The notes below the pieces were generated by a model. It saw only the letters and a list, made by a program, of their open reading frames with translations. It was not told the origin of the DNA and did no database searches. Position numbers and translations under genes: made by a program. DNA of 64,000 nt from Acarospora socialis (taxonomy: Eukaryota; Ascomycota; Lecanoromycetes; Acarosporales; Acarosporaceae): the NCBI GenBank assembly GCA_025617375.2, contig JAMYGW020000002.1, positions 1,488,001 through 1,552,000 on the forward strand. Direction: 5' to 3'. The number at the start of each line of letters is the position of its first letter. The first letter of the stretch is position 1. This document shows, one piece after another, positions 1 to 64,000 of the stretch.

Positions 1-3000
1 TCAAATACAAGAAGAAGCTGCAGATCACTGAAAAACAATATTTAATGAAGTTTATTGAATATAAAATGTTGATAAATGTATTTATTAATGAAGCATAAGT
101 ACATTTTAGCAAGCTGAACAGAAAAATTGCTGCAACTCAGTCTAATATAACTGATCTATTTAAGTCTGAGCAACAATTTCAGACATTTCTTTAAGCATTA
201 TCTGAGAATTATACAGTGATTCACAACACAATCAATACTCAAAACATTTCAAATATCAAGAGAAGTCTGCAGAAGCTTTAAGAGAAAAAGACACAATTAA
301 AAATTGTTGAGACTGTCTTGTAAACAGATTAATATAAAGAGAAAAACTCAATACACTTATATCAACATGATGTGAAATATCATTATTGAAGATTGTTAAA
401 CTTCAGCAATGATCATTCTTCTCAATATAAATCAGTTAAATATCTTTTCTGCTGTGATTCTCATCACATTTAAGACTGTGAATATCTTTCTGCTGCTTGC
501 AAAAATATTGAGTTAAAAAAATTATCTGTTTTAATTGCAGTTAAGTCAGTCAGAAAGTTGAACAAGTTGTTTGCAGACAATTCACATCATAAAAATAAAA
601 TAAAATTTAAGCACAGAAACAGAAAACATAGAGTTTTTGATGCTTATTTATATTTATTTATACTTCATTTTATAGTTCATATGCAGCAAACATGCACTAT
701 GATGAACTTGTGATAAGGTATTTGTTGAATATGCAGATTTATTCTGACAATTCATATGTATAATATATGAATTACAGATTTATTCTGATAATTCTAATTG
801 CTTATTGATCACTTCTGAGCAGTTAACCTGATTGTGAGCCTCAACAGCCAATAGTTAAGGAAATTTGGGGTTTGATGTCTAAATAATAGATAAATGATTG
901 TGTATATAGTGTCTTTTATAGACAACTAAGACCTGTAGAATTTTCATCACTTGTTTTTCTTATACAACTAGATGACTCAGTGATTGATTTGGTGGGTGGT
1001 GCAGAATTTGAACTCACAATCTTTGAAATTAAGCAATATACTAGTGGGGTCACTACTTCTCTAGTTTTTCACTTAATTTCTTAGATCACTCAAGCAGTAT
1101 ACATTCACTATACCACTTAATCACCCAAGTTTTTGATGCTGAGACTGAGAAAAACAATGATTCATTTTTATCTGAGTCTGATGCAAAGAAAGATAATGAG
1201 ATTGTTACTCTGTTTAAGAAAGCTGTCAGTAAAATATTTAGTTTTAAATGAGTTGTGAATTCTGAATATTTCATATACATAATTGATCAATGTTAACTCT
1301 TCAATGACTTTTTAATATGCATATGATGTTGAAGAATTAAAGTTGAAAGAAAACACTTATACTCTCATTACTATGAAGTAATTATGATACAGAATAAATT
1401 CAGAAACTTTATGAATCTGAGTTCAATACTTTATGTGTTTAAATTAAAAGTTAATCTTCTATCAAAAAAGCAAATATACAAAATGAAATTGCAGAAAAGC
1501 TTTGATCAGTACAGTTTATATATGCAAAATAAACATAACAATGTCATGAAAAAAGTGTCTGAGCAGAATAGTGTCTATATAATTAAATATATTGTAAAAA
1601 AACTGAATGAGTTCATTCTGTTATCTGTCATACACATGTTATTCAATTCAGAGATGACTCTTTTAGTTACAGTATTAAATGTGAATTCTCAGATGTAAAT
1701 TGACTCATCAAGCTCTGCTGACACTTCATTCTCTGTTGATACTTCATTTTTAAGTGAAAAGATCAAGATTTACAAGCTGTAACATCAACAGTTTGTTCAT
1801 CTTAACTCTGCAAAACTTTACAATCTTTATAAAAAGAACATATATAAAGTTTGTGTCATCATTAAGTTTATCAATCAGCATAAGCACACTGTAAGTGAGC
1901 AGAAGATCAACATTTTTGCTTTGATTTTCATTAATATATGTAATTTTTCATCTCTATCATTTATTGAACATCAGTACTTTCTGAAGATTGTGAACAACTA
2001 TTTTTGAAAGATATGAACAATACTGTTGAAGTGATGCAATAATGTTTCACAGAAACTATCAAAGTAACAATTAAAAATTGAGTTTCAGATCAGTGCAAAA
2101 ATGCTTGTTGTATAAAGTGACAATGTCACAGAATTAAGATCAATTCTGAATGACTAATGTAAATTTTTTGACATTACATTACAGTATACTGTGTTTTACA
2201 TATCTATTCAGAATAATATTGTTAAAAGAATTATCTGTATCACTGAGAATTCAGTGTACATCATGATTAAGAAAACAGAACTTTCAATAAAGTTCTAAAT
2301 AAAGACAGTGCAAATAAATATTTATCTTTACAACTGAACAGCAACTGATTTCTTAATTAATAACAGATAAATAACTTTGAAGAAAATCTTCACTAATGTA
2401 CAGCTGTTCATTGATTACATTTGTGTCTGAAGTTGCAAGTGCTACTTTTATATTGATTTCAAATTGTTACTGAAGAGTAGACAGAACAAATTTATGAATT
2501 AAGAATGAGTAAGAATCTTTATGAACTATATAAATAAAATTACAAAATAATATCTGCTTTGAGTTTCAGATCTTAAGTGAATCATCAAAAGTTATGCTGT
2601 AAAGTTCACTGAGAATGAAAAGAAAAACAGTGTTGATCTCAAACTGCAAAAATAAATGCTGAATATTCTGTCTGAACAAAAATTAGTTGAATAATTATGA
2701 AAAAATGCAGTCATCACAGATTTTACAACATTTACAACTCTGTCTACTGTCTCTAAGCAAACTTATACATTCAGATTTATAAGTTCAGATGATAAAAAAG
2801 AATTTAAATTAACTGTAGACAATCTTGATACATTCTTATCAGATATTTATATAATGAATAAATTGACTGTAATTAACTTAAACAGATTACAGACAAGTGA
2901 ATGAAATAAAATTAAGCAGTTTTTACATATTGAAGTTTCTGTCAGTAAAGCACTGAACATTTTAACTGAAGAAGTCAAAATATTCTTGTATATTAAGATT

Positions 3001-4912
3001 CTGAAGAGAAAACAGAACATTAATGATGAAGACTTTGATAAACTTATGATTAAGATATCATGAATTATGCTGATATTTACAGCATTCACTATAGATAATG
3101 AAAAAAATATTAAGAACATCAGATTTGACATTTTCACATTTGTTATCTATGTTAAAGCAGTGAGAGACTCAGTCTGAAGAAAGATGTGAAAAAATGTTAT
3201 TTATGTAAAGTTAATGACTCTGACAGTCAACAAAACATGAAAAGAGATTGTATCATCAAAGAATGTAAACATAATGATCAGCAAATAAGTGTTTAAATTT
3301 ACACTGAACACTGATGAATTTCTGAACAAGTTTAAAATAAAAGTTATGATAAGAGATTTTTCACAAATATATAACATTGATTATGAAAACATCTTTACAT
3401 TTACAGTTAAGTTCAACACTCTTTGAGTCTTTCTTGTCATTGTTGCTCTTGAGAATCTTAAATGTCATTAAGTAAATATCAACAATATTTTCACAAAATT
3501 CTTTCTTAAAAAAATCATCTACATAACAGTTTCTTCTGAAGTTCAAGTTGTATCTGACTGTGCACTGTGTATACTGTATAGTTTTTATGATTTGAAGTAA
3601 ACTACACAAACCTGACATAAACAATGCATCACTGATCTGCACAAATTAAACTTTCATTAAAGTAACACTAATTCATATTTTCTCATCAACAGCATCAAAA
3701 GAATCATGCTGCTTCTTTATGTAAATGATATAATTGTAGTTTCAGTAAGTCTGACACATGTTTTTTAATTTAAAAAAGCTTTTGTGAAGATATTCAAAGT
3801 TAAGAACTTGAGAAAGACACAGAAAACTCTTAACATATAAGTTACACATAACTGTAAAAGAAGAATTCTATATTTAAATCAGACTCATTATATGAACAAG
3901 ATGCTGAAAGATCTTTATATGCAGTTCAATAAGCACAAGATCACAACAATTTCACTCAATAAATATGATGCTTTTTGTCTCATCAGTTCAGCTGATCAAA
4001 AAATAAATTAAAAACAGTATTAACATGTAATTAAAAGTCTGATGTATACAGTGATTCATACTTAACTGAACATTGTCTTTGTTCTAAATCAACTAAATTA
4101 ATATTTTAGTGATTCTGCAGAGCATCATGAACATGTGTTTAAGAAATTACTGTGATATATGAGATTAATCATTAATTTTAACATTGTATATAAATTCAGT
4201 GAAAGTTAAGTCATGCTTGAATACTCTGACTTTAACTATGCATCAGACAAATAAGATCAAAAGTTAATTCTGAGACATGTATACATACTTAAAGATGAAT
4301 CAGTATTATGAGTAAGTCAAAAGCAGAAATTTGTTGTTATCTTAATTACAGAAACTGAATACATAATTATGTCAATATGTACAAAGACTGAGATCTAACT
4401 TACACAGATACTGTAAGACATGAATATAAATAAGTATTTTGAAGACAATTCATACTGTGTGAACATCAAGAAAAATAAAGCTCATTAAACAGTCTTATCT
4501 CTTCAGTTTAAGAAAGACAATCAGACTGTTTTGACTTTGATTAAAAATACACATGTGTATGAGTGATCAAAGCACATTAACATTATCTATCATCATATTT
4601 GTGATCTGCACAAGCAAAATCAGATTAATGTGAATTTTGTGCTCAATCAAGACATGATGACTGATGAACTAATTAAGTTCTTATTTAAATGAATCTTTAA
4701 GCACTTTGTTAAACAACTGAGACTTGCTGTTAATGAAAGTTAATAAATGTAGCATCACTGAGTGAAAGTGTTGAGAAGTATGATGTTTTAACTGCTTTTA
4801 TAGTTTTAGTTGAGACTAACATCAGAAATTACTCATTATTCATATAGTCTGTGTGACAGAGTATGTGAATAAATAATCTTTACAACTTACATTGATCACA
4901 GTCAAGTCAACA
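1..4912 (+). mobile_element. Ty1/copia LTR retrotransposon fossil, cut by the window edge
   Basis: Forward-strand conceptual reading gives the copia order. A Gag zinc-knuckle-like stretch lies near 440-500, the protease region near 1,150-1,400, the integrase pre-domain and core near 1,760-2,500, reverse transcriptase with its catalytic motif region near 3,720, and copia-type RNase H near 4,300-4,740 (the TE-EY and SKHI-type motifs are recognisable). A 3' LTR probably begins near 4,769 and ends by about 4,912, but its ends are not proven because the 5' LTR is outside the window. The element is broken many times and strongly AT-biased, so it is an old, dead copy. SINE copy 1 is inserted in it at 645-1127, between the Gag and protease parts. 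Confidence 0.75.
645..1127 (-). mobile_element. tRNA-derived SINE, copy 1 (minus strand)
   Basis: This is a reverse-oriented copy of the element found again at 9,525 and 11,451. It is flanked by perfect 13-base target duplications AGTTTTTGATGCT at 632-644 and 1128-1140. The tRNA-like head lies at the right end, reading GGGTGATTAAGTGG from about 1126 on the minus strand. The 3' tail of AATAAATA repeats lies at the left end. The copy keeps more CC/GG than the copia fossil around it, which suggests it arrived later or was mutated less. It has no coding capacity. Confidence 0.9.
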
Positions 4913-5949
4913 GTGTATGTTTCACTAAATAAACAGTTAGTCAGTAGTATAGCATGAGTATTCTTTTATCTTTCAACAAAACTTAAAATTAAGAAGAAGA
5001 TCATTTTGCAGAAGATAGTTTGTTTACTTAGCTTTTGTTATTCTGATGTGAAGTGATTTAAAGTAATATTTTTATATAATTGTCTTTTTAAATCATTCTA
5101 TTCATAGAATCTTCACTTGTTTTTTAAGTTGTAAATTTTGCATATAAAGAGTCTCTATTGTCTTAGCTTGATTCTTGTTATTTATGAAGATGATTTAAAT
5201 TTTATGAATCATAATAATGTATTTTCACTGCTTGATTTTAACATTGAATTCAAAAACTTGTATAACTTTCTCTCTCTTTTTTCACATTATCTTGTTCTTT
5301 TTCTTCTTAAAGATAAAAATCATATCATCACTGAATACACATCTTGCAGTCATTATTATTTCTGAGATTTTTGTCTCTTTTTGTATCTCTTGTATAATGT
5401 TCTGTTCTGTTCTTATTCTTTATATTTTTGTTTCTGTTTCTGATTTTATCATTATTTTTTGATATTTTCTTTGAAATACTGATAAAACTTTTGTTTCAAA
5501 ATTTTTAAGACTGACTGCTGCTGCTAAATATGTTTGTGAAAATATAAGAATTTTGATAAAATCTTGTACAATATTTATGAGATTTTTAATTTGCTTCTTG
5601 ATCTTTTGAAGAACAGCATTCAAAATGTCATTTTTTTCTTTCTGTATCACAGTTTTAATCACTTTTTAAATTTCTTTTATCTTAGCTAAACAATTGTTGA
5701 TTCATGTAAAACAATTTAGAGTGCTGATTGTCTCTGAGAGACTTTGAAAGTAATGAAGAAAATAAACTTTTTGTTTAAATGAAATTTCATTGCAACACAT
5801 TTCTTCTGATTCTTCATCATCTTTCATTATTGTATGATTTTTTTTGTGAGTCTTATTAAAGTGATTAACTTGTTAATGCTGTTCAATGACTCTAAAACAT
5901 TATCTTTGTGTATTGTATTAAGATTTACTCATGAATTGCAGATTCACTT
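4913..5949. other. AT-rich repeat DNA without an assigned element
   Basis: Very AT-rich sequence between the copia fossil and a gypsy scrap. An 80-codon minus-strand open frame at 5420-5662 has no domain I recognise. Base composition matches the surrounding transposon fossils, so this is probably further decayed element sequence. I see no host gene. Confidence 0.5.
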
Positions 5950-6590
5950 ATAAATTTATTAAAAGACAGTAAGAATGAAAAGAAATTAAAGTTATTTGAA
6001 TGACTCATAGACACAGTGAAGACATTTTACAAACTTAAAGACATCTTTACATTTACACTCATTCTTGTTCACTTTAATCTTGAACTCAGAAATTAAATAA
6101 AGACTGATGTTTCTGAGTATACTGTGACAAAAATTTACAGTTAGTTGTAAGTATTCAAACAGTAACATCTCATTACTTACTAATCATGAAAGCTGTCTTC
6201 AACAGAAAATAGCTATAAGACACATGATCTTGAACTTTTAACTATTGTTGAAGTATTTAAGCAGTGATATCACTATTTTGAAAATAGTACAAGTATGCAG
6301 TCTGTGAAAGTTTTAATGAATCATAATAATTTATGTGAATTTATGAACATTAAAACATTAAATAAAAGACAGACACAATGAGCAGTGAAGCTTGTTATCT
6401 TTGACTTTGTTATTTTGCATAAATTAAGCAAGATAAATTCTACAGATGCATCATCAAGATATTTAGATTATGTTAAAGTTATTAGCAAAAGTATTGATAA
6501 ATTATTGTCAATATTACAAAGAAAATTAACAGTAATATCTACAACTATATTTAATGTTACAGATTTACCTGATGCATTTACTTTATCTCA
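5950..6590 (+). mobile_element. Ty3/gypsy fragment (end of RT and RNase H)
   Basis: Forward-strand conceptual translation resembles the end of gypsy reverse transcriptase and the RNase H domain. The recognisable order is a T-H-D-like segment, a DHNNL-like segment, a LNKRQ-like segment and the A-D-A-S-R-type end of RNase H. Only this part is present; Gag, protease and integrase of this copy were not seen. It directly precedes the LTR at 6,614 and differs in sequence from the other gypsy copies here. Broken and old. Confidence 0.6.
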
Positions 6591-6613
6591 CTGTCATGTT
6601 TAGCTAATCTGAC

Positions 6614-7106
6614 TGTCATGATGTCAGCTGTAATTCATCTAGCTTATGAATTTACTTCTCATCTATATAACTAACTGATTCTATAGTTCAGAAATATCAT
6701 TTTTCTTTTACTTGACACATCATGCATATAATAATTTGATAACATCAATGACTTCATCATCACAACAACAATCATTGATTCATTGCTCATTACATCAAGA
6801 TTCTTGACATCATTAATTATCATAAGTCTATCAAGATCTTCAGATTGAGTCACAGTTACATTATTATCTTATTCTTTTGTTTCATACTTCATATCTATCT
6901 CATTATTCTAAATCAGTAGATCAGTTAACAGTCTTGTTACTTTATCTTCTCTTGTTTCTTGTTTATCTCTTTGATTTGTTCATTTCACTGAATTTACTTC
7001 TTTATCTTACTGATTTTGCTCTGACATCAACATTCTCAATTTGTCAAGTCATCAACATCTATCTTATTCTGAATTCATCTTATAACATCATTATACTTGC
7101 TTGACA
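6614..7106 (+). repeat. Probable 5' LTR of gypsy fossil A
   Basis: This 493-base stretch starts TGTCATGATG and ends CTTGACA, so it has TG...CA ends with a short TGTCA/TGACA inverted terminus. It sits directly before the leader and Gag region of the element at 7,107 onward. No second copy is in the window because the 3' half of the element is missing, so the call rests on end structure and position only. Confidence 0.45.
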
Positions 7107-10100
7107 ACTTGCTGAATTAATCAGACAAGACTTCACATATTTCAATAAACTATACTTAGTGAATCAAAGACTTATCAATGCTGTAATCACAGTCTTATTA
7201 TTCAAACTTAATTCTCTTTCAGTACTCAATATCATTTTAAGTCAGTCTGAGTACAATTGAACAGTCAAGAGACTATGAACTTCTATTAAGAATTATTGAC
7301 AGATTACTCAATTCAATGAGCATCACAAATTCAGTATTTCTCAAACATCTATCTCATCAAGACAATCTTCTTCATATCAGTCTGAAGAACATTGCTTATC
7401 AGAATTCATTAAGAAACTTTCACAAGATAATAGTCTGTCTTCAAATCAGTTTTTGAGTTTCAAATCAAGAATGATGAAATAACTAAATCATGACAATATG
7501 TAGCAAATCATACAGACTGCAGTAATCACAGTATTAATTACTCATAATCAGCAAGAATCATCAAATTCATCAAAACTGCTGAAATCATTGAGACAGAACA
7601 GTAATGATGAAAATGATGACAATGAAGATAGTTGTTATGAATTTTAATCAAAGAATGTCAAATTCTTCAACTCAAACTTCAAACTTGATCTCATCAAAGT
7701 TAAAGACAATAAACAGCTGTATCACAATGTATTCAGCTTTACAAATTAAGTTTAAGTTATAGCTACTATCTTGAATGCAGCAACTCTATAACAAAATATT
7801 CAGTTTTGTTTTCTAGACAAGATAAATCACTGATACACTGAAGAATTAAATTATCTATCATGATTAGATTTACATAACATCAATGACATGAAGAAATAAT
7901 GTAAAACACTGAAAAGTCACTTTCAGAACTCATCTAGTTGAGCACTTGCACTACTTAAAAACATTTGCTATACAGTGCAGAACACACAACATCATCATAA
8001 TTCAGTCAATTATGTTCAATTCATTGTTCTACATGATCAGAACTCTGATATGATCACTATTGATATTACTTAAGTAAAATTAGTCTATGAGCATATGAAT
8101 GAGAAATTATATTGAGATCTATCTTGATCAAGTGATCAATTCACTATTGCAGATCTAATTGAGGTTCTTAATAAATAAAAGAATGTATGATTTAATATTT
8201 ATGTGCAAAATCAGTCAATGATATCAAATAGATCAGTGCAACAATCATACAGTAAAAATCATTCATTTCAATCTTATCAATTCTTTAATATCAGATTTGA
8301 TGAGCTCAATCAGTCTTGACTATTTCATTATGATCAATTTTCTTATGAAAGTCAATATTCTAATTATAAACAATAAAATAATCATCAACAAAATCAGAAT
8401 TGCAACAATACTGCAGAGAAATCTTGCTGATACTTACTGTTGTTACTGATATCTCATCAGTTTCTACAAATAACATTCAAAAACAAAAGATTGTCATTTG
8501 AACTGTATCAAAATCAATCTCACTACAATGCAAATGCAAGCTGATCTTATTATGATACTTCAAAATCACTCTATCAAGAAAATCATCTCTTATATTAACT
8601 ATATTGATCTTATCATTCTTCATATCAGTATGATAGATCACAGATTTATTACACAAAAAACAATCAATTACTCAATGAACAAAAGAAGTATCAAGCATAC
8701 AAGAACACATATTATGAAAATAATTCAGTTAGTAATAACAAGAACATCATCAAGAAAGAGAAGAAATCAGCTCTGCTGAATAAGAATTAACAAAATAATG
8801 TTATAAACATCAGTCACATCACAGAACTATTTAAGCTTGAATGTCACTTCTGTTGACAGTGTTTTCAGTTTAACAATCAGTTGCACAAACATCTGTGAGT
8901 CAAATGTGATCACAGTAAAATCATGACAAAAGTAACATTGATGTCATCAAAATTAACAGTAAAGACAGTCTCAAGTTTCACATCAACATACATCAAATTC
9001 ATCACTATGAATCAATTCAGTTCAAATGACTACAAGTTTTGAGAATGATGTTACACTATTATTGAAGTGCATCTGTCATCAACAGTCAAGAAAAAGTTCA
9101 TTTGTCTTAATATTGACTGTATCATGACTTTGATCAACATTCAGTTTCTTATGAAACAAGTATTTCATACAATAACTCATCATATGACATCATCTATATC
9201 AGTATAAGAATTAAACTCTGTCATTCATAATTCTGATCAGTATGTCAAGATAAATATTTATCTGTTTGAAAGAGATGATTAAATAACAATTATTTCATGA
9301 GAAATTCATATTGTTAAGAATCTCAAAATCAAAATGCTAGTTAATATGAACATTTTAGTATCTGAAGAAATAATCATGAATTTACTCAGACAGATAGTTC
9401 TTGTGAAAAGTTGTGAAAATATTGAACTCTCACTTACTATTACAATCAAGTTCATCAATCAGATTCAGCACACTGTTCTTGTTAAGAAATGCATTGTTAT
9501 TCTGTCTTAAAGCAATCTCACTGTTAGGGTGGTCAAGTGATATAGTGAATGTATACTGCTTGAGTGATCTAAGAAATTAAGTGAAAATCTAGAGAAGTAG
9601 TGATTTCACTAGTATATTGCTTAATTTCAAAGATCATGAGTTCAAATTTCACACTACTCACCAAAAATCAATCACTGAATCATTCAGTTGTGTAAGAAAA
9701 ACAAGTGGTGAAAAACTTCTACAGATATTAGTTGTCTATAAAAGACACTAAATACACAATCATTTATCTATTATTTAGACATCAAACCTCAAATTTTCTT
9801 AACTACTGGTTGCTGAGACCCACAAGCAGGTTGACTGATCAGATGTGACAAATAAGCAATCAGAATTATTAGAATAAATCTGTAATTCATATATTATACA
9901 TATGAATTGTCAGAATAAATCTGCATATTCAACAAATGTTCTATAATTGTCATAGCTATACAGCTGCATGCAATGTATGAAGAATAAATAAATAAATAAA
10001 TAAATAATCTCACTGTCACAGTTCTTTTGTCAAATTTATCAGATAATTGTAATTTTCTCTTTGAATCAAACTGCTGTTATGTTGATGCTGCAGTTTATAT

Positions 10101-11125
10101 TCACATAGTTGATCACACTATGTTGAGAGTACATGTACAAAATGATGATGATGTTTCACTGATAATTTCACAAAAATTCTGAATGAAACAAGTCATCAAA
10201 TACAAAGCTGAGAGCTGCTATCTGACTAGTTTAAAGAATGTCATATTAGTCTTGTTGTCTCATCAAAAAGAACAAGAATGAGTGCAAACAGCAATGAGAT
10301 TGATTTTAGCTGCTGTGATTATTTTTCATATCAGTATGAATGAATTGCATTCTCTTAAGCACAAATTACCTAATGACATTACAGTATACAGTAATTCAAT
10401 GCATTCATCAAAATTAAAACTGTTGTTCATGATCACACTAGTTTGTGACAAGATCACAGTAACATTATCAATATATTTGAACAGAAGTGAATGAACATAT
10501 CTTTTTTAAATAACTAACAAGAAAAATATAAATCAGAACAAGCTTGAGTTTACTTTTTAGAGATGAATAACTGTGTTATAGTTAATAAAGTCTTTGATAA
10601 GTTACACACTCAAGATTGCATGAAATAAATCAATACTATCACTTTATTCTCATTTCTGTGCTTCATTGTCTGACATATTTTACTCAACAACACTCAGAAA
10701 GACTGCATTGTTGTTAACATTAAAATTCTCAATAAAATCAGTATGTCAGATATCTATTCAGTATTCTTACAGGTCAATATTCTTGCTGTTATTTAAGATG
10801 TCAAATATATATTAACTGTGAATTGCAGTGCATACTTCTATCAATGATGTATCAATTCAAAGCATCAATATCATCTTACAGTTGTCTCTCATCAAGAACA
10901 AGAGATCTTTAAAATAGCTGTTATGAGTTATCACAATATATCAGTCTACATACTATGAATGATAAATCAGATCTTGTAATTACACTGAACTTATTTCTGC
11001 ATTTATGTTGACAATATTGTTATATTTTTAATTTCATTAACAGAGTATCTACATCATTTACAGAAAGTTTTTCAAGAACTAACTGTTAAACAGATCTGTC
11101 TAACTTCTGAAAAGTTCTTCTTAGA
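7107..11125 (+). mobile_element. Ty3/gypsy fossil A (Gag, protease, RT), 3' part lost
   Basis: Forward reading gives a Gag region near 7,640-8,750 and then a C2H2-like segment near 8,836-8,925 (C-x2-C, then N-N-x-L-H-x-H-L and a final C), a feature I associate with an ascomycete gypsy family. A retropepsin region lies near 9,095-9,480 and reverse transcriptase near 10,280-11,120, including the YVDD-type catalytic region close to 11,000. SINE copy 2 interrupts the protease downstream region at 9,525-10,005. The element stops abruptly at the LINE at about 11,130, and its RNase H and integrase are not found on the other side. Broken many times; old. Confidence 0.75.
9525..10005 (+). mobile_element. 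tRNA-derived SINE, copy 2 (plus strand)
   Basis: The copy is flanked by perfect 11-base target duplications AATCTCACTGT at 9514-9524 and 10006-10016. The head begins GGGTGGTCAAGTGATATAG at 9527, which fits an RNA polymerase III A box, and has a B-box-like GAGTTCAAATTTC near 9630. The 3' end reads CATAGCTATACAGCTGCATG followed by GAATAAATAAATAAATAA. That 3' end closely matches the 3' end of the LINE at 11,130. Its differences from copy 3 are mostly transitions. Inserted into gypsy fossil A. Confidence 0.93.
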
Positions 11126-11327
11126 GTATTATTATTTATATTTATTTATTCTTCATTCTATGCATGCAGCTATAAAAGCTATGGCAGTTAATAGACATAT
11201 AGTGAAAGATGTAGACACAAAACAAAACTCAAAATCTTGTACATGTGAATAATCAATCTGAATGCTTTTTGATCACTTCTGTTCAGTCAATCTGATGCTG
11301 ATTGTCAATCAATATCTTTCTTCTTTT

Positions 11328-14300
11328 CTAAATCTCATCTTCACTCTCAACTTCTTCTAATAGTCATTTTCTAGTAGCTACTTTGGTTTTCTTCAAAAAC
11401 AGCAAAGTAGCTTTGATTTCTTTCTTGATAGTAAACAGCATCTTTGCTGTGAGTGGTCAAGTGATATAGTGAATATATACTGCTTGAGTGACCTAAGAAA
11501 TTAAGTGAAAAACTAGGGAAGTAGTGACCCCACTAGTATATCACTTAATTTCAAAGGTTGTGGGTTCAAATCCCACACCACTCACCAAACCAACCACTGG
11601 GTCATCCAGTTGTATAAGGGAAACAAGTGATGGAAAATTCTACAGGTCTTAGTTGTCTATAAAAGACAATATACACACAATCATTTATCTATTATTTAGG
11701 CACCAAACCTCAAATTTCCTTAACTATTGGCCACTGAGGCCCACAATCAGGTTGACTGCTCAGGAGTGATCAATAAGCAATTAGATATATCAGACTAAAT
11801 CTGTAATTCATATATTATACTTATGAATTGTCAGAATAAATCTGCATATTCAACAAATGCTCTATCACAAGTCATCATAGTGCATGTTTGCTGATATAGA
11901 CTATAAAAGGAAGAATAAATAAATAAATAAATAGCATCTTTGCTGTATATGACAAATTGATGTTTCTGAGCTGATTTTTCAGCTCAATTTGCTCCTTTTT
12001 GTTATATTGACAGGCTGTCAACAAATGCTCTGGGGTTTGATCTTTGTTGCATGCATCATTGCATTTCTTGCTGTTATAGTCTGGTAATCTATGCAGATAT
12101 GCTTTGAAATAGTCATGATCTAGTTTCATTTGTGTAAAAGTAGCAAATGAAAGTCTGTCTGCACTTTTCAGATCTTCTTTGATGTGAAAACTAGGTGTTT
12201 GATCAAACTGAGCATAGTATCTTTCTTGGGTTGTCTTTTTCCAGTGGGTGGTCCAGTTTTCCAGTGCTTTGGCCTTGATTTTGTGTTTGATATAGCTAAT
12301 AGATGTAAATCTATCAATATCTGGTGAAATTGACTGCTTTGCACCTGATTTTGCAGCTTTATCTGCTATTTCATTGCCTTTAATGTTCTCATGTCCAGGA
12401 ACCCAATGAATATGAGGTGTAACTTCATAATCTATGAGTTTTTGAAGAGTTTCTTGACATTTAATAGCTAGATGCTGTCCAGATCCTTGATTTGTGATTT
12501 GAATTCTTTGTATAGCTGCTTGATTGTCTGAAAAGATCCATATGTCTTTGATTCTTTGATATTTCATGATTTCTTTGAGACTTAACTTCAAAGACTGTGA
12601 AATTCCAAACAATTCAGCATCATAGACTTCCATGGTGGTTTCTAGATTCCAAGATTGTTGATGTATAATATCTTTATACATGTAGCAAAGACCTGCACCT
12701 AGATTTTCATCTAGTTTTGACCCATCTGTGTATAGAATAGCATTTCTTGCTCTAGTTTCTTTAGAAACAAGTGTTTCTAATTTCTTTAGATGTTTCAAAG
12801 TAGCTAGTTTCTTGTCAGATTTGCTGATTTGAATGTCTATATTTGGTGAAACACTTCAAGGTGCACAGCATAACTCATTTTGAGTTGAAACCTCCAAATT
12901 TAGTGTTTCTGATAGATATTTGCAAATGCTATATAGCACTTTAATCAACTGAGTTGGGTGTTTCTTCTTAATGAGAGAGTTTGAATGTTGATTTCAGTCA
13001 AGATAATGATTTTCATCAATATCACATTCAGTTTCAAGTCCTGGTGGGTAGGTGTATGGAGTTCTTTGTTTAATTGAATGATTTTCTGACAAAGTAGCTA
13101 TTCTTAAAGCATATAGCTCTGTTTTTTGATCAAGTCTAAATCTGAGTGGTAGTATAGCTGATTCTAGCTCCATAGCAGCTGATGGTGAGGACCTAAATGC
13201 ACCTAGAATTTTTCTAGTTGCTGAATTTTGAAGTTTTTGAAACAGCTTTTCAAAATTCTTTTGTTGTTTTCACCATACTGAGCTTTCATAGTCACTTATA
13301 GATGTAATGCAAGCTGTATATAGCTGTTTTTCAGCTGATGTTGATAAACCCCATTCAGAATTCATCAGTCTATGCAGTAAATGCAATGTTCTAGTTGCAG
13401 AAGCTATTTTCTTTTGCACATGTGTCTTAAAAGACATTTTAGTGTCAAACCAAACACCTAGCCAGCATACAACTTTAGAAGGATGTATAACAGTGTTATT
13501 TGGTAGTTTTACTGTTGATATAGCTTGATTTTCTTTCTGAAAATGGATGAGTTCTGACTTGCTGTCATCAAATATAACTGCATTTTCTTCAGCTCATTGA
13601 AATGCAGTTTTTGTGACTGATTCTAGTGTTTTGCTGTTGTCTGCAGCTGTTTTTCCTTCCACAATAATAGTCACATCATCAATATAGCTTGGTAGCTTTA
13701 GTTGAGTGTGTTTATTGTTGATTTTTGTGAATAGAAATCACATATAGATCAAAAATAGCATTGGTGATATAGGTGATCCTTGTGGAATTTCAGAATTGAC
13801 ACTTTGTGAGTGATTTTTTTCACCATCAAAAGCTAGAGCAATTGTTCTATTTGTAAGAAAGCATTGCACCCATTTTAGTACAGTTTGTGATAAATGTAGT
13901 CTTTTCATGACTTTTAGCAGTTGATTTAAAGACACATAGTTAAATGCACCCTTAACATCCAAGAATAAAGCTGTCAAGACTTTGTTGTTGTTGATTGCTT
14001 GTTGAATGTCATGTGTTAAACACATAGCTGCATTCACAGCTGATCTTTGCTTTCTACCACTCATTTGCTCATGATATAGCAAGTCTGTGGTTTCAGCCCA
14101 ATAGGAAAGTCTTGTTGCCATTATCTTTTCAGATATTTTGCTCAAGCAATTTAGTAGAGTGATTGGTCTATATGCTTTGAGTATTGAATAGTCTGCTTTG
14201 CCTTCTTTTCTTAGAATTGCATCAGTTTCTTGATGCCTGCATACTGGATGATAGTCTTGATTTATTAAAACTGAATAAACAGTGTGAAATAACTCAGATA

Positions 14301-15806
14301 TAGCTTGATATGCATGTTGAATTATCAAAAAGGACAATTCATCTGGCCCAGGTGCTTTCTTTGTTGATGAAGTCATAATAGCTTGTTTTATTTCCTTAGA
14401 AATGACTGAAAACCATGATTTTGTGAGACTATTATCACATTCTAGCTCAACTGGACTTGTTTGAGGTGGTTTTGGAAACATAGCTTCAAGAAACAAGTCA
14501 CATTTGTCTTTAAATATGAGTCCCACTTTGTTTTCATGCTTTATAGAAGGTGTTTTCTCTATTTTTTGTGGTTTAGTGTAATGATATGCTGTAAAAACAT
14601 CTTTTCCAGCTGCACCTTGCAGAAAAGTAGTCCATAAGGTATGTTTGGCTTTCTGAATTGCGTGAAAGTATCTATTTCTTGCATTTCTGAATTGATTTCA
14701 GTTTTCTTGTGATTTGTGATGTTTTCAGTATCTTCTAAAACCACTCATTTCAGTTTTAAGTACTGATAATAATTCAGACCACCATACTTTGACTTTTGAA
14801 CAAGGTTTTCTCTTTGGTATATGCTGATCTGCTGCATTTGCTATCAGATTTCTGAGAAAAATAGTCATTTCTTTTAGATTTTGATCTGATAGATGTTGCA
14901 TTAAGCTTTAAATTTGAACACTGGTTTGTACTGAGTTTATTTGCAGAGTTTCTGCAAATTAACTCAGTCTGCTTTGTCTATATTGTATGATGCACTCAGT
15001 GGACTTTCAACCCATTCAGACTCATTTGCAGTTATTTGAAACTGAATAACTTCATGGTCTGATCCAGACTTCATGTCTTGATTTACTTGTCAATTTCTGA
15101 TGAAATTGCAAAGTAAGGGTATTGCAAAAGTCAAATCAATCACTGATGTGGCATTTTCTGAGTGATGTGTATAGGTGTTTATGTCTGGTGTATTTAATAG
15201 CTCACAGTTGTGAATTTTCAATCACTTTATTAAAGAAGTAGCTCTTATAGAGTTTTCTATTGATGAATTCCACCATGCATGATGTGCATTAAAATTCCCA
15301 CAGATAATAGCTCTTTGTGGTAGTTGAATTGCTGTTAAACATCTGTCTATGGTTCATTGATCATTGTTGATTTGCTGTGACTTTTCATTGTATATGTTAA
15401 GTAACAGTATACTAGAAATTCCATTTGCTGAAATACTGAGTATTTGCAAATCTGAGTCTTTTGACAAGTCAGATCTTGATATACACACTAAATCTTGTTT
15501 AGTTTTAGACACAAATGTCATAGTTCTAGATCTAATATCTAGATTAGATGTGGATATCAAACTAGTAAAAGATGAATGTGAAATAGTGATTTTGTTGTCT
15601 CTTACAACTCATGATTCTTGAAGAAGAACTATGTCTGCAGTTTTTGTAGCTGAATTCAGACATGAGTACATGACATTCATAGATCTTGTGCAGTTGTGTT
15701 GTAGAATGGTGATTTGTGATGAATTTGTTGTGTTATTCATGACATTTTCATAGATAGTGGATCTGCTGTTGAAGAAATAGGCTGTAGTGCTTTGAAAACA
15801 CTGCAT
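11328..15806 (-). pseudogene. LINE ORF2: endonuclease, reverse transcriptase, RNase H
   Basis: Multi-domain ORF2 polyprotein of the LINE. The APE-type endonuclease starts with ITILQHNC near 15,720 and has the (I)CG-FNAHHAWW motif near 15,260-15,300 and the SDHE motif near 15,060. Reverse transcriptase has KAPGPDELS near 14,350, the IPQGSPISP block near 13,770 and catalytic YIDDVTI near 13,670. RNase H has YTDGSK, AELFG, SDNQAA and HWVPGH-x7-AD between 12,740 and 12,320, so all four acidic residues are present. A C-x3-C-x7-H-x4-C element follows near 12,030. The longest uninterrupted pieces are 13,738-14,526 and 11,875-12,798. Several in-frame stops and frame changes separate them. After the SINE, the reading frame continues (FTIKKEIKATLLFLKK) to a stop at 11,328-11,330. 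Confidence 0.85.
11451..11932 (+). mobile_element. tRNA-derived SINE, copy 3, inserted in LINE ORF2
   Basis: This is the best preserved copy, 482 bases. Perfect 14-base target duplications AGCATCTTTGCTGT flank it at 11437-11450 and 11933-11946. The head is visibly a tRNA. GAGTGGT (11451-11457) can pair with ACCACTC (11577-11583), which is followed by ACCA. A perfect T arm, GTGGG-TTCAAAT-CCCAC, occupies 11560-11576. The A box is TGGTCAAGTGA. The head is about 137 bases long, longer than a tRNA, because of an internal segment with an inverted AAGTGATATA/TATATCACTT pair. The body (about 11,590-11,900) is unique to the SINE, and the tail is GAATAAATAAATAAATAAAT. Confidence 0.95.
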
Positions 15807-17326
15807 TCTGCACTATTTGCTTGATGTTTCTCACCACAATTGCTGCATTTATAGACTATATGTGCGCAAGTGGTTCCTTTTGACTGTGTGGAACAAAGAA
15901 AACAGTCATGTTCTCTAGTATTGTGGTTTTCTGCACAGAATTGACATGTGTCTTGATTTTTACATACTTTTTGAGTATGTTCAAACTTTTAACACTTTCT
16001 GCATTGATCTGTTGGTTTGCAAGTGTTGTAGACTGCAGTTCTAACTGATGTTCCAGCAATTATCAGTCTGTTTCTGAGTGCTTTTTGAGCTTCTTGTTCT
16101 GATTTGACTGTCAAGACAATAGATGCATGCTGTTTTTCCTGTCTGGCTTCTTCTGAAGTAAGTCAGTGTGGTAAAATAGCTAGTTTGATATCTTTGTTGA
16201 AGGTTTCTACTTCATCTTTGACTAGTTGCATGTCTTCTTTGCTGTTGAAAATAGCTGTGGGAATTCCATGTGCTACTATTTTGTATCACTTTTCATCCTT
16301 TTTGATTTCTATGAATTCAGATGATGAATTTCAGATTTATTGATGTTTTAGCAAGTCTTCTGCTGTGTCTTCACTGATTGTGAGCACTATACTAGCTTTG
16401 GATTGTGAAATAGCAACTGTGAAAACCAGCAAATTGTCTATTTTTGCTGTTTTAAGTGCATTGTTGATTTTGTTGCACATGTCTATGACATTGATAGTAG
16501 TTGTGAGTGTTTTTGACTTTATAACTAGACATCTTTCTCTGAAAGTAATGAGTTTATTCACTACTTTTGACTTTGATGCTTTTTTTTGAACAGTTGTCCA
16601 TGAGTTTTGAGCATTTTGATCTTTGCTGCTTGCAATTGATGCATATGTTGCTGATTTCACTGTTTTTGTTGATGTTGACTGTTCAAAGCTGGTTTTGTTT
16701 GTCTGTACAAAGTTAATAGAGTTTGTTTTGTTTGTCTGAAAGACAAATGCTAATTTCTCTGTGATTTCTGACTTTGTTTTAGATATTGTGTGAAGAATTT
16801 TGTCTAGTTTGATGTTGACTTCATCTTTGAAGCTGTCTAGTTATTGTTGAACATCTAGTTTCTGATGAAATGCTTCATCTGACTGTTTGAGTGAGTCTAG
16901 ATTTGCATTTTGTCTTGCTTGATTCAGTGTCTTGATGCTAGTTTCTAGTTCTTGTTGAACTATAGGGTTTGTGAATTGCTGAATAGCTTGCTTGAGGTAG
17001 TTTCTGACTTGTTGAAGTAGTTTGTCACCATTTTGGCTTTTTGAGTGTAGGTTTGTGCAGTTTGCATGATGAGTTTCATGCTGATTTGATGCTTCATCAG
17101 AAGAAATAGCTTCTAGCACTGAACTGGCAATGGCTCTTCTCTTTTTAGACTTTAGAATAGTCTTTTGAGAAGATTTCATGATGATTTGTGATTTCAACAG
17201 ATCTGGTGAACTCATAAAGAGTTGTGAAAGTGCTGTTTTTGATGATTTTTGTTGTTTTGTAGATGTTTTTGGGTTTTCTAGATTGAAATCTTGCATGAAG
17301 TTGCTGGAATCCAGTGCAAAAGTCAT
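15780..17326 (-). pseudogene. LINE ORF1: Gag-like protein with CCHC knuckles
   Basis: The start at 17,326 reads MTFALDSSNF. The first 161 codons are open to 16,841, after which the frame resumes as KSATYASIASSKDQNAQNSW at about 16,660. The C-terminal part (15,990-15,790) has repeated C-x2-C-x4-H-x4-C knuckles, including CQFCAENHNTREHDC and CSNCGEKHQANSAEC. This is the usual arrangement for ORF1 of I/Tad1/CgT1-type LINEs, where the protein coats element RNA. At least two in-frame interruptions are visible. It ends at or just overlapping the start of ORF2, whose first methionine could be the one at 15,806. Confidence 0.75.
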
Positions 17327-18660
17327 GATATGAGGTGTTTTTGGGGTCCATTCTGTTCAAATTCAAAATCCTATTCAAATTCAGGTCCAGAAGGTCTATG
17401 TCTAGCAGTATTTATCTAGTTTTTGAAGGTAAAAACTAGATTTTCCTGAGATTCTAGATTATAGAAGCTTTGAATTCTTATTTCATCTAGAATAGACTGT
17501 ACCCAATTGCCTAATTCAGATGTTGCTTAATATCCCAATTCACCTAGAGTAGATAAACTCTACAATAGGCTTTTACCAGCTCTACTATAAGCAAGACTAT
17601 ACTATAAGTCACTCAACCACTAGGTCTTGGGGCAGATGCATCTAGGGCAAGATTTCCACGTGAAGCCTCATATTTATATCCCAACTACTATGACAACGTT
17701 GTTTGCCAGTCTGAGCTTTTATCAGCAGGTAGGGCTAGAAAATAGCTACCTGCTTATACCCTTCACTAGGTCTTTGTGAGATGCTTCTAGTGTAGGGTAT
17801 GTCTTCACTGGTAGGTTCTTTCTGCATGCAAAACACTAATCAATTGACAGAAGAAATGCTCAAATTCCAGCTAAATCCGTCAAGAAATGGCTATTTTGCG
17901 GCTAGTTTTTGCGGAAACTGCGTGCAGTTGCTGGAATTGAGCAATTTGGTGTAATTCAGCCTGTAATGCTTAGAAATTTGACCTGAAACGCTGGTTTTTG
18001 GGCGAAAATAGCTGAAAAGTAGTCAATTTTGTTGATAAAATAGCTTGTTTTGATGGTGGAGCTATGTAGGTATGTTGTATGATGCGTGAATTGATATAGC
18101 TTGGTGTGTATAGGCTGGAATTGCTGCGTAGTTGGCGTAAAAGTGGTGTTTTTGGTGTTTTCTTGGTTGTTTTGGTGTTTTTGGTGTTTTGGTGTGAGTG
18201 AGGCTTAGTTGAGGTATTTGATGATGCTTGGTGTGCAGAAATTCTGTCAAGCAAGCTAGAAAAATTAAGCAAAAATTTGCGAACTTCAAAAACTAGATAC
18301 TAAGGGGTACAACTAAACAGTCCAACAACTTTGTGAGCAATAAAGATATCAAAAAGCAGTAATAGTATGAATTTTAGAAGAGATCAAGGTGAAGAAAACT
18401 GTTGATTCAGAATTTTCAAAGATGCGTTGGTTGTGGCAATGTTGATGTCCAAAATGTTGTTTTGGTTTTTGGCAGGAGGTATGCGAAAAATTTTGGGAGA
18501 ATAGTAATTGAGGTTTCTCACCACCAGTATTGATGATGAAGATAAGCTGTTTTGAGGGTTTATGAAAGTGAATGAGACAAAGAATTTGCTCTATTCAGAA
18601 TTTTGATAGCTGGTTTGGTTGTGGTTCTGTGGTTTTTCCGTGGAATTTTGTCCATGAGGT

Positions 18661-21113
18661 ATTTCTTACAATAGTGAAAACACTACAAAACTGAAGATTT
18701 TATCTCACAAAAATAAATAAGTCAATTCAGATCTATACAGATCACAAGAATCTGAGAAACTTCACAATAACTAAGTAACTTAATCAACAACAAATTCATT
18801 GAATGAAGCAGTTGACAGATTATGAATTTCAGATTCATTATAAGAAAAATAATAAAAATGATGAAGCAAATATCTTAAGTAGACAACTCAATCATGAAGA
18901 TGTACAGACAATACATGCTGAAATTCTCAGCAAAGATAACAATAAAATTCTCACAAAGAACTTAATAGCAATGCACAAAATAAAGCAAACTTTCTTAACA
19001 GATAAAAAACTCATCAGAATATATCATTACAGCAGAGCTGAAGAACATCTAAAAGTTAAATGCACTGAGAATTTAATGCAAAGAAGATGCAACATTAATG
19101 ATTTTAGAAATTGAATCATCAAAATGATTGCTGTGTATAATTCATGCTGAAGAAATAGAATTAATTAAAATAAATAATACAACAAAGTAACATAACTGAA
19201 TGCATCAGATGCATTATGAAAATTAGTTATTATGAACTTCATTATGAAGTTATTATCATCAAAAGACTCAACATAAAAGATAAAGTTCAACAGTATATTG
19301 ATCATAGTGAACAGATTAATCAAGTACACAATGTTCATTTCATTCAAAAAAACTGCAACAGCATCAGTATTGATATACATTATATTGTAAGAATTGATTA
19401 GCAATCATGAGCTATTAAAGAAATTTATCATCAATAAAGACAAACTGTTTACAAGCAAATTTTAAAAAATGCTCACAGCAGAACTCAGAATAAAGCATAA
19501 AATATTAATGATATATTATTTACAGATGAATGAGCAGAGCAAATGAATGAATTAAACAGTAAAAATGTACTTGAAACACTATGTCAATAAGAATCAGAAC
19601 AATTGAGTACAACTGTTGTTAACAACACAGTTTGTGTACAACAATATCAAGAACAAAATCATGAAAAAGACATCTTTCTTTATGAATTATAACTACAATT
19701 CAAAGATATAACAAGATTCACAGAGACACAGATTACAGAGTCAAAAAGTAATTTTGAATATTACTTAATTAAAGAAACTGCATCAAGATCTAACAAAACA
19801 GATTAGACAGCAGATAGAATGAACAATAAAGACAAAATTATTTAGAAAAGAAAAAAAGATATACTTAAAAACAAACAAAATAAAAACAAAAGAAAAAAGC
19901 AAAAAGCTGAAGAACAAAAGCATTGAATCATTCAAGATCATATGAAATATTAAGAAATTAAACTATGAGTTAGACTTACTCAAGAAGATGAGAATACACT
20001 CAATATTTCATATATTCATGCTACAGCACTGCAATCAGTTCATATTACTTTAAATCACTGAAATATCTGTTAAACTCAACAAAGAATATGAAGTTAAAAA
20101 TATTTTAAAGAAGAAAATGATTAAAGAAGAAGTTCACTATCTCATGAAATGAAAAAAATATAATATCTTGAAAAATATCTGAAAACTCAAAGAAAATCTC
20201 AAGAACTGCACAAGAACACTTCAATATTTTGAAAAAGAAAATTAATATTAGTTTAAAAGAATGAAGACATTAAGTTCATGAGTTATGATATTGTTTAAGA
20301 ATCTTCATTCTCAGTCTCATCATTATCACTATTAAGTTCAACAGCAAGACAGTTGATCTTTTGTGAAGCACAGTGATTTATTCAGTTCAGAGTTTTCTGA
20401 AAATGCATAACTTTCAAAGATAGAGTGAAAAGCTCAGTGTATTTGATTGCTAGTTTGCTGTTTGCTTTACTTATTTTCTTTTGAAGTGAAAAATAAGTTT
20501 TATTGAGAGACTTTTACAATACACTGACACATGAATGATCATGATGAGTACACTTATTATATTTTGATCAAGATTTCATTACAAAACAATTGATGTTGCA
20601 ATTGACACAATAGTCACAAGAGAACAGAGTAGATACATCATCAATCTGAATTTTCTTTGCAATTCTTAGACAATTGAAATTTTTAGAAAGCATCATCACT
20701 GATGATGAACAATGTGAATACTCTTGCTTATATAGATCTAGAAAATTAGCATTTAGAATAGAAAGAATGATGTTATGATTATATTTAAAAAAATAAAGTA
20801 CAAACTAACTTATATACAGAAAGAGTGTTTGACAGATTATCTGTTAAGATGAGAGTCATGTGACATTTTAACATGTTTGATGATGAGCTTGATGAGCAAG
20901 TTTGATAAATTGCATGAGTGAGTCAGCTTGATAGATTTGACAGTGAGACTGATGAGTGAGCTCAATATATAGTTACAATCATTTTTCTTATGAAAAGAGT
21001 CATGTTCAACTTAAATAACAATTTAAAAATTAAAGTTCAGAATCATTTCAGATCAGCTTTTATATCAATAAGTACAACTTTTAGTTCTTATACAAGAGAA
21101 ATCTTCTGTAAAA
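18661..21113 (+). mobile_element. Chromodomain Ty3/gypsy fossil B1, 3' part
   Basis: Forward reading starts inside RNase H (TDHKNL near 18,740). It continues with an HHCC-type zinc region and integrase core (about 18,990-19,620), and a chromodomain near 20,060-20,240 (EVKNIL, then HYLMKW-like and NCTRTLQYFEK), placing it among chromoviruses. It ends in an LTR (20,771-21,113). Gag, protease and RT are absent; the element is cut off at the LINE. It belongs to the same family as B2 on its right but in the opposite orientation. Broken many times. Confidence 0.75.
20771..21113 (+). repeat. 3' LTR of gypsy fossil B1, split by B2
   Basis: Begins TGTTATGATTATATT and is the reverse complement, diverged, of the 360-base LTR of B2. 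It shares for example TTCTTATGAAAA and GTTCAACTTAAATAACAAT. The last few bases of this LTR are separated from the rest by insertion of element B2 and lie just after 26,812. Confidence 0.7.
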
Positions 21114-21473
21114 TGTAACATTCTAATCTGAGATTTCTTGAGTATGTAGAGTTAAGAGTTTGTGCTTATTGATATAATAACTGGTCTGAAATGGTTCTGG
21201 TCTTTAACTCTTAGATTGTTATTTAAGTTGAACATGATTGTTTTCATAAGAAAAATGACTCTACTATATAGAATGTGCTTGATGTCTCTGCATTGAGCAT
21301 TCTTGATGTCTTGATGTCTCAACATCAAGAGATTGAGTTTCAGCTTGTCTGCTCATCATTGAGTTATTGTGCTGTTATGTGACTGCTGTTTAACAGTTCT
21401 TTTTGTACACACTCTGAGTGAACTTTTGATCACAGACTCACAAGTTTTTTTCTTTTCAGATATGATCATAACA
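21114..21473 (-). repeat. LTR of B2 (3' LTR in element orientation)
   Basis: 360 bases, starting TGTAACATTCTAATC and ending GATCATAACA as read on the plus strand. It aligns without gaps to 26,448-26,807. Preceded by the target duplication TAAAA. Confidence 0.92.
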
Positions 21474-24400
21474 TTATTTTTTCTCTTCAGGTGCTAGTTC
21501 TCTAGAATTTATTTAAGTGAGAGTATATAACAATTCTGTCACTAGCAACAATGCTTTTTAAAAATTTCAATTGTCTAAGAATTGCAAAGAAAATTCAACT
21601 CAGTGGTAGTCTCATCACATTTTCTTGTGAATTCTGTACTGCTTGCAGTCTTGATTGCTTCATCATGATTGATGAAAGATCAAAATGCAATAAGTATACT
21701 TGCTGCAGTCATTCTTACATTGCAGTTTTGTGAAAGTCTCTTGACAGAACTTGTCTTTCTTTTTGAAAGAAAATAAGTGATGTGAATGTGATTCTTGATA
21801 CTCTTACTGTCAAGATAATATGTTTTCAGAAGACTTTGAATCAAATGAATTGTTGTGCTGCACAGAAGACTGACTATCTTGTTGCTGAACTTAATAGTGA
21901 TAATGATGAAACTGAGAATGAAGATTCTCAAACAATGTTGTAACTTATTGACTTGATATTGTCATTCTTCTGAGCTAATATTGACTTTCTTTCTTAAAAT
22001 GTTGAAGTGTTCTTACACAGTTCTTGAGATTCTCTCTGAATTTTCAGATGTTTTCTGAGATATCATAATCTTTTTACTTGATGAGATAATGAGTTTTCTC
22101 ACTAATCATTCTCTTTTCTAAAATGTTCTCAACTTCATATTCTTCTTTGAGTTCAACAGATGTTTCAATGATTTAAAGTGATATGAATTGATTACAATGC
22201 TGTAACATGAATACATAAAATATTGAGTGTATTCTCATCTTCTTAAGTAAGTCTAGCTCATAGCTTAACTCTTTGATGTTTCATGTGATCTTGAATAATT
22301 CAATGCTCTTGTTCTTCAGCTTCTTGCTTCTTTCTTTAGTTCTTATATTGTTCATTTTTAAGTATATCTTTTTTTTTTTCTCAAATAGTCTTGTCTTTAT
22401 CATTCATTCTGTTTGCTGTTCAATTCATTTCATTAAATCTTGATGCAGTTTCTTCATCTAAGTGATATTCAGAATCACTTTTTGACTTTATGATCTGTGT
22501 TCTTTGAAATCTCATCATATCTCTGAGTTATAATCATAGTTCACATAGAAAGATGTCTCTTCTGTGATTTCATTTTTTGCATTGTTGTATGTAAACTGTG
22601 CTGTTGATAACAGTTGTACTCAGTTGTTTTGATTTCTGTTGACATAGTGTCTCAAGTATATTTTTACTGTCTGATTCATTTATTTGTTCTGCTCATCTGT
22701 CTGTGAGTAATATGTTGTTAATATTTTGTGTTTTATCTTGAGTTCTGCTGTAAGCATTTCTCAAAACTTGTTTGTAAACAGCTTGTCTTTATCAGTGATA
22801 AACTTCTTTGATAGTTCATGATTGTTAATCAATTCTCACAGTATAATGTATGTCAATACTGATGCTGTTACAGTTTCTTTGAATAAAATGAACATTGTGT
22901 ACTTGATCAATCTATTCACTATTATCAGTATACTGTCAAATCTTACTCTTCATGCTGAATTCTTTGACAGTGATAGCTTCATAATGAAGTTCATGATAAC
23001 TGACTCTCATGATGCATTTGATGTGTCTAGTTGTGTTACTTTGTCATATCATTTATCTTAATTGATCTTGTTTCTTCAGCATAAATTGCACACAGCAATC
23101 ATTCTGATGACTTGATTCTGAAAATTGCTAATGTTGTGTTTTCTTTGCACTAGATTCTTAGTGCATTTAACTTCTAGATGTTCTTCAGCTCTGCTGTAGT
23201 GATATATTTTAATGAGTTCTTTGTTTGTTAAGAAAGCTTGCTTTATCTTGTATGTTGCTGCTAAGTTCTTTGTGAGAACTCTGTTGTTGTCTTTGCTCAG
23301 AATTTTAACATGTATTGTCTGTACATCTTCATGATTAAGTCATCTACTTAAGATATCTGCTTCATCATTCTCATTACTTTTCTTGTAATGAATCTGAAAT
23401 TCATAGTCTGTCAACTGCTCTGCTCAATGAATTTGTCATTGATTGAGTTGCTTTGTCATTGTGAAGTTTCTCAGATTCTTATGATCTGTATAGATCTGAA
23501 TTGACTTGTTTGTTTTTGCAAGATAAGATCTTTAATCTTGTAATGTCTTCACTATTGCAAGAAGTTTCTTATCATGAATCTTATATCTTTTCTTGAGTTC
23601 TGATAGTTTTCTAAATTGATATGCTATGAGTTTTTGTTGTTCATTCTTAATTTAATATAGACATATTTTTACTGTGAAATCTGAAGCATCAGTTTTCAGT
23701 GTTTTCTCACATGTTGAATTGAGTATTCTCAGATGTGTCATTTCACTAAAACTTCTCTTTAATATGTGAAATGCATTCTTCTGCTCTTGACTTCAATGTT
23801 ATTTTTTGTTTTTGTGCATCAAATGCATTAGTGATTTCACAATTCTTGCATAGTTTGATACAAACTTTCAATAATAGTTTGTTAGTTCTAGAAAGACTTG
23901 TACTTTCTTAATCTGTTTCAGTGTTGATCAGTTTTTGACTACTTTCATTTTCTTTGAATTCTTCTTGATTTGTTCAGATTGAATCACATAGTCTAAAAAC
24001 TTAACTTTCTTGATCTTGAATCTGCTTTTTGACTTTTTCACATATAAGACTTTCTCATTGAGCTTCATCAATATCTTATGCACATACTCTCAGTGCTTCT
24101 CAAGATCTTCTGAATATATTAGAATATCATTAAGATATGTGATCACAAAATCATTGAGATATTCTCTCAATATGTTGTTGATCAATCTCTGAAAGATGAC
24201 TGATGTGTTTTTTAATTTAAATGACATGACAGTATATTCATAGTGTTCATATCTTGTTCAAAATGCTGTCTTTCATTCTTCATCTTCTTTCATTCTAACT
24301 TGATAATAGACATTCTTAAGATTTAAGCTTGTGAATCACTTAGTCTTATTTAGTCAGTCTTGCAACTCTTCTATCAGCAGTAAAGAATAACTGTCTTGAT

Positions 24401-26447
24401 GAGTTATCTCATTGAGTTGTCTGTAGTCAACACATAGTTATTTCTTGTCATTCTTCTTTAATACAAACAGAATTGAGTATTCTGCTGGTGATTTTGATGA
24501 TTTTATGAATTCTCTCTTAAGATTCTCATCAAGGTAAGCTCTAACTTTCTTGAGTTGGTCTTTGCTCATTGAGTATAATGATATTCACTTAGATTGCTTT
24601 TCATTCAATAGCAATATCTTGTGATTTCATGACTTATGCTCTGATAAGCTCATCTTTGATTGTTTAAGAATCTCATATATGTTCTTGATTACACATATCT
24701 CTTTTGTAATTTAATCAATTTTCAGATTTCTTCTGTGCAATCAGGGCATCTCTAGTATCACATTGTATTCAATTGATTTCATCACATCAAACATTATCTC
24801 TTGTGAGTTTTCAAGAATTGAGACTTTCACACAGATTTTCTCATTGATTCTTTCAATGATTTCATTTATCATTTGTATGTTGAATGAACAGCACACTCAT
24901 CATGTCACTAATTCTAACATGTTGACTATCTGTCAACTCATAATGTTATCATCAAATTCTTTGCATATCTCTGCTTTCTGATTTTAAGTTTTTTGCTTTT
25001 TCTTCTGCATTGTATTGCAGTTTGATGTCATTTCTTTCTGAATATTTAAATCTCTTTTGATCTTTGTTCAATACTTTCTTGAGAGCTCTATCTCAGCATT
25101 GTTCAAACTTTCTTCTGTGAGTGTATTGCTATCAAGAAATATTCAAGATTCATCAATTTAAAATTCATGATCATCAATTTCTTCAATATCATCTTCAAGA
25201 GCATTGTCTTCTTTCTCAGCATCAAGAATTCTTTTCTTGATAAGAGTAGCTAATTCTTTTTTGTAGATTGATCAACTCATTGTGTTATATTCATTCTTCA
25301 CATCTTTGCACAGTTTCTGAGAGTATCATCTGACTTTATCTTTTGCACTCATGTGTACTCTGTACATGTCATTGTAACAGGTTGTTCAGTTAAGAATGTT
25401 GTGCACTATATGTGTATTCTTTTTAACTATCACTGCAATATTTTTTCTTTTCATCTGAGATTTGTTGCATTCTCAAACAAGATGTCTGAGTTTTCTGCAG
25501 TTGTAACACATTTATATCTTGTTTTGTGATGTTATCTGAGACTTAGTGAATCACTCTGACTGACATTCATGCTCTGTTCATTTAGTCTTTTATGATTTCT
25601 GATGATGCTTCTTGATTGTATTGAGATTCATAGAGTTTATCTTTCTATATCTTATTAATAAAACATATCACTTCATTCACAGTCAGAAGCTTTCTTCTTG
25701 ATCTTCTATCATAGATGACATTCAATATTTTTTTGGTTTCATCTGTTGTTTTCATTGACAACTATTAATATTGATACTCAAATCAATCATTTTCTGAAGA
25801 TTGTCTGATTGTTCTGCTTGAGCTATCTTGTCTTTGATGAACTTTCTTAACTCACAATAGTACTGATAGATGAGTGCTTCATTATTTTATCTAATAAGTG
25901 TTGTTAATTGCTGAAACTCTGTGACATATACTGTTGCTGATTCACTCTGTCACAAGATGTAAACTTGTTTCTTAACTGCTCTTTCTTCATTAATCACTTC
26001 AAAGACTTTTCTTAAATCTTTCTTAAATCATGCATAGTCATTGAACATAGACTCTGTGTCTGCATTGTGTTCTTTGTATTTTTTCTTTAGAAACTCATGC
26101 AGTCTGAGATCAATTCAGTTGAAGACTGCATTCACAGATAGATTGTTGCAAACAGTGTCTTCTCTTGATTGATTTAAAACTTTAATTGATTAAATTCAAT
26201 GTACAGATCAAGTTTAACCACAAAGACTTGCAGCTTTTCTCTTTCTTCATCAAAGATATCTGATATCTGTATCTTGAGTGCACTCAGAAATAGTTATATC
26301 ATCAGAGCTGACATCACTGATTGAGCTGTCACTCTATCTGAAGTAAATAGTAGAGATGAATTTGTCTGAACTTGTTTCAAGAACAAAGTTGAGACATTCT
26401 TCTGTGTGTCAGACATTGTACTCATTATATCATAAAAATGTTCAAAG

Positions 26448-26807
26448 TGTAATGTTCTAATCTGAGATTTCTTGAGTATGTAGAGCTAAGAATTTGTGCT
26501 TATTGATATAACAACTGATCTGAAATGATTCTGGTCTTTAACTCTTAGATTGTTATTTAAGTTGAACATGATTGTTTTCATAAGAAAAACAACTCTACTA
26601 TATAGAATGTGCTTGATGTCTCTGCATTGAGCACTCTTGATGTTTTGATGTCTTAATATTGAGAAATTGAGTTTCAGCTCATCTGCTTGCTATTGAGCTG
26701 TTATGCTGTTACATAACTGCTGTCTAGCAGTTCTTCTTGTATATGCTCTGAATAAACTTCTGATCACAAACTCATGAGTTTTTTTCTCTTCAGACATGAT
26801 TGTAACA
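26448..26807 (-). repeat. LTR of B2 (5' LTR in element orientation)
   Basis: 360 bases, starting TGTAATGTTCTAATC and ending GATTGTAACA as read on the plus strand. It is the partner of 21,114-21,473 and is followed by the target duplication TAAAA. Confidence 0.92.
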
Positions 26808-26818
26808 TAAAAACATTA

Positions 26819-27457
26819 CACTGAGCTAAAGTCTGATGTTGAATCTGTTGAAGACTTCATCAGGTTGATAACTTATGAATAAAACTGTGAGAATAAAAGT
26901 TCATAATGAAAAGTAAGATAGATAAGAATGAACAAGTGAAATAGAGTTAAAGCAGTGAATCAAATGAGTGAAACAAGATATGATCATTGTTATCAAGTAT
27001 GTCAGACAGATAAGACATAATGATCAGATAAACAACAAAAACAGTTTTGATGAGATTAGCAGACTGATTTGCTGAAGAAACTGATGATAATGACTAGGTA
27101 GAAATCTGACTGTCAATAATGTCATATGAAGATGACTGATTTTAAGAACTTCAAATCAATGATTGAGAACTCAATAATTTTCAAGTTGGTGCTATCAAAT
27201 TATTAGAATCATTATATGAGTGTGTGAAAGATGTAATTGCTAAGGTGCTATCTATGAAAAAACTTTGTCTATATACTCATAGAGATGCTTTTCATATCTA
27301 GCAAGCTAGCTCATAAGTTCATGATGACAACAAGATTGACAAGTAATCTGATGAGTCACTGTCACAAAACATGTCTGAGTTTATCTGTAACAAAGATTGT
27401 TAATTATAAAGAGAGAGAGATTAAAATTGTAAATCTCAATATTTACTAAAATAAATA
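26819..27457. other. AT-rich decayed repeat DNA, unassigned
   Basis: AT-rich sequence with no CpG and almost no CC/GG, like the fossils to the left. No open frame or domain is recognisable. A run GAGAGAGAGAT lies near 27,412. Probably the remains of another element in the end of which B1 once lay. Confidence 0.4.
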
Positions 27458-27459
27458 TA

Positions 27460-27867
27460 TAACAGTGTGAGATATAACAATGCACAGACTATTCAATAAT
27501 AAAGTGACACAATATAATTTTATTAATATCAAAATTAATCTCTGAAGAGTTTTATGTGCAGAGAAGTCTCATACTTATAGATTTTCACTTAATTATGCTT
27601 ATTAATTGCTGATGTCATGACTGTACTAAAGTATTGTCTGTAATGTTCTGACACTAATATGAAGCAATAAAAATATTTCAATTTCAACAACAATATATTT
27701 AGCATAGTTACAATGTAGACTGTTAGTAAGCATAGTTAAGTGAAAATTTATAAATATAAAATTTTCAGCACATAAAACTCTTCAGATATTAGTTTTGACA
27801 TCAATAGATATATATTGTGTTGTTCTATCATCAAATAGTCTATGTATTGTTATATCTCACACTGTCA
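27460..27867. mobile_element. Non-autonomous DNA element (MITE-like) with 135-base inverted repeats
   Basis: The element is 408 bases long with terminal inverted repeats of about 135 bases (27,460-27,597 and 27,735-27,867). They share GTGTGAGATATAACAAT at the ends and TGAAGAGTTTTATGTGC inside. It is flanked by TA on both sides (27458-27459 and 27868-27869), as expected for Tc1/mariner-Fot1-type insertion. The termini read TAACAGTG on the left and CACTGTCA on the right. The core of about 137 bases has no coding capacity. It lies exactly at the switch from AT-rich to gene-rich DNA and just past the surviving end of the ankyrin gene. Confidence 0.8.
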
Positions 27868-27915
27868 TAAATCTATTCTAGTAATCTATTCTTGATGATA
27901 GGTATTGGGACTTAC

Positions 27916-28830
27916 AGGTATTGTGTAACTCATATTCTTTTGCAAGATTCAATGCAGTCTTCCCTGTCAAATCAAGAACGTCAGCCCCAGCGTTGCACAT
28001 TAACAAGAACCCTACCCTATGTGCATAACCAGTTTTAGCTGCATAATGCAATGCGGTACCCAAATTTAACGCATCAAAGCTCATATAGCTCTCTTCGTGG
28101 TGCTTCCACTTCACAGCGTCAATGTCAGCCCCGTTATTCAGAAGAAACTCCATGACCTGTAGTCGCCCCTCTGCAGGGGACTCTGCAGCACTCTGAAGGA
28201 CGTTCAAATGAGATCAGCCATGAGCGTAAAGCGACTGCACAATAGATAGTGGAGCATATGCACCAGCCGATATGACCCGGGTACGAGCGAGGCGTGGAGC
28301 TGGGGCGGTTGGACCCGCCCCCTGTGAAAGAAACCAACGAACAAGAGGCTCGTTGGTTAGAACACGACTAAAGAGTCGGTGAGCATATGGGACAGTGTAT
28401 TCCAAAGACATATTAAAAGGAACGAAGGATGAAGGGAAGTAAGGCAGAGGCAATACATACGTTAAAGGAGGGGGTTCTAGTTCACCGAGTGGGGCGTTGA
28501 TGTCCAGCCATTGTCGATGAAAGCCTGGAAGATATCAACTGACCCAACGTCTAACGCTCTCTCAATGGCAAGCCGTTCTAGCTTCAGACCAAGACCAAGC
28601 ACATAAGAGACAATGAGGGGCTGGTTTTCTTCAATGGCTCTGTACAAAACCAAGGGGAAAGGCCATAGGTCTGGGCTATTAGGTGCGGGAGCTGGCTCAG
28701 AACCGGGTTGCAGCGGCCATTGTGTGAGTATCTCACGGACTGTGGCGAGGTCTCCTGTGCCTGTAGCAGCTGCAAGTATTTGAGCAGTGTGTTGCTCCGT
28801 AGCGTCAAGGCTGGAGGGTAATGTTGTCAT
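27916..28830 (-). pseudogene. Ankyrin-repeat protein gene, decayed and without its 3' end
   Basis: Exon 1 is 28830-28461 (start MTTLPSSLDATEQHTAQ) and exon 2 is 28367-27916. They are separated by a GTATGT...TTTAG intron with a CTCAC branch-like site. Ankyrin units are recognisable: IEENQPLIVSYVLGLGLKL, DIFQAFIDNGWDIN, PLVRWFLSQGA, MEFLLNNGADID and GTALHYAAKTGYAHRVGFLL. Two defects are visible. One base appears missing near 28,512 (GWDIN continues only in another frame), and an in-frame TGA lies at about 28,217. Exon 2 ends in a strong donor (CT|GTAAGTC at 27,915), but the next exon would lie in the inverted-repeat element or the AT-rich block and is not found. Ankyrin proteins bind other proteins; no specific role can be given. 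Confidence 0.7.
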
Positions 28831-29348
28831 TGTCAGAGAAGCACGAAATAGATCAGGGCTATATGTTAGGTAGGAAAGTCAAGGCATGATGTTTTAGTAA
28901 ACAGGACACAAGACGGGGAATCATGGCAACCATAAGGTAAGCCACAGTCGCAAATATAAGCTGAACCTTTCTGGTCTGAAGAACATGCTTATTAAGAAAT
29001 TCTCCGGGCAGTAGCTAACTATCGTTACCCCACTGTCCTGTAGGATCGCATGGTCACTCGGCATTCCTCAACCTCGCCCACTCACCAACGTCTCAGCAGA
29101 AGCCCAAGAACCAATCGTCAAAGTAAAAAAGCAAATAACCCTTGCGAACAGGACGGTGGGGCCAGAACTCCAGCTGAAAACAAGGGATCAGGAATGATTC
29201 TCGACGTCTGCAATCAGCTAGTAGAACAGGTGACGCTATGATACAAGAATACCTTAATGAAATAGATGCTGTCATCATGAACATCCTTCTCGGTGTTGGC
29301 TTCCTTTCGCTTCCTTCCGTTTGTCTTTGGCACTGATAGATTGTCGGT
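28831..29348. other. Intergenic, nothing recognised
   Basis: Normal base composition. Short open frames on both strands have no recognisable domain. It may include the promoter of the ankyrin gene and leader sequence of the next frame. Confidence 0.4.
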
Positions 29349-29750
29349 TTGGCAACGTGTCTGGCTATGATGTTGTATAAGGGAGAGCTTCCGCAAACAA
29401 GAACACCAGAAGATCCAAGAGTATTCTCTTCGAACCTCAAGCTTTCCAGAACATCATATCTTACCACAATGTTTTCCCCTAACTGTATCTTCCTTTCCCT
29501 GATCATCAGCAGCCGCCTGCTTCCGTTGTCATTGGGGAATACTATTCCCCGTGATCGAAAAGTCCACTTCGCTACCGACCTCGAAGTCGCTGGAGCCCCA
29601 AATTCCGACAGTTCTAAAATTTCTTTCCGAGACCTAGAAGTCCATTTCGCCGCCGACCCAGAGCTCGATGGGAGCCCGAATTCTCACAGTCCTAAAATCT
29701 CCTCCCGCGATCTCTCTGGGCTGGATCTGCTTTTGAAGAACAATCAGTAG
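29349..29750 (+). CDS. Uncertain ORF with a duplicated 27-residue unit
   Basis: A 133-codon open frame starting MATCLAMMLYKGELPQ. Its last third contains two imperfect copies of the same unit, beginning DRKVHFATDLEVAGAPNS and DLEVHFAADPELDGSPNS, each followed by a K-I-S-(F/S)-R-D segment. The duplication is also clear at the DNA level (about 29,553-29,715, period near 78-81 bases). No known domain. The frame after its stop codon continues open into the next feature in the same phase, so the two may be parts of one damaged or spliced gene. Confidence 0.3.
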   Translation: MATCLAMMLYKGELPQTRTPEDPRVFSSNLKLSRTSYLTTMFSPNCIFLSLIISSRLLPLSLGNTIPRDRKVHFATDLEVAGAPNSDSSKISFRDLEVHFAADPELDGSPNSHSPKISSRDLSGLDLLLKNNQ

Positions 29751-30478
29751 TGTGCTCATCGGAAGAATTGGCATCGCTCAGTTGATCTCGAGAAGCGTGC
29801 GAAACCCTCCGATGTCCTATGGAATGTTGGCCAGGCTATAGTGGTCCAGATGGGATTAGCGGCCTATCACGCATGGGGCCAGGCGCCAGAAGTGATCGGA
29901 ACATATGGCCTCTGCGGCTGCACCGCCGTTGCGACCGTGAGTCAAGCTGGCGCAATCATTGCTCATATTCAACCAAACCAAGCCCAATTCCAGAACCAGA
30001 TGAACAGGACCCGGAACCTCTATGATAACCATATCAGAGGGCAAACAGTGCCTCTCGTGTTTCTCCTTGCGCCTACCTTGAATAACGTGGTGCAGGAGCA
30101 GCCGTGGCAAGATCAGATTAGGGACGCTCTGACCGTCTGAGACTGACCGTCCAGGAAGGACCTTACACTATGGTACAGGATGGCAGCGCCAGGGACGGAA
30201 CACTAGTCGTTCAACGTATAGCTGGAGCGGTCAAGGTATGGCTTAACGAGAAGCTCATCTCGTCCTCGTCATAGAGCACGGTACAATCTGATTTCGTAGG
30301 TGGTGCTGGTTTGGGAGGATGGGAGGCGTGGGCTTTGAGGGCAAGATCCATGAGAGAGGAGAATGGAATATTTTCGGAACTTGGGAACTTTTCCGTGCTA
30401 GCCCAAGCCTCGTTCTTTGTTCATGCAGGTGCTGAGACGCTTGGGGTTTACTCTCCTGCGCCGAGCAAGTACGACTGA
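29751..30478 (+). CDS. Hypothetical protein with a conserved-looking GCTAV core, exons uncertain
   Basis: The first part reads VVQMGLAAYHAWGQAPEVIG and then TYGLCGCTAVATVSQAGAII with a following AHI, up to DALTV at 30,137. Later pieces read YTMVQDGSARDGTLVVQRIA (about 30,166-30,230) and a final exon ending GVYSPAPSKYD at 30,478. Introns are likely at about 30,130-30,160 and 30,235-30,299 (AG|GTATGG...CGTAG). The pattern of a Cys in a glycine-rich strand followed by a His about 14 residues later resembles Cys-His enzyme folds such as CheD-type deamidases, but this is only an impression. No ATG start is certain (the first in frame is at 29,849). It could be a pseudogene. Confidence 0.35.
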
Positions 30479-31012
30479 GGCCTAAAGAGATTCCCGGTTG
30501 ATACCTTATTATCCAGCTCGCATGTGTGACTTAGGTGTTTGACCCACATCGTCAACTTCCATTTCTGGCCCCTAATTATAAATCAGCCATTGCATTCATT
30601 ATCATGTGATTGGTCGAGATTTCGGTCAGAACCCCGTGCCGAGGTTGAGACGGCGGGGCAGCGGGAGTTTGGCTCAAAGCGTTGCCGAAGGACGACCACT
30701 GTCGACAATCATAACATCACTCAATGAGAAAGATCGGAGCCAGCACAACCTAAACCCTCAGAACACTCAGTAGTATATGACGGCAGTCCAGGTGGCCTGT
30801 GACAAGGCATAAAGGTAAGACATGGCGACATTATCATGGAAGTTGTTGGGAGTCGGGAGCTTTCGGACCTGCTTCCGCGGTACTCGTAGGGGACGCATCG
30901 ACTTGGCGCCGTTGTCCCGCCTTTAACCCCGCCATGCACCGTAAATATCACCCCGGTAGTTCGTCCTACAAACTCACGCATTCGACAAACCTCCAGAGAG
31001 TATCTATTCATC
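30479..31012. promoter_or_regulatory. Upstream region of malate synthase
   Basis: 534 bases without a supported gene. Pyrimidine-rich and A-rich stretches precede the acuE start, but I see no clear TATA box. Expression under acetate or fatty-acid growth is what the family usually shows; no specific binding site was identified. Confidence 0.35.
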
Positions 31013-32905
31013 ATGGCTAACATGGACGTAATTCTCAAAGATGTCGCCATCTTGGGACCCCTCAATGATCAGACTCGGAAGATTCTAAGCAAGGAAGCCA
31101 CTGCTTTCCTGGCGCTCCTTCACCGATCCTTCAATCCCACGCGCAAGGCACTTCTCCAACGTCGAGAGATCCGACAAGCCGAACTAGATAAAGGCGTTCT
31201 TCCGGACTTTCTCACGGAAACGAAACATATCCGTGATGATGATACCTGGAAAGGTGCTCCCCCTGCTCCCGGTATGATTGATAGGAGAGTCGAGATAACT
31301 GGACCGACTGACCGGAAGATGGTTGTGAACGCCTTGAACTCCAATGTATGGACGTACATGGCCGACTTTGAAGGTATCACACGCTATGTGAGTTGGAGAG
31401 CTCGGAAGGCTGACTCGGTCCGTCGTAGATTCGAGTGCCCCGACCTGGGACAACATGATAAACGGACAGGTCAACCTGTACGACGCGATCCGCAAGCAAG
31501 TCGACTTCAAGCAAGGTGAAAAGGAGTACAAACTGCGGACTGACCGAGTTCTTCCTACCATTATCGCAAGAGCTCGAGGGTGGCACCTCGAAGAGAAGCA
31601 TTTCACTGTGGATGGAGAGCCTATTTCGGGTAGTCTGTTTGATTTTGGGCTGTACTTTTTCCACAATGCTTTTGAGCTTGTGAAGAGGGGCACCGGACCC
31701 TACTTCTACCTACCAAAGATGGAGTCGCATCTGGAAGCCCGTCTCTGGAACGATGTGTTCAATCTTGCCCAAGATTCCATAGCCATGCCCCGGGGAACCA
31801 TTCGGGCAACAGTGTTGATCGAGACCATTGTGGCGGCATTTGAGATGGACGAGGTAAGGAAAGAATCTCTACCTGGAATATCTTCGAAAGCCCGTAGTTA
31901 AATGCGAGAACAGATCATTTTCGAACTTCGAGATCACAGCGCCGGGCTCAACTGCGGTCGATGGGATTATATTTTCAGCGTCATCAAAAAGTTCCGTCAA
32001 AACCCAAATTTCGTACTTCCAGACAGGTCGGCGGTCACAATGACCGTGCCCTTTATGGACGCATATGTGAAACTCCTCATCAAAACGTGTCACAGACGAG
32101 GCGTGCACGCAATGGTAAGGATAGCTAGGGATGGAATCGTCATTTGCGAGCTTGCTGAATGAAACCACAGGGCGGTATGGCCGCGCAAATTCCGATCAAA
32201 GACAACAAGGAAGCCAATGATGCTGCAATGGCCAATGTCCGTGCCGATAAGTTGCGCGAAGCTCGTGCTGGTCATGACGGCACGTGGGTCGCCCACCCAG
32301 CTCTAGCGTCCATTGCATCGGAAGTATTCAACAAGCACATGCCGACGCCGAATCAAATGTTCGTCAGGAGGGAGGATGTCAGGGTTACCGGTAACGATCT
32401 ACTGAACATGAGCATGCCAGGTACGATCACGGAGGAAGGTATTCGCAAAAATCTAAATATCGGCCTCGGCTACATGGAGGGCTGGCTGCGAGGCGTTGGC
32501 TGCGTGCCCATCAACTATTTGATGGTATGATGTGACACTCTCAGGATGAAAGTAAGGACTGACCACCGCTTGCAGGAGGACGCTGCGACGGCGGAGGTCA
32601 GCCGGAGTCAACTTTGGCAATGGTGCCGACATGGTATCACTACCGCCGAGGGCAAGAAGGTTGACAAGGCGTACGCGCAACAGTTACTCAAGGAGCAAGC
32701 CGACGAACTAGCCTCTAAGGCGCCGAAGGGTAACAAGTACCACCTAGCGGCCCAGTATTTTTCAGGCCAGGTCACTGGGGAGGATTACGCAGATTTCTTG
32801 ACATCGTAAGGACAGCCCATCAAGTGCTCGGTGGGCCCAACGCTAACGATGTTCAGGCTCTTGTACAATGAAATAACCTCAGTGGGCCCTGCAGCCAAGC
32901 TGTAG
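31013..32905 (+). CDS. acuE: Malate synthase, glyoxysomal/peroxisomal
   Basis: Condenses glyoxylate with acetyl-CoA to malate in the glyoxylate cycle, needed for growth on acetate and fatty acids. Six exons: 31013-31373, 31429-31853, 31914-32114, 32171-32524, 32576-32805, 32857-32905. All introns are GT-AG with consistent phase, giving 539 residues, the usual length. The family signature [16 protein letters not shown] is at residues 268-283 and includes the catalytic-loop region. The protein ends PAAKL, and AKL is a peroxisomal targeting signal type 1 variant of SKL. The start [16 protein letters not shown] fits fungal orthologues. It stands alone, with no glyoxylate-pathway neighbour. Identification is firm. 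Confidence 0.96.
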
Positions 32906-34037
32906 AAAGTGCCGATAGCGGTGCATGCCAGCCTTGTTGAGCTTGCCGTGCTGTTTCCAGGTAGTCTTCATTACTGCGGCCACCGTACTCTTGCTGTGTG
33001 CAACATGTGGTTCTGAACTGCGCACTGGATATCATGTCTTCGCACAGGTAGCAATTCTTCAGGTCTCAGTTGTTAGAAGCGTGGGCTCATGTAACAGTAG
33101 CTTTTTCGAGATTCGTTCGAACATGACTATCGAAATGCGAACCCTAGTCAGTCAATTTCCTCAATGATCAATTGATGAGATATCATGGTACCATTATGAG
33201 AACGAGCACCAAAACTAGCATCTTTTGACGGTCCGCATGACTCGAATTTCTTCAATTTACGTTTCTAGGACTAGTCCCATAGACGTGGAAACTTACTCTG
33301 TCATGATCTCCCAAGTGAAATCTTATGATCTGTATCCTCTAACCCCTGGTAGGTCTGCCCTGTGTTAATATAATTGAGTTGGCTTACGCTTAACAGCACA
33401 ACACATCCGATACTCAGTAAAGAATAAGTTCTGCTTAGGAAATCTGAGGAGATGATGAGGACGCAGCGCATGTTGTATGGAGTTGCATCGCCAGCCTCTC
33501 TGGCTGCTAACACTGTATTGTTTGGTGATTAGGGGTAATGCGACGCCATGGGCTGTTGAGAAGTTATAGTCAACAAGCGTCTTGTGGTATCAAACTTCAG
33601 GGTGACGTGGGCGTGTATATTGCCGTTACCTGCAACTTGTAGGACGTACTTCGTCAAACTAACCTACAGCTCATGCGACCAGAGCGCTCCGTCCAGCACA
33701 TGCAGAAATATCTAACGCGAGGGGCATATCCAGAAACTTTGGGCTGCGCTTCTGGCTATCTTAATCTCGTTATGTAGAGGTTGATAAGCATGTGATATAA
33801 CAGCGATGTCTCAGAAGAAAGAGCAAGACGATCTGGAACAGGAACGTATCAACGCAAACTTCATAGACAGAATTACTACTCGTGCCCATCTGTGTTTTGT
33901 TGGCTCGCTTTAACATTCTCATGGACGATAGATCCTGTAATACAGAGGATTTGACCACATTGGTGGACTTTTGCAGTACAAGATGGAAAAACCAGCTCCA
34001 GGTCGTCGTATCGTTATGCATAAGATCTATAAGGGTA
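32906..34037. other. Intergenic, nothing recognised
   Basis: About 1.1 kb between two convergent genes. It is mildly AT-rich, and short open frames on both strands lack recognisable domains. It should contain the 3' UTRs of acuE and CBP4. Confidence 0.45.
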
Positions 34038-34570
34038 TCAATGCTTCTCGGGAGTCTTGGAGTGCCGTTTGATCTCATCCCTCCGTTTTTGGATATCTTC
34101 CTCTAAGCGTCTCCGCTCCTCGGCAGCAGAAGACTTCTTTCGAGCTTCGTCTTGAGCCGCCGCCTCCCATACTATGTCTACAGTTAGAGAAGGGTTGAAC
34201 GAAAAGCACGGTGGAGTAGGTACTTGGCTTATCTGACTTAGAGTACTGTTTCAATTGATTCACAAATGTGTTGAAATCTTGTTGACGCCCTTGTCGATTT
34301 TCTAATGATTTCTTTTGTAGTTCTGGGTTATACCTCTGTAACCGATTTTCAGAGCGTGTATATGCTCACTTAGCAAGAGATGAAAATACCTTGAAAAGCT
34401 CCTCTTCGGTGGGAGTAACATAATAGACCAGCGCAGGACCGCCGACGCACAGTACAACACCTCTAGCATTGAATTAAGTTGAGGTATGATAAAACTTCTC
34501 CCTGCCACACGAGCTTGGGTTTCTCAACTTACGCAGCAAGCATCCTGAGGTATAGCCCGCCCCGCGACAT
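34038..34570 (-). CDS. CBP4: CBP4, cytochrome bc1 complex assembly factor
   Basis: A small inner-mitochondrial-membrane protein that, with Cbp3-Cbp6, protects newly made cytochrome b during complex III assembly. Four exons on the minus strand: 34570-34533, 34462-34390, 34335-34224, 34171-34038, giving 118 residues, typical of the family. The sequence shows the conserved start [11 protein letters not shown], a single membrane segment [15 protein letters not shown], then [16 protein letters not shown], then [17 protein letters not shown] and a charged, probably helical tail ([20 protein letters not shown]). All introns are GT-AG and in phase. The first exon is only 38 bases, so the gene is easily missed as a simple ORF. 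Confidence 0.9.
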
Positions 34571-35373
34571 GATGGGCAACAGTGGCTACCTTGTGGAAGA
34601 TCTATCGTCCCGTGTACTAGAAGATGTGCGGATTCTCATTAATGATACTTCAATCAAGGTTGGGTAAAGTCATCCCGACGAGTACACGTAAAGTAGTCGT
34701 CACGTGATGTAATATGCCAGCCCCTAAGGTAATGACGGGATGCACAGCCACAGAGACATGTTGAGCCACAATTCCGCGCATCATCGTTACCGACCAATCG
34801 CAGAACAACAAACACATGACTTCGCAGGGACATGAAACTATTCGGATGCGACATAACCAAGGAAATACAGTACCTAGGTAGGCAGCGCTTGATAATCGTA
34901 AGCTGGTCCAGCTATCAGGGCTGGAGGCACACATTACTTCGAATTACTTACCTATGTCTTGTGCATCGTCATCATCCATAACCCCCACTTCTTGGCCTTT
35001 GTTCAGGTTGAAGTCCCACAGCAACTCTCGTCTGCTCTGAGCTTCCCGACTTCGCTGGCTCTACGCTCCAGTACAATCACCGCTGAATATGATAGCAGCA
35101 ACTGCAAATTCTCGTCAAAACCCTCTCAATCTACCTTGTCCGTGTCGGTAGCTCCCTTTTACAAGACAAGCTGAGCACACCGTGGTAGTCTCAATTGCTA
35201 GCCATAGCCTCTCCTGGAAGTTTTTTCCTGTGAAAATCGGCAATCACACAATCCTTGTCTTCATTGACGCTTCAACTGCAGGGTTGAGTCTCCCGGGCAT
35301 GACCATACTTCCGGGCAGTCTTATGATGTGGATAGCGTAACAAGCCTTCCGCCGGTGTCCAAGGGTTCCGTGA
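34571..35373. promoter_or_regulatory. Divergent promoter region of CBP4 and CHS4
   Basis: 803 bases between the CBP4 start (-) and the CHS4 start (+). It includes pyrimidine-rich runs near 34,950-35,060 and a TACCTAGGTAGG motif near 34,870. No ORF is supported. Confidence 0.45.
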
Positions 35374-38300
35374 TTGGCCATGGCGTACCAGCAACATTTA
35401 CCCTACGATACTCCCTCGCGACAGCACTATGACCACCAGATTGCCAGCTACGCCGTACCATCACCGCACAATCAAGGTCAGCGCGTTAGTGACGCTTCCG
35501 AGCGAAGATTCGACCATGCGGGGGCTTATCAGTATGAGAACGGAGCTCACGGCTCTCGCAAATATGGGGAATATAACAATATGGTCCAAGGTTACGCTTG
35601 GGCCAGTTCACCCAAACGGCAGGACCGGGATCAGCCATCCAGCTATCGACCCGCCCAAGGAGAAGCTCAAATCACACGCGACACACGCTATGATCGTCAA
35701 CATGGCCCGGAGCGGGCAAACGGCAGTAATGTGGAAATTAGGAGTCAAGGGCGAAGCCGAGGTCGAGGCGAAGGCGCAGTCCCAGGGCCGGTCACACGGC
35801 CCGTGATGTCACAGAAGAACGAGGGAGTAGTCAATGTACAGTTGCAACCGAAATTCCGTATGTCAGTCTAGGTCCCTCATTTTGTTACTCACCCAAAGAA
35901 GGGAGATGCTCTCGATCCACTGGCTGACTGGAGGAGCCACAGTCAAACAGTCTATTATTCCTGAACCAACATCTCCCGTGTCGACAGCCTGGGACAACCC
36001 TTTCCCAACTTTCCCAACCGGTCGATCAAAGCAAAAGCCGACGGAAGGTAGAAATCTCGGTGACAGATCAAGAGAGATGAAAAGTCCTGATGGAGCAAGA
36101 GAGAGGGGAAGCCCTGCGGACCGGCATCAGCGGAAATCCAGGGACCAGGACGGCGCGAGCACCGGTAGTAGCCAACATTACCTGCATAACATGGTCGAAC
36201 AAAATTCAAGAGATCACCAGGACAACTTTACCCACAGTAATGTTAATCATCAATGGGGTGAACAACAAGGAAATGTGGGAGCCGCAAGAATTATTCCTGG
36301 GTCGGCGCAGAACTCTGTGCATTCTCTGCCCGCGAAATCTGCGCATGACGAGAGATTTGTGGGGCAAAATCAATATTACGGACGGCGTGAGCAAGTGTCT
36401 GATCATGCTGAAAACGTATATCCGGGACCGCCTCTACCTTCTGTTGCAGCATCCTATACAAGCTCGCAACGAAGCATGACTCTGCCTGGCGGATTTACCG
36501 GCCTGAGATTGGAATCCGGCCCTCATCAAGATTACCCTGGATCATGGGAGTGGCAAGAGCCAGGACCAACTGGCGCCTATTACGGGCCTGACTCGCATGT
36601 GATTATCCCTCAGCGGCCTGCGACGTCAGGGGGCCAAAGGTCCTCCGAGAGGGGTTTACCTGGTTCAAACCATGCCACGCGTAATTCTAAGGCCAGTGTA
36701 GACAGTCTGGCAAGGCCCAAGGTCTCGAAAGGTCATCCCCGGGAGTACAGCCTTGGCGATTTCTTCGACCCGTATAGCGTCTCTACATCAGCGGATCCCA
36801 AGAATAACTCTTGTGGTTCTGAGCGCTGGCCTTCTTTGGAGGATGAGATGCCAAACTTTGACATAGTACCCACGACAAGCGCAGAAAACTCTCGAGATCT
36901 CACGTTCGAGCACTATCTACCACCTCAAGGGTCCGGCTCAGGTTTCATGACCGGGTACACTTCTGTCGTAGGCGGTCTCGAGTTGCATCAAGAGCCCTAC
37001 TCTGTGGGACCAGTATCGCAGAGCATTTTCCAGCCAGATCATGGTGGACCTAGTCAACTACTGCCTGACAATAGCGCTGGATTCGTGTTCGAGCTCGTAG
37101 GAGACGCACCGGCTGCGCCTCCGGGCATAACAGGCCGATCTGGTGGCAGGCCCCAGCATCTCGACGAACACAGAGTCAACATGATGTCGTATCGGCAACA
37201 CAATAACCACCCCGCTCAGCCCTACGAGCAAGGCATGAAACCAGACATGGAGGTGTCTCTCGCTGCGGGAAGTTTCGATGGGCGGTCGCAGAGTAAGTGG
37301 CAGCGCCACGTCCGGAACCAGCATGTGCCATCCCCGCCCCGGCAGCTAGAGACACCTGCATTGCGAAGAGCGAGAGCTGCTGAACCTCACTTCTCATCCA
37401 GTTCAGGTGACCAGTCAGTCTCGGGGCATTCGCCAGGCTCTGATCGCGATGTTTTGCCTGAACATTCAACACCGGTGCGCGCAGGTCTCATGCAGGGAGC
37501 TATGGGTGGTCAAATTCCTAAACCACCTCCAGTACGACAATACGATAACACTCCTTCACCTATCCAGCAACACGGTTATACCTCGCAAGAGACTCCTTCA
37601 AATGCTTCTCAAAAGAAGGGAAGCTTTGCTCCAGTTAGTCTTGACGAGCTTGTAAAACTTAGACAAGTGATTAAAGCCAATCCAAAAGATCAGAAGACGC
37701 AGTTGGTCTTAGCGAAAAAACTGGTGGAAGCAGCGTCAGTCTTAGCAGATGAACGAGGTCGAGCCGATTCGAAGACTACGAGCAAAAATCGCGAGAAATA
37801 CATCTTTGATGCACATAAAATCATCAAGAAGCTCGTAAACAGCGGTAACGCTGATGCGATGTTCTACCTGGCCGACTGCCACGGTCGAGGCCTTCTAGGG
37901 CTGGAGAGCGATGATAAAGAGGCCTTTACTTTATACCAATCCGCAGCAAAAGCTGGTCATGCACAGTCAGCATATCGAGTAGCAGTGTGCTGCGAAATGG
38001 GCCAGGAGGGAGGTGGTGGTACAAGGAGGGATCCATTGAAAGCTATGCAGTGGTATAAGAAAGCAGCTATGCTTGGAGATACACCCGCGATGTACAAGAT
38101 GGGCATGATTCTTCTAAAAGGTCTTCTGGGCCAATCTAGGAACTCTAGGGAAGCAATTGTCTGGTTGAAGCGAGCAGCGGATCGAGCTGACGAGGAGAAC
38201 CCTCACGCTTTACACGAGCTGGTATGTCTCTCCAGCTCACTTCCGACCTTCGGTAGCTGATCATACTCTAGGGCCTCCTCTACGAGAACGCCAGTGGAAA

Positions 38301-38869
38301 CGACCATATCATTAGAGACGAACAATACTCGAAACAACTTTTCACACAAGCTGCCGAGCTTGGGTACAAATTCTCACAGTTCCGATTAGGCTGCGCTTAT
38401 GAGTACGGACTCATGGGCTGCGCCATCGATCCACGGCAGAGCATCGCCTGGTATAGTCGTGCGGCAATCCAGGGGGAACATCAAAGCGAGCTCGCATTAA
38501 GCGGATGGTATCTTACGGGTTCCGAGGGAGTCTTACAGCAAAGTGACACTGAAGCGTATCTATGGGCTCGTAAGGCGGCGCATGCTGGCCTGGCTAAGGC
38601 GGAGTACGCAATGGGTTACTTCACAGAGGTCGGAATTGGTGCTCCAGCAAACATCGAAGATGCGAAGAGATGGTACTGGCGCGCGGCTTGTAGGTTGAGC
38701 TTCGGTGGAAGTCAATTGCAGGATGCTGACGACTGAAACAGCACAAAACTTCCCAAAGGCGCGTGAGCGCCTCGAGGACCTGCGAAAGGGCGGCGCCAAA
38801 ATGCAAAAGTCCAGAGTTTCCCGCTCTGCAGTCAACAAACAGTCAGAAGGCGACTGCATCGTCATGTAG
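35374..38869 (+). CDS. CHS4: Chs4/Skt5-like chitin synthase activator with Sel1 repeats and CaaX end
   Basis: Activates and localises class IV chitin synthase (yeast Chs3) at sites of wall growth. Four exons: 35374-35857, 35943-38221, 38272-38689, 38742-38869, giving 1,102 residues. The N-terminal two thirds is low-complexity and rich in Gln, Ser, Gly and Pro. From about residue 730 come Sel1-like helical repeats (for example AMFYLADCHGRGLLG, AYRVAVCCEMGQ, AMQWYKKAAMLGDTPAMYKM, AEYAMGYFTEVGIG). The protein ends in CIVM, a farnesylation CaaX box comparable to the CVIM end of yeast Chs4. The first intron uses donor GTATGT, a CTGAC branch site and acceptor CCACAG; this choice restores phase. The last intron makes the WYWRAAS-QNFPKARERLEDL junction. 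Confidence 0.9.
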
Positions 38870-39514
38870 GTGAGCCGTTTCTCGGTTGGTACCACGATAT
38901 TCACCTGTTTTGATTACCATGTTCGTGGCTGCCTTATTGCAACTAGGTTGATACTATACGGTCCATTGGGTTCTAGTATGAGAAGATTGAACGACGCTGT
39001 AGGTAGTGTTTTTCGGGTTATTCGCATTTGCTATATGGTCCTACAACTCTTTATGGCTGGGCCATAGTCATGTCATGTCTTTGTGGCTGAGGCCACACAC
39101 TACACGGCAAAGTTTGGCGTGGGTCTACTAGATAAAGGGGTTGGCGTACACACTGTTCGTCCCAAATCTGGGCGGTGCCCTAAGCTGAGATCTTTTTCCC
39201 CACGGCAAGGCTGGATATCGCTTCAATGGCACGTCGGTAGTGTACATAACTGTTCCTGGGTGGCTCGAAGATAGAAAGCAATTCTGCGGGTAGACTATGG
39301 CCCACTCCTTTCCACCAGACAACCAGTTTGTACTCCCACGTACCGGTATTACTTTGCTCTCTTGCTATGATTCCTACCAATATCTAAATTTATTGACATC
39401 TCCCTCATCTAGCCGAGGATGACGTCGCTCTTCCCTGACCCACTCCGTTCTTGGCCCTGGGCGTCGCGATCGCTCGGGGTGGATACCTACACATAGTGAT
39501 AACGTTAGGCCACG
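38870..39514. other. Intergenic, nothing recognised
   Basis: About 640 bases with scattered short frames. Probably the CHS4 3' UTR and the old promoter of the dioxygenase pseudogene. Confidence 0.4.
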
Positions 39515-40289
39515 ATGAGAACGCCTGTGTACTTTCTCAGCCACGGAGATGTATGTGGAAATCACTCGAGTATCTTCGTCAAGCAGTTAGACTGACGCAA
39601 CTGGATCCCGAAGCTTCCACGGCTTCCCCGCGCAATTACTACAAAGAACAGTACCCCAATGTTGGAAGCAAGGCGGTGGCCGAGGAGGTGATGAGCTTGT
39701 TGAGAAGTGCTGGCATCGAAGTGGAGGGTGTTCGGCGCGGACTTGACCACGGCGTTCTGGGCGAGCATCAAATGTGGTATCTGCACCCTAGGGTGTTGCA
39801 ATTCGCATAGTACTTCTTGTCTACTTCATGGTTCCAGCGTTTGATCCTACCAGCAACCCTCTCAACATCCCGGTTGTGCAAGTATCGCTGTTCGATACTG
39901 AGGACTCAGGCCAGCATTACCGCCTCGGTCAAGCTATCGGCGCATTGCGCGATCAGAAGATACTGATTATAGTTTCCGGCATGGCGGTACACAATCTCCG
40001 TGACATGCAAAGGACCTTGCGCGATCCCACGACCATGCCATATACGATCAGCTTCGACGAAGCTTTGAGAGCAGCTGTAACGAGCAGTGCGCTTGAGCTC
40101 GAACGCACAATGGCTCAACTTTTGGAAAGGCCAGATGCAAGACAAGCGCATCCGACATTCGAGCATCTACTGCCAATCTTTGTAGGAGCGGGTGCAGCCG
40201 GAGATGATCTGGGGGAGAGATTGTGGACGCTCGCGGAAGGAAGCTTGAGCTGGGCACAATATAAATTTGGACAAGTCGCTTCAAGCTGA
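39515..40289 (+). pseudogene. 4,5-DOPA extradiol dioxygenase-like gene (LigB family), broken
   Basis: The family opens catechol rings (DODA/YgiD) using non-haem metal. The start MRTPVYFLSHG carries the first metal-site His. The remainder is recognisable: FHGFPAQ-YYKEQYPNVGSKAV, GLDHGV, then after an intron (39777-39837, GTATCT...TTCCAG) AFDPTSNPLNIPVVQVSLF, GQAIGALRDQKILIIVSGMA and VHNLRD. Three defects are visible. A stretch that normally follows SHG and contains the SAHW-type second ligand is missing (roughly 50 residues). One extra base lies near 39,638 (FHGFPA and YYKEQ are in different frames). Another extra base lies near 39,756 between DHGV and WASIKC. The C-terminal half is open to 40,289. 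Confidence 0.75.
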
Positions 40290-41305
40290 AAGATTGTATC
40301 CATGTAGAGTACGAAAATGTAGAATTTAGGAGTGAGGGTCAAGGCGGGACAAGCGGACGGCCGGAACCGGCTCTTGAGACGCTTCTAAGCATCCAACCGG
40401 TTCTGTTCGCCCGTAGAACTCCTGAAGAACGACTCCGACTCATGCAGTTGTTTTCACTAAGCCAGTAACTTTATCTTCGATTTCCTTGTCCGTTAAGCCT
40501 GACAAAACAGTATCAGCATCTCTGGATTCTTCTTTGGGTATTGTGCCGGAGCGTTCCACCTGATAGGGACTGCCGTTTCTCTTTACCGCGCTCTGCGTGA
40601 CTGATCAGCTCTGCAGTATCACTATGACTTGGCTAGAATCCCAGACCGTATCGTGCGTATACCCGGGGTTCCGTACCCAAAGCCTCGCGCAATAGGATTG
40701 GCGTATGTGGGTTGTTTTTCTTCATGGTCGGGTATGCTCTCGTGAGAAACGACCTTCACGATGTAAGCATAGCGGTTGTGTGTGGAAGTTCAATGTGCCG
40801 AGTAGTACCTTGTTGCAGAGCTATGCTCCGACGTTTGGCAGAAGAGGAAGCGCATCTCTTTCAAGTGGCCCGTGAAAACATATTTCCCTGCCATGACGGG
40901 AGAGCGCCTGAGAGCACCGAGCGTGGACAGCGACGAGGGTGTTGAATGGGTTTCTCAATAATACTTCATGGACCTTACTTACTAAGGTACGGTTATAGGG
41001 TAAAAAATCGGTGGACCATTTATGTACGAAGGTTAATAACAAAATTCTCCGCCACCCCAAGCAAAGTTTAGCGGTATATCCAACACCAACAAAGTCGCTG
41101 TGTGGCGGAGAATTCTGTTATTCGCCTTCGTACGGGGAAGTGCTTAGGTAATCATCTGCATTCCTCCGTTCAATTACCGAATTTAAGAGGCCATGAATAC
41201 TAGATAGTCATCCCGCGCTCACCTCGACCATCTTACCTTGTGCCTCAGTCGGAGCTTGCCTGTATCGTTGTCGCGAGAGTCAAATTTGAAGGACCTTTCT
41301 TTGAG
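40290..41305. other. Intergenic with a small inverted repeat
   Basis: About 1 kb with no supported gene. Contains the inverted repeat at 41,023-41,136 described separately. It also holds the promoter of the pyruvate carrier gene, which is pyrimidine-rich near 41,210-41,300. Confidence 0.4.
41023..41136. repeat. Short imperfect inverted repeat (about 32-base arms)
   Basis: GTACGAAGGTTAATAACAAA near 41,024 continues into ATTCTCCGCCAC. The right arm, ending near 41,134, has the complement GTGGCGGAGAATTCTGTTAT continuing to TCGCCTTCGTAC. The arms are separated by about 45 bases. It could be a very small transposon remnant or a DNA hairpin. No target duplication was identified. Confidence 0.6.
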
Positions 41306-41996
41306 ATGTCTTCACGAGCAGGTATGCGCCTCCTCCAGTTCTCCAGGGCCGCAAGGACTTCATTTCGGAAACCCCTCGGACGGAGATACCAGGCAACCGA
41401 CGCAGCACCTGTGGCTCCAACCCAGAGTACGTTCCAGAGATTATGGAATAGCCCCGTAGGTGTCAAGACTGTTCACTTCTGGTAGCTGCACTCCACACCG
41501 CAACCCCCTTCACCTCTGCTAATATCATCAACAGGGCACCGATAATGAAGGTATCTCGACTGCCGAGAGCGGGCTCTACAGCGTGTGAGCTGACATGTAT
41601 CCCAGTGGGCACTTGTCCTCGCCGGTGTCAGTGACTTCTCTCGTCCCGCCGAGAATCTGTCCCTTACACAGAGCGTTGCCCTTACCTGCACCGGCGCGAT
41701 ATGGACCCGTTGGTGCTTCATCATCAAACCTCAGAACCTCCTGTGAGTTCGATAATCTGTTGGGGTTCGGACGAGACGCCTCGTAGCTAACGGGTCGCTT
41801 ACTTAGATTGGCGGCCGCCAACTTCTTCCTCGGATGTGTCGGCGTAACACAAGTTACACGAATTTTGTTGTACCAGAGGAGTCTCAAGGATAGTACAGTC
41901 GCTGAGGAGGCAAAACGAGACATGAAGGACGCATCTGCCACAGCAAAAGGCATTGCAGAGGATCCGCGGACCGCAGCAGAGAAAGCAGTAAATTAG
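41306..41996 (+). CDS. MPC2: Mitochondrial pyruvate carrier subunit (MPC2/MPC3 type)
   Basis: Forms, with MPC1, the inner-membrane carrier that brings pyruvate into mitochondria. Four exons: 41306-41481, 41535-41550 (16 bases), 41606-41742, 41807-41996, giving 172 residues. The N-terminus MSSRAGMRLLQFSRAARTSF is basic and hydroxylated, as in a matrix presequence. The core reads HFWAPIMKWALVLAGVSDFS, RPAENLSLTQSVALTC, then GAIWTRWCFIIKPQNLLLAA and NFFLGCVGVTQ, a typical MPC fold of three helices. The C-terminal tail is acidic and basic helical (EEAKRDMKDASATAKGIAED). An in-frame methionine 22 codons upstream exists, but MSSRAG is the family-like start. The 16-base exon is required to keep WAPIMKW intact. 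Confidence 0.9.
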
Positions 41997-42655
41997 AGCA
42001 ACCGCAAAGGTCATGTACTTGACTTGAGATGGGTGGTGTTGGTTGATGAAGTGCACTGGTTGATGCCTTCAAGATATAGGTAGCTTTGTCTGCAAACTAC
42101 TCTAGAATCAGTAAGAGCCACGTGCTATGGAGTGCAGCCTGCACTATTCAGCTTCCCTGGAAACTCATCTCTCGAGGTATCTTGCCTTGAGCTACTTTCG
42201 TATCTTACTATGGAGCGACTATGTCTAATGATATGATGTTAAGATTCTCTCTACTGATTTCTGAAATGAGCAGGAATCCAGCAGTATACAATTCATCATG
42301 TCAATCTCCAAACCCAATGGCAATGGGACGAGCTAGGCCAGGGAAAGTGTGTTCTTGGCTTCAGTCCAAAACTCTCGAGGAATCACGAGTGTATTACATA
42401 GGTGCCAAATGACAATAGGATCCATATCAAGCTTGCAGTTGTCACATATGAAATAGTACAGTCCGTTGGATGTCAACACAAAAGCCGGAAAGACAATAAT
42501 GCTCTAGGCCACAATCTCTGTAAGGTGCTATACCATTGTCTTCGCTTCTCAACACGCCAAATCCCTGATCATCTCAGATTGCATTTTGACTTCATCATTC
42601 GCATTACTTCCTCTATAAGACCGCATCGCCAGCACTTACTAGTTAGTTACGAGAC
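41997..42655. other. Intergenic, nothing recognised
   Basis: About 660 bases. Short frames only. Holds the promoter of the next gene. Confidence 0.4.
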
Positions 42656-45305
42656 ATGGCTGACCAACCTAGAGACACCGGGTCTCGTGACTATTATTGG
42701 TGGTTTCTCAGACAGACGCCGGAGAAAAAGCGGCAGCTTGAGGCGGCCGACAAGTCTCCGAAACCGCGGGCTGGATATGACCTGGATTACCCCATGGAGA
42801 GTACAGATGATGACGAAGAGCAAGCACAATCCACCTCCAACCATGACCAAGCCAAGTGAGTAGTTCCCAAGCAGGGTGAGGGCGCTGTCTAATAAATTAT
42901 TGGAGGGGGCCTGCTGGCAGTGCACTCGCGAAATCTAACCCGTCCCCACCAAGCCGTCCAGTCACACATGGAGGCGCGCAGGAAACCGTGTCGCAAGAAA
43001 CGGCGTGCCAAGAAACAGCGTCGCGAGACCCGCGTCTTGCTCGCAGAGTAGCTATTGACAGCCAAAGCGCTCTTCTGCCGGTTCCGCGTCTAGCTGCGCC
43101 CACAGCGATTGCTGCTACTGATCGATTCGCAGTCGTGCAAGAAAGGCCGGCAACAGAAGCTCAACAGCTGGTCTGTTGGGCTCGTCTGTTTCCAGGTCCA
43201 TGGGCGATCTTAGTTGGACTATATTTCCAAGATTCCGGTCGCCATCCCAGGCAGGTAGCTGGGAATGACCAACGTGGTCACCAGCTGCTTCGTGGCAGAT
43301 GGGAGGTCAACACGCGCCGGCTGGATGTACTGGCGAACGACCGATCATCGGGGGAGGTGTGGTCCCTACCAGAAGGGCCAGACGGCGACAAGATAGCAAG
43401 GATAACATCCTGGATCTGCGCCGGCGGGCAGGCAAGCTTTGAAGAGGGAATCCGTCAATGGGCGGAAGAATTAGGTACCCATCGTGATATCTCGCGTTTG
43501 GAGCCAATTTTGTACCGGTCGAACTGGACAAAAGATCCCTCTTCCTCTCTTGGCTGGTTGGTGATGGCAGGTATCAAACGAATGCTGCCGGGTGAGAAGA
43601 GGACCGAGTTGCTGGCACAAGCGCGTTCAGAATCCCCGTTGTTCTACGCTCGATGCATGGCAGATCAAGATTGCGGGTAAGTTAAACGTATCGTAGATTG
43701 ACGTGTGATGTCAGAGCCGACCTGAGAGGGAAGGAAGCTGCCGGAGAATCGCTAATGTCTTGGCGTGTTTTGATTCACTTCTAGACTTCCTTTACCAGAA
43801 AATCCAACCAAACGCAAGTTTTACCCAGACGAGGAGGAAGACAAGACACCAGCTGGAAAACGGCGTAAGTATTACGAGATCATTGCCACGAATCCCAACG
43901 CCGGTATGCAGGTCCACGGCGTACCGCTAGAGGAGCGTGCCTTTGATTCGAAAGGTCATCGCCTGCCGTGGGCTTATGAATATTTAGAGTACGCTTCTTC
44001 TGCTCGCGTTACCCTCAGCATCTGAAACTGACAATGATGAATTCGCTCAGCGAATCTCGCAATCCTCGCAGGCCGCCCGAGGAGAAAGGTCCCTTCGGCA
44101 AATCGATAAGACGGAGAGGATCCACTCGATCAAGGGCGGCAACTCCTGCCAAGAAAGAAGACCCAAATGTCGAAGCTTTCTTTGCAGCTCAGAGATACGA
44201 TGAGGGTCAAAAGGAGAGAATGCAACAAGCCCACCTTTCGAGCTCTACTGGTTCCCAATCTGGACCGCTTGGGACTGTCGACAACAATGTGGTACCGAGT
44301 AATTTCTCTACATCGATCGCCAAAGAACCCACGGAGGTAATTCTCTACGGTTATTTTCCGGGTCATCAATGGGCGGCCATAGCACACTACGAGAAGGTTT
44401 CCTTCGGCATGGTTTGCGAAGACTACGAACGCCAACCTCCACAGGAGCGAATGAGATATCCTTCGAGTTTGAGTAACAGCGCGTTTGTCCACTCTCGACC
44501 TCTTACTCTCGCAGAACGGAAAAAGGCTTCCCGGTGTCAGGTAGGGAACTGTTGGATCAAAGTCACCTTTGACTCAGCTGAGGCCGCGGAAAGAGCTTGC
44601 TATTACTCACCACACATGATACACGGCGCATGGGTTTATGCTAAGCCATATGGATCTGTTCCGCCAGAGCTAGACGTCCCGATCTTAGTCAGAGAAGATG
44701 ACCGGGATCAAGGGCTTTTGGGTGAGCCAAGACCCACGGATCGAACTTTTCGAACATCTGGCCCATCTCCATCCATGCCACCCGTGGATATGGCCTACGG
44801 TGGTTCGAATGGTATAGCTACCCTTCCGAGGTCTTTTAGCTCAGACCTCACCTCGCGATTACCAACCCATAGCGAACAGCTAGTTGGGGCTAATTCGGCC
44901 TCCTCCTCCACTACCGCCTCTTCGGCTACCGCGACTGGCTTAGAGGATACCAACATCCAACAGCGTAGTGCGTCCCAGACTTTGAAAAGCAATCCAACGG
45001 CCCCCGCACACCATACGGATCCGTCCCACCGATCGGAAGGCCGCCCTTTGACCGCCATCCCGTCGGCGACGCGGGCTTATCTCAGACCAGCTTCGCAAGC
45101 TTTTCTTCCTCAACTCTCTTGGTCAGAACGAGTGATCAGACAACTGCCTTTGGCACGGTGGATGCAGGGCGATATCATTGGAAACGCGGTGCCACGGCTA
45201 GACAACGGGGACTTTGACTGGGCGAAAGCAAGCTTTTACTGGAAGTTCTGGTATTGGCTTGATTCACACTTGGGAACGGATTTTTGTGGGTTGCGGGAGG
45301 AATGA
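42656..45305 (+). CDS. NUP53: Nup53/Nup35-type nucleoporin with a long N-terminal extension
   Basis: Nuclear pore protein of the Nup53/Nup35 family that links inner-ring nucleoporins and the pore membrane. The gene model has four exons, 42656-42855, 42921-43676, 43785-43988 and 44051-45305, all in phase, giving 804 residues. The Nup53 part starts at M360 (43,906; MQVHGVPLEERAFDSKGHRL). It contains FGKSIRRRGSTRSRAATP and the MPPN/RRM-like dimer domain (EVILYGYFPGHQWAAIAHYE, SFGMVCEDYER, CWIKVTFDSAEAAERA, MIHGAWVYAKPYG), and ends WYWLDSHLGTDFCGL, the membrane-associating tail. The first 359 residues (MADQPRDTGSRDYYWWFLRQ onward) match nothing I know and include an acidic, Lys/Arg-rich, possibly nuclear-localising stretch (KRKFYPDEEEDKTPAGKRRK). 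Whether they belong to the same protein is uncertain; a separate start at 43,906 would give 445 residues. Confidence 0.8.
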
Positions 45306-46077
45306 GAAACCGTCTCATGCGGCATTCCCGGCGAACAGACGTGTATCCTTCATTCTCGACGCATCGCTGCAAGCAGGTCAATCTGAGGTGAGTTTCTTAC
45401 GCATCGAGCATTCTTCATCATGGTGGTTAATAGCTGGCTACAGGAGTGGCGTTGTGGGATTTTCGGTTGCATGATGACACTTCTTGGGTTGCAGCCTCTG
45501 CCAGCGTCCGTCGTTCCCACCTCATGTTAGCACAATCTGCACACTAGCATGAGCGCTTCGAGAGCCAAAGTTATGGATCAGTATTGATGCCATTGTGTTC
45601 TTTAGGTGATAGCTCCTAACTGCCTGCTTTCTTGTCCTGCCGCCAGCCGGCACGACGCTTCTTCTAGTACGCAGCCGCAAACTCCTTTTTCCGTAACCGC
45701 ATATCGGTCACCTTGTTGGACGATTTGACCCACTTCAGACTAGACTGTCGATTAACATATACTCTCTCTGGGATCTAGCATTCACTTCAAATCACTAAGT
45801 TTTAACGTCGGAACCTGCATCAGCAGATGCCAACCATTCTATAGGAAGAAACAGTTCAGCTTCGCGCCAAGCCCTGACTACGGTCAAGGTCATCATAGTC
45901 AGACGCAACCCTTTGTCCTGTAAAAATACACACGCAATGGCGACCGAATCAAACGAGCGTGTTCGGTGACCATGTTCACAGCCCTCCAGACTGCATTTAC
46001 ACAGTTGACCGTAGAAGTAAGGCCCACCGTTATCGGAAAGCGAAAAGGCCACCACCCGCTCAATGGAGCCGCCACAC
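45306..46077. other. Intergenic between convergent genes
   Basis: About 770 bases between the 3' ends of NUP53 (+) and the X325 gene (-). No supported gene. Confidence 0.45.
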
Positions 46078-46819
46078 CTAGAGAAGAGCGACGGCTCCAA
46101 CCACAATGCCAGCCCCCAATGCCCACGGCCCCAGCACGGTCCGAACCGCAGCTGCCGTGCGCGAGCCGGCCGTCGCCGAAGCCGTCGCCGAAGGGGAACC
46201 CGAGGACGCGGAGGTTGAGGTGTCGCCCGTCGAATCCGTCTCATTGGCATTCTTGGCTTTGCCGGTATACGGTACCGCGGTCACACCGGTGCCGTTCGCG
46301 CACTGGGAAGGGCTAGGCATGCCGGCGGTGAAGGTGATATCGGCGCACTAAAAGCCCGACACGTCAGCGAGGGGTTCATGGATACAGCGCCAGACCCCGG
46401 AGGCGTACGTTGTACAGTCCACCGGACGGATCGCCATTGGTGATGACCTGAATCGTGGCGTTCTGGCCGTCCGTGACGTTTAGATCGCTGGGCACGGTTA
46501 CACCGCTCATACAAAACTGGCCGAGCCCCTGTTCCTGGAAGATGGGAACCAGGGTAATGTTGAAGGAGCTCCCGACATCGTTCCCCAGGCCGAGAAGAAC
46601 TTCAACGGACGACTTGGTGTGACCCATCTGCAGCTGGATGGGGCCACCTTTGATGGGCCATAAGGTACGGTTTGGTGAGACCTTCTGACCGCCGCAGGGA
46701 AAGTCACCAAGGGTGTCTTCGTCAAACCCACGGACGGCGGGATACAATAGACGGAAATGTGCGGAAGCGAGAGGGAGGAGGGCTGCGAGGAAGGCGACTG
46801 TACACGACTTCATCATCAC
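46078..46819 (-). CDS. X325/BIM1-type LPMO-like copper-binding protein, secreted, GPI-anchored
   Basis: Two exons, 46819-46409 and 46347-46078, giving 226 residues. The signal peptide MMMKSCTVAFLAALLPLASA is followed at once by His21, so the mature protein would begin with the histidine-brace His, as in lytic polysaccharide monooxygenases and the LPMO-like X325 family. Family features follow: HFRLLYPAVRGFD, FPCGGQ, LGLGNDVGSSFNITL, GLGQFCMSGV, DGQNATIQVITNGDPSGGLY and NCADITF, with a second set of cysteines. A Ser/Thr/Ala-rich linker and a hydrophobic end (LGPWALGAGIVVGAVALL) indicate a GPI anchor. In Cryptococcus the relative BIM1 works with Ctr1 in copper uptake; X325 proteins bind Cu(II) rather than cutting polysaccharide. 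A Ctr gene is the next gene on the same strand, which supports that role here. Confidence 0.9.
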
Positions 46820-48003
46820 CGATATTAGGATAGGATGTGTAGCCGCCGTGGGACGTACAGAGGAACGCGATTATTCAAGCAGACGTTGTATTCTATCTCG
46901 AGTGAAGGATAGAGAAGAAGACAAGGGAGAGAAAACGATGTGAAGGTGACGAGTTGAAGGTGTTCAAGAACGGAGTCAACGTGTTCAGAAACTGCTATAG
47001 AGGATATACAAAGCGAACTGGCAACAGCGAATTATCGCCTAAGTGCATCACTCCGAAGAACCAGTATCCAGACCATTGGAATTCGCATGAGCCCATTATC
47101 TATTACCTACCTAGTTACTTGGCGGTAAGTTTGTTTGCAGGAGGCTCGCTGAGTAGTTTCCGTCTCGCCTCATACTCGTAGAGGTGATAATGACCCGTGA
47201 CTACCGAGTTCGGAGATCCAGTGTAAAGTTACGACAAAGAAAAGAAACTTTATACCTGGTAGACTACAACTAGGGTCAAAACTCGCTCAAATTCTCGCAG
47301 ATACGCGCCAAGGGCGTTTAGGACCTCGAGTTGTTTGTATCAGGTAGGTAAGATCATGGATAAGAGTATGTGTACATTCACACAAGGTTATGTCCAGGGA
47401 CTTGATCCGCCACACTCTTGCATAAGGTACTCGGACAATCGACTAGGTACCTACTCGTAGAATGAGGGTTACTTACCCTACTTCTGGTGTCTATTTGTCG
47501 CTGGTTGGGCATTCCGTCCCCGGTATATTACTAGTACTACCTAAGGTACATGAAGTAATTCACTTCCATGTACGCAATGAAATTTGGAGCTATCCAGAAG
47601 AAAGGTGCGTTCAATAACCGGTTTACATACATTACTACTCTCCAGCCTCTTTGCACCCGCCTATCATTCCAAAGTCTTCGTCTGAGGCGGCTTCGTGCGT
47701 CACCCGTACGACCGTAGCTGTGTGGCCATTGATAAGCATGCTGCACAACAGCAACCGCAGGATGGCACAGCAGGAGGAAATTGTAGCAGTAATGGTCACA
47801 CCGGATACGATGACCGTTGCCTGCTTTGATTGAGTTGGCGATGCCCTAAAGAATCCTGCTGATCGAGATACCGAGGTGCATTCTCCTGGTGTGACTTCGA
47901 CTGGTGTTCGGTGCTGAGATCCCATTCCCACTACAATGCAAAGTCCCATAAGAATCTCCAGGTTGAGATTGGCGCCTCCCGTAACAAGGCTCCAGGTTGA
48001 TGA
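46820..48003. other. Intergenic between the X325 and CTR genes
   Basis: About 1.2 kb holding the X325 promoter and CTR 3' end. Rich in TACCTA/TAGGTA motifs between about 47,100 and 47,560. Short frames on both strands near 47,640-47,950 have no recognisable domain. Confidence 0.45.
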
Positions 48004-48638
48004 TCAATGTTCTTCCAGCTGACCGTATCTGCCGAATACCAGCTCTCCAAGAAAAGTGCCACCTAAGATGGCGAGAAAGTAGCCAACATTCAGCGTCATG
48101 ACCGCCAACATGCTGTAGAATTTCAGTGAGCATGTCCAAACGATGTCAACTCCTCAACCTACAGTAAGTAACCAACTCCCACCATGACTGTAACGAGCGC
48201 TGCTCGGGGCGCATCAACGCTAAATCTCCACGGCTGCACCTCCCTCACGTCCCTCCGCACGACCCTCACCGTCTCTTCGAGCCCCCTCTTGGTCAACAAG
48301 GTAGCCATTCTCCCATCGCCGTCTTCGCTGGTCCTCTCGGCCTCTGGCAACTTCCCCGCAACGACAACATATCGTCTGTTCAAGGCTCGGTCCAGCCATT
48401 TCTTCTCGGTGAGATGTTTGAGCGCGAAAAGACTACGAAGGAAGGCCGCGAGGAGGATCAGGAAAATACATGTCGCGGCATACTGGCCGGTGGTGTGAGG
48501 GGTCCACGCAGGAGAGTACAATGGTGTCGAGTAGGAGGAGAAGAAGGTCATCTGCATATCTGACATGGTAGAGTCGTGGAGGCCTGGGACAAGTTCATCG
48601 ATGGGCCGGATCAGCTTGTTCTGGTCGATCGTAGACAA
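48004..48638 (-). CDS. Ctr-family copper transporter
   Basis: A plasma-membrane (or vacuolar) Cu(I) channel that works as a trimer. Two exons, 48638-48163 and 48112-48004, giving 194 residues. The N-terminus carries the copper-binding methionines MSDMQM, then TFFSSYSTPLYSPAWTP. TM1 is YAATCIFLILLAAFLRSLFA. TM2 contains MLAVM, the essential MxxxM copper filter. TM3 is NVGYFLAILGGTFLGELVFG with the G-x3-G packing motif. The cytosolic loop between TM1 and TM2 is long (about 85 residues), as in ascomycete Ctr proteins. The splice joins GYLL to MLAV, exactly in the MxxxM helix. It is divergent from the metalloreductase gene across an 844-base region. Identification is firm; high versus low affinity is not decided. 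Confidence 0.93.
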
Positions 48639-49482
48639 TGGACGGGTGTGCGCCTCAGAAGTTATGATGACGGCTGCAGAGCTGTCGAGTAGAGTGTATG
48701 ATGATTTGGAGCCGAACTAGAGTATCTATGTACGGCCTAGAATCGGGGAGTCATCTAGATCTTTAAGTCAGACACTCGATTTTTGCTGAGAAGGTGGCCT
48801 GGACATTGTGACGCAAATACATGATACATGTATGTCTCCGAAAGGTACCTACTCTACTCGTAGGTAGAGGTAGGAGTAGGTATGGTACTCTTACACCGGG
48901 CAGCTGGTGTTGATTATAAGGTACGCAGAAGTCAATAACAAATGAGGTGATGAATCCGTCTCCGAACCCTGCTTAATTCACGCACACTGTGGCTTGAAAA
49001 GGCCGCAATGATCGCCAGCTAGCGCACGGACTAACTCCATACAGCAATCATATCATGGAAGCTAAGGTAAATTATGGGTAAATTATTACATGTGTAATGT
49101 CGTCCTCCAATGTCAATGATCCATCTCATGTAAGTGTAAGTACGAGTACCTACTCGTACCTCATATGACTGTTCTCTCTGCATCAGCCCACTACATCTCT
49201 CATTGCATTGTCAACCATCATTTGGATACCTTAGTGTCTCCTTCTGCGGTTGTCTATTTTGCAGCATAGTAGCCTTAGTTTTCGTGTCAAAGTGTATGCT
49301 CTGTCGTATGCATTCATCAATCCTTATCACAAGGGCCTTTATGTTTTTCGCTTTACAGCTTTCGGGTATGGATATCTCATCAATAAGCCAAAACGAGCTA
49401 TCACCACAATCTTAAGTGTATAGACCAATACACAGAATCACTCCAGTTTCCTTAGCACTGGTCTGCACGGAACGTCGCCACG
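48639..49482. promoter_or_regulatory. Divergent promoter of CTR and metalloreductase genes
   Basis: An 844-base shared upstream region. TTTTTGCTGA at 48780-48789 fits the D-T-D-D-H-GCTG-D copper-signalling element of S. pombe Cuf1 and resembles the TTTGCTC core of yeast Mac1. One hit of this length can occur by chance. Many TACCTA/TAGGTA motifs lie at about 48,840-48,890 and 49,140-49,165. A regulator of copper starvation acting on both genes is an inference. Confidence 0.35.
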
Positions 49483-51719
49483 ATGGATATGTCGGAAATG
49501 GACATGGGCGGTATGGGGGATATGGGAGGGATGGGTTCAATGTCTATGGGCACGGGGCCGGGACTGGTTTACATGCAAAAGGTGTATTGGGCATTAGTTG
49601 CGGGGGCAATAGCATTTGCGGCTGCATCCAACATGCTCTTCAAGATCCTGTACTGGCAGAGGTGAGTCTCGAGCAAGCCGTATAGTACCGACGAAGAGTC
49701 TGAACTGACTCGTAATCGGATAGGGTGTTTGGTGAGAGCACCTCGACGCCCGCGAAACCGAAGTCGTCCTTTTTCGTCACGTTGGCCACAGTTACAGCGC
49801 TGAACCGTGAAATCGCCTATGCAGCTCTTCCTCAGTTTTCATATAAGCGGGTGCTCTTCCGGGCCCCTGCCTTGGGCTCAACGTTGCTGGTGTCTGCCAA
49901 TCTTGTGATCCTCCTGGTGCTCTGCTTCTACGGACTAAATCCCAACGATCAGTGGCAGCGAGAAAACGTTGGTTATCGAACGGGCTTTGTCACCATGTGC
50001 CAGATACCGCTGCTCTTCCTTCTTTCCGGAAGACAGAACATCGTCGGCCTTCTCACCGGGTTCGGCTATGAAAGGCTGAACTGGTTACACCGCTGGGCTG
50101 CCCGATGCCTCCTGCTCACGGCAACATTACACATGGGCTATTGGTTTGCCGACTGGGCTCCGTATGATTACATTACGGTCAAGGTGACCACTGATTCAAT
50201 CACAAAACATGGTCTGATTGCCTGGGCTGTGCTGGTTTGGATTGTTGTCAGTTCCATGACCCCGATCAGAGGTTGGAACTATGAATTCTTCGTTGTTCAA
50301 CACCTTATTTCTTTTGTTGCGTTTATGGCTATGCTTTACCTGCACACGCCTGCCGAGGTCCACGTCTGGATCTGGATTCCAGTAGGGCTTTTCCTTTTCG
50401 ATCGCATAGTGCGCCTGTTATCTGTCCTCCATAACAGCTTGGCAATCTTCCACCCGAGGAATCGTGCGGGAACTGTCTGGGCGTGCAAAGCAACGTTTAC
50501 ACCACTATCTCATGACACCACTCGTATCACCATCCAGGATCCACCGTTGAGATGGAGAGCTGGCCAACATGTGTTCATCACCTGCCCGTCCATTGTCCCA
50601 CTCCAAAGTCACCCATTCACCGTCGCTTCCCTACCCCGCGATGGGAAGATGGAGTTCATCGTTCAATCCAAGAAGGGTGGCACAAGACGTTTCTTCAACC
50701 ACGCTACACGGCATTCGACGGCGCTTCCATTATCAAGCGTCGATGTAAGCATGGCCAGTGGCAAGAGTGTCGCGATTGAAGGACCATACGGTAGAATGCG
50801 ACCCCTCTCACAGTTTGACAGTGTTGTATTCTTGGCTGGAAGCACAGGCGCCACCTTTACAGTGCCGCTGATGCGAGAAATCATCTCATCATGGACCGAA
50901 TCTCGCCAAAGTCGGAAACTGTTCGGAAGTCTCCGCCCAGCGACACGTCGCATCAGATTTGTTTGGGTGGTGAAATCTCAAGGGCAGCTGAGCTGGTTCT
51001 CCGAACAGCTCTCAGCAGTTGCACTGGATCTCGAGTGCTGGAAGGAGTCTGGCTTCGAGTCATGGGCAGGCGATGTCCAGGTGGAAATGAGCGTTTATCT
51101 AACGTGCGACTTGAATTTCACTGAGGACAAGTCCACTTCTTCCGCGCCTATCGCTGCGTCCGGCGTGGCCCGATCCGAGCCTTACCACCGAGTAACTGTG
51201 GAATCGGCGTCCATTCTACCATTAAACGAGAAAGTGCCGGAGGGGGAGAAGCAAGGCGCCTCATCCGTTCGTTCTGTTCGTTCAACACTGATCGATCGAA
51301 GTTATGTGAGAGGGACTTGTGGACCGGACGGTCCTTGCTGCTGCACGAGCACTGTAGATGACGAAAACGCCATTTCCGGCATTGTTTGCACATGTGACTG
51401 CGCACTCACGCAGTCGTTGCCTATATCACAAGCGGTATCTCCTACAACGACCAAGAACTTGCCAGACGACCGTCCAAACTCGACAAGAGGGCCCCTGCAT
51501 TCGTCGATCACCTTGCTTACTGGCCGGCCACATTTGTGTGGCATCATCCGTAGGACGCTTGAGGAAGCGCTTGGCGAAGCGGCGGTGGTGGCATGTGGAC
51601 CTCGAGGATTAGTCGATGATGTGCGTAGGGTGGTGGTTGGTTTGAGCGACGAGAGAGCCGTGCACAAAGGGACTGGGGCGCAGGGAATTTATCTCCACAC
51701 TGAGGCCTTTGGATATTAA
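49483..51719 (+). CDS. Ferric/cupric reductase (FRE family) with Met-rich N-terminus
   Basis: A membrane flavocytochrome that moves electrons from NADPH through FAD and two haems to extracellular Fe(III) or Cu(II). Two exons, 49483-49661 and 49724-51719, giving 724 residues. The extracellular start is packed with Met-Asp-Gly (MDMSEMDMGGMGDMGG...), like the Mets motifs of Ctr proteins. Haem ligands are H182/H196 and H253/H267, both pairs with 13 intervening residues. FAD is bound by HPFTVAS (about residue 350), NADPH by AGSTGATFTVPL and by CGPRGLVDDVR near the end. Between them sits an unusual Cys-rich stretch at about residues 590-618 (CGPDGPCCC, then CTCDC). Most FRE proteins have a longer N-terminal lumenal domain. 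Next to a Ctr gene, copper reduction is as likely as iron reduction. Confidence 0.92.
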
Positions 51720-51905
51720 GGAGGTTGGGCATCACTATAGATGGAGGCCACGACGATGATAGGCGTTCGAACGTTTTGTAGCACGTGGCCTGATCATAGT
51801 GCACCCGCGGGGTTTTGCCGGAAACACGATCACTTTCTATGGGATGCGCTTTGGAAGGATGACATGGCTCAACTTCTTTCAAACAACAGCTGAAATATGC
51901 TTCAT

Positions 51906-52884
51906 ATCACCGAGGATTACGAGAGTAATATCCCTTGAGCATGAGCTCCTTGTCCGTCCACTCGTACAATTTCTCCGTCAGGTCTGGATCTTGCGAGTAC
52001 CTACTCCCGGCAGACTTACAGCCCACTGGTGTATAGTAGGCACCACCTCCAGTTTATCCTCTTTCGTCGTTGCCGTCCAGAGCTGGTTTTTTGCGCCTTG
52101 TGGGATGCTTTTCCAGAACACCGGCCCGACAATCGCGGTATTGTACCTGACCAACGCGTTTGATTCTTGATAAGGACCTATCAGATCTGTGCGCACGACG
52201 CCACGATGCACAGAGACTGATCTGATTGACGGGTATTTCTTCGAGAGCGAGCGGGTGAAGAGAATGTTGGCAAGTTTGGACTGACCATAGCGGGTCCAGG
52301 TCCCCTGCGCGTCTAACTTGGTCTTGTCGAAGAGAATGCCGCCGGTCGGGGCAAGCTTGTGACCTTCAGACGTGAGATTGAGGATACGGACATCGGCCGC
52401 GGGTCACTCGGCTGTTCTCATGAGGGTCAGCAGGAGTAACTTTGTCAGAAGAGCATGACCGATGTGATTGGTGCCAAATTGAATCTCATAGCCTTCTTCC
52501 GTTGTTCCGGCGGGAACGGACATGAAGCCGGCGTTGTTGATCAGCACGTCCAGGCGATCCGATGCCGCATGGAATGTGTCTGCTGCGGACTTGATCGAGG
52601 CGAAGGAAGTGAGGTTGAGAGATAAGAAAGTGATGGACGCCCCCGGGACGGCGGCCTTGATGTCTGCGATGGCGGTTTCGGCCTTGGAGGTGGTACGGGC
52701 AGCCAGGTAAATCTGGGGTTTGAGGACGGTCTCTTTGCCCAATCCCGTGTTTCCTGGTCAGTCCCATCAGTCCTACAACGCTTGGCGTAACAGGGGTAGC
52801 ACACGCACCACCAGTCACGAGAATCACCGTCCCGGAGAGGTGTGGGATGTCAACTTTGGGGCTGAAGTCCCTGCCGCCGAACAT
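51906..52884 (-). pseudogene. Short-chain dehydrogenase (retinol-dehydrogenase-like), broken
   Basis: Exon 1 is 52884-52809 (MFGGRDFSPKVDIPHLSGTV, ILVTGG), then an intron 52808-52754, then the rest. It shows the NAD(P)-binding TGGNTGLGKET motif made across the splice, YLAARTTSKAE, VLINNAGFM, the catalytic region with YGQSKLANILF (Tyr-x3-Lys), and the C-terminal DLTEKLYEWTDKEL helix. Two defects are visible: an in-frame TGA at about 52,402-52,404 between MRTAE and PAADVRI, and a one-base loss near 52,043 so that AYYTPVG continues in another frame. About six residues usual after ETVL also seem absent. A host gene that has recently lost function, or one affected by sequencing error. Confidence 0.75.
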
Positions 52885-53935
52885 TTCCGTTGTCTGTAGT
52901 GCTGCAATGTGGGTGATCTTGAAAGGAGAAGTTACCTTATATGCGTACACTTCTGTGAGCAGCAATCCGTTCGCGTTACCAGCAAGGGTAGTTCTCAATG
53001 GATGTCGGTGTATGCATCCGTCAGAAAAGCTGGTGTTATTCAAAGACTGTGCTGCTCCAGGCTACCATGACGCGTTCCTTGTCATCTGCGTACCTTGGGT
53101 CTAATCATATACCGATATTCCATGTCCAAATCCTATGATTTTGAGAATCGGCATGTCGGGAACTCTGAACACTGACTCTGACTTGGGTCACGCCGCAATA
53201 TCTAATATAATAGTCCTTGGTCGAGAGTCTTGACTTTCCAATTAGGTAAGCCCCTAGAAGGATGAGATCGGGCTCTGGCTCTGTGGCATAACATATCAAT
53301 ACCTTAAAGTAGCAATGCTGGGAGAGGAATCGTCATGTTAATTTGCTGCTCAATGACCTCAGTAACATTCTGGTGCACATGGCTTAAGAATCAAGACATG
53401 AGAACCTCTCAAGATGCCCCACTTCTGGATCAGTATGTGCAATCTTATGAGCAAATAGAGGACAGTTGTGAGACTCTTGGCGATCGAAAGTAACGAATAC
53501 TCCCCACTTGAAGCTTCTTAGGTAGATATGTGAAGAACACTGTGAGGGTTTATTACTATTGAGGGCCCGTTCGCTGCCTTCTTGTGCATTGAACATCTGT
53601 TTGAAGTACGGAGTACTGGGTATACGAAGCGTGACTGTCATCCTGAAGTTGCTTCGCTAAGCTCAAATTGCGAGGGCATTGCGGCTTTTGCCGAAGTCCA
53701 TTCGTGAGCCGCGCATCACGCAAAGAATTAACTACGGTAGAGGGCTTCCGTCAATCGCACAATTACCACTTCACGCTCACTTCCTTGACGTCGGTGGGTC
53801 ACAGCCAGCTCCTGCGAACCATGTCGTTGCGGCCCTGATACTGATCACTAGCGTTTCCATAGCTTCTCTGACCTACCGAGACCAAACCAATCAACTGCGT
53901 CTGTGTGTAGCAGCGCTCGCGGAACCTCAGCAGAT
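52885..53935. other. Intergenic, nothing recognised
   Basis: About 1.05 kb between the dehydrogenase start (-) and EGD1 (+). Short frames only; contains both promoters. Confidence 0.45.
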
Positions 53936-54785
53936 ATGGATCAGGCGAAGCTCGCGAAGATGCAGCAGTCGGTCCGGATTGGTTCGTCTTCGCTATTTCT
54001 CTTCGTTCCGTTCAAGCTCGTGTGTGAATAGTCACTCACTGTCGGTAACGCTGTCAATACTCTTCGAGGCTGCTAACCTTCTGCTTGCTTAGGGTAAGAG
54101 ATATATCCGCTCCGAAACCATTTGTCTGTGCCAGGCCTAGCATGGCTACGAGTCGTGACGATATCTACAAGATACATTTTGCGTTGCAGAACCTTGACTG
54201 ACATGAAGGTCTTACCACAGAGGCAAAGGTACCCCACGGAGAAAGATGAAAAAGGTCCACAAGAGTTCGGGAATGGACGACAAGAAGCTCCAGACGTCAC
54301 TGAAAAAGCTTAATGTCCAGCCGATCCAAGCTATTGAGGAGGTCAATATGTTCAAAGAGGATGGAAACGTGATTCACTTTGCAGCACCGAAGGGTATGTT
54401 GGATTCCCGACTGGTTGTGTTTCGCGTCACGAATTGTGGTCCGCGAGGCTGGCGTTCGAGCGGCCTAGCGCTGCATTGGTCGCATTTTGCCTGCATGGAA
54501 TACTGCTGATAAATCCTTGCCACAGTTCATGCGTCTGTCCCGTCGAACACCTTTGCCATTTACGGCAATGGTGAAGATAAAGAACTCACGGAACTTGTGC
54601 CTGGCATACTCAACCAGCTCGGCCCCGACTCCCTTGCCTCTCTCCGGAAACTCGCCGAGAGCTACCAGTCCATGCAGAAGAAGGAAGGTGGTGAGGATGG
54701 AGAGAAGAAGGGTGGAGACGACGACGATGACGATGATATTCCGGATCTGGTGGCTGGGGAGAATTTCGAGAGCAAAGTCGAGTAA
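53936..54785 (+). CDS. EGD1: Nascent polypeptide-associated complex subunit beta
   Basis: NAC binds ribosomes near the exit tunnel and shields nascent chains. Three exons, 53936-53981, 54223-54393 and 54526-54785, giving 158 residues, typical for fungal NAC beta. The first exon encodes [16 protein letters not shown]. The second gives [17 protein letters not shown], the ribosome-binding RRK-x-KK motif, and the start of the NAC domain ([20 protein letters not shown]). The third begins [20 protein letters not shown] and ends in an acidic tail (seven Asp in a row, then [12 protein letters not shown]). The first intron is long for this window (241 bases). Splice phases all agree. Confidence 0.95.
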
Positions 54786-55923
54786 ATGACGGGAGGATTC
54801 ATAGTGCAGCATGGCCTGGGTCCTTGTAGGTCTCGATCTGACATTACGCTACCAGTCAGTGCAGTGCGTCTTTGTAGGCTAGCACTGTCCGTTAGACGCA
54901 GAGCGAATTATCAAGCTGCCATGGCGAGCCATAAAGCCGCCAAGTACTGCGTGCGAAGTTATCTTGCATTTACTCCTGTCGGAGGGGGCTCGGTGGTCTC
55001 GACATGGAGACTGTATCATCTCAGTTGGCTCCCTCTACAAGCGCTGTACCAATGCACACTGGTTGGGTAGTCTCGATCCCATAATAGTGGTCATGGAAAG
55101 GTGTTTCCGTGTCGGTTAAAGTTCATCGTCTTGCCTTTGGGTTACGCACAGAAGCGGAATGAAATGGCATGGCATGACCGGCCAAGCTACCGGCCTTTGA
55201 GCACATTTGGCTCTCCCCAACGGTGTTCGCTCTTTCTCAATACCGTCGCTTGCCCTGACAGCGCCACGTGTTTATACCTTTCCATCGGCCGAACCATAAG
55301 GTACCCTACACATACTAAGTTACCTAGGTAGTAAGATATCGATTAGGTACCAGGTACTCTCCTACCTTTACGGAGTACCTTACCTTACATGAGTCCTCCG
55401 AAGGCGGACACTGATAGCCTTGGGTACTTCGTACCCTAGGTACCTTATGTGTACCTAGTAGGCACACGTACTTACCTTATGCAGGTTAGATCCGATGCGA
55501 GATCGACGCTACGAATGCCCCGCCGATAAGCGATGGGAACTAACTAAGGTATTCGTTAAGTTTTATTGAAACCTAATCCTGGTGTACGAAGTACAAAGAT
55601 GGCAGTCAAACAGATCTGACTTGCTCGATCGAATTGGCGAATAATGGGGAGCAGCAAGCTAAGGTAGTGATGACGATGATGAGGCGAGAAGAGTACGGTC
55701 CAGGACCATACCTACCTTATCATAATCATCATGTTACCTTCATCTCAGCGAAGGCCACTAAATTTCATAATTTCTCCTCCTTTTCGGATCTCTTTCACTT
55801 TGGTACATACCTGCTAGTATAAGTGTATGCAGTGATCCAGCCATAAAGAATTTATATTTCGTACTCAGTCTTAGTGTTGCAATTCGCTGAACGATTTGGT
55901 CTTTTCAATCCGGTGGTCGGACC
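54786..55923. other. Intergenic with a dense cluster of GGTACCT/AGGTACC motifs
   Basis: About 1.1 kb without a supported gene. Between about 55,295 and 55,490 there are many overlapping copies of TACCTAGGTA, GGTACC and TACCTTA. Weaker clusters of the same motif lie at 47,340-47,560, 48,840-48,890 and 49,140-49,165. Together these give a locally palindrome-rich tract upstream of the cryptochrome gene. Confidence 0.5.
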
Positions 55924-57859
55924 ATGACGTCCCCCCGTATACTCATCTATCTCTTACGCCGTGACCTTCGTCTTTTCGATAACCCGGTTCTCCATGAAAT
56001 CTCTCGATCTTTCCAGCATGCACAACGCCCTTTCACCCACCTCCTTCCGCTCTACGTCTTCGGCGCACAGCAAGTCGAGGTCTCTGGTTTCCTTTCCTCG
56101 GACGCCGAACGTTCCCCTTTTCCAGAGGCACGGTCTCCCGCCGGTGGCTTTTGGAGGTGCGGTCCACATCGCGCACAATTCCTCGCAGAGAGTGTATGGG
56201 ACTTGAAGAAGGCGTTCGAAGCTGTGGGCAGCGGGCTCGAGATACGAGTTGGCATGGTGGGTCAAGTGGTCAAGGACTTGTTGGACGGATTCACAATTAG
56301 TGGGAAGGGGGCTGAAGTAGTAGGCGTCTGGATGACAGACGAAGAAGGTTTAGAGGAGAAGAGAGAGGAGAGAGACGTCAGAGAGCTTGCCGAAGGGCGC
56401 GGGAAGGAGTTCAGATTATGGATGGACGAGAAGTACTTTGTCGATGAGTGTGACATCCTTTTCCCCGCAAGAATTTGCTACAAATATTTGCTACAAAGGA
56501 AGGTACTAACCCATCCAAACCGGTTAAAGTCGTGATCTTCCTTTTCAACGTCCGAGAGACCTTCCAGATGTTTTCACCTCCTTCCGCAAGATGGTTGAAC
56601 CCCTTCGCAACGCTCCTCGACGTCCACTGCCCGCCGCTGAAACGTTACCACCCCTCCCACCGTCTGTACCGCCGCAATCTGCACCTTTCGTGATACCGAC
56701 CTCGCTTGAGTCCACCATAAGTGCCTTGAAGAAGCCTCTTCAGAAGGACCTTGGATTGAGCGATCCTCCCAGATGGCCGTCCAACGCCACGACTGCGCAT
56801 CCATTCCACGGTGGTGAGACTACGGCCCATGAGCGCGTCAAGCACCTCGTACAATCCGGCAACATGAGCACCTACAAAGACTCGCGAAACGGGATGCTTG
56901 GCACAGACTTTTCGACGAAGCTTTCCGCTTGGTTGGCTCTGGGCAGCATCACGGCCCGACAGATCCACGACTATCTGCTCGACTTCGAGGAGGGCAAAAC
57001 GGAATTGGGCGAGGGCGCTCAAGGGTACGGCAAGGGCGAGAACAGAGGCACGGCGGCTCTGCGCTTCGAGCTGCTGTGGCGGGATTACATGCGCTTGTGT
57101 ACTCGAAAGTTCGGTCGTCGCCTGTTTCGCATCGAGGGCTTTCGAAACGATAGCTCCTATCCTTGGACAAGCCCCTCCAAGAACGCTGCGGCGAAAGAGA
57201 CTCTGGTGAGGTTCTTGGAGGGCAGGACGGGTACCGGTCTCATCGACGCAAGCATGCGGGAGCTTTATCTGACAGGTTACACTTCCAACCGTGCGCGCCA
57301 GAACGTCGCTTCCTTCCTTGCCAAGCGCCTCGGAATGGACTGGCGCATTGGCGCGGAGTGGTACGAGTGTATGCTGACTGATTATGACCTGAGCAACAAT
57401 TGGGGAAATTGGCAGTATAACTCAGGCGTCGGAAACGACCCCCGAGGGGAGGCAAGGGTGTTCAATCCGGTCAAGCAATCCTTCGACTACGATCCTGAAG
57501 GGAAGTATATCAAGAATTGGGTCGAGGAACTGAGGCAGCTCGATGATCCGCAGACCATTTTCCAGGCGTGGAAGGTGCCGAAGGCGCAGAGGGAACCCTT
57601 AGGCTTAGGTGGGCTTGAATGGGTCGAGCGTCCGTTGAAACGGATTGAATTCCACGTTGGTCGGAATGCGGGGAGCGGAGGCCGTGGGGTCGGAAAAGGC
57701 GGCCGGAACAGCAGGAGTCAAGGTGGACACGCCAACGGAGCCGGAAGGCGTGCTGATGGTGATTCTAGAGGGAAAGGGCGAGGCGAGGGGCGACGTAGAC
57801 AAGGGAAGATAAGAAACACGGACGAAGTAGAAGCAATCAAAATGTTAAGAATAGACTGA
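55924..57859 (+). CDS. Cryptochrome-DASH (photolyase/cryptochrome family) with RGG-like tail
   Basis: A blue-light flavoprotein of the photolyase family; DASH members repair single-stranded cyclobutane dimers and act in light signalling. Two exons, 55924-56447 and 56530-57859, giving 617 residues. The photolyase alpha/beta domain starts ILIYLLRRDLRLFDNPVL. The splice joins YFVD to DRDLPFQRPRDLPDVFTSFR, a DASH feature. The FAD domain has YKDSRNGMLGTDFSTKLSAW, LGSITARQIH, ELLWRDYMR, DASMRELYLTGYTSNRARQN, DWRIGAEWYE and DYDLSNNWGNWQYNSGVG. The C-terminus (from about residue 525) is a Gly/Arg-rich tail (GRNAGSGGRGVGKGGR...), common in fungal cry-DASH and possibly RNA-binding. Identification is firm. 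Confidence 0.95.
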
Positions 57860-58106
57860 GGTATAATCGGGCTACAAACCAGCTAGAATAAGTAAATTTG
57901 ACACCCTCTACGAATCATGCTTTTTGTCAGGCTGGTGCAAAACGCAATGTCCAAACCCAGACTCCGGGCAGACGGACCGCGAAAGACGTGGGTTCTGTCA
58001 AGCAATGCCATCCGCGCCTTCAACCCCCATCTCGCTGGGCGCAGAACCGAATCGCGATCTGCCGCAATGCTATCGCGGCGTCAGCCCACGAAGGCCGATA
58101 ACCCCC

Positions 58107-60265
58107 CTACTTCCCTAGCAGCCTCGCCTTCTTCGCGGCCAACGCCCTGGCCCCGGTGCTGCCCGACCCCAATTCCAACTCCGGCCTTCGCTTCAGAGTG
58201 CCCGACCGCTCTGTTGGAGGAGCGCTCCCCAAAAGAGAGTCAGCCGCGGACGCGGCCGAAGGAGAGGTGGAGGGAGAAGTATCGCGTGGACTGTGTGCAA
58301 TGTCGTGGTCGGCGGAAATGGCGGCGTGTCCGACTCCCTCGCGTTCGCCGCCAGCCGTAGTGGCTGCGTGATGATCTGCTTCACTGTGGCGTTCGGACAA
58401 GCCAGCCGCGGCAGAGTCAATCATGTTGGCCGGTGGCATGACGGTGACTGCCTGGCTCTTCGACTGAGCGTGAGAGCTCGATGGAACAGGGCCCAATGGC
58501 ACAGGTTCTGTCGCAGTAAGCTTCCCAGTCTTTCTCTGCGTCGTGGCCGCTGCGGCCTTGACAGATTTTTTCTGTCGGGGTTTTTGGATTTTCTTCAACG
58601 CGGTCGATCCGTCAACCGTCCCACGCTGCCCCTCCAGATCGTCAATAAAGTCCCAGGCATGGAACCACACGTCCTTGTTCATTCGAAGATCTCTATTTGT
58701 TGAGCGAAGGTGATCACGTAAGGCGCGGATGTCGCCTAAGAGCATGCCTCTGGGGCGCGTAAGACCGTGCTGGGAGATTAACACGGCCACTGACACCAGC
58801 TCGATGGGGGCGAATGTCTTGACACGACGGTAACCGTTGTCGCGGAACGTTTGCGGGTCTTCTTCGACGAGGTCATTGAACATGGTAAACACATGTCGAA
58901 GGTGGTCACGAGTCTTAGAGTTGAGGGCAGGCTCATTACTCAAGAAGGAATCCAGGGCGCCAACACTGGATCTGAGTAACGGCACACCATTCGCAGCACT
59001 GGGATCTTGGCATTCGTATATTTGGGAGAAGCAGGTCAGAATATTGCGGAAGCCGGACGCTCGAGAGTTGGCGGCCACTTGTCTAAATTAGTATTGCATA
59101 TCCGCACTGACGCAACGGTTGGAAACTCACGGTTGACGACTTTCGGGAAGTCTCGTTCATACATCTCTGCGAAACTTTGCCACTCCCCCTTGGTTGCGCG
59201 GAATTGTTCGGCTTTAGTCAGCTGAACCCCCTTCTGCACTCGCTGGAAAAGATCTCTCTCTTGTCCATCCGTCAGATTTATAAACTCATAACAAATGAGC
59301 TGTTTGTTTCTGAATTCCTCCTTGATCTTCTCCGGGAGGATTCTTCGTCCGGCGGAACGCACAGTGTTACCATCTTCATCTTCCTTCGCACAATAATGCC
59401 TATGTCGCAGATCTTGATCAGTATGTTCTTGTCTCTCTGCAAGCGAAAGAGCACCATTGGACAAGGGCGTACCATGTGACGCCTCTTCGGTCATGACATG
59501 GAATGCGGCCTTTCATGAAGTCGCGGATCGACGTCAGTCGCTGCTTGCCGTCCACGCAGGTTCGCCTCCATCTTTCCGTGCCATCTTCGGCTTTGATGGC
59601 TTGCACGTTGAAGATGACCGGGGGAACATAGAAATTCTCTGCGGACTATTGTCAGCAAGACTTTTCGAGCTAATGCAAGGGAGTGAAGGCCGTCGTACCT
59701 ATGAGGGAGTCAATGAGCCCACTCATACGGTTTCCTGGCGACAGTCAGACCACAACTTTCCATTTTAGTTTAGGGCTTACTTTTCCAAACAACGTCTCGT
59801 TGGTACTCGGGGTTCAGATCAAGGTATGGCGAGGAAAGAAGCTCTGTCGATACCGATAAGCTTTAACACGACTGAAGGGCACCGGACCGCCAGCCACCAG
59901 GCGAACGTTTCGCGGCATGTGTACTTACGAGTAATATCCGATAATGACCGGCTTGCATATACGTGTGAAGGCAGCTTTGGCTTGGTCAGGAAGCCACCTG
60001 AGTCCGCGTCTGCGGTGTCGTCCTCATCATCTTCGTACTCTTCCTCCTCATCCTCCTCGTCATTGTAAAGATCGCCCGTGGGGACAGTAGCACTGGCCAA
60101 GCCTAGGGCTGTATGTGGCGCTTTCGTTGATGCCGTGTTGGCTCGGGTTGTCCGCCCCACGCCATTGGTTGCGGGTCCTCGTGCTCGCGACCTCTGCTCC
60201 TTGGGAGCGAAAAGGCCATCATCACCTTCCCCATCGTCATCGGAATACAGTAATGCTGGAGGCAT
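58107..60265 (-). CDS. DUF262 (GmrSD N-domain-like) nuclear-type protein
   Basis: Six exons: 60265-59929, 59843-59781, 59734-59699, 59638-59473, 59399-59131 and 59077-58107. All are GT-AG and in phase, giving 613 residues. After an acidic N-terminus (EEDEEEEYEDDEDD) comes the DUF262 core: YLDLNPEYQRDVVWK, MSGLIDSLIENFYVPPVIFN, RTCVDGKQRLTSIRDFMKG, RILPEKIKEEF and DLFQRVQKGVQLTKAEQFRA. This fold is the ParB-like N-terminal half of bacterial GmrSD modification-dependent restriction enzymes; DGKQRL corresponds to the DGQQR motif thought to bind nucleotide. No HNH nuclease half is present. The C-terminal third is Lys/Ser/Ala-rich and disordered (KKIQKPRQKKSVKAAAA; end ARALAAKKARLLGK), probably nuclear. 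The role in fungi is unknown to me. Confidence 0.85.
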
Positions 60266-61036
60266 ATTAACTGATAGTAGCCGGAAAAGGATTAGCTCCG
60301 TTTCGAATCACTTAGACTGCTCGGTCGCAAATGCGATCTCGAAGACCACGATGACAGCTAATACAATAGTAAAATGATCTGTTCGAGACTTTGAGAGTAA
60401 GAGACTGAGCCCATTAGAAACGAATTTAGGAGTGATTTGAAAGGTAAGCATATAGTAACATCACCTTGAAAACCTGCACTATCCAAAATCTTTGCTACAC
60501 AAGTAGATCTCCATCTAGTGCAATATTGTAGTAGAAAGAGAACCATAACACAAGTATAGACAGCTCATCAAACACCTTACTCACATCAGTAAATAAATCT
60601 TAGTAACCTTAGCAGTTTCCTGAGATGTGTCTCTTGGGAGGATGAGAAAGTAGGAAGTTAAGGAGAGAAATATTTGCTGTGAGAAAGTTGGTACCTAGAG
60701 CACATGTGATTAGTCTAAGCTAAAAGCAGCAAAGCTTGTCTATGAATGCCTTACCTAAGTAAACAAGTGAATCTATTGATAGAATAGGGTAAAGTGAATC
60801 TTTGATAGTGAATAGTTAATAGGTTGACCAAAATAGATCAATCTATATCTTGCATTTACACCGTACAGCTGAACCCTCAAAGCAAGGTTATCAATCACAT
60901 TTGAGCTATGCCCACTCTGATGCAGTAAGGTCATACATAAATGACGGCAGTGCCTCGCTTCCATAAGCGTCTGCATACGTTTGGAAGCTACCTGACTCAT
61001 TGTCTGGGGCTTGGTGATCTAGTTCAGAAGCAGCGA
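60266..61036. other. Locally AT-rich intergenic island
   Basis: From about 60,350 to 61,020 the base composition is clearly AT-richer than the flanking genes and CpG is scarce, which recalls the AT-rich block on the left. A 75-codon minus-strand frame (60,773-61,000) has no domain I know. Probably a small decayed repeat between DUF262 (-) and IPI1 (-). Confidence 0.45.
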
Positions 61037-62157
61037 TCAACAGTGCGCACTGAAATCATCCATTCCCTCAGTGATAGCCTTCATCACTAATGCGGCAGCT
61101 CTTCCGACCTCACCCCCTTCTTTCTGGGCGGACTCCAAGCCTCTGTCGATCGACCTCTCAAAACTGGTATGAAAAACCGTTTGACGCTCTTCGCGATCTT
61201 CGTACATTTCACTTTCGGCGTCTCTAGGAGTTCCGAAGAGGTTCAAGTGCGCGAAGCAGTTCGAATACCTTGGAAGAGTGTGATATTGCGAGTGCCATCG
61301 AGGGAAGTCACCGAGCAGCCCCTCTTCAGCTCCTCCAGGAGTTGTGAGTAGCCCGACCTTCAAAAAGGTAGCTAGCACGGTGAGGATCTGGACAAGTAAT
61401 TTTCCCTCCGAACCGGCTTTGCCGAGTGATACTTTACCCCCGGACCACTTGGCGGACCCATCCTCATTCTGCCAACCCAAGAGTGCGAGGAAGCACTTCA
61501 AAGTCTTCACCCATCCGCCGGCACATGAAACAGTCTCTAGACCAGACACCTCAAGCAGCCAGTCAAGTATCTCCACCGCTGTAGTTCTGATATCTGCGGC
61601 AAGGTGTGTCATGCCAGCGCGAATGTACAGCAACAGCTGGTCTACGTGGTCCTCCACTTCGCCGACAGGCAAAGAGCGCAAAAGTCTGATGAGCTGGCCT
61701 CTCACGCTATTGGATCCATCTAGGATGAGAGGTAGGAGTGTCGGCACGATAACACTCACCGGTTGGGGTAACGATGAGTGAGCCGCACTTCCCGCAACGG
61801 CGGATGTAAGGAATGACAGTGAGTCTTTGCGTTGGCCATCAGATCGATGGGTCAGCAAGGAAAGATGATGTGCGAATTGCGACGACGTCGAAGGAGCTGT
61901 TGTGGTTAGGGACTGCTGGTTCAAAACGATTGCTGAGAGTTCATCAGTTATCGGGTGTCCATGAGGTGTATGAAAACTGACACCTAGACTTGAAGCTCGT
62001 GTCCGTAACATTGACGGCTTTCGGGCGAGTCTTTCCAACCTTGAGCTTTACTTTCTGGCGTAGCACCTGTCAGGTTTGTACCGCTCACGAGGTAATTATA
62101 AATACGTACTTGAAAATCTTTCTTCTTCTCCCTCTTCCTTTTTACACTTGAGCCCAT
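61037..62157 (-). CDS. IPI1: IPI1, Rix1-complex pre-rRNA processing protein
   Basis: Part of the Rix1-Ipi1-Ipi3 complex that removes ITS2 and helps remodel pre-60S particles in the nucleus. Three exons, 62157-62110, 62054-61982 and 61932-61037, giving 338 residues. The sequence starts MGSSVKRKREKKKDFQ, then KVKLKVGKTRPKAVNVTDTS, then SIVLNQQSLT, the family hallmark. An armadillo/HEAT-like helical domain follows (LSLLTHRSDGQRKDSLSFLT, VPTLLPLILDGSNSVRGQLI, DQLLLYIRAGMTHLAADIRT). The second intron uses donor GTCAGT; a GTGTCA donor two bases earlier would break the frame. Confidence 0.92.
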
Positions 62158-62355
62158 TCTGTCAAACTCTCACTGGCCGCCACCTCTTCCTTCGATGCTG
62201 AGATCTATACTTTGTGTCTCTTGGCATGGAGAACTTGGTCAAACAACCGTTGTAAAATTTTCTCGTTATCATATATACGTAAAGGTAGGTTGACGTCTTT
62301 GAACAGCTTGTTCATAAATCGGTTAGACTCAAAGTCGCACAGGTAAGGGTCTGTT

Positions 62356-62820
62356 CAGGAACGGCAAATTTCTAGAATTACCCCCGACTTGAGAATTTCT
62401 TTCTCGATTTACCCCTAAATCAAGGACTTTTCGCAATTTTTCCCCCATCCGTCTCCCCGTACCTATGATTTAGGCCTTTACACCTAAACTCATGCCCAAA
62501 CTCATGCCCAAACTCATGCCTAAAGTTGCACCTAGAGCCAAATCTAAAATCATGCCTAAAGTTGCACCTAAAGCCACACCTAAAGTCATGCCTAAAGTCA
62601 TGCCCAAAGCCATGTCTAAAGTCGCATTAACTCAAGTCCAAAAAATGACTGTTGAGATGAGTTTAGATATGATTTTGGGCATGAGTTTAGATGTAAAGGC
62701 CTAAATCATAGACAGGGGGAGACAGGTGGGGGAGAATTGCGAAAAGCTCTTGATTTAGGGGTAAATCGAGAAAGGAATCCTCAAGTCGGGGGGTGATTCT
62801 AGAAATTTGCCGGTTCTTGA
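62356..62820. mobile_element. Inverted-repeat element with a 12-base minisatellite core
   Basis: Arms of about 145 bases, 62,356-62,500 and 62,675-62,820, are near-perfect reverse complements. The left arm has GGCAAATTTCTAGAATTACC, GATTTACCCCTAAATCAAG, GATTTAGGCCTTTACA and ACTCATGCCCAAA, and all are mirrored on the right. The core contains twelve 12-base units of the type (G/A)CCTAAA(G/C)TCAT (62,482-62,625). The overall shape fits a MITE-like DNA element in which an internal tandem repeat expanded. The exact ends and a target duplication are not clear. An open frame across the core (62,492-62,704, MPKLMPKLMPKV...) is only the translated minisatellite. It lies in the shared upstream region of IPI1 and the roadblock gene. 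Confidence 0.75.
62482..62625. repeat. 12-base minisatellite, about 12 units
   Basis: Units such as ACCTAAACTCAT, GCCCAAACTCAT, GCCTAAAGTTGC and GCCTAAAGTCAT follow one another without a gap. The first unit belongs to the left arm of the inverted-repeat element, so the array seems to have grown from the arm's own end sequence. Confidence 0.8.
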
Positions 62821-63080
62821 AGCGAGCTTTGACCACCACGCGCTTGTTCTTTATCTTCAAGTGACCAGTAAAACACAGCACCATGAAGCAGCTGCTGCGG
62901 TCGGGTACTACTAATTTCCAGGGCAACCCAAGCAGTACCGTAGTGATTCCCCATCAGTGCTTCTGGCGAGTACAAGCAGCTACCCCGATAAACGTGGACT
63001 GTGAGGACGCTGTCAGGGCTCAAAACATTACACCGCACATGTGGTTTCTCTGTTCGGGTTGGGGCTCAGATTGTTGAGCC

Positions 63081-63729
63081 ATGACTCAATTAACGGTATG
63101 CCTCAGCCAATCCGTTTATTCCGACCTTACACTAAGTGCACCTTCTGTCAACGCCTTCATATGTGGCCTCTTCACCCACTGATCCCCTACAGTCGCCTGT
63201 GGAGACCACCGCCCTGCTTACGCGCCTGGCTAGTAAACCTGGTGTTCAGAGTACCCTGATCTTGTCGAAAGTGGATGGTTCCATCATTCAGACGTCTGGC
63301 CTCATCTCTGAGCCTCCGAAGGTATCACCAGCAACGACGGCAAGGGCAGCTACGAATAGCGAAGCATCACTGGACAGCGCATCGTCGGTCGGGCTTAGCG
63401 ACACCGAGCTGGGAGTCGTTGATCGGAGTAATATTCATGAGGACGGAAGAGCAGGCGGAAGTACAGGTATAAAAAGTGCAGAGGAAATAGCACGGATGGT
63501 GTGGGCATTTGTGGAAGCAGCCGGAGGCTTAGTGGCTGGCTTGGACCATGAAGATGAGGTGAAGCTTCTTAGGTTGCGTACGAAAAAGCAGGAGTTTGTG
63601 ATCGTGCCAGGTGAGCGTCCTTGACTTCCCTGTGATCAAAACGGAGTTTTCGAGGCATCCACCAACCCGTTCATTGTTACAGATGCGAAGTTCCTATTAG
63701 TAGTCATCCACGAGACGCCACGAGCGTGA
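63081..63729 (+). CDS. Roadblock/LC7-domain protein (dynein light chain type)
   Basis: Roadblock-type light chains dimerise and bind dynein intermediate chain; related proteins sit on GTPase complexes. Three exons, 63081-63095 (15 bases), 63193-63610 and 63683-63729, giving 159 residues. The start is MTQLT, and the splice to SPVETTALLTRLASKPGV removes an intron whose sequence contains a stop, so no plain ORF shows the true start. The Roadblock fold shows LLTRLASKPGVQSTLILSKV, DGSIIQTSG, AEEIARMVWAFVEAAGG, LDHEDEVKLLRLRTKKQEF, VIVPDAKFLLVVIHETPRA. A loop of about 50 residues rich in Ser/Ala/Thr is inserted after the first strands (residues about 40-90), larger than in animal roadblock proteins. 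Confidence 0.88.
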
Positions 63730-63755
63730 CGTATCCGTTTACATGAACATACATC

Positions 63756-64000
63756 ATGGGTTCTGGCTCCGTCGTCAATGTTGAAGATATCCCAGTTCCA
63801 TATCCATGGCATTCTCAGAGGATTCTGAGATGGTGTATGAGTGCTGCATGGCGCGTGTCCGCAGAGCCGTCCTTCCTGATGTTTCTCGAAGCTCCAGTCT
63901 TCCAGGCGGGCAGATATCGTAATGGAGTTACACATTTGGCTCGGGTTTCCATGTACGGTCGGCGATTGCTGTTACTGCTGGAGGCTGTCCCAGTCTCGCC
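63756..64000 (+). other. Open frame running off the window end
   Basis: From the ATG at 63,756 the frame stays open to the end of the window (MGSGSVVNVEDIPVPYPWHS onward, 81 codons). No recognisable domain. It could be chance or the first exon of a gene beyond the edge. Confidence 0.2.

Follow-up and report, generated by a model that had tools for sequence, protein, structure and literature searches.

Does the SINE found in this window (the whole 64-kb stretch of DNA analyzed here) share its 3' end with the resident LINE, and is that LINE the partner that moves it? Sharing the end of a larger element in this way is the usual route by which a SINE exploits the copying enzyme of a LINE. Where a SINE and a LINE have a 3' end in common, the pair reveals the RNA signal read by the LINE enzyme, and the portions of the literature available to us name few fungal pairs, three in all (Mg-SINE/MGL, SINE2-1_BG/Tad1-24_BG and AfuSINE2-1a/I-1_AF).

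SINE copies and the LINE that one of them interrupts

The window contains three complete copies of a SINE of about 480 bp (S1, S2 and S3), each with a tRNA-like head. The copies are short and non-coding, with precise ends, target-site duplications and a simple-repeat 3' tail of the (AATA)n type, the features expected of a SINE. The elements are as follows.

641..1128, minus strand: SINE copy S1, complete, with the alternative terminal module; target-site duplication AGTTTTTGATGCT at 632-644 and 1128-1140
9527..10007, plus strand: SINE copy S2, complete, with the LINE-like terminal block C; target-site duplication AATCTCACTGT at 9514-9524 and 10006-10016
9982..10005, plus strand: (AATA)n tail of S2
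11452..11934, plus strand: SINE copy S3, complete, with the alternative terminal module; target-site duplication AGCATCTTTGCTGT at 11437-11450 and 11933-11946
11913..11932, plus strand: (AATA)n tail of S3
11132..18655, minus strand: Tad-like LINE, split by S3; 3' end at 11132, with 18655 an outer guess for the 5' end
11132..11151, minus strand: LINE tail GAATAAATAAATATAAATAA

The target-site duplications are perfect around all three SINEs (13 bp for S1, 11 bp for S2 and 14 bp for S3), so each terminus was already there at insertion. A profile containing the copies matched S1 with an E value of 1.4e-165, a match that arises by construction. S3 was inserted into the 3' part of the LINE ORF2, and the frame is open across the empty site, which together with the 14-bp duplication bears out the placement of this copy inside the LINE by the initial annotation. 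Depletion of CpC/GpG is least in S3 among the SINE copies.

The LINE matches RVT_1 (PF00078, 1.8e-19) and RNase_H (PF00075, 2.6e-12), with two of eight pieces matching a family at E 0.01, and also Exo_endo_phos_2 (PF14529, 1.3e-19). The domain order is APE-type endonuclease, reverse transcriptase (RT) and RNase H, as in a Tad1-clade LINE, and PDB entries for LINE-1 and R2 proteins match the RT piece. The LINE 3' end, read on the minus strand down to 11132, consists of CATAGCTTTTATAGCTGCATGCATAGAATGAAG followed by AATAAATAAATATAAATAA, as first annotated. Exact candidates for a LINE target-site duplication were 9 nt or shorter and were not located at both ends, and the 5' limit is therefore an outer guess. 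With the RT piece, one stretch in viral contigs and 95 stretches in prokaryotic genome contigs fitted the pattern, and none was a relative. SINE patterns of 27 and 20 bases had no match in the viral contigs, nor did the 27-base pattern in the genome contigs. Since the collections searched were those of viruses and prokaryotes, the missing relatives of either element tell little. The RIP-like pattern and the type of LINE point to a fungal host.

We analyzed the SINE head by folding, motif comparison and tRNA prediction, with the following features in S3.

11452..11587, plus strand: tRNA-like head from relaxed ARAGORN and folding, with an acceptor-like stem and CCA
11454-11464, plus strand: box A-like motif
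11563-11573, plus strand: box B-like motif GGTTCAAATCC

The two box motifs were identified against the box A and box B consensus. On folding, the acceptor-like stem of the SINE head pairs and carries CCA. ARAGORN at default settings called no tRNA across the window; relaxed settings, with introns of up to 120 nt, gave tRNA calls with 29- to 44-nt introns in the SINE heads. These calls disagree in identity (Ser in two copies and His in one), and we gave up assigning a tRNA identity for that reason. All 11 Rfam matches in the head score under their gathering thresholds. Among those listed, the only tRNA-clan match is a 17-nt T-arm-like piece of S3 (11560-11576) to tmRNA (14 bits; gathering score, 47), with one lower-scoring match of the same clan besides; we set aside the other ten as chance or hairpin-only. 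The box A- and B-like motifs, the acceptor-like stem with CCA and the relaxed ARAGORN calls suggest a tRNA-like head that is putatively tRNA derived.

Homology at the 3' ends

The SINE 3' domain and the LINE 3' end share two co-linear blocks (A and C), followed by the same terminal repeat, an (AATA)n-type tail of the AATAAATAAATA kind.

11247..11294, minus strand: block A in the LINE 3' region, identical in 36 of 46 alignment columns to S1, 36 of 45 to S2 and 32 of 39 to S3
783..830, minus strand: block A in S1
9827..9874, plus strand: block A in S2
11748..11795, plus strand: block A in S3
11152..11209, minus strand: block C in the LINE, its final 58 nt ahead of the tail, with 43 of 56 columns identical to S2
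9924..9981, plus strand: block C in S2

Block A (about 45 nt; for example, GGTTGACTGCTCAGGAGTGA in S3 versus GATTGACTGAACAGAAGTGA in the LINE) is present in all three SINE copies, and none of 2,000 shuffles reached its score in any of them. Block C, which occupies the final ~55 nt ahead of the tail, is present in S2 alone (0/2,000 shuffles). The distance from the start of block A to the tail is 143 nt in the LINE and 155 to 168 nt in the SINEs. Outside the blocks, in the SINE 5' body and in the stretch that separates A from C, resemblance to the LINE is at chance level. The second, further-in block of the initial annotation holds in every copy. A similarity confined to the 3' end together with the same kind of tail repeat, which the annotation named as support for the pairing, is also borne out among the copies here. 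The terminal CATAGCTATACAGCTGCATG that it credited to the SINE copies in general occurs in one of the three, S2, whose 3' end reads CATAGC-TATACAGCTGCATGCAATGTATGAAG and then (AATA)n.

We removed the tails and aligned each SINE with the final 300 nt of the LINE. S2 scored 96 and S3 scored 66, values reached by none of 1,000 shuffles and none of 492 real AT-rich segments, and S1 was weaker, with its score reached by 1 of 1,000 shuffles and 2 of 492 segments; the comparison covers one LINE copy and three SINE copies, and as the SINE copies are kin, the three tests are not independent. When the window was scanned on both strands in 100-nt segments, the best non-self places for the LINE block A were the three SINE copies (scores of 54, 51 and 50; next unrelated place, 38), and the best for the last 48 nt of S2 was the LINE 3' end (47; next unrelated, 33). 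Searches with nhmmer against the 7,025-nt LINE, tails included, placed S2 (6.8e-11), S1 (1.3e-5) and S3 (1.1e-4) at its 3' end, with all other single-copy matches in the LINE at E values of 1.1 or worse. A three-copy profile, tails included, matched the same end at 1.3e-9, with the next match at 0.056. Purine/pyrimidine recoding is blind to RIP-type changes at a cost in information; after recoding, the S2 terminal block was still matched by 0 of 1,000 shuffles, and the upstream 140 nt gave a weak signal (57, 258 and 10 of 1,000 for S1, S2 and S3, respectively).

GC content in the region is about 30%, dinucleotide bias is strong, and S1 alone comes near the real-segment control, as would be expected if AT-rich, RIP-degraded sequences with a common simple repeat tail resembled each other by chance. 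The tail-free block tests and the two-strand scan, in which the SINEs and the LINE 3' end account for the high non-self matches, largely refute this explanation, and we regard it as hardly credible. It is very unlikely that the SINE and the LINE each took their blocks from a third repeat: this origin would fit homologous blocks set apart by unrelated sequence, but the blocks are co-linear and 3' terminal in both elements, where tail repeats of one kind follow them, and the scan found no third carrier in the window.

The shared blocks are 77 to 82% identical between SINE and LINE with gap columns counted, and 21 of the 33 substitutions are transversions, so RIP alone does not explain the differences. 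This divergence and the transversions point to the window LINE as a relative, or cousin, of the donor. Of the matched pair originally proposed, then, the shared 3' end and the tail repeat stand, with the terminal match in one copy of three, and the LINE here is probably a relative of the donor and at most a candidate partner.

Two termini in one SINE

Two of the three copies carry, in place of block C, a terminal module that they share with each other.

663..720, minus strand: alternative terminal module in S1, identical in 47 of 52 columns to that of S3
11855..11912, plus strand: alternative terminal module in S3, identical in 47 of 52 columns to that of S1

S2 diverges abruptly from S1 and S3 past ...CAACAAATG, and the body before that point is 87 to 91% identical. 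Against the LINE terminus, the S1 module had a local score of 18 and the S3 module a score of 15, with 914 and 1,584 of 2,000 dinucleotide shuffles, respectively, as high or higher; a 60-nt version of the test gave 1,110 and 1,681. Elsewhere in the window, the module was found only as matches of 19 nt or less. After recoding, S1 and S3 still resembled each other (0 of 1,000 shuffles as high or higher) and remained unlike S2 (204 for S1 and 62 for S3), and we therefore rejected RIP as the source of the terminal difference. The copy nested in the LINE, S3, is one of the two with the alternative terminus. Because two of three copies, including the least-depleted S3, lack block C, this block is not a general requirement for mobility.

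If the S1/S3 module were the same LINE terminus after far-reaching divergence, there would be no exchange to explain. When the alignment of the last 58 nt was anchored at the end, S3 showed a slight signal (23 of 1,000 shuffles); S1 showed one after recoding (22 of 1,000), and the tail-adjacent bases are similar by eye. However, the converse tests were at chance (159 for S1 end anchored and 357 for S3 recoded), as were the local tests, and the body just upstream is 87 to 91% identical between copies, so that we consider this origin unlikely.

A serious contender, just short of probable, is that the SINE has its true partner in another LINE family or subfamily related to this one, that the window LINE is only a cousin, and that the S1/S3 module is the tail of that family. 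The module occurs in two independent insertions and is at chance against this LINE's terminus, and in each copy two to three transitions and four to seven transversions separate block A from the LINE, a difference that is not simply RIP. Against this partner, the terminal block of S2 matches the window LINE in 43 of 56 columns, their tail repeats are of one kind, and the module itself appears elsewhere in the window only as the short matches noted above. It is possible, though doubtful, that template switching placed the terminal ~55 nt of the resident LINE onto a SINE of the S1/S3 type and so yielded S2. The sharp break after a body that is 87 to 91% identical favors such a graft, and LINE-driven template switching that joined Mg-SINE and MGL is described for Magnaporthe in the part of that report available to us (PMC2104539). 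But block C (43/56) is no closer to the LINE than block A (36/45), and hence need not be a recent graft, and three copies are too few to settle the polarity.

From the directly observed homology, co-linearity, tail, duplications, nested insertion and two termini, we infer transcription, recognition, partner identity and terminus exchange as follows. The element is quite probably a SINE with a pol III-type tRNA-like head and a 3' domain (block A, spacer, terminal module and (AATA)n tail) descended from the 3' end of a related Tad-like LINE. Pol III would transcribe it, the LINE reverse transcriptase would recognize its RNA by the LINE-like 3' domain and the repeat tail, and target-primed reverse transcription would insert the copy with an 11- to 14-bp target-site duplication. 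We count the endonuclease, RT and RNase H domains of the LINE in favor of such LINE-driven copying. The two versions of the terminal ~55 nt among three insertions would be explained most simply by terminus exchange, whether reverse transcription switched templates between SINE and LINE RNA or the SINE took up the tail of another LINE. We tentatively propose a constant LINE-derived block A and an exchangeable terminal cassette (the last ~55 nt of the resident LINE or another), both forms being mobile, with recognition mainly through block A and the repeat tail and the cassette swapped by template switching or a change of LINE partner.

The main interest of this locus lies in its two alternative termini. 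One SINE with a terminus that matches the resident LINE and another that does not would let the parts of the signal be separated and would provide a documented case of terminus exchange in a fungus.

Known SINE-LINE pairs

Stringent-type LINEs and SINEs commonly have a terminal stem-loop, according to the part of PMC3747384 available to us. The last 40 to 58 nt of all four sequences here fold within chance (z of -1.40 to +0.79, in four degraded single copies that give the test little power), and they do not display this mark of a stringent-recognition LINE; with energies no better than shuffles, we dropped the stem-loop as a candidate recognition signal.

A fungal SINE-LINE pair with a shared tail is less of a rarity than was originally supposed, since such pairs are already described in the accessible portions of three papers (PMC3747384, PMC2104539 and PMC5063351), and the present pair joins them. 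Mg-SINE of Magnaporthe is tRNA derived and, as here, has a 3' end similar to that of a resident LINE, MGL (MGR583) (PMC3747384, PMC2104539); by description only, the two termini and the blocks split by unrelated sequence seen here go unmentioned in the portions available. In Blumeria graminis, SINE2-1_BG and Tad1-24_BG are tabulated as a pair sharing 3' ends (PMC3747384), and by that description a tRNA SINE goes with a Tad1 LINE, comparable to the putatively tRNA-derived SINE and the Tad-like LINE here. Positions 210-335 of AfuSINE2-1a, from Aspergillus fumigatus, are similar to the 3' UTR of I-1_AF, a LINE of the Tad clade (PMC5063351). Its described LINE-like 3' part and short terminal repeats resemble ours, but its repeat is ACT, whereas here it is (AATA)n and the LINE-like terminus is in one of three copies. 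Outside fungi, the reptilian Squam3 SINE has subfamilies that differ in their simple-repeat tails, and a tuatara SINE related to it differs in its head and LINE-derived region, as far as the available part of PMC7983390 describes them. Squam3 is thus also one SINE with variant 3' parts among subfamilies; unlike the element here, it is a vertebrate SINE with a CORE domain and similarity to L2 LINEs, whereas in ours the tail is constant and the preceding ~55 nt vary.

SINE copies and their setting

The degraded repeats are located in the AT-rich left 28 kb of the window, which has 26 to 36% GC in 2-kb steps, and GC content to the right is 48 to 55%. The elements analyzed here are three complete SINE copies and a non-LTR element (LINE):

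641-1128, minus strand: SINE copy S1, ~480-bp element, perfect 13-bp target-site duplication
9527-10007, plus strand: SINE copy S2, ~480-bp element, perfect 11-bp target-site duplication
11452-11934, plus strand: SINE copy S3, ~480-bp element, perfect 14-bp target-site duplication
11132 to at most about 18655 (5' limit an outer guess), minus strand: LINE, from Pfam domain matches

A search with a profile built from S1, S2, and S3 found no additional full SINE copy in the window. The copies are 87 to 91% identical pairwise across their common body, and the differences are mainly transitions (transitions versus transversions of 30:7, 32:5, and 40:12 for the three pairs). S3 shows the least CpC and GpG depletion. 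Positions 1 to 27900 carry a RIP-like signature in an unusual combination of dinucleotide contexts, in which the older repeats lack CpG, nearly lack CpC/GpG (observed/expected [O/E] ratio, 0.00 to 0.13), and have elevated CpA/TpG (O/E, about 1.5 to 1.7); CpG O/E is 0.91 in the GC-rich right part.

The SINE head appears tRNA-like: it has box A- and box B-like motifs and a CCA-bearing acceptor-like stem, and ARAGORN gave tRNA calls there under relaxed settings that tolerate introns. ARAGORN at default settings called no tRNA in the window. Among tRNA-clan models, Rfam matched only a 17-nt T-arm-like piece of the head, to tmRNA and below the gathering score, along with one lower-scoring match from the same clan. 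Inside the tRNA-like fold is a long internal hairpin, GAAATTAAGTG...CACTTAATTTC (11489-11560), where cmscan gave a weak mir-551 match (28.3 bits; gathering score, 51) that most likely reflects the hairpin only.

The LINE and neighboring repeats

Pieces of the LINE match Pfam families for an endonuclease of the APE type (PF14529, 1.3e-19), for reverse transcriptase (PF00078, 1.8e-19), and for RNase H (PF00075, 2.6e-12), a layout like that of Tad1-type fungal LINEs. Six of the eight LINE pieces in the Pfam search that gave the reverse transcriptase and RNase H matches had no family at an E value of 0.01, nor did the cysteine/histidine-rich ORF1 stretch. S3 is inserted in the 3' part of ORF2, and the frame is open across the site once S3 and one duplication copy are removed. 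The LINE terminus at 11132 reads GAATAAATAAATATAAATAA, and a search for the LINE's own target-site duplication found none. The assumed 5' region (17340-18655) retains some CpG (O/E, 0.34, versus 0.01 in the LINE ORFs), which could reflect fewer 5' copies through 5' truncation or non-LINE sequence. The window also contains a large inverted repeat (18654-20426 and 21800-23572; 1,773-nt arms, 82% complementary, 1,373 nt apart) and a 300-nt direct repeat (21110-21409 and 26444-26743; 89% identical, start-to-start spacing of 5,334 nt), possibly LTRs.

Similarity of the SINE and LINE 3' ends

With tails included, the last 190 to 210 nt of each SINE aligned locally and co-linearly with the last 176 to 183 nt of the LINE, and the sole strong nhmmer match of each copy to the 7,025-nt LINE was at its 3' end (E values of 1.3e-5 for S1, 6.8e-11 for S2, and 1.1e-4 for S3). 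With repeat tails removed, S1, S2, and S3 scored 63, 96, and 66 in alignments to the 3'-terminal 300 nt of the LINE, values reached by 1, 0, and 0 of 1,000 dinucleotide shuffles and by 2, 0, and 0 of 492 real AT-rich window segments.

The initial annotation had described a SINE sharing its 3' end with the resident LINE. A 48-nt piece of the 3' domain, block A, bears this out in all three copies (0/2,000 shuffles each), and the last 58 nt do so in S2 alone (0/2,000, versus 914/2,000 for S1 and 1,584/2,000 for S3). The stretch between the blocks did not match (1,982, 2,000, and 1,659 of 2,000 shuffles for S1, S2, and S3), and the SINE 5' body was at shuffle level against upstream LINE sequence (1,631, 1,587, and 716 of 2,000). 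In window scans, the best non-self matches to LINE block A were the three SINEs (54, 51, and 50; next unrelated, 38), and that to the last 48 nt of S2 was the LINE 3' end (47; next unrelated, 33). No terminal stem-loop above chance was found.

These last 58 nt of S2 are termed block C; in their place, S1 and S3 share another module, identical between the two in 47 of 52 columns. A few of its tail-adjacent bases resemble the LINE by eye. End-anchored alignment of the module with the LINE terminus (S3, 23/1,000 shuffles; S1, 159/1,000) and purine/pyrimidine recoding (S1, 22/1,000; S3, 357/1,000) leave room for a remote relationship, suggested by the former for S3 and the latter for S1. For the upstream 140 nt, end-anchored alignment gave 9, 4, and 0 of 1,000 shuffles for S1, S2, and S3. 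Recoding, which is blind to RIP-type changes but discards information, was weak there (57, 258, and 10 of 1,000) and still gave 0/1,000 for the S2 terminal block. Block A in the three copies and block C in S2 together differ from the LINE by 33 substitutions, 21 of which are transversions. RIP alone is therefore insufficient to account for the SINE-LINE divergence, and the substitutions favor reading this LINE copy as a relative of the donor.

Proposed mobilization and published SINE/LINE pairs

Most likely, the SINE RNA would be transcribed from an internal promoter, recognized by a Tad-like LINE enzyme through the (AATA)n tail and the 3' domain that derives from a LINE, and inserted by target-primed reverse transcription. 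Both types of terminus directly abut perfect duplications, so each belonged to the RNA that was inserted rather than arising afterward. The terminus of S3 does not match the LINE into which this least CpC/GpG-depleted copy inserted; mobility therefore cannot depend on block C in general. With three copies, the existence of two termini is compatible with template switching, with a switch to another partner LINE, or with strong divergence.

The listed literature matches, in their titles and abstract openings, named no fungal SINE family with two termini, which does not prove absence. Template-switch chimeras containing both Mg-SINE and MGL, whose 3' ends are similar, are reported (PMC2104539), and template switching is likewise proposed as a source of SINE chimeras in an insect (PMC3272025). 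A review table pairs Mg-SINE with MgL/MGR583 and SINE2-1_BG with Tad1-24_BG (PMC3747384), and AfuSINE2-1a is described as resembling the 3' untranslated region of I-1_AF (PMC5063351). Given these fungal pairs, the SINE/LINE pairing seen here is of a kind already known.
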